Shown in pieces: positions 1-41,330 of a stretch of 41,330 nt of DNA; positions within the stretch are counted from its first letter, which is position 1; each line of letters opens with the position of its first letter. Origin of the DNA: a virus. The stretch covers positions 1 to 41,330 of IMG/VR virus record IMGVR_UViG_3300043446_001780. The stretch is one strand, 5' to 3'. The notes under the pieces were generated by a model that saw nothing but the letters and a program-made list of their open reading frames with translations, was not told where the DNA came from and ran no database searches. The translations under genes were made by a program, and so were the position numbers.

Positions 1-276
1 GGGCGCCGGCACATTGATGGCGACCGGCGGCTCGCCAGTTTCAACGCAGGCCCAAAACGCGCGCTCATTTGCGACAAGCTGCGCCTGCGAGAGCGGACAC
101 GCCTCGACCTCAAACACGACGTGCTTCAGCGTGCCAAAGAACACGCTGAGATAGGCCTTCGTCGCGCCCGTCACTTTCATGCAGTGCTGCAGCTGCCAAA
201 AATACTTGCGGACGACCTCGTCCTCCTTGGCAAACGCCGAAACGTGCTTTGCCTCAAAGATTGGCGGCTTATTCAT
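1..276 (-). CDS. YqaJ-type phage exonuclease, middle segment (runs off left edge)
   Basis: This frame continues the exonuclease that begins at 574. It opens with an ATG (276-274) lying inside the last codons of the upstream piece and stays open for 92 codons to the window edge. It contains FEAKHVSAFAKEDEV and a Q-x-x-H-C-M-K-V-T-G stretch, the second half of the YqaJ nuclease core: the E-x-K pair (FEAK) is catalytic and the QLQHCMKVTG helix is typical of this lambda-exonuclease-like fold. The C-terminus is at the other edge of the window (41144-41330). Known role of the family: 5'-3' degradation of double-stranded DNA ends to feed a single-strand annealing protein, here the ERF protein encoded just downstream on the circle. 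Whether this piece is made by re-initiation at the overlapping ATG or by a frameshift cannot be told from sequence. Confidence 0.8.
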   Translation of the reverse strand, partial: MNKPPIFEAKHVSAFAKEDEVVRKYFWQLQHCMKVTGATKAYLSVFFGTLKHVVFEVEACPLSQAQLVANERAFWACVETGEPPVAINVPAP

Positions 277-574
277 CGACCACCTCTCCATCCAGATTGC
301 AGCGCATCCACGGATGCTCATCACTGACGCGCGTATCGCCGCGCGAAATCACCCGCTTGCCGGTAGTCCGCTCAAACCACGCCGCGTTGAACGGCTCGGT
401 CCAGACGCCCATCTGCACGGGCAGGACGTCGTCGAGTTTTTCGGGCTCAATCTCGCCGCGCTTCTCGCGCCACAGGCGCAGGATTTTCTCTTCGTCGCCG
501 CCCATGATGATGGTGGCGTCAGAGCCACCGATGCCGAGCTTGCGCGCGGCGTGCCACTCAGCGTCGTGCGCCAT
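269..574 (-). CDS. YqaJ-type phage exonuclease, N-terminal segment (frame broken)
   Basis: A 101-residue piece starting MAHDAEWHAARKLGIGGSDA. W-H-x-x-R and the GIGGSDA motif mark the N-terminus of YqaJ-family recombination exonucleases. It ends in RCNLDGEVVDE-stop, where family members continue without a break into the acidic active site and the E-x-K strand. That continuation (FEAKHVSAF) lies immediately downstream in another frame, so one base separates two halves of one domain. The start ATG (574-572) overlaps the TGA of the upstream gene as TGATG, which supports translational coupling and this start. Neither half should be a nuclease alone. A sequence error, a decayed gene or a programmed shift at GTC-GAT-GAA-TAA are all possible. 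Confidence 0.8.
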   Translation of the reverse strand: MAHDAEWHAARKLGIGGSDATIIMGGDEEKILRLWREKRGEIEPEKLDDVLPVQMGVWTEPFNAAWFERTTGKRVISRGDTRVSDEHPWMRCNLDGEVVDE

Positions 575-801
575 CAGCCCGTCACCTTCGCAAACCGCAT
601 CTCGCGATTGAAGGCGACGACGGCGCGAGCCAAGTCGTCGGCCTGCTCCAGCGGGCAAGAAAAGATGATGTCGTGGCCGTAGAAATTGCGGCTGGCCGTG
701 TCATGCAGAACAAGCCGCACGCGCCCGGTGGCGTTGGCCTCCTCCACCTTGAGGACGGGACCGCCCTCAATCTCGTAAAGCGGGATGGAATTGTTTTTCA
801 C
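574..801 (-). CDS. Small early protein of unknown function (75 aa)
   Basis: The GTG start at 801 is preceded by AGGAG at good spacing, and the stop overlaps the exonuclease ATG. The protein begins VKNNSIPLYEIEGGPVLKVE and ends MRFAKVTG. It is soluble-looking, mixed alpha/beta, with no motif I recognise. A longer upstream reading of the same frame exists but would cover the neighbouring gene and lacks a ribosome site. Its place directly before the exonuclease suggests an early recombination or host-takeover accessory role, which is inference from position only. Confidence 0.6.
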   Translation of the reverse strand: MKNNSIPLYEIEGGPVLKVEEANATGRVRLVLHDTASRNFYGHDIIFSCPLEQADDLARAVVAFNREMRFAKVTG

Positions 802-1076
802 TTGCTTTTCTCCTGATCGCGGAGGCGCTGATATTCGGCGATCGACCACGCCTCGGCGTCGCGCCAATTGCTGAAATGGTTGTCGATGTATTTGACGGTG
901 TCGGAGACACGCGGCTGGATCTGCTTGAACAGCGCCACGGAGGCGCGATACGGCGTCTCCATGCTGTCTTCCGGACGGAACCAGATGCAGGCTTCGCCGT
1001 GATATTTGCGGCAACGCTGCGTCATGCGCAGGAAATAGCGGTCGCCGGTTTCGACGGTGTAGGACCGGACCATCAT
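798..1076 (-). CDS. Small early protein of unknown function (92 aa)
   Basis: Starts at the ATG of 1076 (MMVRSYTVETGDRYFLRMTQ), preceded by GGAGACG. It overlaps the stop of the 35-residue gene upstream and, at its own stop, the GTG of the next gene. It is rich in basic and aromatic residues and contains CRKYHGEACIWFRPEDS; the two cysteines are not arranged as an obvious zinc site. The C-terminus is charged (RLRDQEKSK). No family recognised. It belongs to the tightly overlapped leftward operon. Confidence 0.6.
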   Translation of the reverse strand: MMVRSYTVETGDRYFLRMTQRCRKYHGEACIWFRPEDSMETPYRASVALFKQIQPRVSDTVKYIDNHFSNWRDAEAWSIAEYQRLRDQEKSK

Positions 1077-1183
1077 CACTCGTCTCCAATGATCGCGAGC
1101 ACCGTCAGACCGACGAGCCAGCACGCGGTGAGCAGAAGAAACGGCGCGGCGCAGAACAACGCGGCGAGCTGAGCGTCAGTCAT
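1076..1183 (-). CDS. Tiny membrane protein (35 aa)
   Basis: Short frame starting MTDAQLAALFCAAPFLLL and ending AIIGDE, with a GGAGGCGAC ribosome site just upstream. Almost the whole peptide is one hydrophobic helix (about residues 5-32), so it should sit in the inner membrane. Its ATG overlaps the stop of the gene before and its TGA overlaps the ATG of the gene after, the same overlap pattern as the rest of this operon, which is the main reason to believe it. Function unknown; tiny membrane peptides of phage early regions often modify the host envelope or block superinfection, but nothing here proves that. Confidence 0.55.
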   Translation of the reverse strand: MTDAQLAALFCAAPFLLLTACWLVGLTVLAIIGDE

Positions 1184-1379
1184 TGTCGCCTCCGCACTTT
1201 TCTCTCAACGCAGCGCTAACGAGCGCCGAATTGGACAGGATGAGATTTTGCGCTGCTTTGCGTGCAGCCGGCAGTTGGTCCTCGTTTGCAAAAATCATCC
1301 GAGCCAAAGCCATCGCGAGCTGGTCGCGCTCTTCCTCAATCTTCTCTAGGTTTTTGATGATGCGGCGGATGTCACTCAT
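1176..1379 (-). CDS. Small helical early protein (67 aa)
   Basis: Begins MSDIRRIIKNLEKIEEERDQ, a charged amphipathic helix likely to form a coiled coil, and ends REKCGGDND. It overlaps the preceding gene by 8 bases and the following one by 8. It resembles its upstream neighbour (1372-1575) in size and in being helical with an acidic Gly-rich tail (CGGDND against FGGDDE), so the two may be distant duplicates or partners. Function unknown. Confidence 0.6.
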   Translation of the reverse strand: MSDIRRIIKNLEKIEEERDQLAMALARMIFANEDQLPAARKAAQNLILSNSALVSAALREKCGGDND

Positions 1380-1575
1380 CGTCGCCTCCGAAGGTCGCGA
1401 GCTTGTCGCGCAGATAGTCGAGATCCTTCGCCAGCGCGGCGAGGCGGTAGGTCAGATCCTCCTCCGAGCGCGACGTCAGCTTGACGGCTTCCATCTGATC
1501 CTCGGTAAGACGGATGAGATCGCGCACCTCGTCGGCGGTCTCGGCTTCACGCTGAAATCGAATGAAACGGGCCAT
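1372..1575 (-). CDS. First gene of the leftward early operon, helical protein (67 aa)
   Basis: Starts MARFIRFQREAETADEVRDL and ends KLATFGGDDE. The ATG follows GGGAGTAACGAGT and lies about 25 bases from the expected transcription start of the leftward early promoter, so this is the promoter-proximal gene. The protein is almost wholly charged helix, compatible with a coiled-coil dimer. No family recognised. In lambdoid layouts this slot often holds an antiterminator or early regulator, but there is no N-type arginine-rich motif and I do not assign that role. Confidence 0.6.
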   Translation of the reverse strand: MARFIRFQREAETADEVRDLIRLTEDQMEAVKLTSRSEEDLTYRLAALAKDLDYLRDKLATFGGDDE

Positions 1576-1606
1576 ACTCGTTACTCCCTGTGCTCCAGTG
1601 CCAGGG

Positions 1607-1636
1607 ACAATAATTGAGGTTTTCGCAATCTGTCAA
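1607..1636 (-). promoter_or_regulatory. Leftward early promoter (PL-like)
   Basis: Read on the minus strand: TTGACA (1636-1631), 18 bases, TATTGT (1612-1607), or 17 bases to TTATTG. A near-consensus sigma-70 promoter that places the start of transcription some 25 bases before the first gene of the leftward operon. The spacer is filled by the 17-bp sequence shared with the rightward promoter. Confidence 0.8.
1614..1630 (-). promoter_or_regulatory. Operator candidate in the leftward promoter
   Basis: The 17-mer GATTGCGAAAACCTCAA on the minus strand sits between the -35 and -10 boxes. The identical 17-mer occurs at 2856-2872 in the rightward promoter. Identity in both early promoters around the repressor gene is what is expected of a repressor/Cro operator. 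The ends form a short inverted repeat (TTG...CAA). Confidence 0.75.
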
Positions 1637-1639
1637 GCC

Positions 1640-2100
1640 ATGACGGAGGGAGATATTGCGTCTAGCTCAATTTTTTAGTATCAAGGTTCTCAACTGAGCC
1701 GTTCTCCTTACGAGACGATCACCGGGAACATGACCGGGCGTGGAGGCAAACAGTCGAAGCGGGTAAGGCCCGCAGGATGCTCTGAATGGAGCAGGGCCGA
1801 CAGATGTCGCTGGCGTGGCGCTGAAGGCCTACCGTTGGATGAAGCTGCTGGTATCGGGCAACCGGCTAACCCTGCCCGCCCAGAAATGGGAACAGCAACG
1901 CCAGTGTGTCTAAGCCTCCGGCGGCTCCGACTGCCCAGACTTAGGCGGCACCTTCGGCCTCGCTAGGTCGAAGTGTGCCGTCACCACCGGCCCACCAACT
2001 GCCCAGGCCGCCGCCAACCGGCTTGATTGCCAAGCCGGCTGCAGGGCATTCGGGCGGTAGAAACTGCTAAGATGTCAGCGGCCGTTGCCGGGCGCGAGGC
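1640..2100. other. Gene-free structured region (possible ncRNA or gene remnant)
   Basis: About 460 bases without a convincing gene, lying 3' of the repressor. It contains several compact hairpins: 1759-1763 with 1769-1773 (GCGGG/CCCGC), 1778-1782 with 1789-1793 (TGCTC/GAGCA), 1798-1802 with 1805-1809 (CGACA/TGTCG), and 2018-2024 with 2032-2038 (CCGGCTT/AAGCCGG). None is followed by a run of T. One plus-strand frame (about 1767-1910) reads protein-like, including ALKAYRWMKLLVSGNRL, but has no start and ends at TAA, so a decayed coding gene is an alternative. An open frame at 1730-1966 is rich in Arg, Pro and Gly and does not look like a real protein. Confidence 0.5.
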
Positions 2101-2103
2101 AGC

Positions 2104-2745
2104 TCAGAACGTCGTCGCCGGCTTGACGAACTCCAGCACGAAAGCCTTGACTTCTACGCTGCCGTCGCCGCCTAGCTTGATCGCCGTCTGAAACGCCGGA
2201 TCGTCGCTGTCTGGCTCCAAAACAAAGCCTGTATGCCGGTTGCCCACGACCTTTTTCACGGTCGTCTCAATCCTTCCATCCGCGTCTCGGCGTTCCGCCA
2301 CGACCCAATCGCCATGCTGGAAATCGCGCGGCGCGGCGTGGACGTCGAGGCACAGCACCAAATCGCCGTCCTTCGCATGCCGGTTGATTGAAGTGCCTCT
2401 AACGCGAAGCAAGTAAACTGACTTCTCAGGCCATCTTGCATCAACAACGATGGTCGAGGGAATTGGCTCGAAATGCACGCCTGGTTCCGCCCATACGCCT
2501 GCCGCCACATCTCCAATAATTGATGCAGTGGTGATTTTTTGCCCATCTGATCTACTTGACTTAACCGTTGCCGGAGCGTCAACATCCAGGTATCGCGCAA
2601 TTATCGCAATTTCTCGCGCTTTAATTTCACGTTTTCCACTCAAAAAATTGGTTACAACTGCTGGGTGTCTTCCAAGCGCCTTCGCCAGACCAGCTCTAGT
2701 TTTTCCAGGCTTTTCAAGCCCGTCTAAAATCCACTGAATGTCCAT
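2104..2745 (-). CDS. CI-type repressor with S24/LexA self-cleavage domain (213 aa)
   Basis: Residues 1-55 form a helix-turn-helix of the XRE/Cro-CI type (AGLAKALGRHPAVVTNFLSG). Residues 75-210 form a LexA/S24 peptidase domain. The cleavage site Ala82-Gly83 (DVAAGVW), the serine nucleophile Ser119 (VRGTSINRH) and a lysine at 164/165 (TTVKKV) are all present. In this family, RecA filaments on damaged DNA trigger self-cleavage, which inactivates the repressor and induces the prophage. The gene faces the Cro-like gene across a 140-base control region and is the only leftward gene between the two early promoters. It probably holds both promoters off through the shared 17-bp operator; the match is inferred, not shown. 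Confidence 0.93.
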   Translation of the reverse strand: MDIQWILDGLEKPGKTRAGLAKALGRHPAVVTNFLSGKREIKAREIAIIARYLDVDAPATVKSSRSDGQKITTASIIGDVAAGVWAEPGVHFEPIPSTIVVDARWPEKSVYLLRVRGTSINRHAKDGDLVLCLDVHAAPRDFQHGDWVVAERRDADGRIETTVKKVVGNRHTGFVLEPDSDDPAFQTAIKLGGDGSVEVKAFVLEFVKPATTF

Positions 2746-2850
2746 GCTGAGCCGTCACTGTTTGATACACAACTGGCTTTTACGCTTTATTAACCGCACC
2801 GTATATTTCGTTTTCCGCAAGATTTTTTCACGCCGCGCCGCTTCAGCGCC

Positions 2851-2879
2851 TTGACGATTGCGAAAACCTCAAGCATATT
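2851..2879 (+). promoter_or_regulatory. Rightward early promoter (PR-like), possibly leaderless
   Basis: TTGACG (2851-2856), 17 bases, CATATT (2874-2879). The -10 box ends only 6 bases before the ATG of the Cro-like gene at 2886, so transcription should begin at or next to the start codon, giving a leaderless mRNA. GAGGG at 2880-2884 is too close to the ATG to work as a normal ribosome site. Confidence 0.72.
2856..2872 (+). promoter_or_regulatory. Operator candidate in the rightward promoter
   Basis: GATTGCGAAAACCTCAA, identical to the sequence at 1614-1630 on the other strand. It overlaps the last base of the -35 box and almost the whole spacer, so a bound repressor would block RNA polymerase at both early promoters. 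Confidence 0.75.
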
Positions 2880-2885
2880 GAGGGC

Positions 2886-3125
2886 ATGGCACTAAACCCT
2901 GCACACAAGATAATCGCAAAGCTCGGTGGCGAAAAAACGGTCGCCGAGCTTCTCGGCCTCGAGCTCAGTGGCGTCTATCGCTGGTCCTACCCGAGGGACC
3001 GCGGCGGCACCGGCGGGCGCATCCCGGCGCGCCACATCAAGCCGCTGATTGCCGCCGCCAAGGCGCGCGGCAAGCGGCTCTCGCTCAACGACTTCTTCCA
3101 AGAGCCGTCTGAGGTGCAGCAATGA
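2886..3125 (+). CDS. Cro-like small DNA-binding protein (79 aa)
   Basis: First rightward gene, divergent from the repressor. Residues 5-35 (IIAKLGGEKTVAELLGLELS) followed by GVYRWSYP and IPARHIKPLI match the small Cro/YdaS-like helix-turn-helix proteins of alphaproteobacterial phages, in which an xxVYRW recognition helix is followed by IPxxH and a C-terminal LxxxDFF. In this position it should compete with the repressor for the shared operator and favour lytic growth. The ATG at 2886 is so close to the promoter that the message may be leaderless. The stop overlaps the next ATG by 4 bases. Confidence 0.82.
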   Translation: MALNPAHKIIAKLGGEKTVAELLGLELSGVYRWSYPRDRGGTGGRIPARHIKPLIAAAKARGKRLSLNDFFQEPSEVQQ

Positions 3126-3463
3126 GCGCTGACAACGACACAACAGACAAACTGAAGGACTTGGCCCGCAGGGCTGCGCAGTTGGCAATTGAGGTTGCTG
3201 AACTGCACGACAAGCTCACTTCGTCTGGCCCGAAGATTTTCGACGAAGGCGATTTCTTGCGCCTAGTCGAGGCAATGTCGTCATCGACGGGCCTTTCAGA
3301 AGCCACGTTGAGCACCCGCTTATTTAACGACGGCAAGCGCATCGCCGCAATTCGCGGCGGTGCGACAATCACCGTGCGGCGCATGTCCGACGCGGTCGAA
3401 TACCTCTGCAAAAACTGGCCGGAGCAGTTCCATGCATCTGTATTCGCCCGCCGAGATCATTGA
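3122..3463 (+). CDS. Early regulator-like protein (113 aa)
   Basis: Starts with ATGA overlapping the Cro-like gene. The N-terminal third is a charged helix (KLKDLARRAAQLAIEVAEL). The C-terminal part, LSEATLSTRLFNDGKRIAAI followed by an RGGATITVRRM stretch and AVEYLCKNWP, resembles a short DNA-binding helical segment seen in many small alphaproteobacterial phage proteins. The position directly after cro is where lambda has cII, so a transcription role is plausible, but I do not recognise a named family. The last 32 bases overlap the next small gene. Confidence 0.6.
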   Translation: MSADNDTTDKLKDLARRAAQLAIEVAELHDKLTSSGPKIFDEGDFLRLVEAMSSSTGLSEATLSTRLFNDGKRIAAIRGGATITVRRMSDAVEYLCKNWPEQFHASVFARRDH

Positions 3464-3554
3464 GCGCCGCATCGAATGCCTGATGGCACTCGGATTTGAG
3501 CGCGACGAAGCAGAACGCATCGCGCTCGAAACCTATCGCCCACCGGGTGCGTAA
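3432..3554 (+). CDS. Small early protein (40 aa)
   Basis: Chosen start is the ATG at 3432 because GGAG stands at 3421-3424 with seven bases between. The peptide MHLYSPAEIIERRIECLMAL continues with an amphipathic helix and ends YRPPGA. It has the look of a UBA-like or small helical regulator, but this is too short to assign. It overlaps the upstream gene by 32 bases and is followed at once by a strong terminator, so it closes the first rightward transcription unit. Confidence 0.55.
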   Translation: MHLYSPAEIIERRIECLMALGFERDEAERIALETYRPPGA

Positions 3555-3572
3555 CCCGGCCTCCCTGGAACT

Positions 3573-3598
3573 CCTCGGCCTACGGGCCGGGGTTTTTT
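3573..3598 (+). terminator. Rho-independent terminator after the cro operon
   Basis: Stem CCTCGGCC (3573-3580), loop TACG, stem GGCCGGGG (3585-3592, one T-G wobble), then six T (3593-3598). Placed like the first early terminator of lambdoid phages. All genes further right would need readthrough, antitermination or their own promoter, and no antiterminator is recognised. Confidence 0.85.
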
Positions 3599-3618
3599 CT
3601 CCCAATTAGTGAGCCGCT

Positions 3619-4890
3619 ATGCAGACGGTTGAAATCCCGGTTTCCGATGTTCGTCTGGTGATGGAGCTTTATCCGCGCCTTGAGACGAAGATGATTGACA
3701 GCTTGGTCGAGCAATATCGCGACGCGATTGAAGATTTGCCGCCGATTGTTGTCGCACGTGGTGGCATTTTGGTTGACGGGATGCACCGTTGGCAAGCGCA
3801 TATCCGCGAAAAGCGCGAGACAATCAAGGCTGTCGACCTTGGCGACATTTCCGACGCTGAGATTTTCTCGGAAGCTGTTCGGCTGAACGCGAGCCACGGG
3901 CGCCAGCTCAGCCGTTCTGAAAAGAAGAACGTCGCGGCGCGGTTCTGGGCGGATATGGCGCATATCGAAGAAGGCGAGCGCCTTGCCGAAATCATGCGCC
4001 GCCTGTCGATGGGCAAGCAGGCGGTTTACGACGCGACCAAGGACGCTCGCAAGGAAGAGAAGCGCGCCAAGCAGGACAAGGCCATTGATATGTGGCTGGA
4101 CTGCTACACTGACGCTGAAATTGCCGAAGCTGTTGATGTGACAGATCGGACGATCGCAGGATGGACCGAAAAAATTCCGGAAACGGAAAAATTTCGCCTG
4201 CCCCCCGGCTCCGACAAAGACACCCCTTGGGGCCGCGTCCAGCACTTCGACGTCTGGAACATCGGCACGGACGGCGGCGACGGCAAATATTTCGGCAAGA
4301 TGCCACCTGCCATCGTTGAGAACCTTCTCTGGCTTTACACCGCCCCAGGCGAAATCGTCTTCGACCCGTTTGGCGGTTCTGGCACGACGATTAAGGTCGC
4401 CAAGGCTATGGGCCGTCGTGTCTGGTCAAGCGACAGGCGCGGCAATGCATGGGATCCGACACAGCCTATCCACATTCACGACATTACGACCGGCTGGCCG
4501 AGCGACGCACCGAAAAAAGTCGACCTTGTCATTCTTGACCCGCCTTACTGGCAGCAGGCCAAGGGGCGCTATGACGAAGACGCCGCCGAATGCCTTGGCA
4601 ACATGTCGCTAAGCGATTTTTACGCTGCGTGGGACCGCGTCGTAGAAGCGATTTCCGGCCACGCCAAGCGGGCCGCATTCATCATCAGCCCGACCCAAAA
4701 CGAAGACGGCAGCGTCGAAGACCACGCTTTTGAGATGGCTGGCTCGTTCCACGCCGCCGGCTGGCGCACCGAGCGTCGCATCATTGTCCCGTATTCGACA
4801 CAGCAGGCTACCGGCCAGCAGGTGACATGGGCGCGCGAAAACAAGCGGCTGCTGAAACTCTACCGCGACTTGGTTGTGGTTTCGATATGA
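3619..4890 (+). CDS. ParB-like domain fused to DNA methyltransferase (423 aa)
   Basis: Residues 1-95 form a ParB/Srx-type domain with the signature LVDGMHRW (51-58, G-x-H-R). A helix-turn-helix follows at about 164-185 (TDAEIAEAVDVTDRTIAGW). Residues 215-423 are an N6-adenine/N4-cytosine methyltransferase: the AdoMet-binding motif FDPFGGSGTT (248-257) comes before the catalytic DPPYW (307-311). FGG-first order differs from the usual beta class (DPPY first), although the sequence around the FGG motif looks beta-like, so the enzyme appears circularly permuted. Expected activity is methylation of phage (and host) DNA at a sequence selected by the HTH/ParB part, either to escape host restriction or to shape transcription. 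The stop overlaps the ATG of a putative nuclease (4887). The ribosome site is weak (AGTGAG), and the gene follows directly on a terminator. Confidence 0.85.
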   Translation: MQTVEIPVSDVRLVMELYPRLETKMIDSLVEQYRDAIEDLPPIVVARGGILVDGMHRWQAHIREKRETIKAVDLGDISDAEIFSEAVRLNASHGRQLSRSEKKNVAARFWADMAHIEEGERLAEIMRRLSMGKQAVYDATKDARKEEKRAKQDKAIDMWLDCYTDAEIAEAVDVTDRTIAGWTEKIPETEKFRLPPGSDKDTPWGRVQHFDVWNIGTDGGDGKYFGKMPPAIVENLLWLYTAPGEIVFDPFGGSGTTIKVAKAMGRRVWSSDRRGNAWDPTQPIHIHDITTGWPSDAPKKVDLVILDPPYWQQAKGRYDEDAAECLGNMSLSDFYAAWDRVVEAISGHAKRAAFIISPTQNEDGSVEDHAFEMAGSFHAAGWRTERRIIVPYSTQQATGQQVTWARENKRLLKLYRDLVVVSI

Positions 4891-5426
4891 GCGAAGGGTT
4901 CGCATATCGCATAGCGCTTGCCGAGCACCATGAAAAATGGGTGCTTGCGAAGTTGCGCGAGCTTTATGGGAGCCGAATAAAACACGCTGAGCCATTTGGG
5001 CAGGCTTTGTTCAGCCATCAGCTCAGGGAGTATCTGCGCCGGGTCAGAACAAAATCCGGCGCAGAAACATTAATCAGGTGGCTCCCAGACATCATCTGCG
5101 TTGGCATTGACGACAGATGCTTTCTTGTCGAAGCGAAGTCTGGCGATGGCTGGAAGAAATACGGAAACCACAGCGTTGAGAACAAGAGTTTAGAAGCCGC
5201 CAGCAAATTTGAGAAAGAGTTTGAAACCGACGTATGGTTCATTTTTTCGGATGGCCGTGGCGAAAAGGCGTCGGTGCTGAATAGCCATCCAGGGAAAAAA
5301 CCTGGCCATTATTCCGGTAACGGCAGCGGCACACCGTTTTCATTGTGGCCGGCTGATAAGCTCACCCAACGCATAGCGCCGACGCCGACGTTTCTAATGG
5401 ACGTTTCAGCGGAGAAATCCGCATGA
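4887..5426 (+). CDS. Putative PD-(D/E)XK nuclease paired with the methyltransferase (179 aa)
   Basis: The ATG at 4887 overlaps the methyltransferase TGA (ATGA), the reason for choosing it over a start 60 bases upstream. Residues 66-84 read LPDIICVGIDDRCFLVEAK: Pro-Asp (67-68), a 12-residue hairpin, then hydrophobic-Glu-Ala-Lys (82-84), the core of PD-(D/E)XK endonucleases. A helix with conserved-looking acidic and lysine residues follows (NKSLEAASKFEKEF). The N-terminal 60 residues are basic and helical and could bind DNA. Coupled translation with a methyltransferase suggests a restriction-modification-like pair or a nuclease guided by methylation state. Other nuclease roles (resolvase-like, replication) are possible. 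I do not recognise a named family and the assignment rests on the motif and context. Confidence 0.6.
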   Translation: MSEGFAYRIALAEHHEKWVLAKLRELYGSRIKHAEPFGQALFSHQLREYLRRVRTKSGAETLIRWLPDIICVGIDDRCFLVEAKSGDGWKKYGNHSVENKSLEAASKFEKEFETDVWFIFSDGRGEKASVLNSHPGKKPGHYSGNGSGTPFSLWPADKLTQRIAPTPTFLMDVSAEKSA

Positions 5427-5875
5427 CCGACGCCCGCACCTTCGCCCAGAGAGCCGCTGCTGCAGTTGAGCCGCCGAAGACTGCCGCGCCGGCTAAAGTC
5501 TCGAATGCCGTTGTTCTGCGCGTTGGCCCGGCGTTTTCAACGAATGCCATGTATCGCAGCTTCTCGCGCGGCAAGAGCTTGGCCACCATCAAATCGAAGG
5601 CCTATCGCGACTGGCAGTCCCGCACGCTTGGCGTCATCGCCACGCAGAAATGGCAGCCCATCACCGGCTGCTTTGGCCTGCAAATTAAGCTGCCGAAGAG
5701 CACGCGCATCGACTTGGATAACACCGCCAAAGCATTTTTGGACACGCTGCGCCATGCAGGCGTGATTGTGGACGACAGCCCGAAATACCTGCGCCGGCTC
5801 GAGATTATCGTCGGCTGGTCGAAGGACACCACCCTGACACTGAAGCCGCTGGAGACGCCCGATGATAGTGAATGA
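5423..5875 (+). CDS. rusA: RusA-family Holliday junction resolvase (150 aa)
   Basis: The RusA fold is visible as an N-terminal P-x-x-x-N-A-M-Y-R segment (about 36-45), the DLDN metal-binding motif (97-100) with Lys103 and Asp107 (LDNTAKAFLDTL), then GVIVDDSPKYL (113-122) supplying further acidic ligands. RusA dimers cut four-way DNA junctions symmetrically and in phages resolve recombination and replication intermediates before packaging. The 25-residue N-terminal extension (AQRAAAAVEPPKTAAPA) is Ala/Pro-rich and probably disordered; an internal start is possible. ATGA overlap with the nuclease gene and a 14-base overlap with the next gene place it in the same operon. Confidence 0.9.
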   Translation: MTDARTFAQRAAAAVEPPKTAAPAKVSNAVVLRVGPAFSTNAMYRSFSRGKSLATIKSKAYRDWQSRTLGVIATQKWQPITGCFGLQIKLPKSTRIDLDNTAKAFLDTLRHAGVIVDDSPKYLRRLEIIVGWSKDTTLTLKPLETPDDSE

Positions 5876-6266
5876 GACTGTCCGCAATTTCCTGTTCAAC
5901 CAGCGCCGGCACGGGCGCGATTTCGCGACATGCGCCGCCAATCTGTCCGACTGGTTTGCCGAAGAGATAACGGCCGACGAGGTTGAAGCGCTGTGGAATG
6001 AGATGATTGCCGCCAAGTGGGTGGCGCAGAAGCGCAATCATCAGCCGAAGTCGAAGCACCCGTTTGCTGGCGAAGACCCTGCGGCTGAAAAGGTTCGGCT
6101 GAAGAACGCCAACATCATGCACCTGGTCGACCTCAAGCGCGCTGGCCACAGCCCAACCCGCACCGAATACGTCATCAGCGCCGAAGGCAAGGGTGTGAAA
6201 TACGCCACGACGCCGACGTCGAGCTATCTCGGCAGCGCCGCCGCCACCTGTGTGGAGCAGGCCTGA
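5862..6266 (+). CDS. Hypothetical protein, possibly DNA-binding (134 aa)
   Basis: Begins MIVNETVRNFLFNQRRHGRD. The first 60 residues (DFATCAANLSDWFAEEITAD then EVEALWNEMIAAKWV) look like a winged-helix-like arrangement, and residues 60-134 are basic and low in motif content. It overlaps the end of rusA by 14 bases and its TGA overlaps the ATG of the gcrA-like gene. No family recognised; operon position suggests a replication or transcription accessory role. Confidence 0.6.
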   Translation: MIVNETVRNFLFNQRRHGRDFATCAANLSDWFAEEITADEVEALWNEMIAAKWVAQKRNHQPKSKHPFAGEDPAAEKVRLKNANIMHLVDLKRAGHSPTRTEYVISAEGKGVKYATTPTSSYLGSAAATCVEQA

Positions 6267-6787
6267 TGACCGAGCCGGCCCAAACGCACCGCAACTGGAA
6301 CGCCTGGTCGGAGGCTGACGACGCGCGCCTGCGCGAGCTGATTGCTGAAAACCTGTCTTACGCCGCCATCGGCAAGCTCATGGGCCGGAACAAAAATAGC
6401 TGCATCGGCCGGGCGCATAGGCTGTCCATTCACACCCGCGACACCAAGCCCATCAGCGTCCGCAAGGTGAAGAAGGACGTCGCCAAGGCGGTTGTGAAGC
6501 TGTTTCCGCCGAAGCCGGCGCCAGAGCCCGTTGAGGCCGCATCGGCCCAGGATAACCGTCCGCAGGCTCGTTACGAGCAGCCGGAGGCCGCGACGACGCC
6601 GTTCGGCATCCCGCGCACCCTGATGGGCCTGCAGCCGCACCATTGCCGCTGGCCTGTCTCCGGCGAGCGCGGCGACACGCTGTTCTGCTGCGCTCAGCGC
6701 GAAGGCCTCGGCCCATACTGCGCGGAACATCGCGCAGTCGCGTGGCGCCCGACGCAGCGCCAGCTCACGACGAAGGCCTACAGATGA
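6266..6787 (+). CDS. gcrA: GcrA-family cell-cycle transcription regulator homologue (173 aa)
   Basis: Residues 11-55 (WNAWSEADDARLRELIAENL then SYAAIGKLMGRNKNSCIGRA) match the GcrA N-terminal DNA-binding domain. After a Pro/Ala-rich linker the C-terminal part has the family cysteine cluster: CRWPVSGERG (127-136), LFCC (139-142) and GPYCAEHRAVAW (149-160). In Caulobacter and relatives GcrA binds sigma-70 holoenzyme and activates promoters carrying CcrM-methylated GANTC sites. A phage copy could redirect host polymerase or tie phage expression to the host cell cycle. The presence of a phage methyltransferase three genes upstream makes a methylation link attractive, but there is no evidence that it makes the mark this GcrA reads. 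Stop and start overlap the neighbours by 4 bases or fewer. Confidence 0.88.
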   Translation: MTEPAQTHRNWNAWSEADDARLRELIAENLSYAAIGKLMGRNKNSCIGRAHRLSIHTRDTKPISVRKVKKDVAKAVVKLFPPKPAPEPVEAASAQDNRPQARYEQPEAATTPFGIPRTLMGLQPHHCRWPVSGERGDTLFCCAQREGLGPYCAEHRAVAWRPTQRQLTTKAYR

Positions 6788-6999
6788 TCACCGACTTTCT
6801 CCGCTTCGACTACATCATCGAATGCTCTGAGGTCATCGAGGCCCATGCGCGCATGCTTGGCGACGCCGCGTCCACCGGCAACGAGTCGGCGGCGCGGGCG
6901 CATTTCGAGTGCATCCGGCTGGCGGCGAAGGATCTCGACAAGACGCTGCGCGAGATTGAGCGCCAGACCGAGAAGCCGAAGGCGAAGGAAGCAGCGTGA
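6784..6999 (+). CDS. Small helical protein of unknown function (71 aa)
   Basis: ATG at 6784 overlaps the gcrA stop (ATGA). Sequence MITDFLRFDYIIECSEVIEA continues helical, with a charged lysine-rich tail ending KPKAKEAA. No motif recognised. The stop overlaps the GTG start of the next gene, and the first of the twin 12-bp palindromes begins exactly there. Confidence 0.55.
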   Translation: MITDFLRFDYIIECSEVIEAHARMLGDAASTGNESAARAHFECIRLAAKDLDKTLREIERQTEKPKAKEAA

Positions 7000-7007
7000 G
7001 ATCTCAC
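6996..7007. repeat. Perfect 12-bp palindrome, copy 1
   Basis: GTGAGATCTCAC is fully self-complementary and overlaps the GTG start codon of the gene at 6996. An identical copy lies at 7072. It may be an operator for a dimeric regulator or a methylation target, but the function is unknown. Confidence 0.7.
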
Positions 7008-7244
7008 ACTGCGCCCGATCAGCCCATGCAAGAAGCTGAATTGCTTAGGGCCGAGCAGATGCTGCGCGACGGTGAGATCTCACAGTCGGACCTAGCGTGG
7101 CTCATGGGCCTGGAAGACGAGCACACCGACCGCGCGCCGCCGCGTGGCTTCAAGTCGTGGCAGCATTTTGAAGCCTTCAAGTGGCATCAGCAGCAGAAAC
7201 GCATGGGCCGCAAGGTGCCGAAGCGCAAAAAGAGGGCCGCATGA
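6996..7244 (+). CDS. Small basic protein of unknown function (82 aa)
   Basis: The GTG at 6996 gives MRSHTAPDQPMQEAELLRAE; an internal ATG at 7026 is an alternative. The middle part, MLRDGEISQSDLAWLMGLED, looks like a short helical DNA-binding-like segment. The C-terminus is strongly basic (KRMGRKVPKRKKRAA), which suggests nucleic-acid contact. Two copies of GTGAGATCTCAC lie inside it (6996 and 7072), in different reading frames. No family recognised. Confidence 0.55.
   Translation: MRSHTAPDQPMQEAELLRAEQMLRDGEISQSDLAWLMGLEDEHTDRAPPRGFKSWQHFEAFKWHQQQKRMGRKVPKRKKRAA
7072..7083. repeat. Perfect 12-bp palindrome, copy 2
   Basis: Second GTGAGATCTCAC, 76 bases after the first and in another reading frame (coding G-E-I-S-Q rather than R-S-H). 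The shared bases are therefore not explained by a shared peptide. Confidence 0.7.
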
Positions 7245-7810
7245 GCCGAGCCGGCAGACGACGCAAGGCGCAGATCACGCTCGCCACCAGCACGCATGTC
7301 GAGCTGGCCAAGGGCGTTGTCGACGATCCCTATGAGCGCGGCGCCAAGGCCGAGGTGCTGGTGAACATCCGCGAGCATCCGATCAGCCGCATGCATCACG
7401 CCGGGCAGATCTCGGACAGCCAGCGGATCGCGGCAGAGGCCTTCCGCGCGCATTACGAGCGCTCGGTGCTCGGCGGGCAGAAGGCGATCGATTACACGAA
7501 AGAACGGGTTGACGGCGGCTTGCCGGCAGAGACGCTTACCGAGGCGCAGCAGCGGGCCACACAGTGGCTTGTCGAGGTCGCGCGCTACTCTGGGTGCGGG
7601 CAAACGGGCTACGCGATCCTGACGCACGTTTGCGGCGAAGGGCGCGGCATACAGGAGACGGCGAAGCTGTTTCGCGGCGCCGGCGCGCCGGGCGGCATGC
7701 AGGGAAATGGTTGGGTCCTTGGTGTGCTGGTGACGTCGCTCGAGGCGCTCATCCAGCATTTGGGCATGGAGGCGGTTGGCAGGAGGCCGAAATGGCGCGC
7801 TGGCAAATAG
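7241..7810 (+). CDS. DUF6456-like regulatory protein (189 aa)
   Basis: ATG at 7241 overlaps the previous stop (ATGA). The first ten residues are basic (MSRAGRRRKAQ). The main part has the order seen in DUF6456 proteins of alphaproteobacteria: ISRMHHAGQISDSQRIAAEA, then FRAHYERSVLG, then a variable stretch ending GG, then a helical core with ILTHVCGEGRGIQETAKLF and a final GWVLGVLVTSLEALIQHLG. Such proteins are small likely DNA-binding regulators of uncharacterised target. Its place at the end of the middle genes, before the structural genes, would fit a late-gene activator, which is inference from position. Confidence 0.6.
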   Translation: MSRAGRRRKAQITLATSTHVELAKGVVDDPYERGAKAEVLVNIREHPISRMHHAGQISDSQRIAAEAFRAHYERSVLGGQKAIDYTKERVDGGLPAETLTEAQQRATQWLVEVARYSGCGQTGYAILTHVCGEGRGIQETAKLFRGAGAPGGMQGNGWVLGVLVTSLEALIQHLGMEAVGRRPKWRAGK

Positions 7811-8100
7811 AGTGGGCGTTGAAGCGTCACGCTGATGGGTTTGATGCGGCCACGGTTGAAGCCGTCGCCAAGGCAATTTACGAAATTGACCCGACACGGG
7901 TGGTTCGGATGGCGCCTGGCGAGCGCAGCAAGATGGTTAAACTGCCGTGGGAATACAAAACAGAGGATTTTGGCGACGTAATTTACATTGGGCCGTATGG
8001 TGAAAGCGCCCGGTCAGAGAAAGCCAAAAAGAACATTGAGCGCTGCGTTAAATTTGCAGTTGCAGCGTTGAATGCCACGCAAACTGGAGAAAAACTATGA
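7792..8100 (+). CDS. Hypothetical protein (102 aa)
   Basis: The start at 7792 is set by a perfect AGGAGG at 7781-7786, although it overlaps the preceding gene by 19 bases. The protein starts MARWQIEWALKRHADGFDAA; it is mixed alpha/beta, with KLPWEYKTEDFGDVIYIGPY as the most distinctive stretch. No family recognised. ATGA overlap with the following secreted protein suggests coupled translation. Confidence 0.6.
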   Translation: MARWQIEWALKRHADGFDAATVEAVAKAIYEIDPTRVVRMAPGERSKMVKLPWEYKTEDFGDVIYIGPYGESARSEKAKKNIERCVKFAVAALNATQTGEKL

Positions 8101-8354
8101 AGAAGATCATTGCTTTAGCAGTTCTGTTAACAGCGCCAGCGGTTCCGGCCTCTGCGCAGATGACGCAGTATTACGGTTCGGACGGCTCCTATCAGGGCCA
8201 GAGCATGCAGATGGGCAATACGCGCCAGTATTACGGGCCGGGCGGGACGTACGAGGGCCAGAGCGTCGACACCGGCATGTCAACTCAGTACTACAGCGGC
8301 ACCGGCGCGTATCAGGGTCAGTCGATGCACACCGGCGGCTTTGGCTACCGTTAA
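8097..8354 (+). CDS. Small secreted protein with three tandem Y-Y-G repeats (85 aa)
   Basis: Signal peptide MKKIIALAVLLTAPAVPASA with a clean cleavage site after ASA (about residue 20). The mature part is three copies of a unit of about 20 residues: QYYGSDGSYQGQSMQMG, QYYGPGGTYEGQSVDTG and QYYSGTGAYQGQSMHTG. Repeats of this G-Y-Q-G-Q type are common in short proteobacterial periplasmic proteins. The predicted product would be exported to the periplasm, where it could alter the envelope of a lysogen or infected cell. A morphogenesis role is unlikely given its position before the terminator at 8432. Confidence 0.65.
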   Translation: MKKIIALAVLLTAPAVPASAQMTQYYGSDGSYQGQSMQMGNTRQYYGPGGTYEGQSVDTGMSTQYYSGTGAYQGQSMHTGGFGYR

Positions 8355-8431
8355 TTGCCGGTTGCAAATTAGGCACGACGCGCAGACAATTTACCGGCGC
8401 ATCCTGTCTCCAGTGGGTTGTTTGCACCAAG

Positions 8432-8468
8432 CCGCTCGGCGAGACCACGCGCCGGGCGGTTTTCTTTT
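8432..8468 (+). terminator. Rho-independent terminator closing the middle genes
   Basis: Stem CCGCTCGGCG (8432-8441), loop of 8, stem CGCCGGGCGG (8450-8459, one T-G wobble), then TTTTCTTTT. It separates the early/middle genes from the packaging and head genes, so late genes need a promoter or antitermination beyond it. Confidence 0.85.
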
Positions 8469-8477
8469 GAGGCGCCA

Positions 8478-8633
8478 ATGGATCGGTTCGAAGCCCTGTT
8501 CGCGCGGTTCGGCACCGAGGACCAGACGATCTGGATCGCCGGGCTTCACGCCTGGTGCCGAGAGCGGATCTACGACGACGGCGCGTGGCTCGCGAGCCGC
8601 AAGGTTGAGCCGGTCGTCTATTTCGGCGCCTGA
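8478..8633 (+). CDS. Small protein upstream of the terminase small subunit (51 aa)
   Basis: MDRFEALFARFGTEDQTIWI begins ten bases after the terminator T-run, with GAGG as ribosome site. The peptide is acidic and aromatic, ending PVVYFGA. No motif. It is the first gene of the late cluster and may assist packaging, but function is unknown. Confidence 0.5.
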   Translation: MDRFEALFARFGTEDQTIWIAGLHAWCRERIYDDGAWLASRKVEPVVYFGA

Positions 8634-8669
8634 CCACATCACCGAATGCCTCATCAAGCCGAGAGAGCA

Positions 8670-9245
8670 ATGAGCGCAGCCACTGACATGAACGACAGCG
8701 CCAAGCCGGCAAAGAGCCGCAAGACGAAGGCTCAAAATTCCGGGCGCCTCACCTCATCGCCTACCAAGATCGGTAGACCATCAACCTACTCACAAGAGAT
8801 CGCCGACAGGATCTGTGAGCACATCGCCACAGGCGGATATGCAACGAACCTCAAGCGCTTCGGACTGCCGCATGAGGCGACAATCTGCAGATGGCAGGTT
8901 GAGAACGAGGCCTTCCGCGAGCAATACGCGCGCGCTCGGGAACGCCGCGCCGAGACGTTCGCCGACCAGATCATAGAGATCGCTGACACCTGCGAAGACC
9001 CGGCCAAGGGGCGCCTGCAGATCGACGCTAGGAAGTGGATCGCCGGCAAGCTGCTGCCGCGCATGTATGGTGAAAATCAACGGGTTGAGGTCGAGCACAC
9101 GATCAGCGAGACAGCGGCTCGCGTGCTGCAGGATCTGGCGCAGCGTCAGAAGCAGCGCAAGCAGCTCGAGGCTCAGGTCATCGACGTCACGCCGGAGCAT
9201 TCCCTTGCCGAGGGAGTAGACAGCCCTGATAGATCAAAGGGTTAG
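8670..9245 (+). CDS. terS: Terminase small subunit (191 aa)
   Basis: The N-terminus (1-35) is Lys/Ser-rich and likely disordered. The DNA-recognition part, GRPSTYSQEIADRICEHIAT followed by KRFGLPHEATICRWQ, is the helix-turn-helix seen in phage terminase small-subunit-like proteins, and continues with RARERRAETFADQIIEIADT and DARKWIAGKLLPRMYG, a stretch very typical of this family. The small subunit binds the packaging start site and loads the large subunit. ATG at 8670 is preferred (GAGAGA upstream); an in-frame ATG at 8646 would add eight residues. The large subunit is 2.7 kb downstream rather than adjacent, with inserted accessory genes between. Confidence 0.8.
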   Translation: MSAATDMNDSAKPAKSRKTKAQNSGRLTSSPTKIGRPSTYSQEIADRICEHIATGGYATNLKRFGLPHEATICRWQVENEAFREQYARARERRAETFADQIIEIADTCEDPAKGRLQIDARKWIAGKLLPRMYGENQRVEVEHTISETAARVLQDLAQRQKQRKQLEAQVIDVTPEHSLAEGVDSPDRSKG

Positions 9246-9382
9246 GCCGGCGCTGCACGCCTGATGCACGGATCGGCGGGCCAGGGACGGCGCGGGCCGC
9301 GAGGCCCCCGCCGCCCGTGACCACCGGCGCCCGGCTTTGTCGCAGACGGCCCTCTCTGCCTAGAAACATCCCGCAGAAAAAT

Positions 9383-9688
9383 ATGCACTTTGCCTCACGC
9401 CTCGGCCTTGATCAGGCCAGCACACGCGGCATCCCGACCCGCCGTGACGACGATCGTCCTGCGCTGCTGCGTGAGATCGCTACTCTGAAGGCGCGTGTTG
9501 CTGAACTTGAATTGGCACTCACTGCCAGTGCCACGGTGCCATCCAGTGCCACCGCGAGTGCCACGCCCGCTGAAAAAATAAAAACAGCCACCAACAATAT
9601 CTCAGCCAAGCTCAAGGATGAGCCGTGGGTCGAGATGGGTTTGTCGCGACGCACCTACTACCGCCGCAAGGCAGCAGGCTTGATCTGA
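9383..9688 (+). CDS. Coiled-coil protein with C-terminal HTH-like segment (101 aa)
   Basis: Residues about 25-45 form a short leucine-rich coil (EIATLKARVAELELALT). A Ser/Ala/Thr-rich linker follows, coded by repeats of AGTGCCAC, and the end is VEMGLSRRTYYRRKAAGLI, which looks like a recognition helix. An upstream GTG at 9317 in frame would add an Arg/Pro-rich stretch that does not look coding. The next gene has the same layout in shorter form and shares a diverged DNA repeat with it (9570 and 9841). Function unknown; a DNA-binding accessory to packaging is a guess. Confidence 0.5.
   Translation: MHFASRLGLDQASTRGIPTRRDDDRPALLREIATLKARVAELELALTASATVPSSATASATPAEKIKTATNNISAKLKDEPWVEMGLSRRTYYRRKAAGLI
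9570..9617 (+). repeat. Diverged direct repeat, copy 1
   Basis: This 48-base AT-rich segment starts CTGAAAAAATAAAAACAG and ends CAGCCAAGCTCAAGG. It matches 9841-9888 at most positions, although it codes in the middle of one gene here and spans the end of the next gene there. Confidence 0.6.
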
Positions 9689-9870
9689 TGACCGCCCTCG
9701 ATCCCATTCCCTTCCGCGTGGCCGCGCTGGAACAGCAGATCGCCGAGCTACGTGCCGAGATCGCCGCTCTGAAAGCCGAGCAACAGCCGACTGACCGCAA
9801 CGCCTACATGCGCGACTACATGCGCCAGCGGCGTGCCGCTCTGAAAAATAAAAATACAGTCTCCCAATAA
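9688..9870 (+). CDS. Small coiled-coil protein (60 aa)
   Basis: ATG overlaps the previous TGA (TGATG). The sequence FRVAALEQQIAELRAEIAAL is a clear leucine coiled coil, followed by a basic segment (YMRDYMRQRRAALKNKN). Size and layout echo the upstream gene. The last 30 bases fall in the second copy of a diverged direct repeat. Unknown function. Confidence 0.55.
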   Translation: MTALDPIPFRVAALEQQIAELRAEIAALKAEQQPTDRNAYMRDYMRQRRAALKNKNTVSQ

Positions 9871-9888
9871 CTGCAGCCAAGTTTAAGG
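9841..9888 (+). repeat. Diverged direct repeat, copy 2
   Basis: Starts CTGAAAAATAAAAATACAG and ends CAGCCAAGTTTAAGG; counterpart of 9570-9617, 271 bases downstream. The pair suggests a local duplication or insertion of the segment between them. Confidence 0.6.
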
Positions 9889-9895
9889 CAGTCTA

Positions 9896-10441
9896 ATGGA
9901 CCGATCTGCATTTATCCGCGGGCTGCTTGATCAGCCGGAGCCGCGTAAGGCGCGCACCTATGCGCCTTTCGGTGTGCTGCCTTTGAGCGAGGATGATGCC
10001 GGCGTCCATTTTGACCCGAGTGCCGGTCTCCTCGGATCGGTGCTGCGTGGCGCGACACTCCCAGGCGATGTGACGGCCGGCAAGGTCGACCCGATGAGCG
10101 AAGAGGGCTTCGCTCGCACGCAGGATCTCGCTGGCCTGATGGCCGGCGGCGTCGTGCCGTTTGAAAGCCCGGCCGGCGCGCTTCGTGCTGGCCCTAGCAG
10201 ACCGGCAGCACCTGCTGTTCCGCAGCATCTGCTGGACGCCGCGGCGGCTTCTCAGGAGCGCACCAAAGGCCTCTTGGGTCGATCGGCTTATGGCCCTGAG
10301 CAGGACTTGGTTTTCAACGGCAAGGCTCCGAAGGATTTCACGCCGGAAGATTGGGCGCGTTTGGTCGGGAGCATGGCGTTGATAATCTCGGGCCAGCCTC
10401 GAATGCTGAATTTGAAGCGAGCCTCAAGCCGTATCAAATGA
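9896..10441 (+). CDS. Putative virion protein, N-terminal piece (frame broken near 10360)
   Basis: Starts MDRSAFIRGLLDQPEPRKAR and reads as a normal, somewhat Pro/Gly-rich protein up to DFTPEDWAR (about residue 158, position 10362). After that this frame gives an unlikely tail (LVGSMALIISGQPRMLNLKR) and stops. The protein sense continues in the other frame as FGREHGVDNLG (coding sequence at 10351-11751). Joining them by a -1 shift at CGT-TTG gives an unbroken DWARFGREHGVD. So this is probably the N-terminal quarter of one protein of about 620 residues. No family recognised; the location between terminase subunits suggests a capsid-associated or ejected protein. Confidence 0.65.
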   Translation: MDRSAFIRGLLDQPEPRKARTYAPFGVLPLSEDDAGVHFDPSAGLLGSVLRGATLPGDVTAGKVDPMSEEGFARTQDLAGLMAGGVVPFESPAGALRAGPSRPAAPAVPQHLLDAAAASQERTKGLLGRSAYGPEQDLVFNGKAPKDFTPEDWARLVGSMALIISGQPRMLNLKRASSRIK

Positions 10442-11751
10442 CCAACGGCAAGACGTTCACTGTGCCTGGCGGCATCGAGGACACGGCTAGCCCGTTCACC
10501 TATTACGATCTCCTGCATTTGAAGGCGCAGGGCATCAACCCGAACGATCTGCACCCTGACGTTCATCGGCAGCTTCACAACCGCATGATGACGACGATGT
10601 CGCCAGAAGGCCCGGTCGGCAAAGAGCGGATGTTCAACCAGTATCTGATGGGCCTCCTGTCTCCCAACAACCCGCTGACGGCGAACCAATTCGGCGTTGC
10701 GTCGATGATGGCGAAGGAAGGCGACAACTCAATCTCGCGCCTCGCCAACATGACGCCGTGGGATTTGGACACCCGGCCACCGAGCAACGCCCAGCGTCCC
10801 GTGCGCGACGTCATGTCGAAGGAGATCGCCGGTAACTACGGTCTGCAGGCGGGCGAAAAGGGCGGTCTCGGCGCGTCGGGCTCGGTCGACTACACGCGCG
10901 TCTCTGATTTCGCGAAAATGATGGACGAGCGCCCTGATTTCTTCGGGTTTCGAGGCGACGCCGAGGGCGGCAAGGACAAGGCCGAGAACTGGCTCAATTT
11001 CGTCTCGCGCATTGCCTCACAGGTGCCGGGCCTTTCAGCCAAGACCGGGTCGTTTTCGACCGTCTGGCAGAACCCGGCCGACGCCGCGATTTCCGCGATC
11101 GACCGCCACATGGCGACAAAGCTCAATGACAGCCTGTTCACCAATCCGAAAGAGCGGCAGACATTCGAAAAGAGCGTCGTCGACTTTTTCAATGCCGGAA
11201 AGCCCAAGAAAGAGCAGATCAAGGACTTTGCGACTGTTCTTGAGGCTCCAGGCGGCCGCGGCGCCTATGTCGAGCAGGTTATGAACCACGTCAACAAGCA
11301 TGGCTCGGCGAAATATCGGACTGCCAAGGGCGACATCAACCCGAATGTCCCTGAGAGCATGCAGAACATGGATTGGGTCCGCGAGCCGACCGAGGTCACG
11401 AAGGTCTCAGACCCGTATCTTCGCGCGCTGGAGGAAAACGACCGCCTCGCCCGCGAGAACAATCAGGGCCTATTCGCCAACCAATGGATGCTCTGGGACC
11501 GCATCAGGAACCGCATTGAGCCACATGAGGTCATGTTTCCAGGCCTCGAGAGGCTGCCACGCATGAGCCACAACCAGCTCATGGAGGCCTATCAGCAGCA
11601 CATGCTGTCGGGCTACGGCACGGCGCCAATGGTTCCGAAGCAGGTCCAGAACCCGTCCAGCATGGCTCACTTTACGCTTGGCGGCTCACCCTTGGGCCTG
11701 CTGTCGGGCGGCACGGGCCTGCGCGATGAACAGGGCGTCCCGGTCATGTGA
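10351..11751 (+). CDS. Putative virion protein, C-terminal piece (466 aa)
   Basis: The frame is open from a TTG at 10351, but the true sequence probably enters at about 10363 (FGREHGVDNLG) from the upstream frame. It contains YYDLLHLKAQGINPNDLHPD, a Met-rich segment, NWLNFVSRIASQVPGLSAKT and a hydrophobic Gly-rich end (LGGSPLGLLSGGTG). It is a large, mixed helical protein with no catalytic motif that I can see. Proteins of this size next to the terminase in podophages are often packaged internal proteins. The last 66 bases overlap a small gene on the other strand. Confidence 0.65.
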   Translation: MGAFGREHGVDNLGPASNAEFEASLKPYQMTNGKTFTVPGGIEDTASPFTYYDLLHLKAQGINPNDLHPDVHRQLHNRMMTTMSPEGPVGKERMFNQYLMGLLSPNNPLTANQFGVASMMAKEGDNSISRLANMTPWDLDTRPPSNAQRPVRDVMSKEIAGNYGLQAGEKGGLGASGSVDYTRVSDFAKMMDERPDFFGFRGDAEGGKDKAENWLNFVSRIASQVPGLSAKTGSFSTVWQNPADAAISAIDRHMATKLNDSLFTNPKERQTFEKSVVDFFNAGKPKKEQIKDFATVLEAPGGRGAYVEQVMNHVNKHGSAKYRTAKGDINPNVPESMQNMDWVREPTEVTKVSDPYLRALEENDRLARENNQGLFANQWMLWDRIRNRIEPHEVMFPGLERLPRMSHNQLMEAYQQHMLSGYGTAPMVPKQVQNPSSMAHFTLGGSPLGLLSGGTGLRDEQGVPVM

Positions 11752-11919
11752 GCCGGGCTCAAGCTCGTCGATGTAGGTCAATTTTTCAGCCGCGCCGATC
11801 TCTGACACGACCGCCAGCACGGCGTCGAGTGCATCGGCTGCTGGCGTTCCACTGGTGAAACGGCTGCGTTCGTCGAGGATCTTCTGAGTGATCCGCACGA
11901 TGATTTGCTTCTTTTTCAT
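11686..11919 (-). CDS. Small antisense-strand gene between late genes (77 aa)
   Basis: On the minus strand, with GGAGACAGCC before the ATG (a good ribosome site), a lysine-rich start MKKKQIIVRITQKILDERSR and a helical, acidic middle (ADALDAVLAVVSEIGAAEKL). It is the only leftward gene within the 26-kb late block, filling the gap before the terminase large subunit and overlapping the 3' end of the upstream gene by 66 bases. It may be a lysogenically expressed cargo gene (moron). I see no clear promoter; it would have to lie inside the start of the terminase gene. Function unknown. Confidence 0.6.
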   Translation of the reverse strand: MKKKQIIVRITQKILDERSRFTSGTPAADALDAVLAVVSEIGAAEKLTYIDELEPGSHDRDALFIAQARAARQQAQG

Positions 11920-11950
11920 GGCTGTCTCCAGAACGGTCAGAATACCATAA

Positions 11951-13342
11951 ATGAGCGACTTTCGCCAAGCCTTTGAGCAGTTCGTCGAGGCCTACCGGGA
12001 CGATCCGGTTGCCTTTGTCGAAGAGGTGCTGAAGGCGACGCCGCTGCCCTGGCAGAAGGAGCTGCTGCGTTCGGTGGCTGCCGGCGAAAGGCGCATCTCG
12101 GTGCGCGCCGGCCACGGCGTTGGCAAATCGACCTGCGTCTCTTGGTGCCTGCTCTGGCACATGCTGACGCGCTTCCCGCAGAAGGCAATCTGTACGGCGC
12201 CAACTGCCGGCCAGCTCTTCGACGCTCTGTTCGCCGAGCTAAAACACTGGACGAACCGCCTGCCTGACGCCCTGCGCGCGACGCTCGACGTCTACACCGA
12301 CCGGATCGCCTTCAAGGGCGCGCCGGAGAGCAGCTTTATCAGCGCGAGGACGTCCAGTGCCGAACGACCAGAAGCTCTTGCTGGCGTGCATAGCGAGCAC
12401 GTTCTGCTTATCTGCGACGAGGCTTCTGCTATCCCGGAGCCTGTCTTTGAGAGCGCAGCCGGTTCGATGTCGGGCCACACGGCGACGACCATTCTGATTT
12501 CCAACCCGACGCGCAATTCGGGCCTGTTCTTCCGCACGCATCATCAGCTTTCGTCCGAATGGAAGACGCTGCATGTCTCCTGCGTCGACAACCCGCTCGT
12601 CTCGACGGACTTCGTTCGGCAGATCTCTGCGACATATGGCGAGGCGTCGAATGCATATCGTGTTCGCGTTCTTGGCGAGTTCGCCCTCCGTGATGATGAC
12701 AGCCTTATACCTGCTGAATTAGTCGACGCCGCGATGGTGCGCGACATTGTCGGCGATCCCGCTGAGCCGGTTGTCTACGGCATCGACGTCGCACGCTTTG
12801 GCGATGACCGCACGGTAATCTGCAAGCGCCAGGGCAATGTGGTGCTCGGCTGGAAGCACTGGTCTGGCGAAGACCTGATGGGCACCGTTGGCCGCATCAT
12901 CAATGAAGCCAAAATGGACAATCCGGCGGAAATCCTGGTCGACACGATCGGCCTTGGCGCCGGCGTCGCCGATCGGCTGCGTGAACAAGGCTACAACGTC
13001 CGCGACGTGAACGTCTCGGAGAGCGTGGCGATGAACCAATCCGCAGCAAGGCTGCGCGACGAACTCTGGCTCGCCGCCAAAACCTGGCTCGAGACCCGCG
13101 CCGTGAAGCTGCCGAAGGACGATGATCTGCGGCAGGAGCTGATCGGTCCCACTTACTCGTTTACGAGTAATGGCAAGGTGAAGGTCGAAGGCAAGTCTGA
13201 GATGAAGCGCCGCGGCATGCGGTCGCCGGATCTTGCCGACGCCTTGTGTCTCACATTCGCATCATCCGCCGCGATGGTTGGCGGCCGGGCTCCGCGCTGG
13301 GTGCCCGGCAAGCCTTTGTCCCGCCGCGTCGCTATTTGCTAG
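11951..13342 (+). CDS. terL: Terminase large subunit (463 aa)
   Basis: ATPase half: Walker A GHGVGKS (54-60), Walker B VLLICDEA (151-158), then the coupling motif ILISNPTRNSG (171-181). Nuclease half, RNase H-like: YGIDVARFGDD (266-276), ILVDTIGLG (318-326) and SPDLADAL near residue 432, giving the three acidic metal ligands. The enzyme drives DNA into the prohead and cuts it. Length is normal for the family. It belongs to the Terminase_6-like group common in alphaproteobacterial podophages. No ribosome site beyond a weak one is visible, and the gene follows the antisense small gene by 31 bases. Confidence 0.95.
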   Translation: MSDFRQAFEQFVEAYRDDPVAFVEEVLKATPLPWQKELLRSVAAGERRISVRAGHGVGKSTCVSWCLLWHMLTRFPQKAICTAPTAGQLFDALFAELKHWTNRLPDALRATLDVYTDRIAFKGAPESSFISARTSSAERPEALAGVHSEHVLLICDEASAIPEPVFESAAGSMSGHTATTILISNPTRNSGLFFRTHHQLSSEWKTLHVSCVDNPLVSTDFVRQISATYGEASNAYRVRVLGEFALRDDDSLIPAELVDAAMVRDIVGDPAEPVVYGIDVARFGDDRTVICKRQGNVVLGWKHWSGEDLMGTVGRIINEAKMDNPAEILVDTIGLGAGVADRLREQGYNVRDVNVSESVAMNQSAARLRDELWLAAKTWLETRAVKLPKDDDLRQELIGPTYSFTSNGKVKVEGKSEMKRRGMRSPDLADALCLTFASSAAMVGGRAPRWVPGKPLSRRVAIC

Positions 13343-13353
13343 GAAAAATCTGA

Positions 13354-15735
13354 ATGGCCCGTCGCAGACGTCGGCGCCCGTCTCCATCTCCGATGGATGC
13401 GGGACAGTCCGCTTATCTTGAAGCATCACCGGTGGACGAAGACGCCGCCGAAGATGCTGGCGTCGAGGACGACGCGGACGAGGACGAGGACAGCAACTCC
13501 TATGGTCCCGGCAATGCGGATATGCGCCAGAAGCTCAATCCGCTCGACGAGACCGAGTTCCAGAACCGCGTGGCGATCGCCGTCCAGGCGGCTGAGACCT
13601 ACATCGACACGCTGATCACGCCGGTGCGCGTCCAGGCGGCCGAGTATTACCGCGGCGCGCCGTTTGGCGACGAGGAGAGCGGCCGGTCGCAGGTTGTGCT
13701 GACCGAGGTCCGCGACACGATCCAGAGCATCCTGCCGAGCCTGATGCGGATCTTCACCAGCGGCCAGCGGATTGTTGAGTATATGCCGCGCACCGCGGAC
13801 GACGTGAAGCTCGCCGATCAGGCGTCTGACGCCGTGAACTTCATCTTCAACGAGATGAACCCTGGCTTCCAGACGCTCTATTCCGCCTTCAAGGACGCGC
13901 TTCTCAAAAAGGTCGGCGTCATTACCTGGTGGGCTGAGAGCGAAGACCGCGTCATTGAGCGGCATTTCTCCGGCCTGCTTCGGGAAGAGCTGCTGCTGAT
14001 GATGCAGCAGAACCCGAATGCTCAGCTCGTCTACGCCAACCCGGAGCCGGCGCTCGACCCGATGCAGCCGCCGACGTTCTCGGTCTGCGTGCGTCTGGTT
14101 GATCAGGAGCGCAAATACCGCGTCCGCGCCCTGCCGCCCGAATGCTTCATCTGCGACCGCCGGGCCAGAGACACCGACAAGTTTTTCGACCTCGTCGGCT
14201 ATCGCGACCTTGTGACCGTCTCCGAGCTCATCGAGATGGGCTTCAACGAGGAGGACGTTCTCGAGCACGGCTCGCCCGGCGAGGACAATCTCTGGATCGC
14301 TCAAATGGAGGAATTTGAGCGCAACAGAGGCATGTATTTCCCGACCGACAATGACGACCCGACGCTGCGTCGCGTCAAATACATGAAGATTTTCATGAGG
14401 GTCGACAAGGACGGCGACGGCATCGCCGAACTGCGCTGCATCGAATGCATTGGCCGCGACTGCTTCGTCCTCAAGGATGAGATCGTCGACCATGTGCCGT
14501 TTGCGGTGTTCTGCCCTGACCCGGAGCCGCATGCGATCTTCGGCCACTCGGTTGCCGACGTCACGATGGATCTGCAGCGCATCAAGTCGCATGTCATGCG
14601 CGCGACGCTCGACAGCCTGGCGCAGTCGATTTTCCCGCGGACGGTGGTTGTCGAAGGCCAGGCCAATATCGACGACGTGCTGAACAAAGAGGTCGGCGCG
14701 GTCGTGCGCGTGCGTCAGCCCGGCGCCGTGCAGGATATGTCGACGCCGTTTGTCGGACAGCCCGCGATGGGCATCATCGGCTACCTCGACGAGATCAAGG
14801 CGCAGCGCACTGGCGTCACGCCGGCGAGCCAGGGCCTCGACGCCGAACTGCTGCAGTCGACGACACGCGCTGCGGTCAATGCGCAGATTTCCGCCGCCCA
14901 AGAGCGCATCGAGCTGATTGCCCGCACCTTCGCGGAAAACGGCATGAAGCAGCTTTTCGGCGGGCTGCTGAAGATGATTTGCCGGCACCAGGATAAGCCG
15001 CTGCTCGTCCGCATGCGCGGCGAATATGTCCAAGTCGACCCGACCACCTGGGACGCCAATATGGACTGCACTGTCTCTGTGGCATTGGGCCGCGGCGATG
15101 ACGCGCAGCAGATGGCCTTCCTGACGACGGTCGCCCAGAAGCAGGAGCAGATCCTGCAGACGATGGGCGTCGACAACCCGCTGGTGAAGCTCAGCCAGTA
15201 TCAGTCGACGCTGAGCCAGATCGTCCGCAAGGCCGGTTACAAAAACCCGGATGCGTTCTTTACGCCGGTGACGCCGGAGCAGGAGCAGCAGCTCGCGCAG
15301 GCGCAGGCGGCGGCAAAAGCCCAGCAGAAAGATCCCAATCAACTTCTTGCAGAAGTTGAAATGGCGAAGGCGCAGGCCGAGACCTACGCCAAGCTACAAC
15401 AGCTCGCGATCGACCGCGCGCAATTGCAACTCGACGCCGATCTGAAGCGCGACGAGATGGAAGCCAACATCATCCTCAAGGCCGCCGAGATCGCCGCCAA
15501 GGGCGGCCAACCGGTGGATTGGGCCGCCATCATCGAGATGACGCGCAAGCCGCGGCAGGACATTCAGCAGCTCGCACAGGCGCTCATCGACAATGAGAAA
15601 ATGGCCTCCGCGCAGGTGCTGTCGCAGATCGGCATGAACCAGGCGCCGCAAGGCGCGGCTCCGCAGCCGCAGCAGCCGGCGCCGCAGGGCCAGCAGCAGC
15701 CGATGCAGCAGCCGCAGCCGATGTTGGCGCACTGA
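13354..15735 (+). CDS. Portal protein (793 aa)
   Basis: Long acidic N-terminal leader (EDAGVEDDADEDEDS), then the conserved core RVQAAEYYRGAPFGDEESGR with VVLTEVRDTIQSILPSLMRI, FTSGQRIVEYMPR, and later VKYMKIFMRVDKDGDGIAEL. This is the large P22/SU10-type portal found in podophages with the following gene order. The C-terminal 150 residues are Gln/Ala-rich (barrel-like helix, then AAPQPQQPAPQGQQQ). Twelve copies form the ring through which DNA enters and leaves. Ribosome site AGGA is present just before the ATG. A 9-bp-arm hairpin lies in the coding sequence at 15339-15359. Confidence 0.92.
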   Translation: MARRRRRRPSPSPMDAGQSAYLEASPVDEDAAEDAGVEDDADEDEDSNSYGPGNADMRQKLNPLDETEFQNRVAIAVQAAETYIDTLITPVRVQAAEYYRGAPFGDEESGRSQVVLTEVRDTIQSILPSLMRIFTSGQRIVEYMPRTADDVKLADQASDAVNFIFNEMNPGFQTLYSAFKDALLKKVGVITWWAESEDRVIERHFSGLLREELLLMMQQNPNAQLVYANPEPALDPMQPPTFSVCVRLVDQERKYRVRALPPECFICDRRARDTDKFFDLVGYRDLVTVSELIEMGFNEEDVLEHGSPGEDNLWIAQMEEFERNRGMYFPTDNDDPTLRRVKYMKIFMRVDKDGDGIAELRCIECIGRDCFVLKDEIVDHVPFAVFCPDPEPHAIFGHSVADVTMDLQRIKSHVMRATLDSLAQSIFPRTVVVEGQANIDDVLNKEVGAVVRVRQPGAVQDMSTPFVGQPAMGIIGYLDEIKAQRTGVTPASQGLDAELLQSTTRAAVNAQISAAQERIELIARTFAENGMKQLFGGLLKMICRHQDKPLLVRMRGEYVQVDPTTWDANMDCTVSVALGRGDDAQQMAFLTTVAQKQEQILQTMGVDNPLVKLSQYQSTLSQIVRKAGYKNPDAFFTPVTPEQEQQLAQAQAAAKAQQKDPNQLLAEVEMAKAQAETYAKLQQLAIDRAQLQLDADLKRDEMEANIILKAAEIAAKGGQPVDWAAIIEMTRKPRQDIQQLAQALIDNEKMASAQVLSQIGMNQAPQGAAPQPQQPAPQGQQQPMQQPQPMLAH

Positions 15736-16016
15736 TGGAAAACGATCCAGACCTGCTCGCGCGTCAGGCGCAGAGCATTCTCAATTCCGACGCCTTCAAA
15801 TTGGCGATGGAAAAACTCGACGCCTACACGCTCGAGATGTGGGCGAACGGCAGTTTCAAGACGCCGCAGGAACGCGAAGAGGCCTACGGGCTCGTCCGCG
15901 GCGCAAGGACGTTCCGAGCTCGCCTGATCGGCATGCTCGAGGACGCGAAACTCAGCAAGGCACAAGCAGAGACGCGCGCGAAAATTGCGCGGTCCCAAGG
16001 CACGCCTGCTCGCTGA
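15735..16016 (+). CDS. Small helical head-assembly protein (93 aa)
   Basis: ATG overlaps the portal TGA. It starts MENDPDLLARQAQSILNSDA, is helical and charged throughout, and ends KIARSQGTPAR. In podophages with this layout, a protein of this size between portal and scaffold is usual but uncharacterised. It may aid prohead assembly. Confidence 0.65.
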   Translation: MENDPDLLARQAQSILNSDAFKLAMEKLDAYTLEMWANGSFKTPQEREEAYGLVRGARTFRARLIGMLEDAKLSKAQAETRAKIARSQGTPAR

Positions 16017-16033
16017 GCAACCCAGAGAAATAG

Positions 16034-17047
16034 ATGTCGGAATTAATTTCGACGGAGCCGACAAGCGCAAGCACCGGCACCGTAGAAGAAGCTGCGTCCA
16101 AAATCGAAGCGCTGCTGTCGGGCAAGAAGCCCGAGAAACGGCAAGCGGCTCCGGCAGAGGAAGCAGCTGCAGAGACGTCAGACGCCGTGCAGGCTGATGA
16201 TGTCGCCAGCGAGGATCAGTCTGCAGAGACGACGTCGGAAGACGACGCAGACGACAATCCTCCACCCGCCACCGATGATGAAGCTGAAAGCGACGAAGGA
16301 TCTGACCAGCTCTACACCGTTAAAATCAACGGCAAGGAAGAGCAGGTTACGCTCCAAGAGGCGCTCGCCGGCTATCAGCGGCAGCAGGATTACACGCGAG
16401 CCAAGCAAGAGTTCGCCGCCGAGAAACGTCAGTTCTCGACGGAACTGGATGCCGCTCGACAGGAGCGCGAGGTCTACTCGCAGCTACTGCCGGCGCTCAT
16501 TCAGCGGATGCAGTCGTCTTTGCCGACTGCGCCCGATCCGGCGCTGATTGACGTCAATCCCTCGGCGTATCTTCGTCAGAAGGAAGCATACGAGCAGGCA
16601 GTGGGTGATCTGCAGGCAGCCGCCGCCGAACAGGCGCGTTTGTCCGAGCAGAACACGGTTGAGCAGCAGCGTAAACTCCAAGCCTATGTGGCAGAGAACG
16701 CCCAGAAGCTCCCTGATCTCATCCCTGAGTGGAAGGACAAAAACGCTTACGAGCGCGATCGTCCAAAGGTTCGGGACTATCTCAGAGGCCGCGGTTTCTC
16801 CGATGAGGAGATCAACCAGGCCTATGACGCCCGGCTGGTGGCGATTGCCGCGGACGGCATGCGTTGGCGCGAGCTGCAAAAAGGCAAGCTCAAACCAATG
16901 GCGCCGCCGCCTGAGAAGGCGTTGAGGCCCAACCCGCCAAGCTCTGCTCCGACGAAGGTCAATCGCGACGCGCAGGCTGCGCGCAATCGTCTCGCCAAAT
17001 CTGGCCGGGTGGAAGACGCCGCCGCGGCCATCAGAGCACTCCTTTAA
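16034..17047 (+). CDS. Scaffold protein (337 aa)
   Basis: Directly upstream of the major capsid gene. The N-terminal third is strongly acidic and Ser/Ala-rich (SAETTSEDDADDNPPPATDD). The segment YTVKINGKEEQVTLQEALAG followed by YQRQQDYTRAKQEFA is typical of phage scaffold proteins. A long charged coiled-coil region follows (QARLSEQNTVEQQRKLQAYV) and the C-terminus is basic (NRLAKSGRVEDAAAAIRALL), like the capsid-binding end of other scaffolds. It guides capsid assembly and leaves before or during packaging. Length is normal. Confidence 0.88.
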   Translation: MSELISTEPTSASTGTVEEAASKIEALLSGKKPEKRQAAPAEEAAAETSDAVQADDVASEDQSAETTSEDDADDNPPPATDDEAESDEGSDQLYTVKINGKEEQVTLQEALAGYQRQQDYTRAKQEFAAEKRQFSTELDAARQEREVYSQLLPALIQRMQSSLPTAPDPALIDVNPSAYLRQKEAYEQAVGDLQAAAAEQARLSEQNTVEQQRKLQAYVAENAQKLPDLIPEWKDKNAYERDRPKVRDYLRGRGFSDEEINQAYDARLVAIAADGMRWRELQKGKLKPMAPPPEKALRPNPPSSAPTKVNRDAQAARNRLAKSGRVEDAAAAIRALL

Positions 17048-17059
17048 GGGACCGCTACA

Positions 17060-18058
17060 ATGGCGACTGTAACTCGTTACGACTATTCTTCGTCGATCCG
17101 CGAGGATCTCGAAGACATCATCTACAACATCAGCCCGACGAAGACGGCTTTTATGAACAATGTCGGCCGCACGACTGCCGACAATACCTACCATGAGTGG
17201 CAGACTGACGTCCTCGCTGACGCCAACGGCGCGAATGCCGCTGTCGAAGGCGCTGACGCGACGGACACCACTTTTGTCGCTCCTTCGCGCTGTGGCAACT
17301 ACACCCAGATCTCGACGAAGACGCTCAACGTCTCCGGCACGTCTGGCGCTGTCGATGCCGCAGGGATGAAGACGATCGAAGCCTACCTTATCGCGAAGCA
17401 TGGCAAAGAGCTAAAGCGCGACATGGAGACCATCCTCCTGAGCAATCAGGCGGCGGTCGCCGGTGACGCTTCGACGGCTCGCAAGCTCGCTGGCTTCCCG
17501 GCGTGGATCAAGACGACTGCGCAGACGCCGGCCGGCAACGGCATCGTCGTCGGCACCGTCACGGGTCCGGCGTATTCGGGTGGCGCTTCCACCGTCTCGG
17601 GCGCTCCGACGACGGCCTGGACGCTGACGAGCGGCGCGGCGGCTTTCAGCGAAACCAATCTGAAAGACGCCATCCGCAATATGTATCAGAAGGGCGGCGA
17701 GCCCAAGATGCTGATGGTCTCGCCGGTCAACAAAACCCGCGTGTCGGGTTTTGCTGGTCTGTCGCAGACGCGCGTGAACACCGACGTCAAGAATGGTCAG
17801 GCGACCATTGTTGGGTCGGCGGACGTTTATCTCTCGGACTTCGGTTCGCTCGACATCGTCCCGTCGCTGTTCTGCAACGGCAACTTCGCCTACTTCGTCG
17901 ATCCTGACTACGCCAAGGTCGCTTATCTCCGTCCGTTCCAGCGCACTGAGCTGGCCCGCACGGGCGACGCGAAGCGCAGCCAGCTCCTCGCTGAGTTTAC
18001 CCTGGTCATGAATAGTCCCTACGCGCATGCCGTCGTAGCGAATATTACCAATACCTAA
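17060..18058 (+). CDS. Major capsid protein, SU10/DUF5309 type (332 aa)
   Basis: MATVTRYDYSSSIREDLEDI, ISPTKTAFMNNVGRT and YHEWQTDVLAD are features of the SU10-like HK97-fold capsid family (DUF5309), as is the late segment MLMVSPVNKTRVSGFAGL. The closing RTELARTGDAKRSQLLAEFT is also typical. The ribosome site (AAGGGACCGCTACA) is weak to fair. Length and place after the scaffold fit. It forms the icosahedral shell. The gene is followed by two hairpins and an HNH endonuclease gene. Confidence 0.93.
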   Translation: MATVTRYDYSSSIREDLEDIIYNISPTKTAFMNNVGRTTADNTYHEWQTDVLADANGANAAVEGADATDTTFVAPSRCGNYTQISTKTLNVSGTSGAVDAAGMKTIEAYLIAKHGKELKRDMETILLSNQAAVAGDASTARKLAGFPAWIKTTAQTPAGNGIVVGTVTGPAYSGGASTVSGAPTTAWTLTSGAAAFSETNLKDAIRNMYQKGGEPKMLMVSPVNKTRVSGFAGLSQTRVNTDVKNGQATIVGSADVYLSDFGSLDIVPSLFCNGNFAYFVDPDYAKVAYLRPFQRTELARTGDAKRSQLLAEFTLVMNSPYAHAVVANITNT

Positions 18059-18069
18059 CAAGGACTTAT

Positions 18070-18137
18070 GGCCTGTTGATAACTAACGGGCCGCCTTGAC
18101 GACAACGTCTCCGGCGCTGAAAAATGTGCCGGAGACG
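18070..18137 (+). other. Two hairpins between capsid gene and HNH gene
   Basis: Hairpin 1: GGCCTGTT (18070-18077), loop of 7, AACGGGCC (18085-18092). Hairpin 2: CGTCTCCGGC (18106-18115), loop of 12, GCCGGAGACG (18128-18137), ten perfect pairs. Neither is followed by T-runs, so they are not standard terminators. The second ends eight bases before the HNH start codon and includes part of its purine-rich ribosome site, so it could damp translation. Confidence 0.65.
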
Positions 18138-18145
18138 AGGTAAAA

Positions 18146-18697
18146 ATGACCCTAGACGAACTGTTTGATAAGTGCATTCCAGAGCCGAACAGTGGCTGCT
18201 GGATATGGGCTGGTTGGACGCATAAACAGGGATATGGCTGTCTTCGCGTGGACGGCAAAACGAAGCTGGCTCATCGTGTGTCGTATGAGGCTGCTTTTGG
18301 GCCGTTCCCTGCGACAATAGACGTTTGCCACAAGTGCGATGTCACCGGCTGCATCAACCATGAGCATTTGTTTCTTGGCACGCACCAAGACAACATGGCC
18401 GACCGCGCCAAAAAGGGTAAATGCAATTTCTCAAAACTGTCGCAGAGGCAGATTTCGAGAATTGTCTCCGACCCGAGAGCGTCGCATTTAGTCGCTAGTG
18501 ACTATGGTGTTTCTGCTACCGCCATAACGTGGCAGCGCCGGAAGGCTAACGGGCCAAAATGGCGCCGCGCGCCGGCTCTGACAAAAGAGCAGATACAGCA
18601 GATTATCGCGGACCAGAGGCGCTACAAGGAAATCGCCAACGATTACGGCGTCAGCATTCCTTGTATCTGCAAGCATAAACGAGCAGCGCAAAAATAG
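18146..18697 (+). CDS. HNH endonuclease with two C-terminal HTH repeats, homing type (183 aa)
   Basis: Residues 15-90 are an HNH_3 domain: SGCWIWAG, LAHRVSYEAAFG (H43), then VCHKCDVTGCINHEHLFLGT (60-79) and DNMADRAKKG. After it come two related helix-turn-helix units, KLSQRQISRIVSDPR...DYGVSATAI and ALTKEQIQQIIADQR...DYGVSIPCI, for sequence recognition. Such free-standing HNH genes sit as selfish elements between phage genes and cut the same site in genomes lacking them, spreading by repair. Placement right after the capsid gene and before a strong terminator fits insertion into an existing intergenic space. It is not needed for virion assembly. Confidence 0.88.
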   Translation: MTLDELFDKCIPEPNSGCWIWAGWTHKQGYGCLRVDGKTKLAHRVSYEAAFGPFPATIDVCHKCDVTGCINHEHLFLGTHQDNMADRAKKGKCNFSKLSQRQISRIVSDPRASHLVASDYGVSATAITWQRRKANGPKWRRAPALTKEQIQQIIADQRRYKEIANDYGVSIPCICKHKRAAQK

Positions 18698-18723
18698 GCT
18701 GCTTCAGAACACCGCAACCAAAA

Positions 18724-18748
18724 GGCTCGCTCACGCGGGCCTTTTTTT
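18724..18748 (+). terminator. Rho-independent terminator after the capsid/HNH genes
   Basis: Stem GGCTCGC (18724-18730), loop TCAC, stem GCGGGCC (18735-18741, one T-G wobble), then seven T. Terminators after the major capsid gene are common in podophages and lower expression of downstream tail genes relative to capsid. Confidence 0.82.
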
Positions 18749-18760
18749 ATGGGCTGACCA

Positions 18761-19087
18761 ATGTCCGAAAATTACAGAAAGCTCGAGGTCGACAACTTCG
18801 ACTACGACCCGGTGAACGGCGTCAAGCAGCGCCTCGTCATCGAGCAGGACGGCGGCATTCATCTCGAGAGCACGCAGAATGTCGACCACATTCTGAAGGC
18901 TGCGCACGAAAGCCGCATGAACTTTTCCAAGCACGAAAAGCTCGGCGACGACGTCAAGATCGCCAGCATTCCGATGCTCATTCAAGCCGACCTGGTGAAA
19001 AAGGGCATCTGGCAGGACAAAAAGCGCCTGTTCCAGTGGCTGATGAATGAAGGCCGGCCCTTTCTCACGCGGGACATTTCGCTTTGA
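18761..19087 (+). CDS. Head-completion-like protein (108 aa)
   Basis: Starts MSENYRKLEVDNFDYDPVNG and contains QRLVIEQDGGIHLESTQNVD and AHESRMNFSKHEKLGDDVKI. In SU10-like genomes, a protein of this size and position between capsid and adaptor is conserved but not well characterised. The stop overlaps the TTG start of the adaptor. Confidence 0.65.
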   Translation: MSENYRKLEVDNFDYDPVNGVKQRLVIEQDGGIHLESTQNVDHILKAAHESRMNFSKHEKLGDDVKIASIPMLIQADLVKKGIWQDKKRLFQWLMNEGRPFLTRDISL

Positions 19088-19779
19088 CGACCTTCGCCGA
19101 CCCGACCTTCGCCGCCAACTATCAAGGCTTGTGCAATAAGATTGCCGACACCTTGAACAGGCAGGATCTGACGTCGGTCATCCCTGATTTCACCGTGCTG
19201 GCCACGACGCGCATTTCCCGCGACATGGCCCGCATCAAGCACCCGGCCTCGATCACGCGCGCCATCGCCAGCGTCGTGAACGACTACGCGCCGCTGCCGA
19301 CTGACTTTCTGTCCATGTATCAGCTCATGGATCAGAACACGCAGATCGCGATGACCTACATGACGCCGGATCAGTCAATGACTGTCCAAGCGCAGGGCTG
19401 GTCGCCGCAGACGTCGCCGGTGCCAATTCTGGCGCCGTATTACTCGCCGACGCAGAACACGATCTATTACACGATCATGGGCAAGACGCTGCGCATGATC
19501 CCGCCGCCGGCCAGCGCAACGCCGGCGACGCTCGAGATGTGGTACTACTCGTATCTGCCTGCGCTCTCGACCGGCAATCCGACAAATTGGGCGCTGACGC
19601 AATATCCCGACCTGTATCTCTACGGCGCGCTGGTTCACACGGCGCCGTATCTGAAGAACGACGACCGCATCCAAGTCTGGGAAGGCATTTACCAGAAACT
19701 CCTGGCTGACATTCAGGTCGAGGCCGACCGCTCTATTCGCCCGCAAACCAAGCTCGTCGCGGCTCGCAAGAGCTTCTGA
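19084..19779 (+). CDS. Head-tail adaptor protein, SU10-adaptor type (231 aa)
   Basis: TTG start at 19084 overlapping the previous TGA. LCNKIADTLNRQDLTSVIPD, with ATTRISRDMARI and YAPLPTDFLSMYQL, then ALTQYPDLYLYGALVHTAPY, match the podophage adaptor (gp4-like) proteins that dock beneath the portal and connect the tail. The alternating beta region in the middle (YSPTQNTIYYTIMGKTLRMI) also fits. Length normal. Confidence 0.8.
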   Translation: MTTFADPTFAANYQGLCNKIADTLNRQDLTSVIPDFTVLATTRISRDMARIKHPASITRAIASVVNDYAPLPTDFLSMYQLMDQNTQIAMTYMTPDQSMTVQAQGWSPQTSPVPILAPYYSPTQNTIYYTIMGKTLRMIPPPASATPATLEMWYYSYLPALSTGNPTNWALTQYPDLYLYGALVHTAPYLKNDDRIQVWEGIYQKLLADIQVEADRSIRPQTKLVAARKSF

Positions 19780-19791
19780 GAGGACACATCC

Positions 19792-20034
19792 ATGCCCGCC
19801 ACTCAACTATCTTCTCTCACGCCTGACACGGCTGCTGCTGTCACGACATCTGATACGGCTTCGAACATCTTCACGCGGCTTTACATCGGCGGCGCCGGCG
19901 ACGTCGCTGTCGTCACTGAGACCGGCAATACCGTGACGTTCAAAGCGGTCCCGGTCGGCACGCAGCTCGACATCCGCACGAAGCAGGTTTTGGCGACGGG
20001 AACGACGGCGACTTACATCGTCGGCATGCTCTGA
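19792..20034 (+). CDS. Small beta-rich virion protein (spike-base-like, 80 aa)
   Basis: Ribosome site AGAGGACAC precedes the ATG. TRLYIGGAGDVAVVTETGNT then VGTQLDIRTKQVLATGTTAT resembles the short beta-sandwich proteins found near tail genes in alphaproteobacterial phages and gene transfer agents (spike base type). Probably a minor tail or head-decoration component. Confidence 0.6.
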   Translation: MPATQLSSLTPDTAAAVTTSDTASNIFTRLYIGGAGDVAVVTETGNTVTFKAVPVGTQLDIRTKQVLATGTTATYIVGML

Positions 20035-20044
20035 GGAGAACACG

Positions 20045-20452
20045 ATGTCTGTCGTCTATTCCACGACCCTCAAGAACAACCGCATGCAGCTCGTTGCTGA
20101 CCTGATTGCCGGCAAGACGGCGGCCTCGTCTGTCGGCTCCGCGACTGCGGGCACGCTGGTTATCGGCACCTCGGCGCTCTCTGGCGCGACCGGCGTGCTG
20201 GCCAGCTTCACGCTTGGCACGACGCCCGGCACGGTTTCGAGCGGCGTTCTGACGATCTCCGGCACGCCTCTGACGGCGACGGCTTCCGGCACCGGCACGG
20301 CGGCGAAAGCCGAACTGCGCGACAACGGCGGCAACGTCATTGTTTCCGGCCTGACGGTCGGCACCAGCGCGTCGGACATCATCATCAACGCGACGGCCAT
20401 TTCTTCGGGACAGTCTGTGACTTTGTCCTCTGGCACGATCACGCACGGGTAA
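20045..20452 (+). CDS. Small Ser/Thr/Gly-rich virion protein (135 aa)
   Basis: MSVVYSTTLKNNRMQLVADL, then a repetitive beta-type sequence (GATGVLASFTLGTTPGTVSS; SGTGTAAKAELRDNGGNVIV) typical of small tail or decoration proteins between the adaptor and the fibres. ATG follows GAGGAGAACACG, a strong ribosome site. Function otherwise unknown. Confidence 0.65.
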   Translation: MSVVYSTTLKNNRMQLVADLIAGKTAASSVGSATAGTLVIGTSALSGATGVLASFTLGTTPGTVSSGVLTISGTPLTATASGTGTAAKAELRDNGGNVIVSGLTVGTSASDIIINATAISSGQSVTLSSGTITHG

Positions 20453-20463
20453 GGTAGGCCATC

Positions 20464-22197
20464 ATGCCGTCGAAGATGTATAACCGCGCCCGCATGACGG
20501 TCACGTCGACGGGCACCGGCGCCCTGTCGCTTGGCGTTGCTGTCGCTGGCTATCAGACGTTTTCGTCGGCCGGCGCGCAGAATAACGACGTTGTCAGCTA
20601 CACGATTGAGGACGGCGTAAATTGGGAAATCGGCACCGGCACGTTCAACTCGGTCGCCGGCACGCTCTCGCGCACGGTCACGCAGTCGTTCAACGGCACG
20701 ACCTACGGCACGTCAGCGATCAGCGTCACGACGAATGCGCAGGTCTACATCACCGTCCTGGCGGCCGACCTCGTCGTCACTGGCGGCGCGCTCGGCACGC
20801 CCAGCAGCGGCACGCTGACGAACGCCACGGGCCTGCCGCTGGCGACGGGCGTCACCGGAACGCTGCCTGTGGCGAATGGTGGCACGGGCCTCACGTCGTT
20901 GGCTTCTGGTTACATCCCGTTCGGCGCGGGAACGAGCGCGTTCGGGTCAAACGCCAATTTGGCTTGGGATGGAACTCGCCTTGTAGTTGGGGCATCATCG
21001 GCAGATTACATAGGCCTCCGCATTAAGTCTGGCGCAGCGACCGCTGGCAGCATCCAGTGGACTGACGATCCGGTCACCATACAGCTTGCGACAATTCTCG
21101 GATTGAACACTGGTGAGCTTCGCATGGTCGGAACGTCGTTTATGACGTTTCTGGCTAATGGCTCCGAGCGGCTACGAATAGCGTCGGACGGGTCAATAGG
21201 TATCTCAACCTCTAGCCCCGGCGCGGCGCTTGATATTCTTAGAAGCACGGCTTCCTCCACGACCGACGCTGTGCAGAAATGGACTTGGGGCGGCAGTTCA
21301 ACCCTTTGGGGACTGCGGCTCGATCAAATACACACTGGCTCTGCGATTGATTATGCGTTCCGCATCAGGAACAACTCAACGACCGACATCAACGCGCTCT
21401 ACCTACAGTCTAGCGGCAACGTCGGTATCGGAACGTCTTCGCCCAGCGCGAAGCTCTCTGTTTCCGGTGGCGGCATATCTGTATCTGGTGGCGGGTTATC
21501 AGCGAACACAGCGTCTTACTGTGGGATACAGGCGACGAGCGGCACCGTCCAAGGCCAGTTGGCGGCGAATGCTGGCGGTCAGGTTGAGTTGCGCGGCGTC
21601 TCAAATCACCCGCTTGTTTTCTTCACGAACAATACGGAAGTGGGACGGTTCGACGCCTCGGGCAACGTCGGTATCGGTGGGTCGCCCTCCTACAAACTCG
21701 ACGTTATCGGCTCTGCAACAACGAGTGCGCGAGTTGTGTCAACAGGCGCAGACGCTAACCTGTATTTCACAGGAACCAACGCCAGCGCCTCTCTTTGGAT
21801 GACGAGTTCTGGTGGTTCGGGGCATCAATACGCCATCTACTCAGGGACGAGCGGTCAGCTTGCAATCTACGACAGCACGGCTGCGACAGAGCGATGCCGG
21901 ATAGACGCTTCGGGCAATTTGCTCCTCGGAACGTCAACTGCATCAACGCTATTGACCGTCAATGGCGTTGCGACACTGTGTTCCGGCACGGCTACGCCAG
22001 CGGGCGGCTCAACCTCCGCACGCCTTATCTTCGGCACCACTTCCGGCTTCGGGATTTACTACGGCTCCGGTGCGCCGACTGTGTCCGCTGCACAAGGCTC
22101 CATCTACCTTCGCTCTGACGGCTCCTCAACGTCTACGCGTTTGTATGTCAATACGAACGGTAGCACGACATGGACGAACGTGACGACTGCTGCATAA
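20464..22197 (+). CDS. Tail fibre protein with V-G-I-G repeats (577 aa)
   Basis: The N-terminal 110 residues (NRARMTVTSTGTGALSLGVA; NDVVSYTIEDGVNWEIGTGT) are a virion-attachment type domain. LTNATGLPLATGVTGTLPVA with NGGTGLTSLASG is a hinge motif common to many phage fibres. The rest holds spaced units such as GNVGIGTSSPSAKLSV, SIGISTSSPGAALDI and GNVGIGGSPSYKLDV, which build trimeric beta shafts. There is no S74 chaperone at the C-terminus (ends TNVTTAA). Likely part of the receptor-binding apparatus together with the fibre at 24067. Confidence 0.8.
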   Translation: MPSKMYNRARMTVTSTGTGALSLGVAVAGYQTFSSAGAQNNDVVSYTIEDGVNWEIGTGTFNSVAGTLSRTVTQSFNGTTYGTSAISVTTNAQVYITVLAADLVVTGGALGTPSSGTLTNATGLPLATGVTGTLPVANGGTGLTSLASGYIPFGAGTSAFGSNANLAWDGTRLVVGASSADYIGLRIKSGAATAGSIQWTDDPVTIQLATILGLNTGELRMVGTSFMTFLANGSERLRIASDGSIGISTSSPGAALDILRSTASSTTDAVQKWTWGGSSTLWGLRLDQIHTGSAIDYAFRIRNNSTTDINALYLQSSGNVGIGTSSPSAKLSVSGGGISVSGGGLSANTASYCGIQATSGTVQGQLAANAGGQVELRGVSNHPLVFFTNNTEVGRFDASGNVGIGGSPSYKLDVIGSATTSARVVSTGADANLYFTGTNASASLWMTSSGGSGHQYAIYSGTSGQLAIYDSTAATERCRIDASGNLLLGTSTASTLLTVNGVATLCSGTATPAGGSTSARLIFGTTSGFGIYYGSGAPTVSAAQGSIYLRSDGSSTSTRLYVNTNGSTTWTNVTTAA

Positions 22198-22208
22198 GGA
22201 ACAACGCA

Positions 22209-22538
22209 ATGCCTAACACCTATTCATGGGTCATCTCCCAACTCGAATGCTACCCGGAGCACGAAGGCAAACCCGATGTCGTCTTCACGATCCACTGGCG
22301 TCGTCAGGCTACTGACGGCACGCACACGGCTGATGTTTACGGCTCGCAGGGCGTCACGCTCGATCCTGCCGCGCCTTTTACGCCGTTCGCTGACCTGACC
22401 AAAGAACAGGTCGAAGGCTGGCTGGAAGACGCGATGGGCGCGGAGCGTGTCGCCGAACTGGACGCCAATCTCGACAAGCAGATCTCGGATCAGATCGACC
22501 CGCCCGTCGTGACGCCGCCGCTGCCGTGGAGCGCGTGA
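22209..22538 (+). CDS. Fibre-associated small protein, first of a tandem pair (109 aa)
   Basis: Starts MPNTYSWVISQLECYPEHEG, with ribosome site AAGGAACAACGCA. The pattern VVFTIHWRRQATDGTHTADV, FTPFADLTKEQVEGWLEDAM and DQIDPPVVTPPLPW is the same as in the next gene, so the two are paralogues. Proteins of this type lie next to tail fibres in many phages (DUF7936-like) and may be fibre assembly factors. Function unproven. Confidence 0.7.
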   Translation: MPNTYSWVISQLECYPEHEGKPDVVFTIHWRRQATDGTHTADVYGSQGVTLDPAAPFTPFADLTKEQVEGWLEDAMGAERVAELDANLDKQISDQIDPPVVTPPLPWSA

Positions 22539-22864
22539 TGATCGCATACGATTGGCTGCCAGAGCGCCTCGACGCCTATCCTGAGAAGGATGGCTTCTCT
22601 GAAGTTGTCTTCGTCGTTTTCTGGCGCGTCAACGCCACTGACGGCGAGCATGAGGCGACGATCTCCGGCGCGCAGATGGTCGAGCTGGATGCGGACGGCG
22701 ATTTCACGCCTTACGACAAGCTCACCAAGGACCAAGTGCTGGCGTGGGTGAAGGCCTCGATGGGCCAAGGCAAGATTGCTGAGATTGAAAGCTATCTCGC
22801 GCAGCAGATTAAGAACCAAATCAGCCCGCCGGTGGCGTCGCCGGCACTACCCTGGAGTGAATAA
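22538..22864 (+). CDS. Fibre-associated small protein, second of a tandem pair (108 aa)
   Basis: ATG overlaps the TGA of its paralogue (TGATG). MIAYDWLPERLDAYPEKDGF, VVFVVFWRVNATDGEHEATI, FTPYDKLTKDQVLAWVKASM and NQISPPVASPALPW align with the preceding protein along the whole length, with roughly 35-40% identity by eye. The shared PPLPW/PALPW end suggests a conserved C-terminal contact. Tandem duplication followed by divergence. Confidence 0.7.
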   Translation: MIAYDWLPERLDAYPEKDGFSEVVFVVFWRVNATDGEHEATISGAQMVELDADGDFTPYDKLTKDQVLAWVKASMGQGKIAEIESYLAQQIKNQISPPVASPALPWSE

Positions 22865-23025
22865 TGGAAGGCCAGATTTTGCCGCTCGAGCTCTCTGTCG
22901 CCGAGTGGAACATCGTCTTCGCCAATCTCGGCCGCGGCGCCTACATCGAGGTCGCGCCGATTATCCAGAAGCTGCAGCAGCAGGCGAATGAGCGTCTGAA
23001 CCCGCCGGCCGACACGAAAGAGTAA
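22864..23025 (+). CDS. Small tail-region protein (53 aa)
   Basis: MEGQILPLELSVAEWNIVFA continues to KLQQQANERLNPPADTKE. ATG overlaps the previous TAA. The sequence, with an aromatic helix near the start and a Gln-rich amphipathic helix at the end, is coherent and lies in a run of tightly packed genes, supporting a real gene. Function unknown. Confidence 0.6.
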   Translation: MEGQILPLELSVAEWNIVFANLGRGAYIEVAPIIQKLQQQANERLNPPADTKE

Positions 23026-23031
23026 TCGCCC

Positions 23032-24066
23032 ATGCTTGGCTTCTCGCCGATTGCCTCTGCGCCAATCGGCGCGATAGCCAGGGCGGTAGCCAACGCAAAT
23101 CTCGCTACGACGGGCGCTGCCGATACAGCGTCTGTCGCCGTCAATCTGACGGCCTCGGCGAGCCTTGCCGGTTCCGAGAGCCAGGACACGGCGTCTGTCA
23201 GCCTCTCGCTGACGGCTTCGCTCAGCCTTTCGGCCACGGGCGCCGCTGATACCGCGTCCGCTTCCGCCACGGCCGTCACGCTGGCGAGCCTGCTGGCGGT
23301 CGAGGCGCAGGACAGCGTTTCCGGCTCGGCGCAGATCGACCCGGCGACGGCCGCCCTCGCCGCGACTGAGGCTGCCGACACCGCCGCGATTTCGACGGCG
23401 ATCGTCGCCACCGCGGCGCTGAGTGTCACTGAGGCGCAGGACACGGCGGCCGGCTCCGCGTCGGCCGTCACCAATGCGGCGCTGGCGGCGACTGAGGCCC
23501 AGGACGTTGCGGCGTTTGCCTCGGTCATACTGAATGACGCAAGGCTGGCCGCGGTCGAGGCGCCTGACACAGCCGCCGCGTCTGCCGTCATCGTCGCCTC
23601 GGCCGCCCTGGCGGCCTCAGAAGCGTCTGACAGCGCTGCCGGCGGCGTGGTGGTGCAATGGGCCGTCATCCCGGATGGCCCGTCTGTCTGGGCTCCGCAG
23701 GCCAATGGCGACGCCTTCTGGCAATCGCTCTCGAATGCCCTGCCACCAGCGAACACTGCGGCCACGGGCGGCCCGATCGCCTCGGCTCCGCTCGGCGGCG
23801 CGCCGGTCGCCACCACTGCCGCCACGCCATCCGGCGGCGCCATCGGCGCTCTGTGGACGCAACCGGCAGCCGGCGTCGTCTATTGGGACAAGGTCACACC
23901 GCTCGAGCCTGCCGCCAACAACCTTCCGACAGGCTGTCTCGGCGGCGCGCCGATCGGCGGCGTGGCGACGGCCGAAGGGCTTGCCGACGTCCCGACAGCC
24001 AATCCCGGCAGCGCCGTCTGGACGCCCGTGCCGACATCTTTCTCACCGACCCAAGAGGCGGCTTAA
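23032..24066 (+). CDS. Alanine-rich repeat tail protein (344 aa)
   Basis: Residues about 20-205 are eight or so imperfect repeats of about 23 residues with the core LAATEAxDTAAxSAxxV (examples AALAATEAADTAAISTAIVA, AALSVTEAQDTAAGSASAVT). The C-terminal third is different: it has SVWAPQANGDAFWQS, GGPIASAPLGGAPVATT and again GAPIGGVATAEG, small Gly/Ala/Pro-rich units resembling virion attachment segments. Probably a structural tail component. The repeats could form a helical solenoid or a long beta stack; I cannot tell which. Confidence 0.7.
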   Translation: MLGFSPIASAPIGAIARAVANANLATTGAADTASVAVNLTASASLAGSESQDTASVSLSLTASLSLSATGAADTASASATAVTLASLLAVEAQDSVSGSAQIDPATAALAATEAADTAAISTAIVATAALSVTEAQDTAAGSASAVTNAALAATEAQDVAAFASVILNDARLAAVEAPDTAAASAVIVASAALAASEASDSAAGGVVVQWAVIPDGPSVWAPQANGDAFWQSLSNALPPANTAATGGPIASAPLGGAPVATTAATPSGGAIGALWTQPAAGVVYWDKVTPLEPAANNLPTGCLGGAPIGGVATAEGLADVPTANPGSAVWTPVPTSFSPTQEAA

Positions 24067-25809
24067 ATGGCCAACACGTTTACGCCCACCTACAATCTGA
24101 CCAAGCCAGAAATCGGCTCGGACACCAACGCCTGGGGCGCCCACCTAAACGGCAACTTCGACACGATCGACAGCAATATGGTCTCGCGCACGCTGACCAG
24201 CGCGCAGACGCTGGCGGGCGCGATCAATTTGCCGTCGAATGGCCTCAACGTCGGTAGCGGCCAGCTTCGCGTCAACGGCGGCAATGTGAGCGCTTCTGGC
24301 GCGCTGGCTGTGTCTGGCGCGACGACGCTGTACACGACGCTGACGGTCAGCTCCACGGCCAATCTGCAGGGCGCGGTCAACGTCACCGGCGCGACGGCTC
24401 TTTCGAGCACGCTGTCTGTCGCGGGCGCCACGACGCTCGCCTATAACGGGCTCAATGTCGGCAGCGGGCAACTGAACTGCACCGGCGGCAATGTCGCCAT
24501 GTCTGGAAGCCTGACGGTCACTGGCTCCGTCACCTCCGGCAGCGCGTCGATCGGCTCTCTGGCGATCTCCGGCGCGATCACCGGCGGCAGCCTCAACATC
24601 GCCTCCGGTCAGCTTTCTGTCTCCGGTGGCAACGTCTCGGCGTCTGGCTCGATTTCCGCCAGCGGCAACCTGTCGGCTTCTGGCACGCTCTACGCCGGCG
24701 GCACGACGACGCTTGCCGGCGCGCTGAATGTAAGCGGCCTTGCGAGTTTCGCGGCGAATAACTTCAACGTCGGCTCTGGCCAGCTTTATGTCTCCGGCGG
24801 CAATGTCGGCGTCGCCAACGGCATCTATATCGGCGGCGTCATGTCGTCTGGCAGCGTGTCGACCGGCAGCGTCGGCTGCGCAGGCGTTACTTGCACCACC
24901 ATAAACACGCAGGGAAACACCATCACGGCTGGCGCCATCAACTGCGGCGCGATCAGCAGCACGTCAATCAATACGAATGGCAATGCTGTCACGTCTGGCT
25001 CGCTCAGCACTGGCGCGGTCACAGTTTCCAGCACATCGCCGACCATAACGATGGCCGACACGAATTACGGCACTTTCTCCGTCTATTGCAACGACGGCAG
25101 CATCGGCTTTCTAAACACATCAAGCGGCTGGGCATGCCGCGTCGACAACAGCAACAACCTTTTTGTCGGCGGATCGCTCAATTCCGGCTCTCTGTCGACC
25201 GGCGGCATCACTTGCACGACGATTAACACGCAGGGCAATACCATCAGCGCCGGCTCTGTGAACTGCGGCGCCATCAGCAGCGGTGCGATTAACACCAACG
25301 GCAACGCGCTGACGTCTGGCTCAATCAGCACCGGCAGCATAAGCGCTTCCGGCAATGTCGATGTCAGCGGATATATTCGCATCAACAACGCCGCCAATTT
25401 CCTCTATCTGAACGACACCAACTACGGACAGTTTTCGCTTCACTGCAACGACGGCAACGTCGGCTTCGTTGGTACCGGCGGCAGTTGGATCAGCCGCACC
25501 GACAACTCTGGCAATTTCACCGCCACTGGCGACGTCACGGCCTACTCTGACGAGCGCCTCAAGGAAAACGTCCACACGATCCGCGACGCCGTGGCGCTCG
25601 TCTCCCGCATGCGCGGCGTGTTCTACGACCGCGTCGACACCGGCAAGGCGGGCGTCGGCGTCATCGCGCAGGAAATGCAGGAAATCCTGCCGCAGGTCGT
25701 CCATCAGAACGACGGCACGCTGTCGGTCGCCTACGGCAACATCGTCGGCGTGCTGATCGAGGCGGTGAAAGAGCTGAATGAGCGCGTCGCTGCGGTGGAG
25801 GCCCGATAA
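24067..25809 (+). CDS. Tail fibre/spike with C-terminal S74 intramolecular chaperone (580 aa)
   Basis: The N-terminal PTYNLTKPEIGSDTNAWGAH with LNGNFDTIDSNM is the conserved virion-anchor motif of many phage fibres. The shaft (about 60-480) is built of S-G-N-V/S-A-S-G repeats. The last 89 residues begin AYSDERLKENV (Ser494-Asp495) and are a peptidase S74 (endosialidase-type) chaperone: YDRVDTGKAGVGVIAQEMQE, ILPQVV, VAYGNIVGVLIEAVKELNER. In this family the chaperone helps three chains wind together and then cuts itself off at the Ser-Asp site. The main receptor-binding candidate. Confidence 0.9.
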   Translation: MANTFTPTYNLTKPEIGSDTNAWGAHLNGNFDTIDSNMVSRTLTSAQTLAGAINLPSNGLNVGSGQLRVNGGNVSASGALAVSGATTLYTTLTVSSTANLQGAVNVTGATALSSTLSVAGATTLAYNGLNVGSGQLNCTGGNVAMSGSLTVTGSVTSGSASIGSLAISGAITGGSLNIASGQLSVSGGNVSASGSISASGNLSASGTLYAGGTTTLAGALNVSGLASFAANNFNVGSGQLYVSGGNVGVANGIYIGGVMSSGSVSTGSVGCAGVTCTTINTQGNTITAGAINCGAISSTSINTNGNAVTSGSLSTGAVTVSSTSPTITMADTNYGTFSVYCNDGSIGFLNTSSGWACRVDNSNNLFVGGSLNSGSLSTGGITCTTINTQGNTISAGSVNCGAISSGAINTNGNALTSGSISTGSISASGNVDVSGYIRINNAANFLYLNDTNYGQFSLHCNDGNVGFVGTGGSWISRTDNSGNFTATGDVTAYSDERLKENVHTIRDAVALVSRMRGVFYDRVDTGKAGVGVIAQEMQEILPQVVHQNDGTLSVAYGNIVGVLIEAVKELNERVAAVEAR

Positions 25810-26570
25810 TGCTTCCCAACGGCGGAAACCGCCCACCTCTCAGCATGTCTGACATCAATGCTGAATTTGGCTACGGGAACAACATAGCTGCCTACATGGG
25901 CAAATTGATAGCAAATTCGGATGGGACTGTAAGAGTTGTCCCGCAAAGCGGGCCAATCAGCCTTTCTGATTTTTACAGCACTGGCAAAATCACGTCAGGC
26001 AGTTCAACGATAACGAGCGGATCAAGCATCGTTATTCCGCAATATAAAACCATTCGCATTACTGTTACTGCGGCTGGCGGCGGTGGCGGCGGCGGCTCTG
26101 GCTCAACAGACGGCATCTGCACGGCAGTAAGCGGCGGAACAGGCAGCGCAGGCGGAAATTCATCTTTCGGATCTTCTGGCGCGGCCTTTTACCTTTCTTC
26201 GCAAGGTGGCGGCGCTGGCGGCGGCTCCGGCGCGTCTGGAACGACTTATAACGGCAATGCCGGCAACGGTAGCAACGGCGGCACTGGCGGAAACGTCTAC
26301 GGTGGCGGTCAAAGCGGCGGCAACGGCGGCTCCGGCGCAAAAAATATTACAAGCTGGTTTACAAACCCGGCGCTTTCTGGCGGCACAGGGCCAGCATCTG
26401 GATCATCCATAGCTGTTTTAATTGGCGGCGGTGGCGGCGGCGGCTCTGGCGGGCTTGGACAACAATACAATAGTTTTTTGCTTGTTTGTCAGGCCTCCGG
26501 CTTTAACGGCAGCGCTGGTTTCGCCGGATCAGGCGGATCGATTTTCATCGAATGGACAGGTGAAACCTAA
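25809..26570 (+). CDS. Glycine-rich adhesin-like tail protein (253 aa)
   Basis: ATG overlaps the S74 fibre stop (TAATG). The N-terminus [20 protein letters not shown] with [11 protein letters not shown] is typical of short tail-tip proteins. Residues 90-250 are glycine clusters ([45 protein letters not shown]) interrupted by short polar loops, as in the polyglycine-II sandwich of T-even-like gp38 adhesins. This suggests it caps the fibre and contacts the receptor. The GC-rich glycine runs make the DNA here repetitive. The structural inference is not proven. Confidence 0.7.
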
Positions 26571-28591
26571 TGGCCTTCGTCCCGTTGCGCGTCCCGCCTG
26601 GCGTTGTGCGTCAGGCGACGCCTTATGACGTCCCGAACACCTTCTGGGACACCAGCAACGTCCGCTGGCTCTCTGGCGCCATGATGCCGATCGGCGGCTA
26701 CACGCGCATCACCGAGCAGGCGATGGGTTCGAAAATCCGCGGCCTGTTCCAGTGGCGCGACAGCTCGTCGCGCGAGTGGACGGCAATTGGCACAGAGACC
26801 GGCATTTCGGTGCTGTTCGGCGTGCTCAACGACGTCACGCCGTCGAACTTCATTTCCATGCTGTCGATTGGCGGCGGCGGCTACGGCACGCTCGTCTACG
26901 GCGATCAGTTGCCGATTTGGGACCCGTTCGGCAGCACGGTCGGCATTTCAAGCATCGTCACCATCTCAATCGCGTCGCCCGGCGTCGTCACTTGGACAAA
27001 TCACGGCCTGACGACTGACGACGTCGTCAAGTTCTCTGTTTCCGGCGGTGGCAGCCTGCCGACCGGGCTATCCACGAACACGCCCTATTATGTCATCCCG
27101 GTGGACGCGAACACGTTCCGCGTCTGCGGCCCGGCGACTGTCACCGGCTCGATTTCCGGCACGACGCTGACCGTCTCGGCCGTCAGCAGCGGCACGCTGG
27201 CGGTCGGCGACTTCATCAACGGAACGGGCGTCACCGGCGGCACCTATATCACCGCGCTCGGCACTGGCAGCGGCGGCACGGGCACCTACACCGTCAATCA
27301 GTCGCAGACTGTCGCCAGCACGACGATCACGGCCATCGGCAAGAACAAGACGCCGGTAAACACTAGCGGCACGACGGCTCCGACGATTACCGCCTCGCAA
27401 ATCTTTGGACAGGACACCTACGGCCGACAGCGCAATTACAATCCGCCCATTTTCCGCAAGCCCGACCACTGGTCATTTGCGTCGTTTGGCCAGGACTTGC
27501 TGGCGGTCTGCTCGTCGGACGGCCGCCTGCTGCATCTCGCGCCGAGCAGCAATGTCGTTCCGCAGATGGACGTGCCGTCGAATGCGCCGACCGGAAACTA
27601 TGCGGTTGCCGTGACCGCTGAGCGCGCCGTCATGCTGATGGGCGCCGGCGGCAATCCGCGCCGCGTCGCCTGGTCTGATTTCGAGAACTACAACGGCTGG
27701 ACGTTTAACACGACGACCGGGCAGGCCGGCTATATCGACCTCGAGGCGACGTCGCCGATCATCACCGGCGTCCGCGTCAAAGAGGGCATCCTCGTTCTGA
27801 CGCAGCACGAATGCTTCCTGGTCCGCTATGTCGGCGCGCCGTATTTCTACGGCGCAGAGAAGCTCGGCACGACCACTTTCTCGGCTCCGAATGCGATTGC
27901 GTCTGGCGGCTCGTCAACCGTCTGGTTCGGGCAGTCGGGCTTTTGGAGATACGACGGCGGCGCCATTCGCCAGATCGCCTGCCCGATGTTCGGCGACATC
28001 AAGAACAATTACGACCCGACCTACGGCAACTACCGCGCGCACATGCACGAAAGCGGCGTGTTCCCTGAGTTCTGGTTTGAATATCCCGACATGAATTCAC
28101 CGGATGGCGAGTGCAACAACTACGTTATCTGGAACTACGCCGACAACATCTGGATACGCGGCCAGCGCCGGCGCACCGCAGCGGTTGGCGCGAACACCGC
28201 CGCCTTCCCGATTGCGGCTGGCACAGACAACTACGTTTACCAGCAGGAGGACGGCTGGCTGGAGAACGGCGCGTCGCGCGTCGGAAGCGTCTGGGCGGAA
28301 ACGTCTGTGCTGGACTTCGGCCAAAGCGACCAGAACATCGACATTAATCAGGCTCTGGTTTCGTCCGACCCTGATAGTGTCGGGACCAACTATCAATTGC
28401 GGTTCTATTCCCGCTATGCGCCGACGCAGACCGAGATTGCCTTTGGCCCATATGTCCCGCGCATCGACGGCTACACCGACATGCGCGTGACCGGCAAAGA
28501 CGTCCGCATGCGGCTTGAGGCGACCAGCGACGACTACTGGAGCCTGGGCCAAGTCAGGCTGGACGTCGTGAAGGGTGGAGGCGCGCGATGA
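26570..28591 (+). CDS. Large tail/stabilisation-like virion protein (673 aa)
   Basis: ATG overlaps the previous stop. [20 protein letters not shown] and [17 protein letters not shown] are recognisable from podophage tail-tube/stabilisation proteins (P22 gp10-like beta-propeller). The blade-like repeats [40 protein letters not shown] and [20 protein letters not shown] support a propeller. An insert around residues 150-270 is Gly/Ser/Thr-rich ([20 protein letters not shown]). Probably part of the tail nozzle beneath the adaptor. Confidence 0.72.
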
Positions 28592-28839
28592 CGACGCCGA
28601 CAAAACCGACCGCCTTCCCATCGTTTGGCGCGGCGCCGACGAAATACGACCAGATGTGGATGACGGCGTTCCTGTCGCAGCTCGCGCGCCGCATCGGCCT
28701 TCTTGCCGGCCCGAACATCATCCAGCCGCAGATCCTGCTGCAGGCTCCGAACGGCACCGTTTACGAGGTGACTGTTGACAACTCAGGCACGCTTACAACC
28801 ACCGTCGCAACCCGTGGCGTCGTCCAGCCGCCCATGTGA
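28588..28839 (+). CDS. Small virion protein (83 aa)
   Basis: ATGA overlap with the large tail protein. [20 protein letters not shown], then a helical middle and a beta end ([20 protein letters not shown]). Unknown family. It overlaps the start of the next frame by a few codons. Confidence 0.6.
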
Positions 28840-29197
28840 CCTGGCGGCGCTGTTCGACAAGGCGCTGCGCATCGGCGGGAACACGCACACGCGGCAGGAC
28901 ATTGCGGACGGCATCAAGGCAGGGCGGTTTCAGTATTTCGGCGACGACCGATGTTGCGTCGTCACCGAGATCGTCGACTACCCGCAAAAGCGCACCTGTC
29001 ACCTGTTTATCGCCGCTGGAGATCTTCAGCGGCTTTTTGATGTGTATCTGCCGATCGTCAAGCGCTTTGCCAAGGAACATGGCTGCGTCGCGCTGACGAG
29101 CGTCTCGCGCAAGGGCTTTCTCAAGCGCTTCCCGGCTGTCGGCTTCAAGCCGAAATGCGTGACATTCGAACTCGACCTTGAAAGGGAACCATCGTGA
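28814..29197 (+). CDS. GNAT-like acyltransferase-fold protein of the tail module (127 aa)
   Basis: The start is uncertain: the GTG at 28814 overlaps the gene before; a TTG at 28775 would also be possible. The body, [40 protein letters not shown] then AAGDLQRLFDVYLPIVKRFA and CVALTSVSRKGFLKRFPAVG followed by FKPKCVTFEL, has the strand-helix order of the N-acetyltransferase-like proteins found next to internal virion protein genes in podophages (T7 gp13-like position). Whether it has enzyme activity is unknown. Confidence 0.6.
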   Translation: MASSSRPCDLAALFDKALRIGGNTHTRQDIADGIKAGRFQYFGDDRCCVVTEIVDYPQKRTCHLFIAAGDLQRLFDVYLPIVKRFAKEHGCVALTSVSRKGFLKRFPAVGFKPKCVTFELDLEREPS

Positions 29198-30639
29198 GCA
29201 AAGGCGGCAGCCCTCAATATGTGTATTTGCCTCAGATGAGCCAGCAGAGTTCGTCGACAAATACCAACCAGAACACCAATCAGACGACCAACCAGAACAC
29301 GCAGAGCCAGAGCAACCAGACGGCTGCGTCGAATACCGGGCAGTTCAATCTGTCCGACGCGCTGACGCAGGCGCTGCAGAATACGCTGAGCAGCAACGTC
29401 AGCTCGAATAACACCACTGGCGCCTCGACCGGCAATGTCAGCAATGTCGGCACGACGACATCGGAAATCCCGAAATGGCTCGAGGACGCCGCCCGCGCCG
29501 GCGTCGGCAGCGCGCAGGCGCTTCTCAATCAGCCCACGCAGGCCTATGGCGGCGATCTGGCGGCTGGCCTTAATCAGTATCAGCAGCAGGCCGGCGATCT
29601 TCTGCAGGGCGCTGTCGGGCAGTTCTCGCCGTATTTCGACCAGGCGCGCTCGACCATTCAGTCCGGTCTGCAGCGGGCGCCGCAGATTGAGGCGCAGACC
29701 CTACGCCAAGGCCTGTCTGGCATCGGCGACTACATGAACCCGTATATCAGCAGCGTCGTCGACAGTGTGCAGGACATGAGCCGGCAGAACCTCGACAAGG
29801 CTCTGACGCAGACGGCCGACCAGGCGATTGCGGCGAAGGCCTTCGGCGGCTCGCGGCATGGCGTGCAGGAAGGCGTCGCGACGGCGCAGAACAATCTGAA
29901 CACCAACAACCTGGTGGCGAACCTTCTGAGCTCGGGCTACGACCGCGCGACAAACATGCTCGGCCAGGACATCGGCAACAATCTGAACGCCCAGCAGAAC
30001 AATCAGGCGTCGTATCAGCAGTATTTGAACAACCTGCTCTCCGGCGGCGGCGCGCTTGCCGGCATCGGCACGACGGCGCAGAACTCGCTGAACAGCGGCA
30101 TCAACAATCTGCTGAACTACGGCAACCTCGCCCAGACGACGCAGCAGAACGCAAACACCGCCGCCTACAACGAATGGCTGCGGCAGCAAAATCTGCCGAT
30201 GCAGCAGCAGCAGCTCTTTAACCAGACGGTCAGCTCTGCGCCGCGCTCGACGACGCAGAACACGACGTCGAACCAGATGAGCAGCAATCTTCAGAGCCAG
30301 CTCTCGAATGCGATTTCGAATGCGATTTCGCAGGCGCTGTCGTCGCAGAACACCCAGAACATGGGCCTCGGTTTCAGCAATACGAACGCTGCGACGCAGG
30401 CTAATTCGAATGCGGCCTTGCAGTCGAACTCGGTCGGCACGTCGACCGGCAATTCGAACACGAACAGCTCAGGCTTTAGCCTGTCGCCCATGCAGCAGCA
30501 GCAATCCAATCCGCTGATGGGCGCGTTCGGCCTCGGGCTTTCCGGCCTTTCGGCGATGGGCGGGCTTACCGGCGTCGGCGGTCTCCTCGGCGGCGCGCTC
30601 GGCGGTGCGGGCATGTCCTTCCTGCCGCGCGGTTTCTAA
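29194..30639 (+). CDS. Gln/Asn-rich internal virion or tail protein (481 aa)
   Basis: GTG start at 29194 (ATCGTGAGC) overlapping the stop of the gene before. The first 100 residues are extremely rich in Asn, Gln, Ser and Thr (NTNQTTNQNTQSQSNQTAAS). A more ordered middle follows (IPKWLEDAARAGVGSAQALL; YMNPYISSVVDSVQDMSRQN; FGGSRHGVQEGVATAQNNLN). The C-terminal end is hydrophobic and Gly-rich (GLGLSGLSAMGGLTGVGGLL). This organisation is typical of podophage proteins ejected into the host or forming the internal core, here at the head of the ejection-protein cluster. Confidence 0.72.
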   Translation: MSKGGSPQYVYLPQMSQQSSSTNTNQNTNQTTNQNTQSQSNQTAASNTGQFNLSDALTQALQNTLSSNVSSNNTTGASTGNVSNVGTTTSEIPKWLEDAARAGVGSAQALLNQPTQAYGGDLAAGLNQYQQQAGDLLQGAVGQFSPYFDQARSTIQSGLQRAPQIEAQTLRQGLSGIGDYMNPYISSVVDSVQDMSRQNLDKALTQTADQAIAAKAFGGSRHGVQEGVATAQNNLNTNNLVANLLSSGYDRATNMLGQDIGNNLNAQQNNQASYQQYLNNLLSGGGALAGIGTTAQNSLNSGINNLLNYGNLAQTTQQNANTAAYNEWLRQQNLPMQQQQLFNQTVSSAPRSTTQNTTSNQMSSNLQSQLSNAISNAISQALSSQNTQNMGLGFSNTNAATQANSNAALQSNSVGTSTGNSNTNSSGFSLSPMQQQQSNPLMGAFGLGLSGLSAMGGLTGVGGLLGGALGGAGMSFLPRGF

Positions 30640-30649
30640 GGAGACAATC

Positions 30650-31315
30650 ATGAAACTGACGCCAGAGGACATCGCCTATCTGCGGGCGCAAGCGCAGGCC
30701 AAAGGCTACAACGCCGACGATCTGCTGAAGGCTATTCAGTATGAAAGCAGCGGTCGTCCTGACGTCTGGGGCGGCAAGGGCGGCGATTATTTCGGCCTGA
30801 TCCAGTTCGGCCCGAACGAGCGCAAGACCTACGCCATCGACACGCAAAACCCGACTGCCCGCAACCAGATCGACGGCGCGCTGCGCTTCCTTGGCGACCG
30901 TGGCTTCAAGCCCGGCATGGGCCTGCTTGATCTCTACTCGACGATCAACGCCGGCAGTCCCGGCCACTACAAGGCCTCTGACGGCAACGGCACGGTGGCG
31001 AGCCATGTCGCCAAGATGATGGGCCAGAGCCTTCCTGCCGGCATGACGCTATCAAGCCCAGCGGAACCCGCCGCGCTCTCCTACGCTGACAGTCAGCCGA
31101 CCACGCCAAAGGCCGACCCGATCGCTGAACTGCTCGCGCTTGGCGCCGGCACGCAGCAGAAGCCGGCCGGCAACATGACCGAGCTCGTCACGTCTCTGCT
31201 CGCAGAGCCTGAGAAGCCGCAGCAGCCGGCGAACTCAACCGACGACGCCTTCATTCGGCAGATGATGGATTTTCACAACGCTCGGCACATGAGCGCACTG
31301 CAGGGACTTCTGTGA
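30650..31315 (+). CDS. Transglycosylase-like internal virion protein (221 aa)
   Basis: AGGAGACAATC precedes the ATG at 30650. Residues 20-115 resemble a lysozyme-like fold: LLKAIQYESSGRPDVW with Glu32 as candidate catalytic acid, YFGLIQFG (47-54), then LYSTINAGSPGHY. Such domains locally open the peptidoglycan so the DNA can enter. The C-terminal half (130-221) is Pro/Ala-rich and helical and may anchor it to the other ejection proteins. Activity is an inference from the motif. Confidence 0.68.
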   Translation: MKLTPEDIAYLRAQAQAKGYNADDLLKAIQYESSGRPDVWGGKGGDYFGLIQFGPNERKTYAIDTQNPTARNQIDGALRFLGDRGFKPGMGLLDLYSTINAGSPGHYKASDGNGTVASHVAKMMGQSLPAGMTLSSPAEPAALSYADSQPTTPKADPIAELLALGAGTQQKPAGNMTELVTSLLAEPEKPQQPANSTDDAFIRQMMDFHNARHMSALQGLL

Positions 31316-32490
31316 TGGAACTGTCAGACTTTCAGAAACGCATCCTCGGGTTCCCGTCGCAGGCTTTCGGCATGCAGGGCGGCGAGGCGGATCTCGATCG
31401 CGCCCGCAATGCCAACCTCGGGCAGATCGGCCTGGCGCTGATGGCGGCGTCGGGCCGCATGCCGGAAGTCAATCGCATGGCCGCTCTGGCGCAGGGTTTG
31501 GGCCAAGTGCAAGACCCACAGTCGATGGCGATGAACTACGCGCAGCAGAGGCTGATGCAGTCGGCGATGCAGTCGAAGATGGGCGAAATGCAGCGGCAGG
31601 AGACGCTTCGCGAGAAGCTGGCTGATCCGGCGTATCTCCCGAAAGGCGTGACGCCGCAGTTGGCCGAGATGATCGGGATTGAAGGCGTTTCCAAGATCGC
31701 CATCGCCAACGCAACCAAAGACCCATTGGAAGCAGAGAAGATCAGAGCCGGGATTGCCAGAGACCAGGCAGAGATCGCGGCGCTGCAAGGCCCGAAGATC
31801 GGCCCTATCGGGCAGGATGCTGACGGCAACACGATCTACGGAGACCAGCGCACCGGCCGGCCGATCAATGCGACGCCTGCTGCACCCGCTGCGGCTGCTA
31901 CTGGCGTAGAGGCGCCCGCAGGCGTCAACCCGCGCGAGTTTCGCAAGAAGCAGGCGGATCTCGCGGCGACGTCTGCCGCTGCCGAAGCTACTCAGAAGAA
32001 ATACATTGACGAGCAGTTCAACCCGGCTCTCGCGGACTACGATAAGGCCGTCCGCGACGGTATCGGAGCCGGCGCATTCGGGCCTGTCGGAGCCAGTGCG
32101 CCGATGCGCGCGCTGACGGCGTTTAGCGGTGCAGAGGCTGCTCGCCAGCGGGTCGAGCAGGCCGGCAACCGGCTTGCCTTTGAGCTCGCCAAGCGTGCGA
32201 ACGGCGGGAAGCTGGACAGCAAGGGCCTAACCGACACCGAGCTGAAGAAATATTACGAGCAGCTCGTCCCGCTCTACGCCAACAACCCTGAAGCCCTTCT
32301 TGGCGCGCTGGAGAAGAACTACGGCTTCACGCCGCCGTCTTCGGAGCCGGCGCCAGAACAGCGCCAACAGCCGCAGGCGTTGAACATTCCGGCCGGCGCG
32401 ATCGACATGCTGAAGAAAAACCCGGCGATGAGCGGCCAGTTTGACGCCAAATACGGCGCCGGCAGTGCAGCAAAGGTTCTCGGCCAATGA
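31315..32490 (+). CDS. Putative internal/ejection protein (391 aa)
   Basis: TGATG overlap with the transglycosylase-like gene. Starts MELSDFQKRILGFPSQAFGM; a mostly alpha-helical, Ala/Gln-rich protein (QDPQSMAMNYAQQRLMQSAM) with a coiled-coil middle and a C-terminus TPPSSEPAPEQRQQPQALNI. No enzymatic motif. Size, helicity and place in the three-gene cluster after the transglycosylase fit a podophage internal core protein (gp14-16-like). Confidence 0.65.
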   Translation: MELSDFQKRILGFPSQAFGMQGGEADLDRARNANLGQIGLALMAASGRMPEVNRMAALAQGLGQVQDPQSMAMNYAQQRLMQSAMQSKMGEMQRQETLREKLADPAYLPKGVTPQLAEMIGIEGVSKIAIANATKDPLEAEKIRAGIARDQAEIAALQGPKIGPIGQDADGNTIYGDQRTGRPINATPAAPAAAATGVEAPAGVNPREFRKKQADLAATSAAAEATQKKYIDEQFNPALADYDKAVRDGIGAGAFGPVGASAPMRALTAFSGAEAARQRVEQAGNRLAFELAKRANGGKLDSKGLTDTELKKYYEQLVPLYANNPEALLGALEKNYGFTPPSSEPAPEQRQQPQALNIPAGAIDMLKKNPAMSGQFDAKYGAGSAAKVLGQ

Positions 32491-34109
32491 ACCCATTCGA
32501 CCAATTCGACGCTGTCAGCGGAAACCCGTTTGATCAGTTTGACGAAAATAAAGTTGGCGTCGCGGAAGACGTCGCAAAGAGCGGCGCGTCTGGCGCCGCC
32601 CGTGGCCTGATCGGGCTTCCTGGCGCGATTGGCGACATCGCCAACCTCGTTGGCTCTGGCGGCGACTATCTGCGCGAACAGGGCTATCTGCCGCCGATCC
32701 CGAAAGACAGCGTCTTCAATACGAAGCTGCCCGGCTCTCAGGACGTCATCGACGCGGCGAGCACTGTAGTTCCCGGCCTTGACTACAAGCCGCAGACGAC
32801 TGCCGGCAAGTATGCGCGGGCTGTAGCTGAGTTTGTTCCCGGCGCCATGCTGGGCGGCAAGGCGACGATTGGCTCAATGGCGCGCAACGCAGTCAAATTC
32901 GGAGCCGTGCCTGGAGTTGCTTCGGAAGCCGCAGGGCAGGCATTTGAAGGCTCGCCATATGAAGGCGCGGCGCGGGTTGCTGGTGCTATCACCGGGCTTG
33001 TCGGGCACAACGTGCCAGGACGCATTCTATCGCCTATTGAGCAGCGTCCAGAATTGGCGGCAAAGGTGGCGCGACTGGAGGCTGAAGGCATTCCGCTGAC
33101 GGCTGGCCAGAAGACGGGCAACCAAGCTCTGCGCTGGATAGAAGCGACTGCCGCCGACATGCCGTTCTCTGGCACCAGCGCCGCCGACATCAACGCAAAC
33201 CAGAGCGCAGCGATGAACCGCGCGCTGGCGAAGCGCATGGGACACACGATCACCGACCCGCAAGGGCTGATGACGGACACCGAGTGGAAGGCCGCAAAGG
33301 ACGCACTTGGCCAGCGCTATCAGCAGCTCAATGGCCAGAGCGTCATGCGCTATGACCCGCAATTGCAGGCTGCTGTCGACAGCGCCGTCGCAGACTACAA
33401 CGCGATAACCGCGCCAAACGCGCGGGCTGGCGCTATTGAGAAATGGGCGCAGGACATCACCAACCTGCCGACGACAAACAACGGCGTGCTGTCTGGCGAC
33501 ACGTATCAGTCATGGCGATCAGACATAGCGGGACAGGCGCGTAAATCCGGCCCTGGCTCGAAAGAGGAAATCGCCCTCAAGGATTTGAACCGCGCTCTCG
33601 ACGACGCCATCAACCGCTCGACATCGCCTGCACTCGCGCCGATCCGCGCTGAACTGAACCGCGACTATTCAAACTATAAGGCTCTGCAGGAAGCTGCGAA
33701 GGGCGCCAGCGTGGGCGCTGCCCGCGACTACATTCCGACGAACCTCGTCAGGACGAACGCGGCAAAGCGGACTGCCGACTATCTGCAAGGCAAGTCTGAC
33801 ATCGGGCGCATCGCGAAGGACGCGAAGGCTGTCATGGAGCCGCTGCCGAACTCCGGCACGGCGCAGCGCACGGCGGCGATGAACCTGTTCTCTGGCGGGC
33901 TTGGCGTGTCCGGCGCGCTTGCTGGAGGCGTGCCCGGCTTCCTGGCGGCGTATGTCGCGCCGTCTGCCGCTGCTCGAGCCATTCTGAGCCGCCCAGGACA
34001 GGCGTATCTGTCGAACCAGCTTGCGCGCCGCACCGGCATGATTAGCAAGGCGACGAAGCGCCAGAAGCTGATGGGACTGCTCGGCTCGGTAGAAGCCATG
34101 AACGAATAG
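32487..34109 (+). CDS. Putative internal/ejection protein, last structural gene (540 aa)
   Basis: ATGA overlap with the gene before. Short N-terminal repeat, MNPFDQFDAVSGNPFDQFDE, then RGLIGLPGAIGDIANLVGSG, a segment seen in many phage DNA-ejection proteins. The middle is helical (RPELAAKVARLEAEGIPLTA; MRYDPQLQAAVDSAVADYNA). Near the C-terminus are Gly/Ala-rich hydrophobic helices (FSGGLGVSGALAGGVPGFLA) that could cross the host membrane. It ends the structural operon, and no terminator follows directly. Confidence 0.68.
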   Translation: MNPFDQFDAVSGNPFDQFDENKVGVAEDVAKSGASGAARGLIGLPGAIGDIANLVGSGGDYLREQGYLPPIPKDSVFNTKLPGSQDVIDAASTVVPGLDYKPQTTAGKYARAVAEFVPGAMLGGKATIGSMARNAVKFGAVPGVASEAAGQAFEGSPYEGAARVAGAITGLVGHNVPGRILSPIEQRPELAAKVARLEAEGIPLTAGQKTGNQALRWIEATAADMPFSGTSAADINANQSAAMNRALAKRMGHTITDPQGLMTDTEWKAAKDALGQRYQQLNGQSVMRYDPQLQAAVDSAVADYNAITAPNARAGAIEKWAQDITNLPTTNNGVLSGDTYQSWRSDIAGQARKSGPGSKEEIALKDLNRALDDAINRSTSPALAPIRAELNRDYSNYKALQEAAKGASVGAARDYIPTNLVRTNAAKRTADYLQGKSDIGRIAKDAKAVMEPLPNSGTAQRTAAMNLFSGGLGVSGALAGGVPGFLAAYVAPSAAARAILSRPGQAYLSNQLARRTGMISKATKRQKLMGLLGSVEAMNE

Positions 34110-34383
34110 GCGCAGCTTTCACCAAAAGCCACCTTGTAGCCAGCATTCGAGTAGTTGCCCTCTTGCCGCTACTCGGTTGCTGCTCGCGATCAACAGCCTC
34201 TCACCTTCCACAAACCCGCCAAGCCCTGTCACCCGAATGCCAAAGAAGGCGTCTCACAGGCACGCGCTCGTTGTATTCGAAGCGGTGGCTCGCGACGAGC
34301 TTATGTCGCTGCCTCGCGGTAGCTCGGCGCACAGCGACAAAGAGATCTGTAGCACAACATTTTGTCGCCGCGCTTCAGCTTGC

Positions 34384-34407
34384 GACGCAACATATTGATA
34401 TTGCGTC
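34384..34407. promoter_or_regulatory. Inverted repeat upstream of the lysis promoter
   Basis: GACGCAA (34384-34390), 10-base AT-rich centre CATATTGATA, TTGCGTC (34401-34407). The seven-base arms are perfect. Its centre lies about one to four turns upstream of the -35 box, a usual place for an activator or repressor site. Confidence 0.6.
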
Positions 34408-34428
34408 AGCCGCAGGCGCATTTTGTGC

Positions 34429-34458
34429 TTGACGGTTTTTGGGCGAGGTCCGTTTTAA
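34429..34458 (+). promoter_or_regulatory. Promoter of the lysis cassette
   Basis: TTGACG (34429-34434), 18 bases, TTTTAA (34453-34458), about 105 bases upstream of the endolysin start. A sigma-70 type with moderate match; it could express lysis genes separately from the long structural operon. Confidence 0.55.
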
Positions 34459-34567
34459 TGTCAGTACCATTAACATTGCCACTGTTCCGCGCCCGGTTCC
34501 TGCTCACCGTCACCCTACTCCTGCTCCGACTAGCCAGAGGCCTTCGCAGGCTCTGAAAGGACTACGC

Positions 34568-34933
34568 ATGCCTTTGAACGCCACCAGCACCCGCCGGATG
34601 GCGGGCGTAGACGCACGCCTTGTCGCCGTGATGAAGGCCGCACGCGACATCTCGCCCGTGCCTTTCGAGATCACTGAAGGCCTGCGGACGCGCGAGCGGC
34701 AGGTGTATCTCGTCCGAACCGGCAAATCGAAGACGATGAACAGCTATCACCTCAAGGGCCGCGCGGTGGACGTCGTCGCCATGCCCGGCGGAAAGGTGAG
34801 CTGGGATCTTGCCGACTACCGCAAGATCGCCGGCGCCGTGGCGAAGGCGGCCAAGGCGGCCGGCGTGACAATCACCTGGGGCGGCTCCTGGAAGACGATC
34901 GTGGACGGCCCGCATTTCCAGCTCGAGGCATGA
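34568..34933 (+). CDS. Endolysin, M15 peptidase (VanY/L-Ala-D-Glu type, 121 aa)
   Basis: GAAAGGA precedes the ATG at 34568. Zinc ligands are visible: SYHLKGRAVDVV (His61, Asp68) and IVDGPHFQL (His116, with Asp113), the M15 pattern HxxxxxxD...H. Similar to phage peptidoglycan peptidases such as those of T5 or A500, which cut L-alanyl-D-glutamate bonds. There is no signal peptide, so release needs a holin. The N-terminal part (RRMAGVDARLVAVMKAARDI) and TEGLRTRERQ are typical too. Confidence 0.92.
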   Translation: MPLNATSTRRMAGVDARLVAVMKAARDISPVPFEITEGLRTRERQVYLVRTGKSKTMNSYHLKGRAVDVVAMPGGKVSWDLADYRKIAGAVAKAAKAAGVTITWGGSWKTIVDGPHFQLEA

Positions 34934-34934
34934 C

Positions 34935-35189
34935 ATGACCCTGACCAGCGCCCTCGGCGTCATCGGCGCCGGCGTCTTCGGCCTCGCCGCCGCGCTCTTC
35001 CTCGTCGCCTCCAGCATGTCGCTCGGCTCGTCGGATGCGGCCGAGCGCAAGGACGCGACCGTCTCGGCCTTCTGGTCGCTGGTGATGGTGGCGCTCTGCT
35101 GCGCGGCCATTCTCACCCTCACCGGCTGCGCCACTCTCAAATACGCCGAGTGCATCGCCCGCGATAACACCGCCCGACCCTGCCAATAG
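34935..35189 (+). CDS. Small double-transmembrane protein, holin candidate (84 aa)
   Basis: Two hydrophobic helices (about 6-27, LGVIGAGVFGLAAALFLVAS, and 46-66, FWSLVMVALCCAAILTLTGC) with a charged loop (SSDAAERKDATVS) between. Starting two bases after the endolysin stop, it fits a holin that makes the membrane hole. The second helix ends in LTGCATL, a lipobox-like sequence, which could matter only if an internal start were used. Assignment rests on topology and position. Confidence 0.62.
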   Translation: MTLTSALGVIGAGVFGLAAALFLVASSMSLGSSDAAERKDATVSAFWSLVMVALCCAAILTLTGCATLKYAECIARDNTARPCQ

Positions 35190-35197
35190 GAGCAACC

Positions 35198-35371
35198 ATG
35201 TTAACGAACTGGAAGACCACAATTCCCGGCCTTGTCACGCTCGGCATCGTGCTTTGGAACGCTTGGCAGACCAAGACGCTGAATGTCGACGACGTCATTG
35301 CCGCCCTCGTCGGACTTGGCCTGGTGCAGGCGAAGGATTGGAACGTCACCGGCGGCGATAAGCGCCAGTGA
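35198..35371 (+). CDS. Small holin-like membrane protein (57 aa)
   Basis: AGGAGCAACC precedes the ATG at 35198. MLTNWKTTIPGLVTLGIVLW, then VIAALVGLGLVQAKDWNVTG. It matches the small hydrophobic phage proteins that begin xxWKTTxxG and end AKDxNVTGG, found in many lysis cassettes and often annotated as holin-like. Two hydrophobic segments are possible (10-21 and 32-44). It may be the holin or antiholin partner of the preceding protein. The stop overlaps the spanin ATG. Confidence 0.6.
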   Translation: MLTNWKTTIPGLVTLGIVLWNAWQTKTLNVDDVIAALVGLGLVQAKDWNVTGGDKRQ

Positions 35372-35568
35372 TGACGCTCGCCCTTGCTGTCGGCGCGCTG
35401 TTCCTGCTCGCCATCAACCTTCTGGCCATCCGCAAGGCCGGCGAGCTCCAGGCCCGTCTGGAGGCCGAGGAGAAGGCGCGGGAACGGGCCGACCGCATGG
35501 CCGCCGAGATGCTGAAGGAGCGCACCGTTGAGGACGTCGCACGCGATCTGGATAGCGGCCAGTTTTAG
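35371..35568 (+). CDS. Inner-membrane spanin, Rz-like (65 aa)
   Basis: ATG at 35371 overlapping the previous TGA. A single N-terminal membrane helix (MTLALAVGALFLLAINLLAI), then a charged coiled coil in the periplasm (GELQARLEAEEKARERADRM). Rz-type i-spanins pair with an outer-membrane lipoprotein to fuse the membranes at the end of lysis. The partner gene starts inside it in another frame (35528), the typical nested arrangement. It is shorter than lambda Rz, which is usual in this group. Confidence 0.82.
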   Translation: MTLALAVGALFLLAINLLAIRKAGELQARLEAEEKARERADRMAAEMLKERTVEDVARDLDSGQF

Positions 35569-35734
35569 CTTGGCCGCCTGCCAATCGACGGGCGGCGGCT
35601 GCCCGCCGCTCGTCACCTACAGCGCTGAGACCCAGCGCCTAGCCGCCGCAGAACTGCGCCGCCTGCCCAAGGACAGCCAGGTCGCCCGCCTGGTGATCGA
35701 CTACGCCAAGATGAGAAAGGCCTGCAGACTATGA
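35528..35734 (+). CDS. Outer-membrane spanin lipoprotein, Rz1-like (68 aa)
   Basis: TTG start at 35528, overlapping the i-spanin by 41 bases. Signal peptide with lipobox (IAASFSLAAC, Cys18), so the mature protein begins CQSTGGGCPP and would be lipidated. The mature part is short and Pro-containing near its start. It reads GCPPLVTYSAETQRLAAAEL, as in known o-spanins of alphaproteobacterial phages (CPPxxxYS motif). The TGA overlaps the next ATG. Confidence 0.82.
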   Translation: MRTSHAIWIAASFSLAACQSTGGGCPPLVTYSAETQRLAAAELRRLPKDSQVARLVIDYAKMRKACRL

Positions 35735-36027
35735 CCGAAGAGGCGCAGCGCTTCCTAGACGCCCTCCACGAATACCTCCTGCCGGCTCTTGGCACAGCGG
35801 CGACGGGCATCGTCGGCTATGTCGCAGGCCGGCGGAAGGACCAGGCCGAGGCGAACAAGATCGAGGCCGAGGCCGACGTTATGGCCATCGACAGCGTGAC
35901 CGCTTCGTTCAAGGCGCTCATCGACGGCTATGAACGGCGTATCGAGGACCTGACGGCAGAGGTCACTTCGCTGCGGGATGAGGTGAAAAAATTGCGCCAA
36001 GCTCTAGACGAGAGGCCTCGGCCCTAG
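35731..36027 (+). CDS. Membrane-anchored coiled-coil protein after the spanins (98 aa)
   Basis: ATGA overlap with the o-spanin. Helix LHEYLLPALGTAATGIVGYV then VAGRRKDQAEANKIEAEADV and a leucine coiled coil at 70-93 (YERRIEDLTAEVTSLRDEVK). Proteins of this shape follow spanins in several phages and their function is not settled. It is the last gene of the rightward operon, before the terminator at 36123. Confidence 0.62.
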   Translation: MTEEAQRFLDALHEYLLPALGTAATGIVGYVAGRRKDQAEANKIEAEADVMAIDSVTASFKALIDGYERRIEDLTAEVTSLRDEVKKLRQALDERPRP

Positions 36028-36059
36028 CCGGAACACGCGCAGAACGAAGCTAGAGCTAT

Positions 36060-36077
36060 GCACGCAAAACGCACGCA
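36060..36077. repeat. Paired GCACGCA direct repeats near attP
   Basis: GCACGCA at 36060-36066 and again at 36071-36077, eleven bases apart start to start, about one helix turn. Short phased repeats beside an attachment core are the form of integrase arm or Xis binding sites. Suggestive only. Confidence 0.4.
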
Positions 36078-36122
36078 TTGAGGTGGACCGAACGGCGTTC
36101 GTGCTGGACTTGTTCTTTTTGG

Positions 36123-36149
36123 AAGCCGGGCCGAAAGGTCCGGCTTTTT
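36123..36149 (+). terminator. Rho-independent terminator of the late operon
   Basis: Stem AAGCCGGGCC (36123-36132), GNRA loop GAAA, stem GGTCCGGCTT (36137-36146, one G-T pair), then T-run. It stops rightward transcription before it enters attP and integrase. Confidence 0.87.
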
Positions 36150-36172
36150 CTTTGTTTTTCAATGGGAAGGGA

Positions 36173-36219
36173 TGGTGCTGCAAGAGAGGATTGAACTCTC
36201 GACCTCTCCCTTACCAAGG
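36173..36219 (-). other. attP core: 3' end of a tRNA-Thr(GGT) gene
   Basis: Read on the minus strand, positions 36217-36173 give the anticodon loop TTGGTAA (anticodon GGT, Thr), the anticodon stem 3' strand GGGAG, a variable loop AGGTC, T-arm GAGAG-TTCAATC-CTCTC, the 3' acceptor strand and CCA. Left of the anticodon loop only CC matches, so the 5' half of the tRNA is missing. Identity of about 45 bases from anticodon loop to CCA is the usual crossover segment for tyrosine integrases that target tRNA genes and rebuild the tRNA on integration. It lies next to int, as expected of attP. Confidence 0.85.
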
Positions 36220-36245
36220 ATACAGGTCCACCGCACAAACAATTG

Positions 36246-36273
36246 AAAAAGCGCGCTTATTCGCGTTTCGCGC
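36246..36273 (-). terminator. Possible terminator of the leftward operon
   Basis: Minus strand: GCGCG (36273-36269), loop, CGCGC (36255-36251), then AT-rich with TTTTT (36250-36246). A short stem, but GC-rich and directly followed by T's; it lies just after the integrase stop. Confidence 0.45.
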
Positions 36274-36279
36274 GGTCAC

Positions 36280-37275
36280 CTACACCGATTTCTTAACACC
36301 GATCACCGGGAAGCGATCACTGGCCCGCGCGGCGTCAGGCACGCTGACGTGTTTGTAACGCTCTGCCGCCGCCAGCGACTTCCACGCGCCGGTCGCCACC
36401 AGACCGGATGTGTCCAGCCCGCCATAGCGGTGCAAGTAGGTGCCGAATGTGTGGCGGAAGGCGTGAAAGCGCGTGCCGTCCGGGATCATCACGCCGACCG
36501 CGTCAGAGACAGCCTTGAGGCGGTCGTTGAACTTGCTGCCCTTGTGAAAGCGGAACAGTCGTCCCGTCCGGTCAAAACCGCGCGGGTGGTTCGCCAGCGC
36601 CGCCACCAACGCCGGCGGCAGATGCACGCGCCTTGGTTCGCCGTTCTTGGTCTTTCCAATGAATGCCGAGGCATGCTGTAGTTCGACATCATCCACACGC
36701 ACCGACAGCCCTTCGCTGACTCGGCAGCCGGTGTAGAACAGGAAGGTCAGGAACAGCCCAAACTCAGCGTCGCCGGCATAGGCATGGTTGATGATGGCCT
36801 CGACCTGTTCCGGCAGGAAAAAGAACTCCCTTCGCGCGCCATTGGCTCCTTTCGGGCGCTTCAGCCGGATCTCGACGTCGGAATGACGCAGGATGGCCGA
36901 CATCGGCGTGAACACCTGCCGGTTGCGTGTGCAGGGTTTCGCATTTGGATAGAGCGCGAAGGACGCATCCTCGATCGCCTGTCTGGTGATCTCGGCAAGC
37001 GGCTTGTCGCCAAAATAGGTCACCAGCTTGTCGATAAATTTCTTGTCTTTGCCGACGTCGCGCGTATAGCGATGGACCGCGTCAAGGAACGTCGGCCCTA
37101 GCTTTTTTTGAAAGCGACCACGTTCGATGTCGTCGATACGCGCTTTGAGGACTTTGGCCGCGACGGCTCGCGTAGCAGCTCGCGTACTCTCATTAACTTT
37201 GACGCCGAGGTAAGTTCCTCGAATTCGCCAGTAGGGCGAGAGCCCTTCTCTTGGTGGCACAAGTTTGATTGGCAT
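36280..37275 (-). CDS. int: Tyrosine site-specific recombinase, phage integrase (331 aa)
   Basis: N-terminal arm and core-binding part (MPIKLVPPREGLSPYWRIRG; RGRFQKKLGPTFLDAVHRYT), then catalytic domain: Arg185 (YTGCRVSEGL), a lysine in GKTKNGEPRRVHL (208-220), HAFRHTFG (His271, Arg274), Trp298 (TGAWKS) and nucleophile Tyr307 (AAERYKHV). All residues needed are present. It inserts the phage at a tRNA-Thr gene through the attP core lying 60 bases beyond its stop. The first 178 bases overlap the 3' part of the excisionase frame. The N-terminal sequence is typical, so the start is credible. Confidence 0.95.
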   Translation of the reverse strand: MPIKLVPPREGLSPYWRIRGTYLGVKVNESTRAATRAVAAKVLKARIDDIERGRFQKKLGPTFLDAVHRYTRDVGKDKKFIDKLVTYFGDKPLAEITRQAIEDASFALYPNAKPCTRNRQVFTPMSAILRHSDVEIRLKRPKGANGARREFFFLPEQVEAIINHAYAGDAEFGLFLTFLFYTGCRVSEGLSVRVDDVELQHASAFIGKTKNGEPRRVHLPPALVAALANHPRGFDRTGRLFRFHKGSKFNDRLKAVSDAVGVMIPDGTRFHAFRHTFGTYLHRYGGLDTSGLVATGAWKSLAAAERYKHVSVPDAARASDRFPVIGVKKSV

Positions 37276-37442
37276 TTCGGTAGGCTCCAGTAGATTTGTT
37301 GCACCTCGGCCGCGCTGAAGATGCGCCGCCGCCCGGCCATTCTGCCAAGGTCTTTCCCGCGTATAAAGCTAAACAGCCAGCTCCGGCTCACCTTCAGCTT
37401 CTGCGCAACCTCGGCGATGGTGTAGAACTCAGGAGCCACCAT
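37098..37442 (-). CDS. xis: Excisionase-like HTH protein (up to 114 aa)
   Basis: ATG at 37442 (or GTG at 37439) follows AGGAGG. Residues 5-60 are a MerR/excisionase-type winged helix: YTIAEVAQKLKVSRSWLFSF, IRGKDLGRMAGRRRIFSAAE with VQQIYW. The rest (about 55 residues) overlaps the integrase N-terminus in another frame and is low in features, so the functional domain is the N-terminal half. Position directly upstream of int fits an excision factor; control of transcription is an alternative role. Confidence 0.78.
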   Translation of the reverse strand: MVAPEFYTIAEVAQKLKVSRSWLFSFIRGKDLGRMAGRRRIFSAAEVQQIYWSLPKCQSNLCHQEKGSRPTGEFEELTSASKLMRVRELLREPSRPKSSKRVSTTSNVVAFKKS

Positions 37443-38037
37443 CGCCTCCTGTCTCATCCAGCACGGCGTCGATGGAGGCGATAGTTATTTCTATTATCCC
37501 TGCCGGATTTCCATATTTACATGCCGTCAATGCGTATTTTAGTTCTTTACTTGTTTTCTCCAGCGCCTCGCGCAGCTTGGCTACGCGCTTTCGCTCGGCA
37601 ACAGCATTGCCACGCAGCACAGTGTTCGCCTGTGATATCTTTTCAAACCGCTCACGCTCGGCGGCTGCGTCACAGCGCAGCAAGGCATTCTCCTGCGATA
37701 GCTTCTCTATCCGCTTCCGCTCGGCGGCAAGTTCGGAAAAGTGCTGGGCAATCTGTGCCGCGCTCATGTCACTCATCCCCGCCCCTGTCTCTTTCAGCAC
37801 GGCGTCGACGGCGGCGATGGCGTCGCGGGCGCGGCGTAAGTCGACAAAAGGCTCCAACGCCTTCCGTGTCAATTTCAGCGCCTTTCGTGCCTCCTTGTGC
37901 CAAACACGCTCGGCGGCGAGTTCGGCGCGGAGGCGTTCGATACAGTCGGCGGCTTCTGTGTGAAGTTCCGCCGTGCCGGGATACTCGTCTTCCAGACGCG
38001 CTGCTTCGCGCAGTTCTTCCACGATGTCGTCACTCAT
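37429..38037 (-). CDS. Coiled-coil protein, fused tandem copy (202 aa)
   Basis: Starts MSDDIVEELREAARLEDEYP. Residues 25-85 (TEAADCIERLRAELAAERVW...DAVLKETGAG) and 90-202 (MSDMSAAQIAQHFSELAAER, KRIEKLSQENALLRCDAAAE then RERFEKISQANTVLRGNAVA) look like two once-separate proteins: the join GAG-MSD resembles a stop-start junction without the stop. The heptad pattern indicates long coiled coils. It shares ELAAERxRxEKLSQENAxLR and the DAVLKETG end with the next gene upstream. Function unknown. The stop overlaps xis. Confidence 0.65.
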   Translation of the reverse strand: MSDDIVEELREAARLEDEYPGTAELHTEAADCIERLRAELAAERVWHKEARKALKLTRKALEPFVDLRRARDAIAAVDAVLKETGAGMSDMSAAQIAQHFSELAAERKRIEKLSQENALLRCDAAAERERFEKISQANTVLRGNAVAERKRVAKLREALEKTSKELKYALTACKYGNPAGIIEITIASIDAVLDETGGDGGS

Positions 38038-38542
38038 CCCCGCCCCCTGTCTCTTTCAGCACGGCGCGGGCGCGGCGTAGGTCGCCTAGTTGCACAGACA
38101 CCTCAATGCCGCTGGCGTCGTCCCAATTGTCGCTGTAGTTATCCTGCGCAAACGGCTCCAGCGCCTCGCGCAACTCACGCTTATCCATCTCAAGTCCAAT
38201 GACGGTATATTTCAGTGTCTCGACTTGCTCCCTTTCACCGGCAGCATCGCAGCGCAGCACGGCGTTCTCTTGAGATAGCTTCTCCACGCGCTCACGCTCG
38301 GCGGCGAGTTCGGCCTGATATTCCTCGCACGTTTTCATCAGCGACAAGTTGGCCTTCCCGCCGAGCGTCAGGGCGCGATGGGTTTCCTCTAGTTCGGCGC
38401 GGAGGCGTTCGATTTCGTCCCGCAACGCTCTTCCAGATTGCACCCACAAGTCTCGCTCTTCCTGCTCATGGGAGAGTTCGGCGCGGGGGCGAGCGTTCTC
38501 CATAGCAGCCGCACGAAGCCGCTTTTCATTGTCATCAATCAT
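38030..38542 (-). CDS. Coiled-coil protein, paralogue of the neighbour (170 aa)
   Basis: Begins MIDDNEKRLRAAAMENARPR and continues with EIERLRAELEETHRAL, ELAAERERVEKLSQENAVLR then CDAAGEREQVETLK, REALEPFAQDNYSDNWDDAS and LGDLRRARAVLKETGGGDE. Nearly all helix with heptads. The segments ELAAER...LR and RRAR...LKETG recur in the downstream gene, and the underlying DNA is also nearly identical. Reminiscent of Ead/Ea22-type accessory proteins of leftward operons, but this is not proven. Confidence 0.65.
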   Translation of the reverse strand: MIDDNEKRLRAAAMENARPRAELSHEQEERDLWVQSGRALRDEIERLRAELEETHRALTLGGKANLSLMKTCEEYQAELAAERERVEKLSQENAVLRCDAAGEREQVETLKYTVIGLEMDKRELREALEPFAQDNYSDNWDDASGIEVSVQLGDLRRARAVLKETGGGDE

Positions 38543-38753
38543 CAGCGCCCTCCCTCACCGTCAGCATCAGCCGCAGATCCAACACCTCAGCAACAACAGC
38601 CACCATTGAGAAAATCGGCTTGCTCTCTCCGGTCTCCATCGCGCCGATCGTCCTCTCGCTGTAGCCAGCGCGCCGCGCCAGTTCGCGGATACTCATGCCT
38701 TGGCGCAGCCGCTCGTCGCGCAGCCGACTGATAATCGGATGCGTGTTCCTCAT
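38535..38753 (-). CDS. XRE-family helix-turn-helix regulator (72 aa)
   Basis: The whole protein is one HTH domain: ISRLRDERLRQGMSIRELAR, RAGYSERTIGAMETGESKP, then VAEVLDLRLML, the classical lambda repressor-like fold with recognition helix SERTIGAME. Too short for a peptidase or oligomerisation domain. As a second regulator in the leftward operon it may tune late-early or lysogeny genes. Overlaps both neighbours by a few bases. Confidence 0.82.
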   Translation of the reverse strand: MRNTHPIISRLRDERLRQGMSIRELARRAGYSERTIGAMETGESKPIFSMVAVVAEVLDLRLMLTVREGADD

Positions 38754-39052
38754 CCGACGTCCTCGGCCATCTCCAGCGCCTCAAGCACGTCCACCGGCTG
38801 CGGCTCCTTGGCGCGACGCACGCGGATTTTTACGGGCGCTTCAAGCTGGCGCGGCGTTTCCTGCGGCTCGCTTTTGCCGTCAAGCATGCCGGCCATGCGG
38901 CCCGTCAGATACTTGCTGGCTTCGTCCAAATTGCCGCCAAACACCAAGCGGCTGTCGGGCGTGCCGTATTCAGTGTCGAGCACGGTCTCATAGCAAATAA
39001 GCCCGCCGTCCTGGCCGGCGTAGATGGTGAGCTGAATGGTTGGGTTGTTCAT
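38750..39052 (-). CDS. Early protein of unknown function (100 aa)
   Basis: A perfect AGGAGG ribosome site before the ATG at 39052 decides this start over the longer upstream reading. MNNPTIQLTIYAGQDGGLIC, YGTPDSRLVFGGNLDEASKY, and the C-terminus with LEAPVKIRVRRAKEPQPVDV. Beta-rich N-terminal part and charged tail. No family recognised. Confidence 0.6.
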   Translation of the reverse strand: MNNPTIQLTIYAGQDGGLICYETVLDTEYGTPDSRLVFGGNLDEASKYLTGRMAGMLDGKSEPQETPRQLEAPVKIRVRRAKEPQPVDVLEALEMAEDVG

Positions 39053-39225
39053 CAGTAAATCCTCCTGTTTCCATATCCAATGGTGGTTTTGACACGCCGC
39101 CCCGGCGTGATGACCGGCTTGCGCAGGGCGACAATCGCCGCCGCCGGCACCAGGACGGCGACATAGGCGACGACAAACAAGGCAAACAGCATGAGCTGCA
39201 GGGCGGTGCTGATGGCGCGCATCAT
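39052..39225 (-). CDS. Small membrane protein (57 aa)
   Basis: Starts ATG-ATG at 39225, overlapping the DUF6378 stop. MMRAISTALQLMLFALFVVA, then YVAVLVPAAAIVALRKPV, gives one long or two short membrane helices, followed by a basic tail (PGRRVKTTIGYGNRRIY). Positive charges after the helix predict a cytoplasmic C-terminus. The stop overlaps the next ATG. Function unknown. Confidence 0.55.
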   Translation of the reverse strand: MMRAISTALQLMLFALFVVAYVAVLVPAAAIVALRKPVITPGRRVKTTIGYGNRRIY

Positions 39226-39482
39226 TCGGCTCCAATCAGCTCAGCGGCGAAACAAATGTAGGCGATGGCGTCTAGGTAATTGTCACGCTTGGACGGGCTT
39301 GCCGACATGCGGGCAAGTTTCACGCTCGCCAGTATCATAGCGACCTCGTAGGCCCCGACGTCGATGCCGGCTGCCTTGGCGGTGTTTGCTGCGCGCTGGA
39401 AATTGTCCTCGATGCCACCGTAGGACTTCCCGCGCTCGCCAATGATGTCTTTGACCTCGTCCAGCACTTTGTTTGGGTTCAT
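39222..39482 (-). CDS. DUF6378-domain protein (86 aa)
   Basis: ERGKSYGGIEDNFQRAANTA, EVAMILASVKLARMSASPSK and RDNYLDAIAYICFAAEL are the conserved pattern of DUF6378, a small all-helical domain widely found in phages and resembling MazG-type nucleotide-binding helices. A role in nucleotide metabolism has been suggested by that resemblance but is not established. Length matches the domain exactly. Confidence 0.82.
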   Translation of the reverse strand: MNPNKVLDEVKDIIGERGKSYGGIEDNFQRAANTAKAAGIDVGAYEVAMILASVKLARMSASPSKRDNYLDAIAYICFAAELIGAE

Positions 39483-39862
39483 CGAAATAGGTCCTTCGGT
39501 GGCAGCGGCTTTTTGAGAAACCGCTTTGTCTTCTCGCGCTTGGGAAACCCGCGCGATACGATGCGCGGGCCTTTTTCACTCTTGATACCCAGATGCGCCC
39601 GCTTCACCCGTTTGGCCTTGGCGATGGCGCGCATGTCGTCTTTGTCTTTGGCCTCGGCGCACTTCTCATGCACCGGCGCCCGGTTCTCCATGTCGTTACT
39701 GCCGCCAAGGGCCAGCGGAATTAAATGCTCGTCCCGCCACCTATCGCCGGCCCTGATGTAGGCGCCGCAGATGCCGCAAATGCCCTTGTGCGCCTCAAAC
39801 AGTTTCAGCCGCTGTGTAGGCGTCAGGTTCTTCCTCGGCGTCGTGCCCACGTCTATCGTCAC
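39479..39862 (-). CDS. HNH endonuclease (about 127 aa)
   Basis: Zinc finger-like CGICG and HNH core: GICGICGAYIRAGDRWRDEH, LIPLALGGSNDMENRAPVHE followed by KCAEAKDKDD. The basic C-terminus (PKREKTKRFLKKPLPPKDLF) probably binds DNA. The frame opens upstream to 39898; I favour the GTG at 39862 (VTIDVGTTPRKNLTPTQRLK) because conserved sequence begins there, still overlapping ninB by 68 bases. HNH proteins next to NinB are frequent in phages and act as recombination or packaging nucleases rather than homing elements. Confidence 0.8.
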   Translation of the reverse strand: MTIDVGTTPRKNLTPTQRLKLFEAHKGICGICGAYIRAGDRWRDEHLIPLALGGSNDMENRAPVHEKCAEAKDKDDMRAIAKAKRVKRAHLGIKSEKGPRIVSRGFPKREKTKRFLKKPLPPKDLFR

Positions 39863-40229
39863 CAAACACCACCCCGCGCTCTGCCCCGAATGCCTCAATG
39901 AGCGTCATCAGTTCGCCCATCTCGGCCTTGCTCATGTCGCTGGTCCGCATGCCCAGCGGGACGAAACCGCCATCAAGCCCTGGCACGACATGCGCCTTGC
40001 GGAGAGACGCCGTGAAAACGTCTTTCCAATCTTCCGGCGTGAGCTTCTGGCCATACCAATCGACCTGACTGGCGACCTCAGTCAGCATCGCCCACATTCT
40101 GTCATTCTGCGGCAGCGTCCGACGCGGAGCCTTGAACTCGAGCCGGCTGCCGACCGGCGCTTGACGCACCCAGCGGCACGCCCTGTCCCGGTCAGCTATC
40201 GTTCTCAATGTCAGAAGAGCCCGGCTCAT
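39795..40229 (-). CDS. ninB: NinB/Orf recombination mediator (144 aa)
   Basis: The sequence EFKAPRRTLPQNDRMWAMLT, VASQVDWYGQKLTPEDWKDV, FTASLRKAHVVPGLDGGFV, MSKAEMGELMTLIEAFGAER is the full NinB pattern (R-x-L-P-Q-N-x-x-x-W ... LTPEDWKD). NinB of lambda (Orf) is a single-strand DNA-binding mediator that helps load recombinase in place of host RecFOR. Fits next to ERF and YqaJ here. Confidence 0.92.
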   Translation of the reverse strand: MSRALLTLRTIADRDRACRWVRQAPVGSRLEFKAPRRTLPQNDRMWAMLTEVASQVDWYGQKLTPEDWKDVFTASLRKAHVVPGLDGGFVPLGMRTSDMSKAEMGELMTLIEAFGAERGVVFGDDRRGHDAEEEPDAYTAAETV

Positions 40230-40269
40230 CAGTCACCCGGATGGAATGCTCGGCTGCGTAACATCCCGC

Positions 40270-40512
40270 TCAAAACGGGACGCTGTCTCCGAAAGGGTCG
40301 GAGCCGCCGGCAGCCTCCTTGCGGGCCGTCTTCTCCTTGGTGCGGAAGCTGAAGAACTTGCCCTTGGCTCCTTCGCGCACCCAGGCGTCTACGAAGTATT
40401 CTTTGCCGTCCGCGTCCATGTAGGAGCCGGTGTAGTCAGGATGGCGGTCCTCGGACTTGCGGTCGTTCTTGAACAGGACGCCACGGCTGCGGTTGTCAAA
40501 TTCCTTCGTCAT
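40270..40512 (-). CDS. DUF736-like protein with SSB-type acidic tail (80 aa)
   Basis: MTKEFDNRSRGVLFKNDRKS, HPDYTGSYMDADGKEYFVDA, then W-x-x-x-G-x-x-G-K-F-F-S-F-R: a small beta-barrel-like pattern similar to DUF736. It ends DPFGDSVPF, like the D-x-x-P-F tail by which SSB proteins recruit repair enzymes. Located between NinB and the ERF annealing protein, a single-strand DNA-binding role is plausible but unproven. ATG overlaps the ERF stop (TAATG). Confidence 0.7.
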   Translation of the reverse strand: MTKEFDNRSRGVLFKNDRKSEDRHPDYTGSYMDADGKEYFVDAWVREGAKGKFFSFRTKEKTARKEAAGGSDPFGDSVPF

Positions 40513-41144
40513 TAAGCTGCTTCCTTCTTGCTCTGCAGGGTTTCACTGTGGGCTTTGAACGCAGCGCGGACAGCGTCGCTATCTGCCTTCTGCATCCGGT
40601 TAATTCCTTCGGCGTTGTCGACGCCCCACTTGTCGAGATCGGCTTTGGTCTTCGCCATTTTCAGTGCGCTGATGAAAAGATCGCGCTCCTCGCTGTAATC
40701 CGGTTTGGCAGGTTCTTCGGCTTTTTTAGCCTCACGCTTCGGAGCAGGCGTCGGCGTCTTGTTCGCCTCATTGCCGTCGTCGTCATCTTCGCCGGCAATG
40801 CCGACAAGCGAGAACAGGCTGTAGCGGCGCGCATACGTCAGGGCGCTGCCAAGATCCTGCGGCTTGGCGGGGAAACGACAGACGGGATATTCAGCTTCGA
40901 TCCACTGGCCCTTGCAAGAAAGGCGCGTGTCCAGCATAAGGATGTCGCCTTCTACGCGCGTCGCCTGCGTGACGCTGATGCCGGCCTTCGACAGCACCGG
41001 GCGAACAACATTCAGCCCGTCGCCGAGCGTCGTGTAGCTGTTTCCAAAATGAGAGTTTTTGGCGGCGTTGACCGGGTTTTGCAGCTCTCCCTGCCCAATC
41101 GCCATTTGTGTGTCGATGATGTCAGTCTGTTCGCTTGTCCGCAT
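40512..41144 (-). CDS. erf: ERF-family single-strand annealing protein (210 aa)
   Basis: NPVNAAKNSHFGNSYTTLGD, LNVVRPVLSKAGISVTQ, LGSALTYARRYSLFSLVGIA followed by GEDDDDGN are the signature of the ERF superfamily (P22 Erf-like). The region after residue 130 is a charged linker (APKREAKKAEEPAKPDYSEE) and a helical C-terminal part. It anneals complementary single strands made by the exonuclease and circularises or repairs phage DNA. Its ATG overlaps the stop of the exonuclease (TAATG). Confidence 0.92.
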   Translation of the reverse strand: MRTSEQTDIIDTQMAIGQGELQNPVNAAKNSHFGNSYTTLGDGLNVVRPVLSKAGISVTQATRVEGDILMLDTRLSCKGQWIEAEYPVCRFPAKPQDLGSALTYARRYSLFSLVGIAGEDDDDGNEANKTPTPAPKREAKKAEEPAKPDYSEERDLFISALKMAKTKADLDKWGVDNAEGINRMQKADSDAVRAAFKAHSETLQSKKEAA

Positions 41145-41330
41145 TACTTGCTCTCCGAGATTGAAAGATTACCGGCCTTGTTGCGCTTGACGATCACGCC
41201 GTGCCCGCTGGCCTCGATGACGTCAGCGGCGACTAGCTCCTTGATGCCCTTGGTGGCGGTCTCAAACGTCTTCGCGTAGCCCTTCGTCTTGAGCCACTTG
41301 TCGGCGTGATCCGCCCATTCGTTGCTGCCA
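41144..41330 (-). CDS. YqaJ-type exonuclease, C-terminal end (enters at right edge)
   Basis: The frame is open to the edge and ends at TAA (41146-41144). It reads GSNEWADHADKWLKTKGYAK, TFETATKGIKELVAADVIEA, SGHGVIVKRNKAGNLSISES, the conserved C-terminus of the phage YqaJ exonuclease whose first two parts lie at 574-1. Upstream sequence is missing from the window: direct joining of 1 to 41330 gives a frame mismatch, so a short linker is absent. Together with ERF it forms a two-component recombination pair. Confidence 0.85.
   Translation of the reverse strand, partial: GSNEWADHADKWLKTKGYAKTFETATKGIKELVAADVIEASGHGVIVKRNKAGNLSISESK

Follow-up and report, generated by a model that had tools for sequence, protein, structure and literature searches.

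The gene for Vsr, a small PD-(D/E)XK-type nuclease, overlaps the gene for the DNA methyltransferase (MTase) Dcm; Dcm is an m5C enzyme, and Vsr repairs the product of m5C deamination. Type II restriction-modification (R-M) systems also join an MTase to a PD-(D/E)XK nuclease and, like the locus described here, place the MTase first. According to the available portions of two papers, N6_N4 methyltransferase fusions are enriched in phages within a survey of ParB-fold fusions (PMC12704722), and ParB-MTases lie upstream of the terminase in Paracoccus phages (PMC6536676). Members of the ParB fold are reported in the former to bind CTP, ATP or GTP, with the nucleotide varying among fusions. The same portions of both papers make no mention of a nuclease partner, and a literature search with preprints and most subscription papers outside its coverage returned no other paper on such a partner.

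We analysed a 41,330-b IMG/VR virus record (hereafter the window) that carries terminase, SU10-type portal and capsid genes together with an integrase and an S24-type repressor. Its gene content is that of a temperate tailed phage, the repressor and integrase bearing out the temperate lifestyle assigned in the earlier note. An ATGA at 4887-4890 is common to the ORFs of a ParB-HTH-MTase and of a nuclease directly downstream, as the earlier note had described. The features of this region, all on the + strand, are as follows.

3619..4890, +, ParB-HTH-DNA methyltransferase (MTase) gene, 423 aa (ORF; PF01555, 60.8 bits; PHROGs; 10-member alignment A5)
3778..3789, +, G54-M-H56-R57, ParB/Srx-type phosphate-binding motif (G54, H56, R57, A60 and H61 invariant in A5)
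3886..3909, +, N90-A-x-x-G94-x-Q96-L97, second ParB-type motif (N90, G94 and L97 invariant; A91 and Q96 nearly so)
3955..4263, +, HTH region, residues 113-215, variable, probable recognition segment (low conservation; replaced in L007/L011/L024)
4357..4389, +, MTase motif I VFDPFGGSGTT, residues 247-257 (D249, F251, G253 and T257 invariant in A5)
4537..4551, +, MTase catalytic motif IV DPPYW, residues 307-311, after motif I (invariant in 10/10 of A5)
4887..5426, +, PD-(D/E)XK nuclease gene, 179 aa, Hjc-like (ATGA overlap with the MTase; A6 alignment; AlphaFold, Foldseek)
5085..5090, +, P67-D68, predicted nuclease active site (D68 invariant, P67 nearly so, n=15 sequences)
5130..5138, +, E82-A-K84, predicted nuclease active site (K84 invariant; position 82 E or D in nearly all)
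5423..5875, +, RusA-type Holliday-junction resolvase (PF05866, 32.2 bits, over cut-off; phrog_34; ATGA overlap with the nuclease stop)

The upstream protein belongs to the N6_N4 DNA methyltransferases, with a PF01555 score well above the cut-off of 26.7 bits, PHROGs matches to DNA methyltransferases and profile matches to the structures of RsrI, MboIIA and CcrM. It shares motif I (FDPFGGSGTT) and DPPY with these canonical beta-class enzymes but carries them in the opposite order, FDPFGG (248-253) ahead of DPPYW (307-311), with both motifs conserved in A5. The Pfam alignment accordingly covers the motif I half alone (136-206 of 221 profile positions), as expected from the reversed order. A ParB/Srx fold is indicated by G-x-(H/R)-R and the downstream N...L motif, both with invariant residues in A5 (n=10), and by weaker ParB-like PHROGs matches; the PF02195 (ParB) profile gave no match to the window MTase in the Pfam search. 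The pocket motif of chromosomal ParB is GERR-type, whereas here it is GxHR. HTH-like matches around residues 145-185 were sub-threshold, and the HTH segment is the least conserved part of the protein (0.36-0.39 vs 0.50-0.63 elsewhere). The G-x-H-R motif, the joining of an HTH and an MTase in one chain and the FGG-before-DPPY order given in the earlier note were thus all recovered. The protein resembles the phage fusions in the available portions of PMC12704722 and PMC6536676 in its N-terminal ParB fold, its m6A/m4C-type MTase and its position upstream of packaging genes, and differs from them in having motif I before motif IV; for those fusions these portions mention no nuclease partner directly downstream. 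A genome-contig search with the MTase yielded nothing beyond truncated copies in bacterial metagenome-assembled genomes (L018-L021; Sporichthya, Thermoleophilia, Actinomycetes, Reyranella), which are likely prophage remnants.

The nuclease had no match in Pfam, PHROGs, PADLOC, NCBIfam or PDB sequences and profiles, and a single-sequence search of phages, viral contigs and genome contigs was likewise empty because the protein diverges fast. We therefore assembled its family from the genes directly behind MTase relatives, which were themselves found by the MTase search. Among 15 such relatives with 22-36 % identity to the window (A6), R64, D68, K84 and the first-helix E16 are invariant, as is E98, while position 82 almost always holds D or E, so that the D...(D/E)-x-K of a PD-(D/E)XK active site is kept across the homologues. 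The earlier note had read this motif as PD-x12-EAK; its residues (P67, D68, E82, A83, K84) stand, and the spacing is actually PD-x13-EAK. L004 reads AD in place of PD, and a further member, L003, lacks the catalytic core; its 77-aa remnant at 5197-5430 still overlaps the MTase at its start and retains the C-terminal motif.

An AlphaFold2 model built on A6 was confident (pLDDT 81.5, pTM 0.75), and in a Foldseek search of the PDB its first 23 matches were all archaeal Hjc, followed by HincII and RecU, which places the predicted core fold in the PD-(D/E)XK superfamily. The best Hjc match reached a probability of 1.00 and an E of ~6e-3; query-normalised TM-scores to Hjc were 0.3-0.4. Matches among viral models included SSV2 ORF211 and several proteins carrying a Holliday-junction resolvase annotation. 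Both its sequence and its predicted fold thus identify the 179-aa protein as a PD-(D/E)XK nuclease. Like archaeal Hjc and bacterial RecU (2wcw, 2eo0, 1gef, 1zp7), its best fold matches, it is a small, single-domain enzyme with an N-terminal helix bearing a conserved Glu followed by D...(D/E)xK, and it sits in a phage recombination context. It has no separate recognition domain. It differs from Hjc and RecU in its tie to methyltransferases and in its own R64, N94, E98 and C-terminal SGTPF-type motif, and no PDB profile, Pfam or PHROG match links it to Hjc or RecU at the sequence level. We use 'Hjc-like' for the build and not for a proven function, since the TM-scores are moderate and Hjc, being close to the bare PD-(D/E)XK core, is a natural top match. 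The protein is also distinct from Vsr, having no Pfam, PHROG or NCBIfam match and an N6/N4 rather than an m5C partner; the overlap of a small nuclease gene with an MTase gene is common to both loci, and the Vsr repair logic is inapplicable here because the MTases are of the N6/N4 type.

The ATGA overlap by itself is weak evidence of a link and was set aside as such, because the junction of the nuclease with RusA (5423) overlaps likewise. Similarity to the MTase alone gave 80 IMG/VR loci, from which we counted 64 distinct full-length MTases, although the independent cases are fewer than 64 because some are close relatives. A nuclease-type gene lies directly downstream in 58 of the 64, with an overlap of exactly 4 nt in 30 of this linked set and a spacing of ≤20 nt in 51. 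Partner types were first assigned by eye from motifs and afterwards verified by profile comparison, in which A and B (probability 99) and C and D (99.6) were homologous, E and F probably so (68), and the groups A/B, C/D and E/F had no detectable relation to one another. Partners of the C/D group have invariant D35, E50-x-K52 and Q62, while E/F partners carry D39, D41, E60 and K70 without ExK. As nucleases the E/F proteins are the least certain, and this tentative assignment is limited to motif pattern and position because an AlphaFold model of an E-type partner had no significant or meaningful PDB fold match. The partner class switches ~19 times on the MTase tree (minimum possible 4, shuffled mean 33.9), indicating that the nuclease slot has been refilled repeatedly. 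The partners in L049 and L081 appear truncated. The gene behind the MTase in L077 (6270-6701) resembles an HNH nuclease (CxxC...DHAFP...CxxCNxxKG) rather than a PD-(D/E)XK enzyme, and in the cultivated archaeal virus Methanoculleus virus L4768/Blf4 (L164, 3453-5229) a ParB-MTase is followed by an overlapping 189-aa gene with D...DVERK, possibly a further nuclease group.

Approached from the nuclease side, a DPPY-bearing MTase lies directly upstream in 33 of 46 C-type loci; ~5 of these MTases have the architecture of the window and the others the canonical motif order, and PF02195 matched 5 of the 27 upstream proteins tested. The A-type nuclease of L103 and the E-type nuclease of L097 also sit behind canonical MTases. 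Eleven of the 46 C-type loci, several of them near-copies, are without an upstream MTase and are preceded by genes that are RecT-like (by sequence reading) or unknown; the remaining two are ambiguous. Among A-type loci, L104 has no adjoining MTase and two m5C MTases elsewhere in its record, and the 43.9-kb record of L101, which may be incomplete, contains an intact nuclease and no PF01555, PF00145 or DPPY-type ORF. E-type relatives without a neighbouring MTase were identified in Pelagibacter phages (L092, 3986-4366, HTVC010P gp56; L091, 3986-4357), one of them annotated 'putative oxidoreductase', a label unsupported by the sequence. The 'putative methylase' label of a Pelagibacter phage neighbour gene is likewise unsupported, as no ParB or MTase was found in the sequences.

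The MTase and the nuclease are two parts that vary INDEPENDENTLY. In L007, L011 and L024, phages near-identical in this region, DNA identity holds at 97-100 % across the nuclease and further on, while the identity of L007 to the other two drops to 43-64 % in the MTase around the HTH segment; among the proteins, nucleases are 99-100 % and HTH segments 42-67 % identical. The differences lie mainly inside the MTase gene and are sharpest near the HTH segment (about 5000-6250 in L007). L025 and L027 follow the same pattern (nuclease 94 %, HTH 59 % identical), and L031 and L033 share MTases that are 86 % identical and have nucleases from different groups. Canonical-order ParB-MTases from one metagenome (L119-L126) carry, immediately ahead of the HTH (~3095-3167 in L119), a strongly divergent segment that varies in length (some 25-40 residues), in genes otherwise near-identical and followed by nearly unchanged nucleases; this segment could represent diversifying recognition. 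The HTH segment would set the specificity of the MTase, and on that assumption MTase and nuclease display no shared, co-evolving recognition specificity. A nuclease that stays constant while the HTH changes, and that can be exchanged for one of another group, argues against an enzyme that recognises a sequence of its own in step with the MTase, and is the chief reason for disfavouring a Type II restriction pair.

The conserved catalytic residues, the Hjc-type match of the model (Foldseek probability up to 1.00) and the recurrence of the pair in relatives place it beyond chance, and the checks of nuclease fold, catalytic residues and linkage proposed in the earlier note all came out in its favour. 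The compact R-M-like system inferred there is not supported: HTH segments, the probable recognition part, are exchanged beside nucleases that remain 94-100 % identical, nucleases are in turn exchanged behind a similar MTase, the nuclease is Hjc/RecU-like without a recognition domain and is found without a detectable MTase, and the pair heads replication and recombination genes. We favour, with moderate confidence, an early DNA-metabolism cassette that combines a self-marking MTase of fast-changing specificity with an Hjc-like DNA-processing endonuclease. MTase and nuclease would together head the early replication and recombination genes of the phage; the genes just downstream of the pair include helicases, primases, replication initiators, RecE/RecT and terminases. 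The ParB-HTH-MTase would methylate adenine-N6 or cytosine-N4 of phage DNA at sites picked by the HTH segment, and the quick replacement of that segment makes shielding of phage DNA from changing host restriction its likely benefit. The nuclease would be a small, active PD-(D/E)XK endonuclease built like Hjc and RecU, most likely cleaving branched or recombining DNA of replicating phage genomes. Sequence and model establish the overlapping genes, the conserved catalytic residues, the predicted nuclease fold, the recurrent linkage and the independent variation of MTase and nuclease, whereas we infer the enzymatic activities, the junction substrate and the anti-restriction benefit.

In favour of such a role, known resolvases are uncommon in 50 of these records (RusA 7/50, RuvC 0/50, endonuclease VII 3/50). 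Mutual exclusion of the nuclease with RusA, RuvC or endonuclease VII was looked for and not found, 10 of the 50 carrying both the cassette and a known resolvase. Against a resolvase role, RusA is the immediate neighbour in the window, which would make a second resolvase redundant, the Foldseek match to Hjc is moderate (TM 0.3-0.4, E 5e-3), and the E-type partner had no significant fold match. A resolvase alone does not account for a nuclease slot occupied in 58/64 cases, nor for different MTases preceding the same nuclease, and our confidence goes no further than moderate because the strict slot and the two-sided exchange of partners are incompletely explained by the resolvase reading.

We regard as unlikely yet worth weighing an alternative in which the MTase marks phage DNA and a nuclease of low or no specificity destroys unmarked DNA, as a loose R-M-like pair directed at the host chromosome (for nucleotides) or at a superinfecting phage. 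In its favour, the 58 partners are tightly spaced (30 with an overlap of exactly 4 nt, 51 at ≤20 nt), the slot is still nearly always filled by a nuclease, once HNH-like (L077), through ~19 switches of partner group, C-type nucleases follow an MTase in 33/46 loci (mostly one of canonical order), and those of L103 and L097 also follow other MTases; MTase ahead of nuclease is also the safe gene order. However, the nuclease stays constant as the recognition segment of the MTase changes, L101 has an intact nuclease and no MTase found, cutting any unmethylated DNA requires a dense mark, and the nuclease has no PADLOC match.

A doubtful further possibility is that the MTase recruits the nuclease and directs it to targets through the ParB-HTH part, which could act as a nucleotide-gated clamp on DNA, in a division of labour similar to Type I/III systems with the helicase translocase absent. 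Such guidance would explain a change of MTase recognition without change of the nuclease, the coupling of the genes and the conserved ParB motifs, and is in line with the binding of CTP, ATP or GTP by some ParB folds in the available portions of PMC12704722. It is difficult to reconcile with nucleases behind MTases lacking a ParB match (PF02195 in 5/27 upstream proteins) or without any MTase, and a specific interface is hard to square with repeated swaps of unrelated nucleases. The full form of this scheme, a minimal re-targetable modification-plus-cleavage system in which ParB-HTH aims the nuclease, the nucleotide-gated clamp replaces the helicase and a swap of one HTH resets specificity, has in our view a slim chance of being correct.

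That the two genes are ordinary early phage genes, functionally unconnected and merely packed into one dense operon, appears very improbable. Overlaps of 4 nt are common in this phage (the nuclease-RusA junction is also ATGA), the nuclease can occur without an MTase, and MTases and resolvases are commonly found together in phage early regions, but linkage in 58/64 MTase-centred and 33/46 nuclease-centred loci, where MTase and nuclease alike have been exchanged, exceeds what dense packing would lead one to expect, as judged on these loci with other phage gene pairs outside the comparison. A classical Type II pair recognising one short sequence and protecting the lysogen is the least credible reading despite the overlapping MTase and PD-(D/E)XK nuclease genes and their adjacency in 58/64 loci, since the parts vary independently (MTase recognition shifting without nuclease change, nuclease groups swapped behind one MTase), the nuclease is small and lacks a separate recognition domain, and in some phages it is present without a detectable protecting MTase (L101 and 11/46 C-type loci, in records that may be incomplete).

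Two genes past RusA the window encodes a GcrA homologue (6266-6787; PF07750, 69.8 bits), which suggests an alphaproteobacterial host. In alphaproteobacteria GcrA reads CcrM adenine methylation, and the clustering of an MTase gene with a GcrA gene in a phage may therefore constitute an epigenetic switch. A small protein at 2886-3125, with a weak match to YdaS toxin and P22 Cro, adjoins the S24-type repressor, which is encoded on the opposite strand (2104-2745).

The two-gene slot represents a real and apparently undescribed phage cassette, present in dozens of other phages, whose halves are swapped independently. Phage methyltransferases are usually called orphans; one widespread family instead has a small nuclease gene behind it in nearly every case, and at this junction both sides are exchanged, the nucleases for unrelated ones and the methyltransferases for ones of different build. 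Because these nuclease families are unnamed in the libraries searched, dozens of 'hypothetical' genes would gain a testable function. It also becomes testable whether phages pair modification with a specificity-free nuclease to tell their own from host DNA or whether DNA marking is here coupled to a junction resolvase, and phages whose main difference in this region is the MTase HTH segment provide a natural experiment for specificity mapping.

What the first reader, a model, noticed from the sequence alone, without database searches (positions are those of the whole stretch)
3619..5426. ParB-methyltransferase fusion coupled to a PD-(D/E)XK nuclease
A ParB-like domain with an intact G-x-H-R motif, an HTH and a DNA methyltransferase with FGG-before-DPPY order are in one chain, and the gene overlaps by ATGA with a protein carrying PD-x12-EAK. 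A methylase with a directly coupled nuclease looks like a compact restriction-modification-like or methyl-guided exclusion system in a temperate phage. The pair could protect the lysogen against other phages or degrade unmodified DNA while the phage DNA is marked. ParB domains in recent work bind or hydrolyse CTP, so target selection could depend on nucleotide-driven sliding.
Basis: partly seen in the sequence, partly recalled or inferred. Interest (0 to 1): 0.7.

Follow-up and report, generated by a model that had tools for sequence, protein, structure and literature searches.

The report
ParB-methylase with swappable partner nuclease
Many uncultured phages carry a two-gene cassette in which a DNA-marking enzyme with an exchangeable DNA-reading part is tightly coupled to one of several unrelated small proteins that look like DNA-cutting enzymes, as if phages use a previously undescribed kind of mark-and-cut system.

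Summary
ORF 3619-4890 is a ParB-N / two-HTH / N6_N4 DNA methyltransferase chain with motif I before DPPY and no TRD insert. ORF 4887-5426 overlaps it by ATGA and carries a PD-x13-EAK signature.

IMG/VR gave 75 usable methylase loci. In 67 the next, usually overlapping, gene is a small protein with a PD-(D/E)XK or D-E-K signature. These partners fall into at least three families (A, B, C) with no detectable mutual homology, exchanged at least 13 times on the methylase tree. The window's nuclease (family A) matches Hjc resolvases at four catalytic positions, though weakly (E = 0.007).

The HTH segment is the hypervariable part of the methylase. Two phages differing at 18 positions over 15.75 kb differ at 164 positions inside this 1.2-kb gene; amino-acid change concentrates in the second HTH, and the coupled nuclease stays 99% identical.

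Best explanation (inferred): a phage restriction-modification-like cassette. The HTH sets the target for modification, and a small nuclease recruited or licensed by the methylase attacks unmarked DNA, with Type III mod/res-like logic but no helicase. ParB-methylase fusions were known; partner swapping and HTH switching appear undescribed in the literature searched. Nothing was tested at the bench.

The parts
3619..4890 (+). ParB-N / HTH / HTH / N6_N4-type DNA methyltransferase, 423 aa
   Evidence: Pfam N6_N4_Mtase 2.3e-16; AF2 model pLDDT 80.8; N half matches Noc/ParB, C half matches TrmN/Trm14/Trm11 (VIA Z 16.7-15)
3619..3912 (+). ParB-N (NTPase-type) domain, residues 1-98; GxxR (P motif) at 3778-3789
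   Evidence: Foldseek 7nfu 3.6e-6; G54/R57 conserved 65/65
3913..4218 (+). two helix-turn-helix units, residues 99-200: hypervariable, proposed target-recognition cassette (second HTH residues 161-200 = 4099-4218)
4285..4887 (+). methyltransferase core, residues 223-423, motif X-I (4357-4389) before IV DPPYW (4537-4551), no TRD insertion
   Evidence: alignment A4, DPPYW invariant in 68/68, model
4887..5426 (+). coupled family-A PD-(D/E)XK (Hjc-like) nuclease, 179 aa; E16 (4932-4934), PD (5085-5090), EAK (5130-5138), E98 (5178-5180)
   Evidence: ATGA overlap; conserved residues; profile match to Hjc-like 2eo0 E 0.0073 and Hjc 1hh1 with E12/D42/E55/K57 collinear
3573..3592 (+). intrinsic-terminator-like hairpin just upstream of the methylase
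   Evidence: terminator-like sites in this stretch are no more frequent than in shuffles: 7 against 6.3

Best explanation
A phage-borne, two-gene restriction-modification-like cassette. The first protein is the modification and specificity subunit: its ParB/HTH half chooses the DNA (the second HTH is the switchable target-recognition part) and its TRD-less Rossmann half methylates it. The second, translationally coupled protein is a small exchangeable PD-(D/E)XK nuclease. Because the HTH changes while the nuclease stays identical, the nuclease most likely has no matching specificity of its own and is directed by, or licensed through, the ParB-HTH-methylase; it would attack DNA lacking the mark (host, co-infecting or superinfecting DNA) while the phage's own DNA is marked. 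Shown by sequence: architecture, coupling, conservation, repeated partner replacement, HTH switching. Inferred: methylation, cleavage, recruitment, and the target. NTP-driven sliding by the ParB domain is a guess.
For: Coupled partner in 67 of 75 loci; 51 of 71 partner genes overlap the methylase stop, 33 of these by exactly 4 bases. Partners: A 29, B 17, C 19, B/C-like 2. A, B and C show no profile homology to each other, yet each keeps D plus E-x-K (A, B) or D-E-K (C). At least 13 changes of partner type on the methylase tree. A matches Hjc at four catalytic positions. Weak Pfam hits of B include four PD-(D/E)XK families. Nuclease under purifying selection, dN/dS 0.07-0.17 within L027/L028/L029. 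HTH lowest in identity in 95% of 167 close pairs. L006/L026: ParBN 89%, HTH 43%, MTase 91%, nuclease 100%. G662 vs G664: 164 differences in the methylase against 18 in the other 15,752 bases. L026 vs L010: pN 0.44 at residues 161-200 against 0.00-0.11 elsewhere, while pS is high throughout residues 1-222. Type III mod alleles show the same pattern (conserved N/C over 90%, recognition domain typically under 40%; PMC4751487).
Against: No enzyme activity, methylation motif or cleavage is known. The nuclease has no helicase or ATPase, unlike Type I/III restriction subunits. No physical contact between the proteins was shown. Family C has only a displaced-lysine D-E-K pattern and may not be a nuclease. 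Eight of 75 loci lack a recognised partner (L002 keeps only a remnant), so the methylase can do without. Some close methylases with the same HTH have very different nucleases (L077/L078: HTH 93%, partner 41%).
Confidence: 0.5

Rival explanations
1. Two functions in one operon: the methylase is an anti-restriction enzyme whose HTH diversifies to change which host sites are protected, and the small nuclease is an independent resolvase-like enzyme (Hjc-like) for phage recombination, repair or packaging.
For: Best profile match of the nuclease is Hjc; the genes lie among recombination genes (RusA next door, YqaJ in the window). Kaljevic et al. 2025 suggest anti-defence or phage-host roles for phage ParB-methylase fusions (PMC12704722). 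A relative, MW202554, has a ParB-methylase without a nuclease.
Against: The window phage already has RusA directly downstream. A resolvase role does not explain why the nuclease is almost always attached to this methylase, is replaced by unrelated families in the same slot, and is not found apart from it in the phage and plasmid searches.
Confidence: 0.22
2. The HTH binds a parS- or operator-like site in the phage's own genome; the protein loads there and slides to mark phage DNA in cis, and the nuclease nicks or processes phage DNA for replication or packaging.
For: Real ParB-N fold with intact GxxR. BCE_0392, a prophage ParB-methylase, showed nicking-associated concatenation in vivo, and a packaging or replication role was proposed (PMC3459991, PMC5512222).
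Against: In two near-identical phages the HTH was switched with no co-varying site in 15.5 kb downstream and about 220 bases upstream; the rest of the genomes was only partly compared.
Confidence: 0.15
3. Type IV-like logic: the methylase marks foreign or host DNA and the nuclease cuts marked DNA.
For: Would also need an HTH-programmed mark and an unspecific nuclease, so the same sequence data fit.
Against: The phage's own DNA would have to escape the mark while the enzyme is made from it; no reader domain was seen in the 130-210 aa nucleases.
Confidence: 0.07

Closest known systems
Phage ParB-N6_N4 methyltransferase fusions (Kaljevic et al. 2025, PMC12704722; BCE_0392, PMC3459991)
   Same: ParB-CTPase fold fused to a DNA methylase in phages and prophages, GxxR motif
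   Different: Nothing on a coupled nuclease, partner swapping or HTH switching appeared in the passages read; no relative in cultured phages beyond about 30% identity over part of the methylase half
Type III restriction-modification (mod/res, e.g. phage P1 EcoP1I)
   Same: Modification subunit with a hypervariable recognition domain inside otherwise conserved domains; restriction subunit that does not follow it; phage-borne examples exist (PMC2962900, PMC4751487)
   Different: The partner is a 130-210 aa protein without helicase; the methylase is not in beta order (FGG before DPPY); recognition is proposed to lie in an HTH, not a TRD; a ParB domain is present; the partner is exchanged among unrelated families
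Type II restriction-modification
   Same: Methylase plus a small PD-(D/E)XK protein in one operon; nuclease evolves faster than the methylase
   Different: A Type II enzyme has its own specificity; here the proposed specificity part of the methylase changes while the nuclease stays 99-100% identical
Archaeal Hjc Holliday junction resolvase
   Same: E12, D42, E55-x-K57 collinear with E16, D68, E82-x-K84
   Different: E = 0.007 only; extra C-terminal region with an invariant T149 (G-S-G-T-P-F/Y); always beside the methylase in the loci seen
Trm14/TrmN/Trm11 methyltransferases
   Same: Unpermuted Rossmann core, closest solved folds to the methylase half (Z 16.7 to 15)
   Different: ParB-HTH in front instead of a THUMP domain; those are RNA enzymes

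Membership tests
ParB/Srx (ParB-CTPase fold) | ParB-N fold with GxxR P motif | tested here: met
   Foldseek to Noc/ParB 3.6e-6; G54 and R57 65/65
ParB/Srx (ParB-CTPase fold) | binds or hydrolyses an NTP | not testable with these tools
   PMC12704722 states that nucleotide specificity cannot be predicted reliably from sequence
ParABS partition system | partner ParA and C-terminal dimerisation domain | tested here: inconclusive
   The C-terminal half is a methylase core, not a ParB dimerisation domain; the window was not searched for parA
N6/N4 DNA methyltransferase | SAM motif I and (D/N/S)PP(Y/F) motif IV | tested here: met
   PF01555 2.3e-16; DPPYW 68/68
PD-(D/E)XK nuclease (Hjc-like) | E, PD, (D/E)xK in register | tested here: met
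   D68 and K84 23/23, (D/E)82 20/23, E16 19/23; Hjc alignment, weak E-value 0.0073
PD-(D/E)XK nuclease (Hjc-like) | alpha-beta-beta-beta-alpha-beta core fold | tested here: inconclusive
   AF2 order of elements fits, but pLDDT 63 and no fold match
PD-(D/E)XK nuclease (Hjc-like) | nuclease activity | not testable with these tools
   needs an assay
Type III restriction-modification | recognition domain of Mod varies between alleles, rest conserved | tested here: met
   (that the variable HTH is the recognition part is inferred)
Type III restriction-modification | Mod of beta order (DPPY before FxGxG) | tested here: not met
   FGG 251-253 before DPPY 307-310
Type III restriction-modification | Res subunit with SF2 helicase plus nuclease | tested here: not met
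   coupled protein is 179 aa with no Pfam hit
Type II restriction-modification | nuclease recognises the same site as the methylase by itself | tested here: inconclusive
   argued against by HTH switching with constant nuclease; no activity data

The most novel reading that the evidence does not exclude
A new class of restriction-modification-like system in phages: a ParB clamp with a switchable HTH replaces both the target-recognition domain and the helicase of Type I/III systems, targeting methylation and directing whichever small nuclease is plugged in, with NTP-driven sliding in place of ATP-driven translocation.
Probability: 0.2. Interest if true: 0.92.

Novelty: new variant of a known kind. 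Interest (0 to 1): 0.7.

Why it matters
ParB-methylase fusions in phages are a known domain combination without a known job. The conserved nuclease slot, the repeated replacement of its occupant and the HTH switching in otherwise near-identical phages give a concrete hint of what these proteins do and make it testable with two natural alleles. If the nuclease is guided by the ParB-HTH-methylase, it would be a minimal, modular mark-and-cut system whose target is set by an HTH. It also names two to three undescribed small families (A, B and perhaps C) as candidate nucleases.

Tried and rejected
Close relatives in cultured phages and plasmids: none for the nuclease, only distant methylase halves. 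Bacterial chromosomes: only fragments in 4 MAGs, nothing full length in about 586 genomes of two classes with a strict cut-off; the tool warns that an empty answer without a positive control is weak. Foldseek and VIA-align with the nuclease model gave noise. Profile comparison of partner families A, B and C gave no homology; A1 and A2 are homologous. Pfam, PHROGs and PDB profiles gave nothing above threshold for families B and C. The idea that the ATGA overlap alone is telling was dropped, because RusA overlaps the nuclease in the same way in the window and is not the conserved neighbour. A VRR_NUC set was fetched but not compared, since the Hjc match was clearer.

Full report
WHAT IS THERE. 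The window is an IMG/VR virus record of 41,330 bases. It looks like a temperate tailed phage: S24-type repressor 2107-2745(-), YqaJ exonuclease 272-640(-), integrase 36283-37275(-), small and large terminase, portal. ORF 3619-4890 encodes 423 aa and ORF 4887-5426 encodes 179 aa, with ATG inside the stop of the first gene.

THE METHYLASE. Pfam finds N6_N4_Mtase at 2.3e-16. The AF2 model built on ten sequences has pLDDT 80.8. Its N half matches Noc and ParB N-domains with their HTH (Foldseek 7nfu 3.6e-6). Its C half matches unpermuted methyltransferases of the TrmN/Trm14/Trm11 type (VIA Z 16.7, rmsd 2.4, 154 aligned). Motif I (FDPFGGSGTT) precedes motif IV (LDPPYW), only about 50 residues lie between them, and the chain ends right after the last strand. 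There is therefore no room for a classical target-recognition domain (inference from the model and alignment). GxxR, the P motif of the ParB fold, is present in 65 of 65 relatives with the region, and DPPYW in 68 of 68.

RELATIVES. Scans of IMG/VR with the window protein and a five-row profile found 4 and 12 loci; a further scan with the ten-row profile kept 80 loci. After dropping contig-end cases, 75 loci could be examined for the next gene. The family is not found in cultured phages beyond a distant methylase half, nor in plasmids. In bacterial genomes only fragments were found.

THE PARTNER SLOT. In 67 of 75 loci (58 of 65 after de-replication at 90% methylase identity) the next gene encodes a small protein with a PD-(D/E)XK-like pattern; 51 of 71 partner genes overlap the methylase stop, 33 of them by exactly four bases. 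Single-linkage clustering gave family A1 (17), A2 (9), B (17), C (17) and a few singletons. L038/L041/L074 (weak HMM match, about 1e-3), L051/L083 (read by eye) and L035/L052 (motif by eye) were added by hand. A1 and A2 are homologous (hhalign 99%); A, B and C are not detectably so. Family A keeps R8, D68, K84, E98 and T149; B keeps F13, D34, E59, K61 and Q71, i.e. D / E-x-K / Q; C keeps WHR, D39, D41, E60 and K70, a D-E-K pattern with a displaced lysine. Family C is the least certain nuclease. On a maximum-likelihood methylase tree, at least 13 changes among A1, A2, B and C are needed (quick tree, partner type read from separate genes). L002 keeps the coupled start codon but only a 77-aa remnant without the catalytic part.

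IS IT A NUCLEASE? The AF2 model of the window's protein is poor (pLDDT 63) and matches nothing. A profile of 19 family-A proteins, however, finds in the PDB first ST1444 (2eo0, E 0.0073) and then, with E-values of 1.6-2, three Hjc resolvase entries. The Hjc residues E12, D42, E55 and K57 line up with E16, D68, E82 and K84 (that these are Hjc's catalytic residues, and that ST1444 is an Hjc, is from my own knowledge). Four of eight weak Pfam hits of family-B members are PD-(D/E)XK families (Endonuc_Holl, VRR_NUC, UPF0102, Card1; E 0.04-0.15). Within L027/L028/L029 the nuclease has dN/dS 0.07-0.17, so it is maintained.

THE HTH IS A SWITCHABLE CASSETTE. Among 167 methylase pairs of 60% identity or more, the HTH segment is the least conserved part in 95% (mean identity ParB-N 68%, HTH 50%, methylase 75%). 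L006 and L026 share 89% in ParB-N, 43% in HTH, 91% in the methylase and 100% in the coupled nuclease, with flanking DNA at 97-100% on both sides. The records behind L026 and L011 (G662, G664) align over 16,985 bases with 164 differences in the 1.2-kb methylase gene and 18 in the other 15,752 bases. In L026 versus L010, synonymous divergence is high across residues 1-222 (pS 0.53-0.75), but amino-acid divergence is 0.44 at residues 161-200 and 0.00-0.11 in the other segments; L027 versus L029 shows the same at 126-200. So a diverged allele was recombined in, and selection tolerates or favours change mainly in the second HTH. Type III mod alleles behave the same way: over 90% identity in the N- and C-terminal domains and typically under 40% in the recognition domain (PMC4751487).

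HOW IT MOST LIKELY WORKS. If the nuclease had its own sequence specificity matched to the methylase, switching the HTH alone would be suicidal. The data therefore favour a nuclease without specificity of its own that is recruited or licensed by the ParB-HTH-methylase, or one whose work does not depend on the methylated sequence. The first is the restriction-modification-like reading, which I prefer (0.5). The second is the resolvase/anti-restriction rival (0.22). Replacement of the nuclease by unrelated families, while the methylase including its HTH stays similar (L033 versus L035: 81/90/87% with different partners), fits a plug-in effector in an arms race better than a housekeeping enzyme. 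A cis-site (parS-like) reading is weakened because no site co-varies with the HTH in the 15.5 kb downstream, but the whole genomes were not compared. Position next to the repressor/Cro region suggests early lytic expression rather than lysogenic defence; this is inference from layout, and a terminator-like hairpin lies upstream.

WHAT WAS KNOWN. Phage ParB-N6_N4 fusions were catalogued in 2025 and anti-defence or phage-host roles suggested (PMC12704722). BCE_0392, a prophage ParB-methylase, was reported to have nicking activity, and a packaging or replication role was proposed (PMC5512222, PMC3459991). Literature searches for a ParB-methylase with a coupled nuclease found none; the library lacks most subscription journals and preprints. 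MW202554 has a related ParB-methylase without a nuclease.

CAVEATS. Counts include near-identical contigs; IMG/VR contigs are fragments; partner starts were picked by a simple rule; some partner labels are by eye; the tree is a quick one. No function was demonstrated.

Noticed in passing
window 6266-6787 (+): A phage-borne GcrA-like gene (PF07750, 4.5e-19), the alphaproteobacterial cell-cycle regulator that elsewhere reads CcrM methylation, lies three genes downstream of the nuclease; whether the two are connected is unknown.
   Followed up: no
L012 5890-6369, L016 7872-8303, L017 7947-8342: Stray fragments holding only residues about 131-225 (second HTH and linker) of the family, three of them starting within a few residues of each other; decayed copies or loose HTH cassettes. 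The scan pattern lies inside this segment, so ascertainment is biased.
   Followed up: partly
L003 7224-7964, L007 1524-2150: Two family-A nucleases carry an inserted cysteine-rich, zinc-finger-like segment (CCxxC ... YC).
   Followed up: no
L056 7251-8051: In the nuclease slot sits a 266-aa protein whose start reminds of a HARE-HTH; no Pfam or PHROG hit above threshold.
   Followed up: no
L044 7284-7655, L059 6485-6856: Two related loci have an unidentified 123-aa protein with a 4-base overlap in the nuclease slot.
   Followed up: no
L077 7272-7838 and L078 6069-6626: Methylases 90% identical (HTH 93%) but coupled family-B proteins only 41% identical: the nuclease changes independently of the HTH too.
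   Followed up: partly
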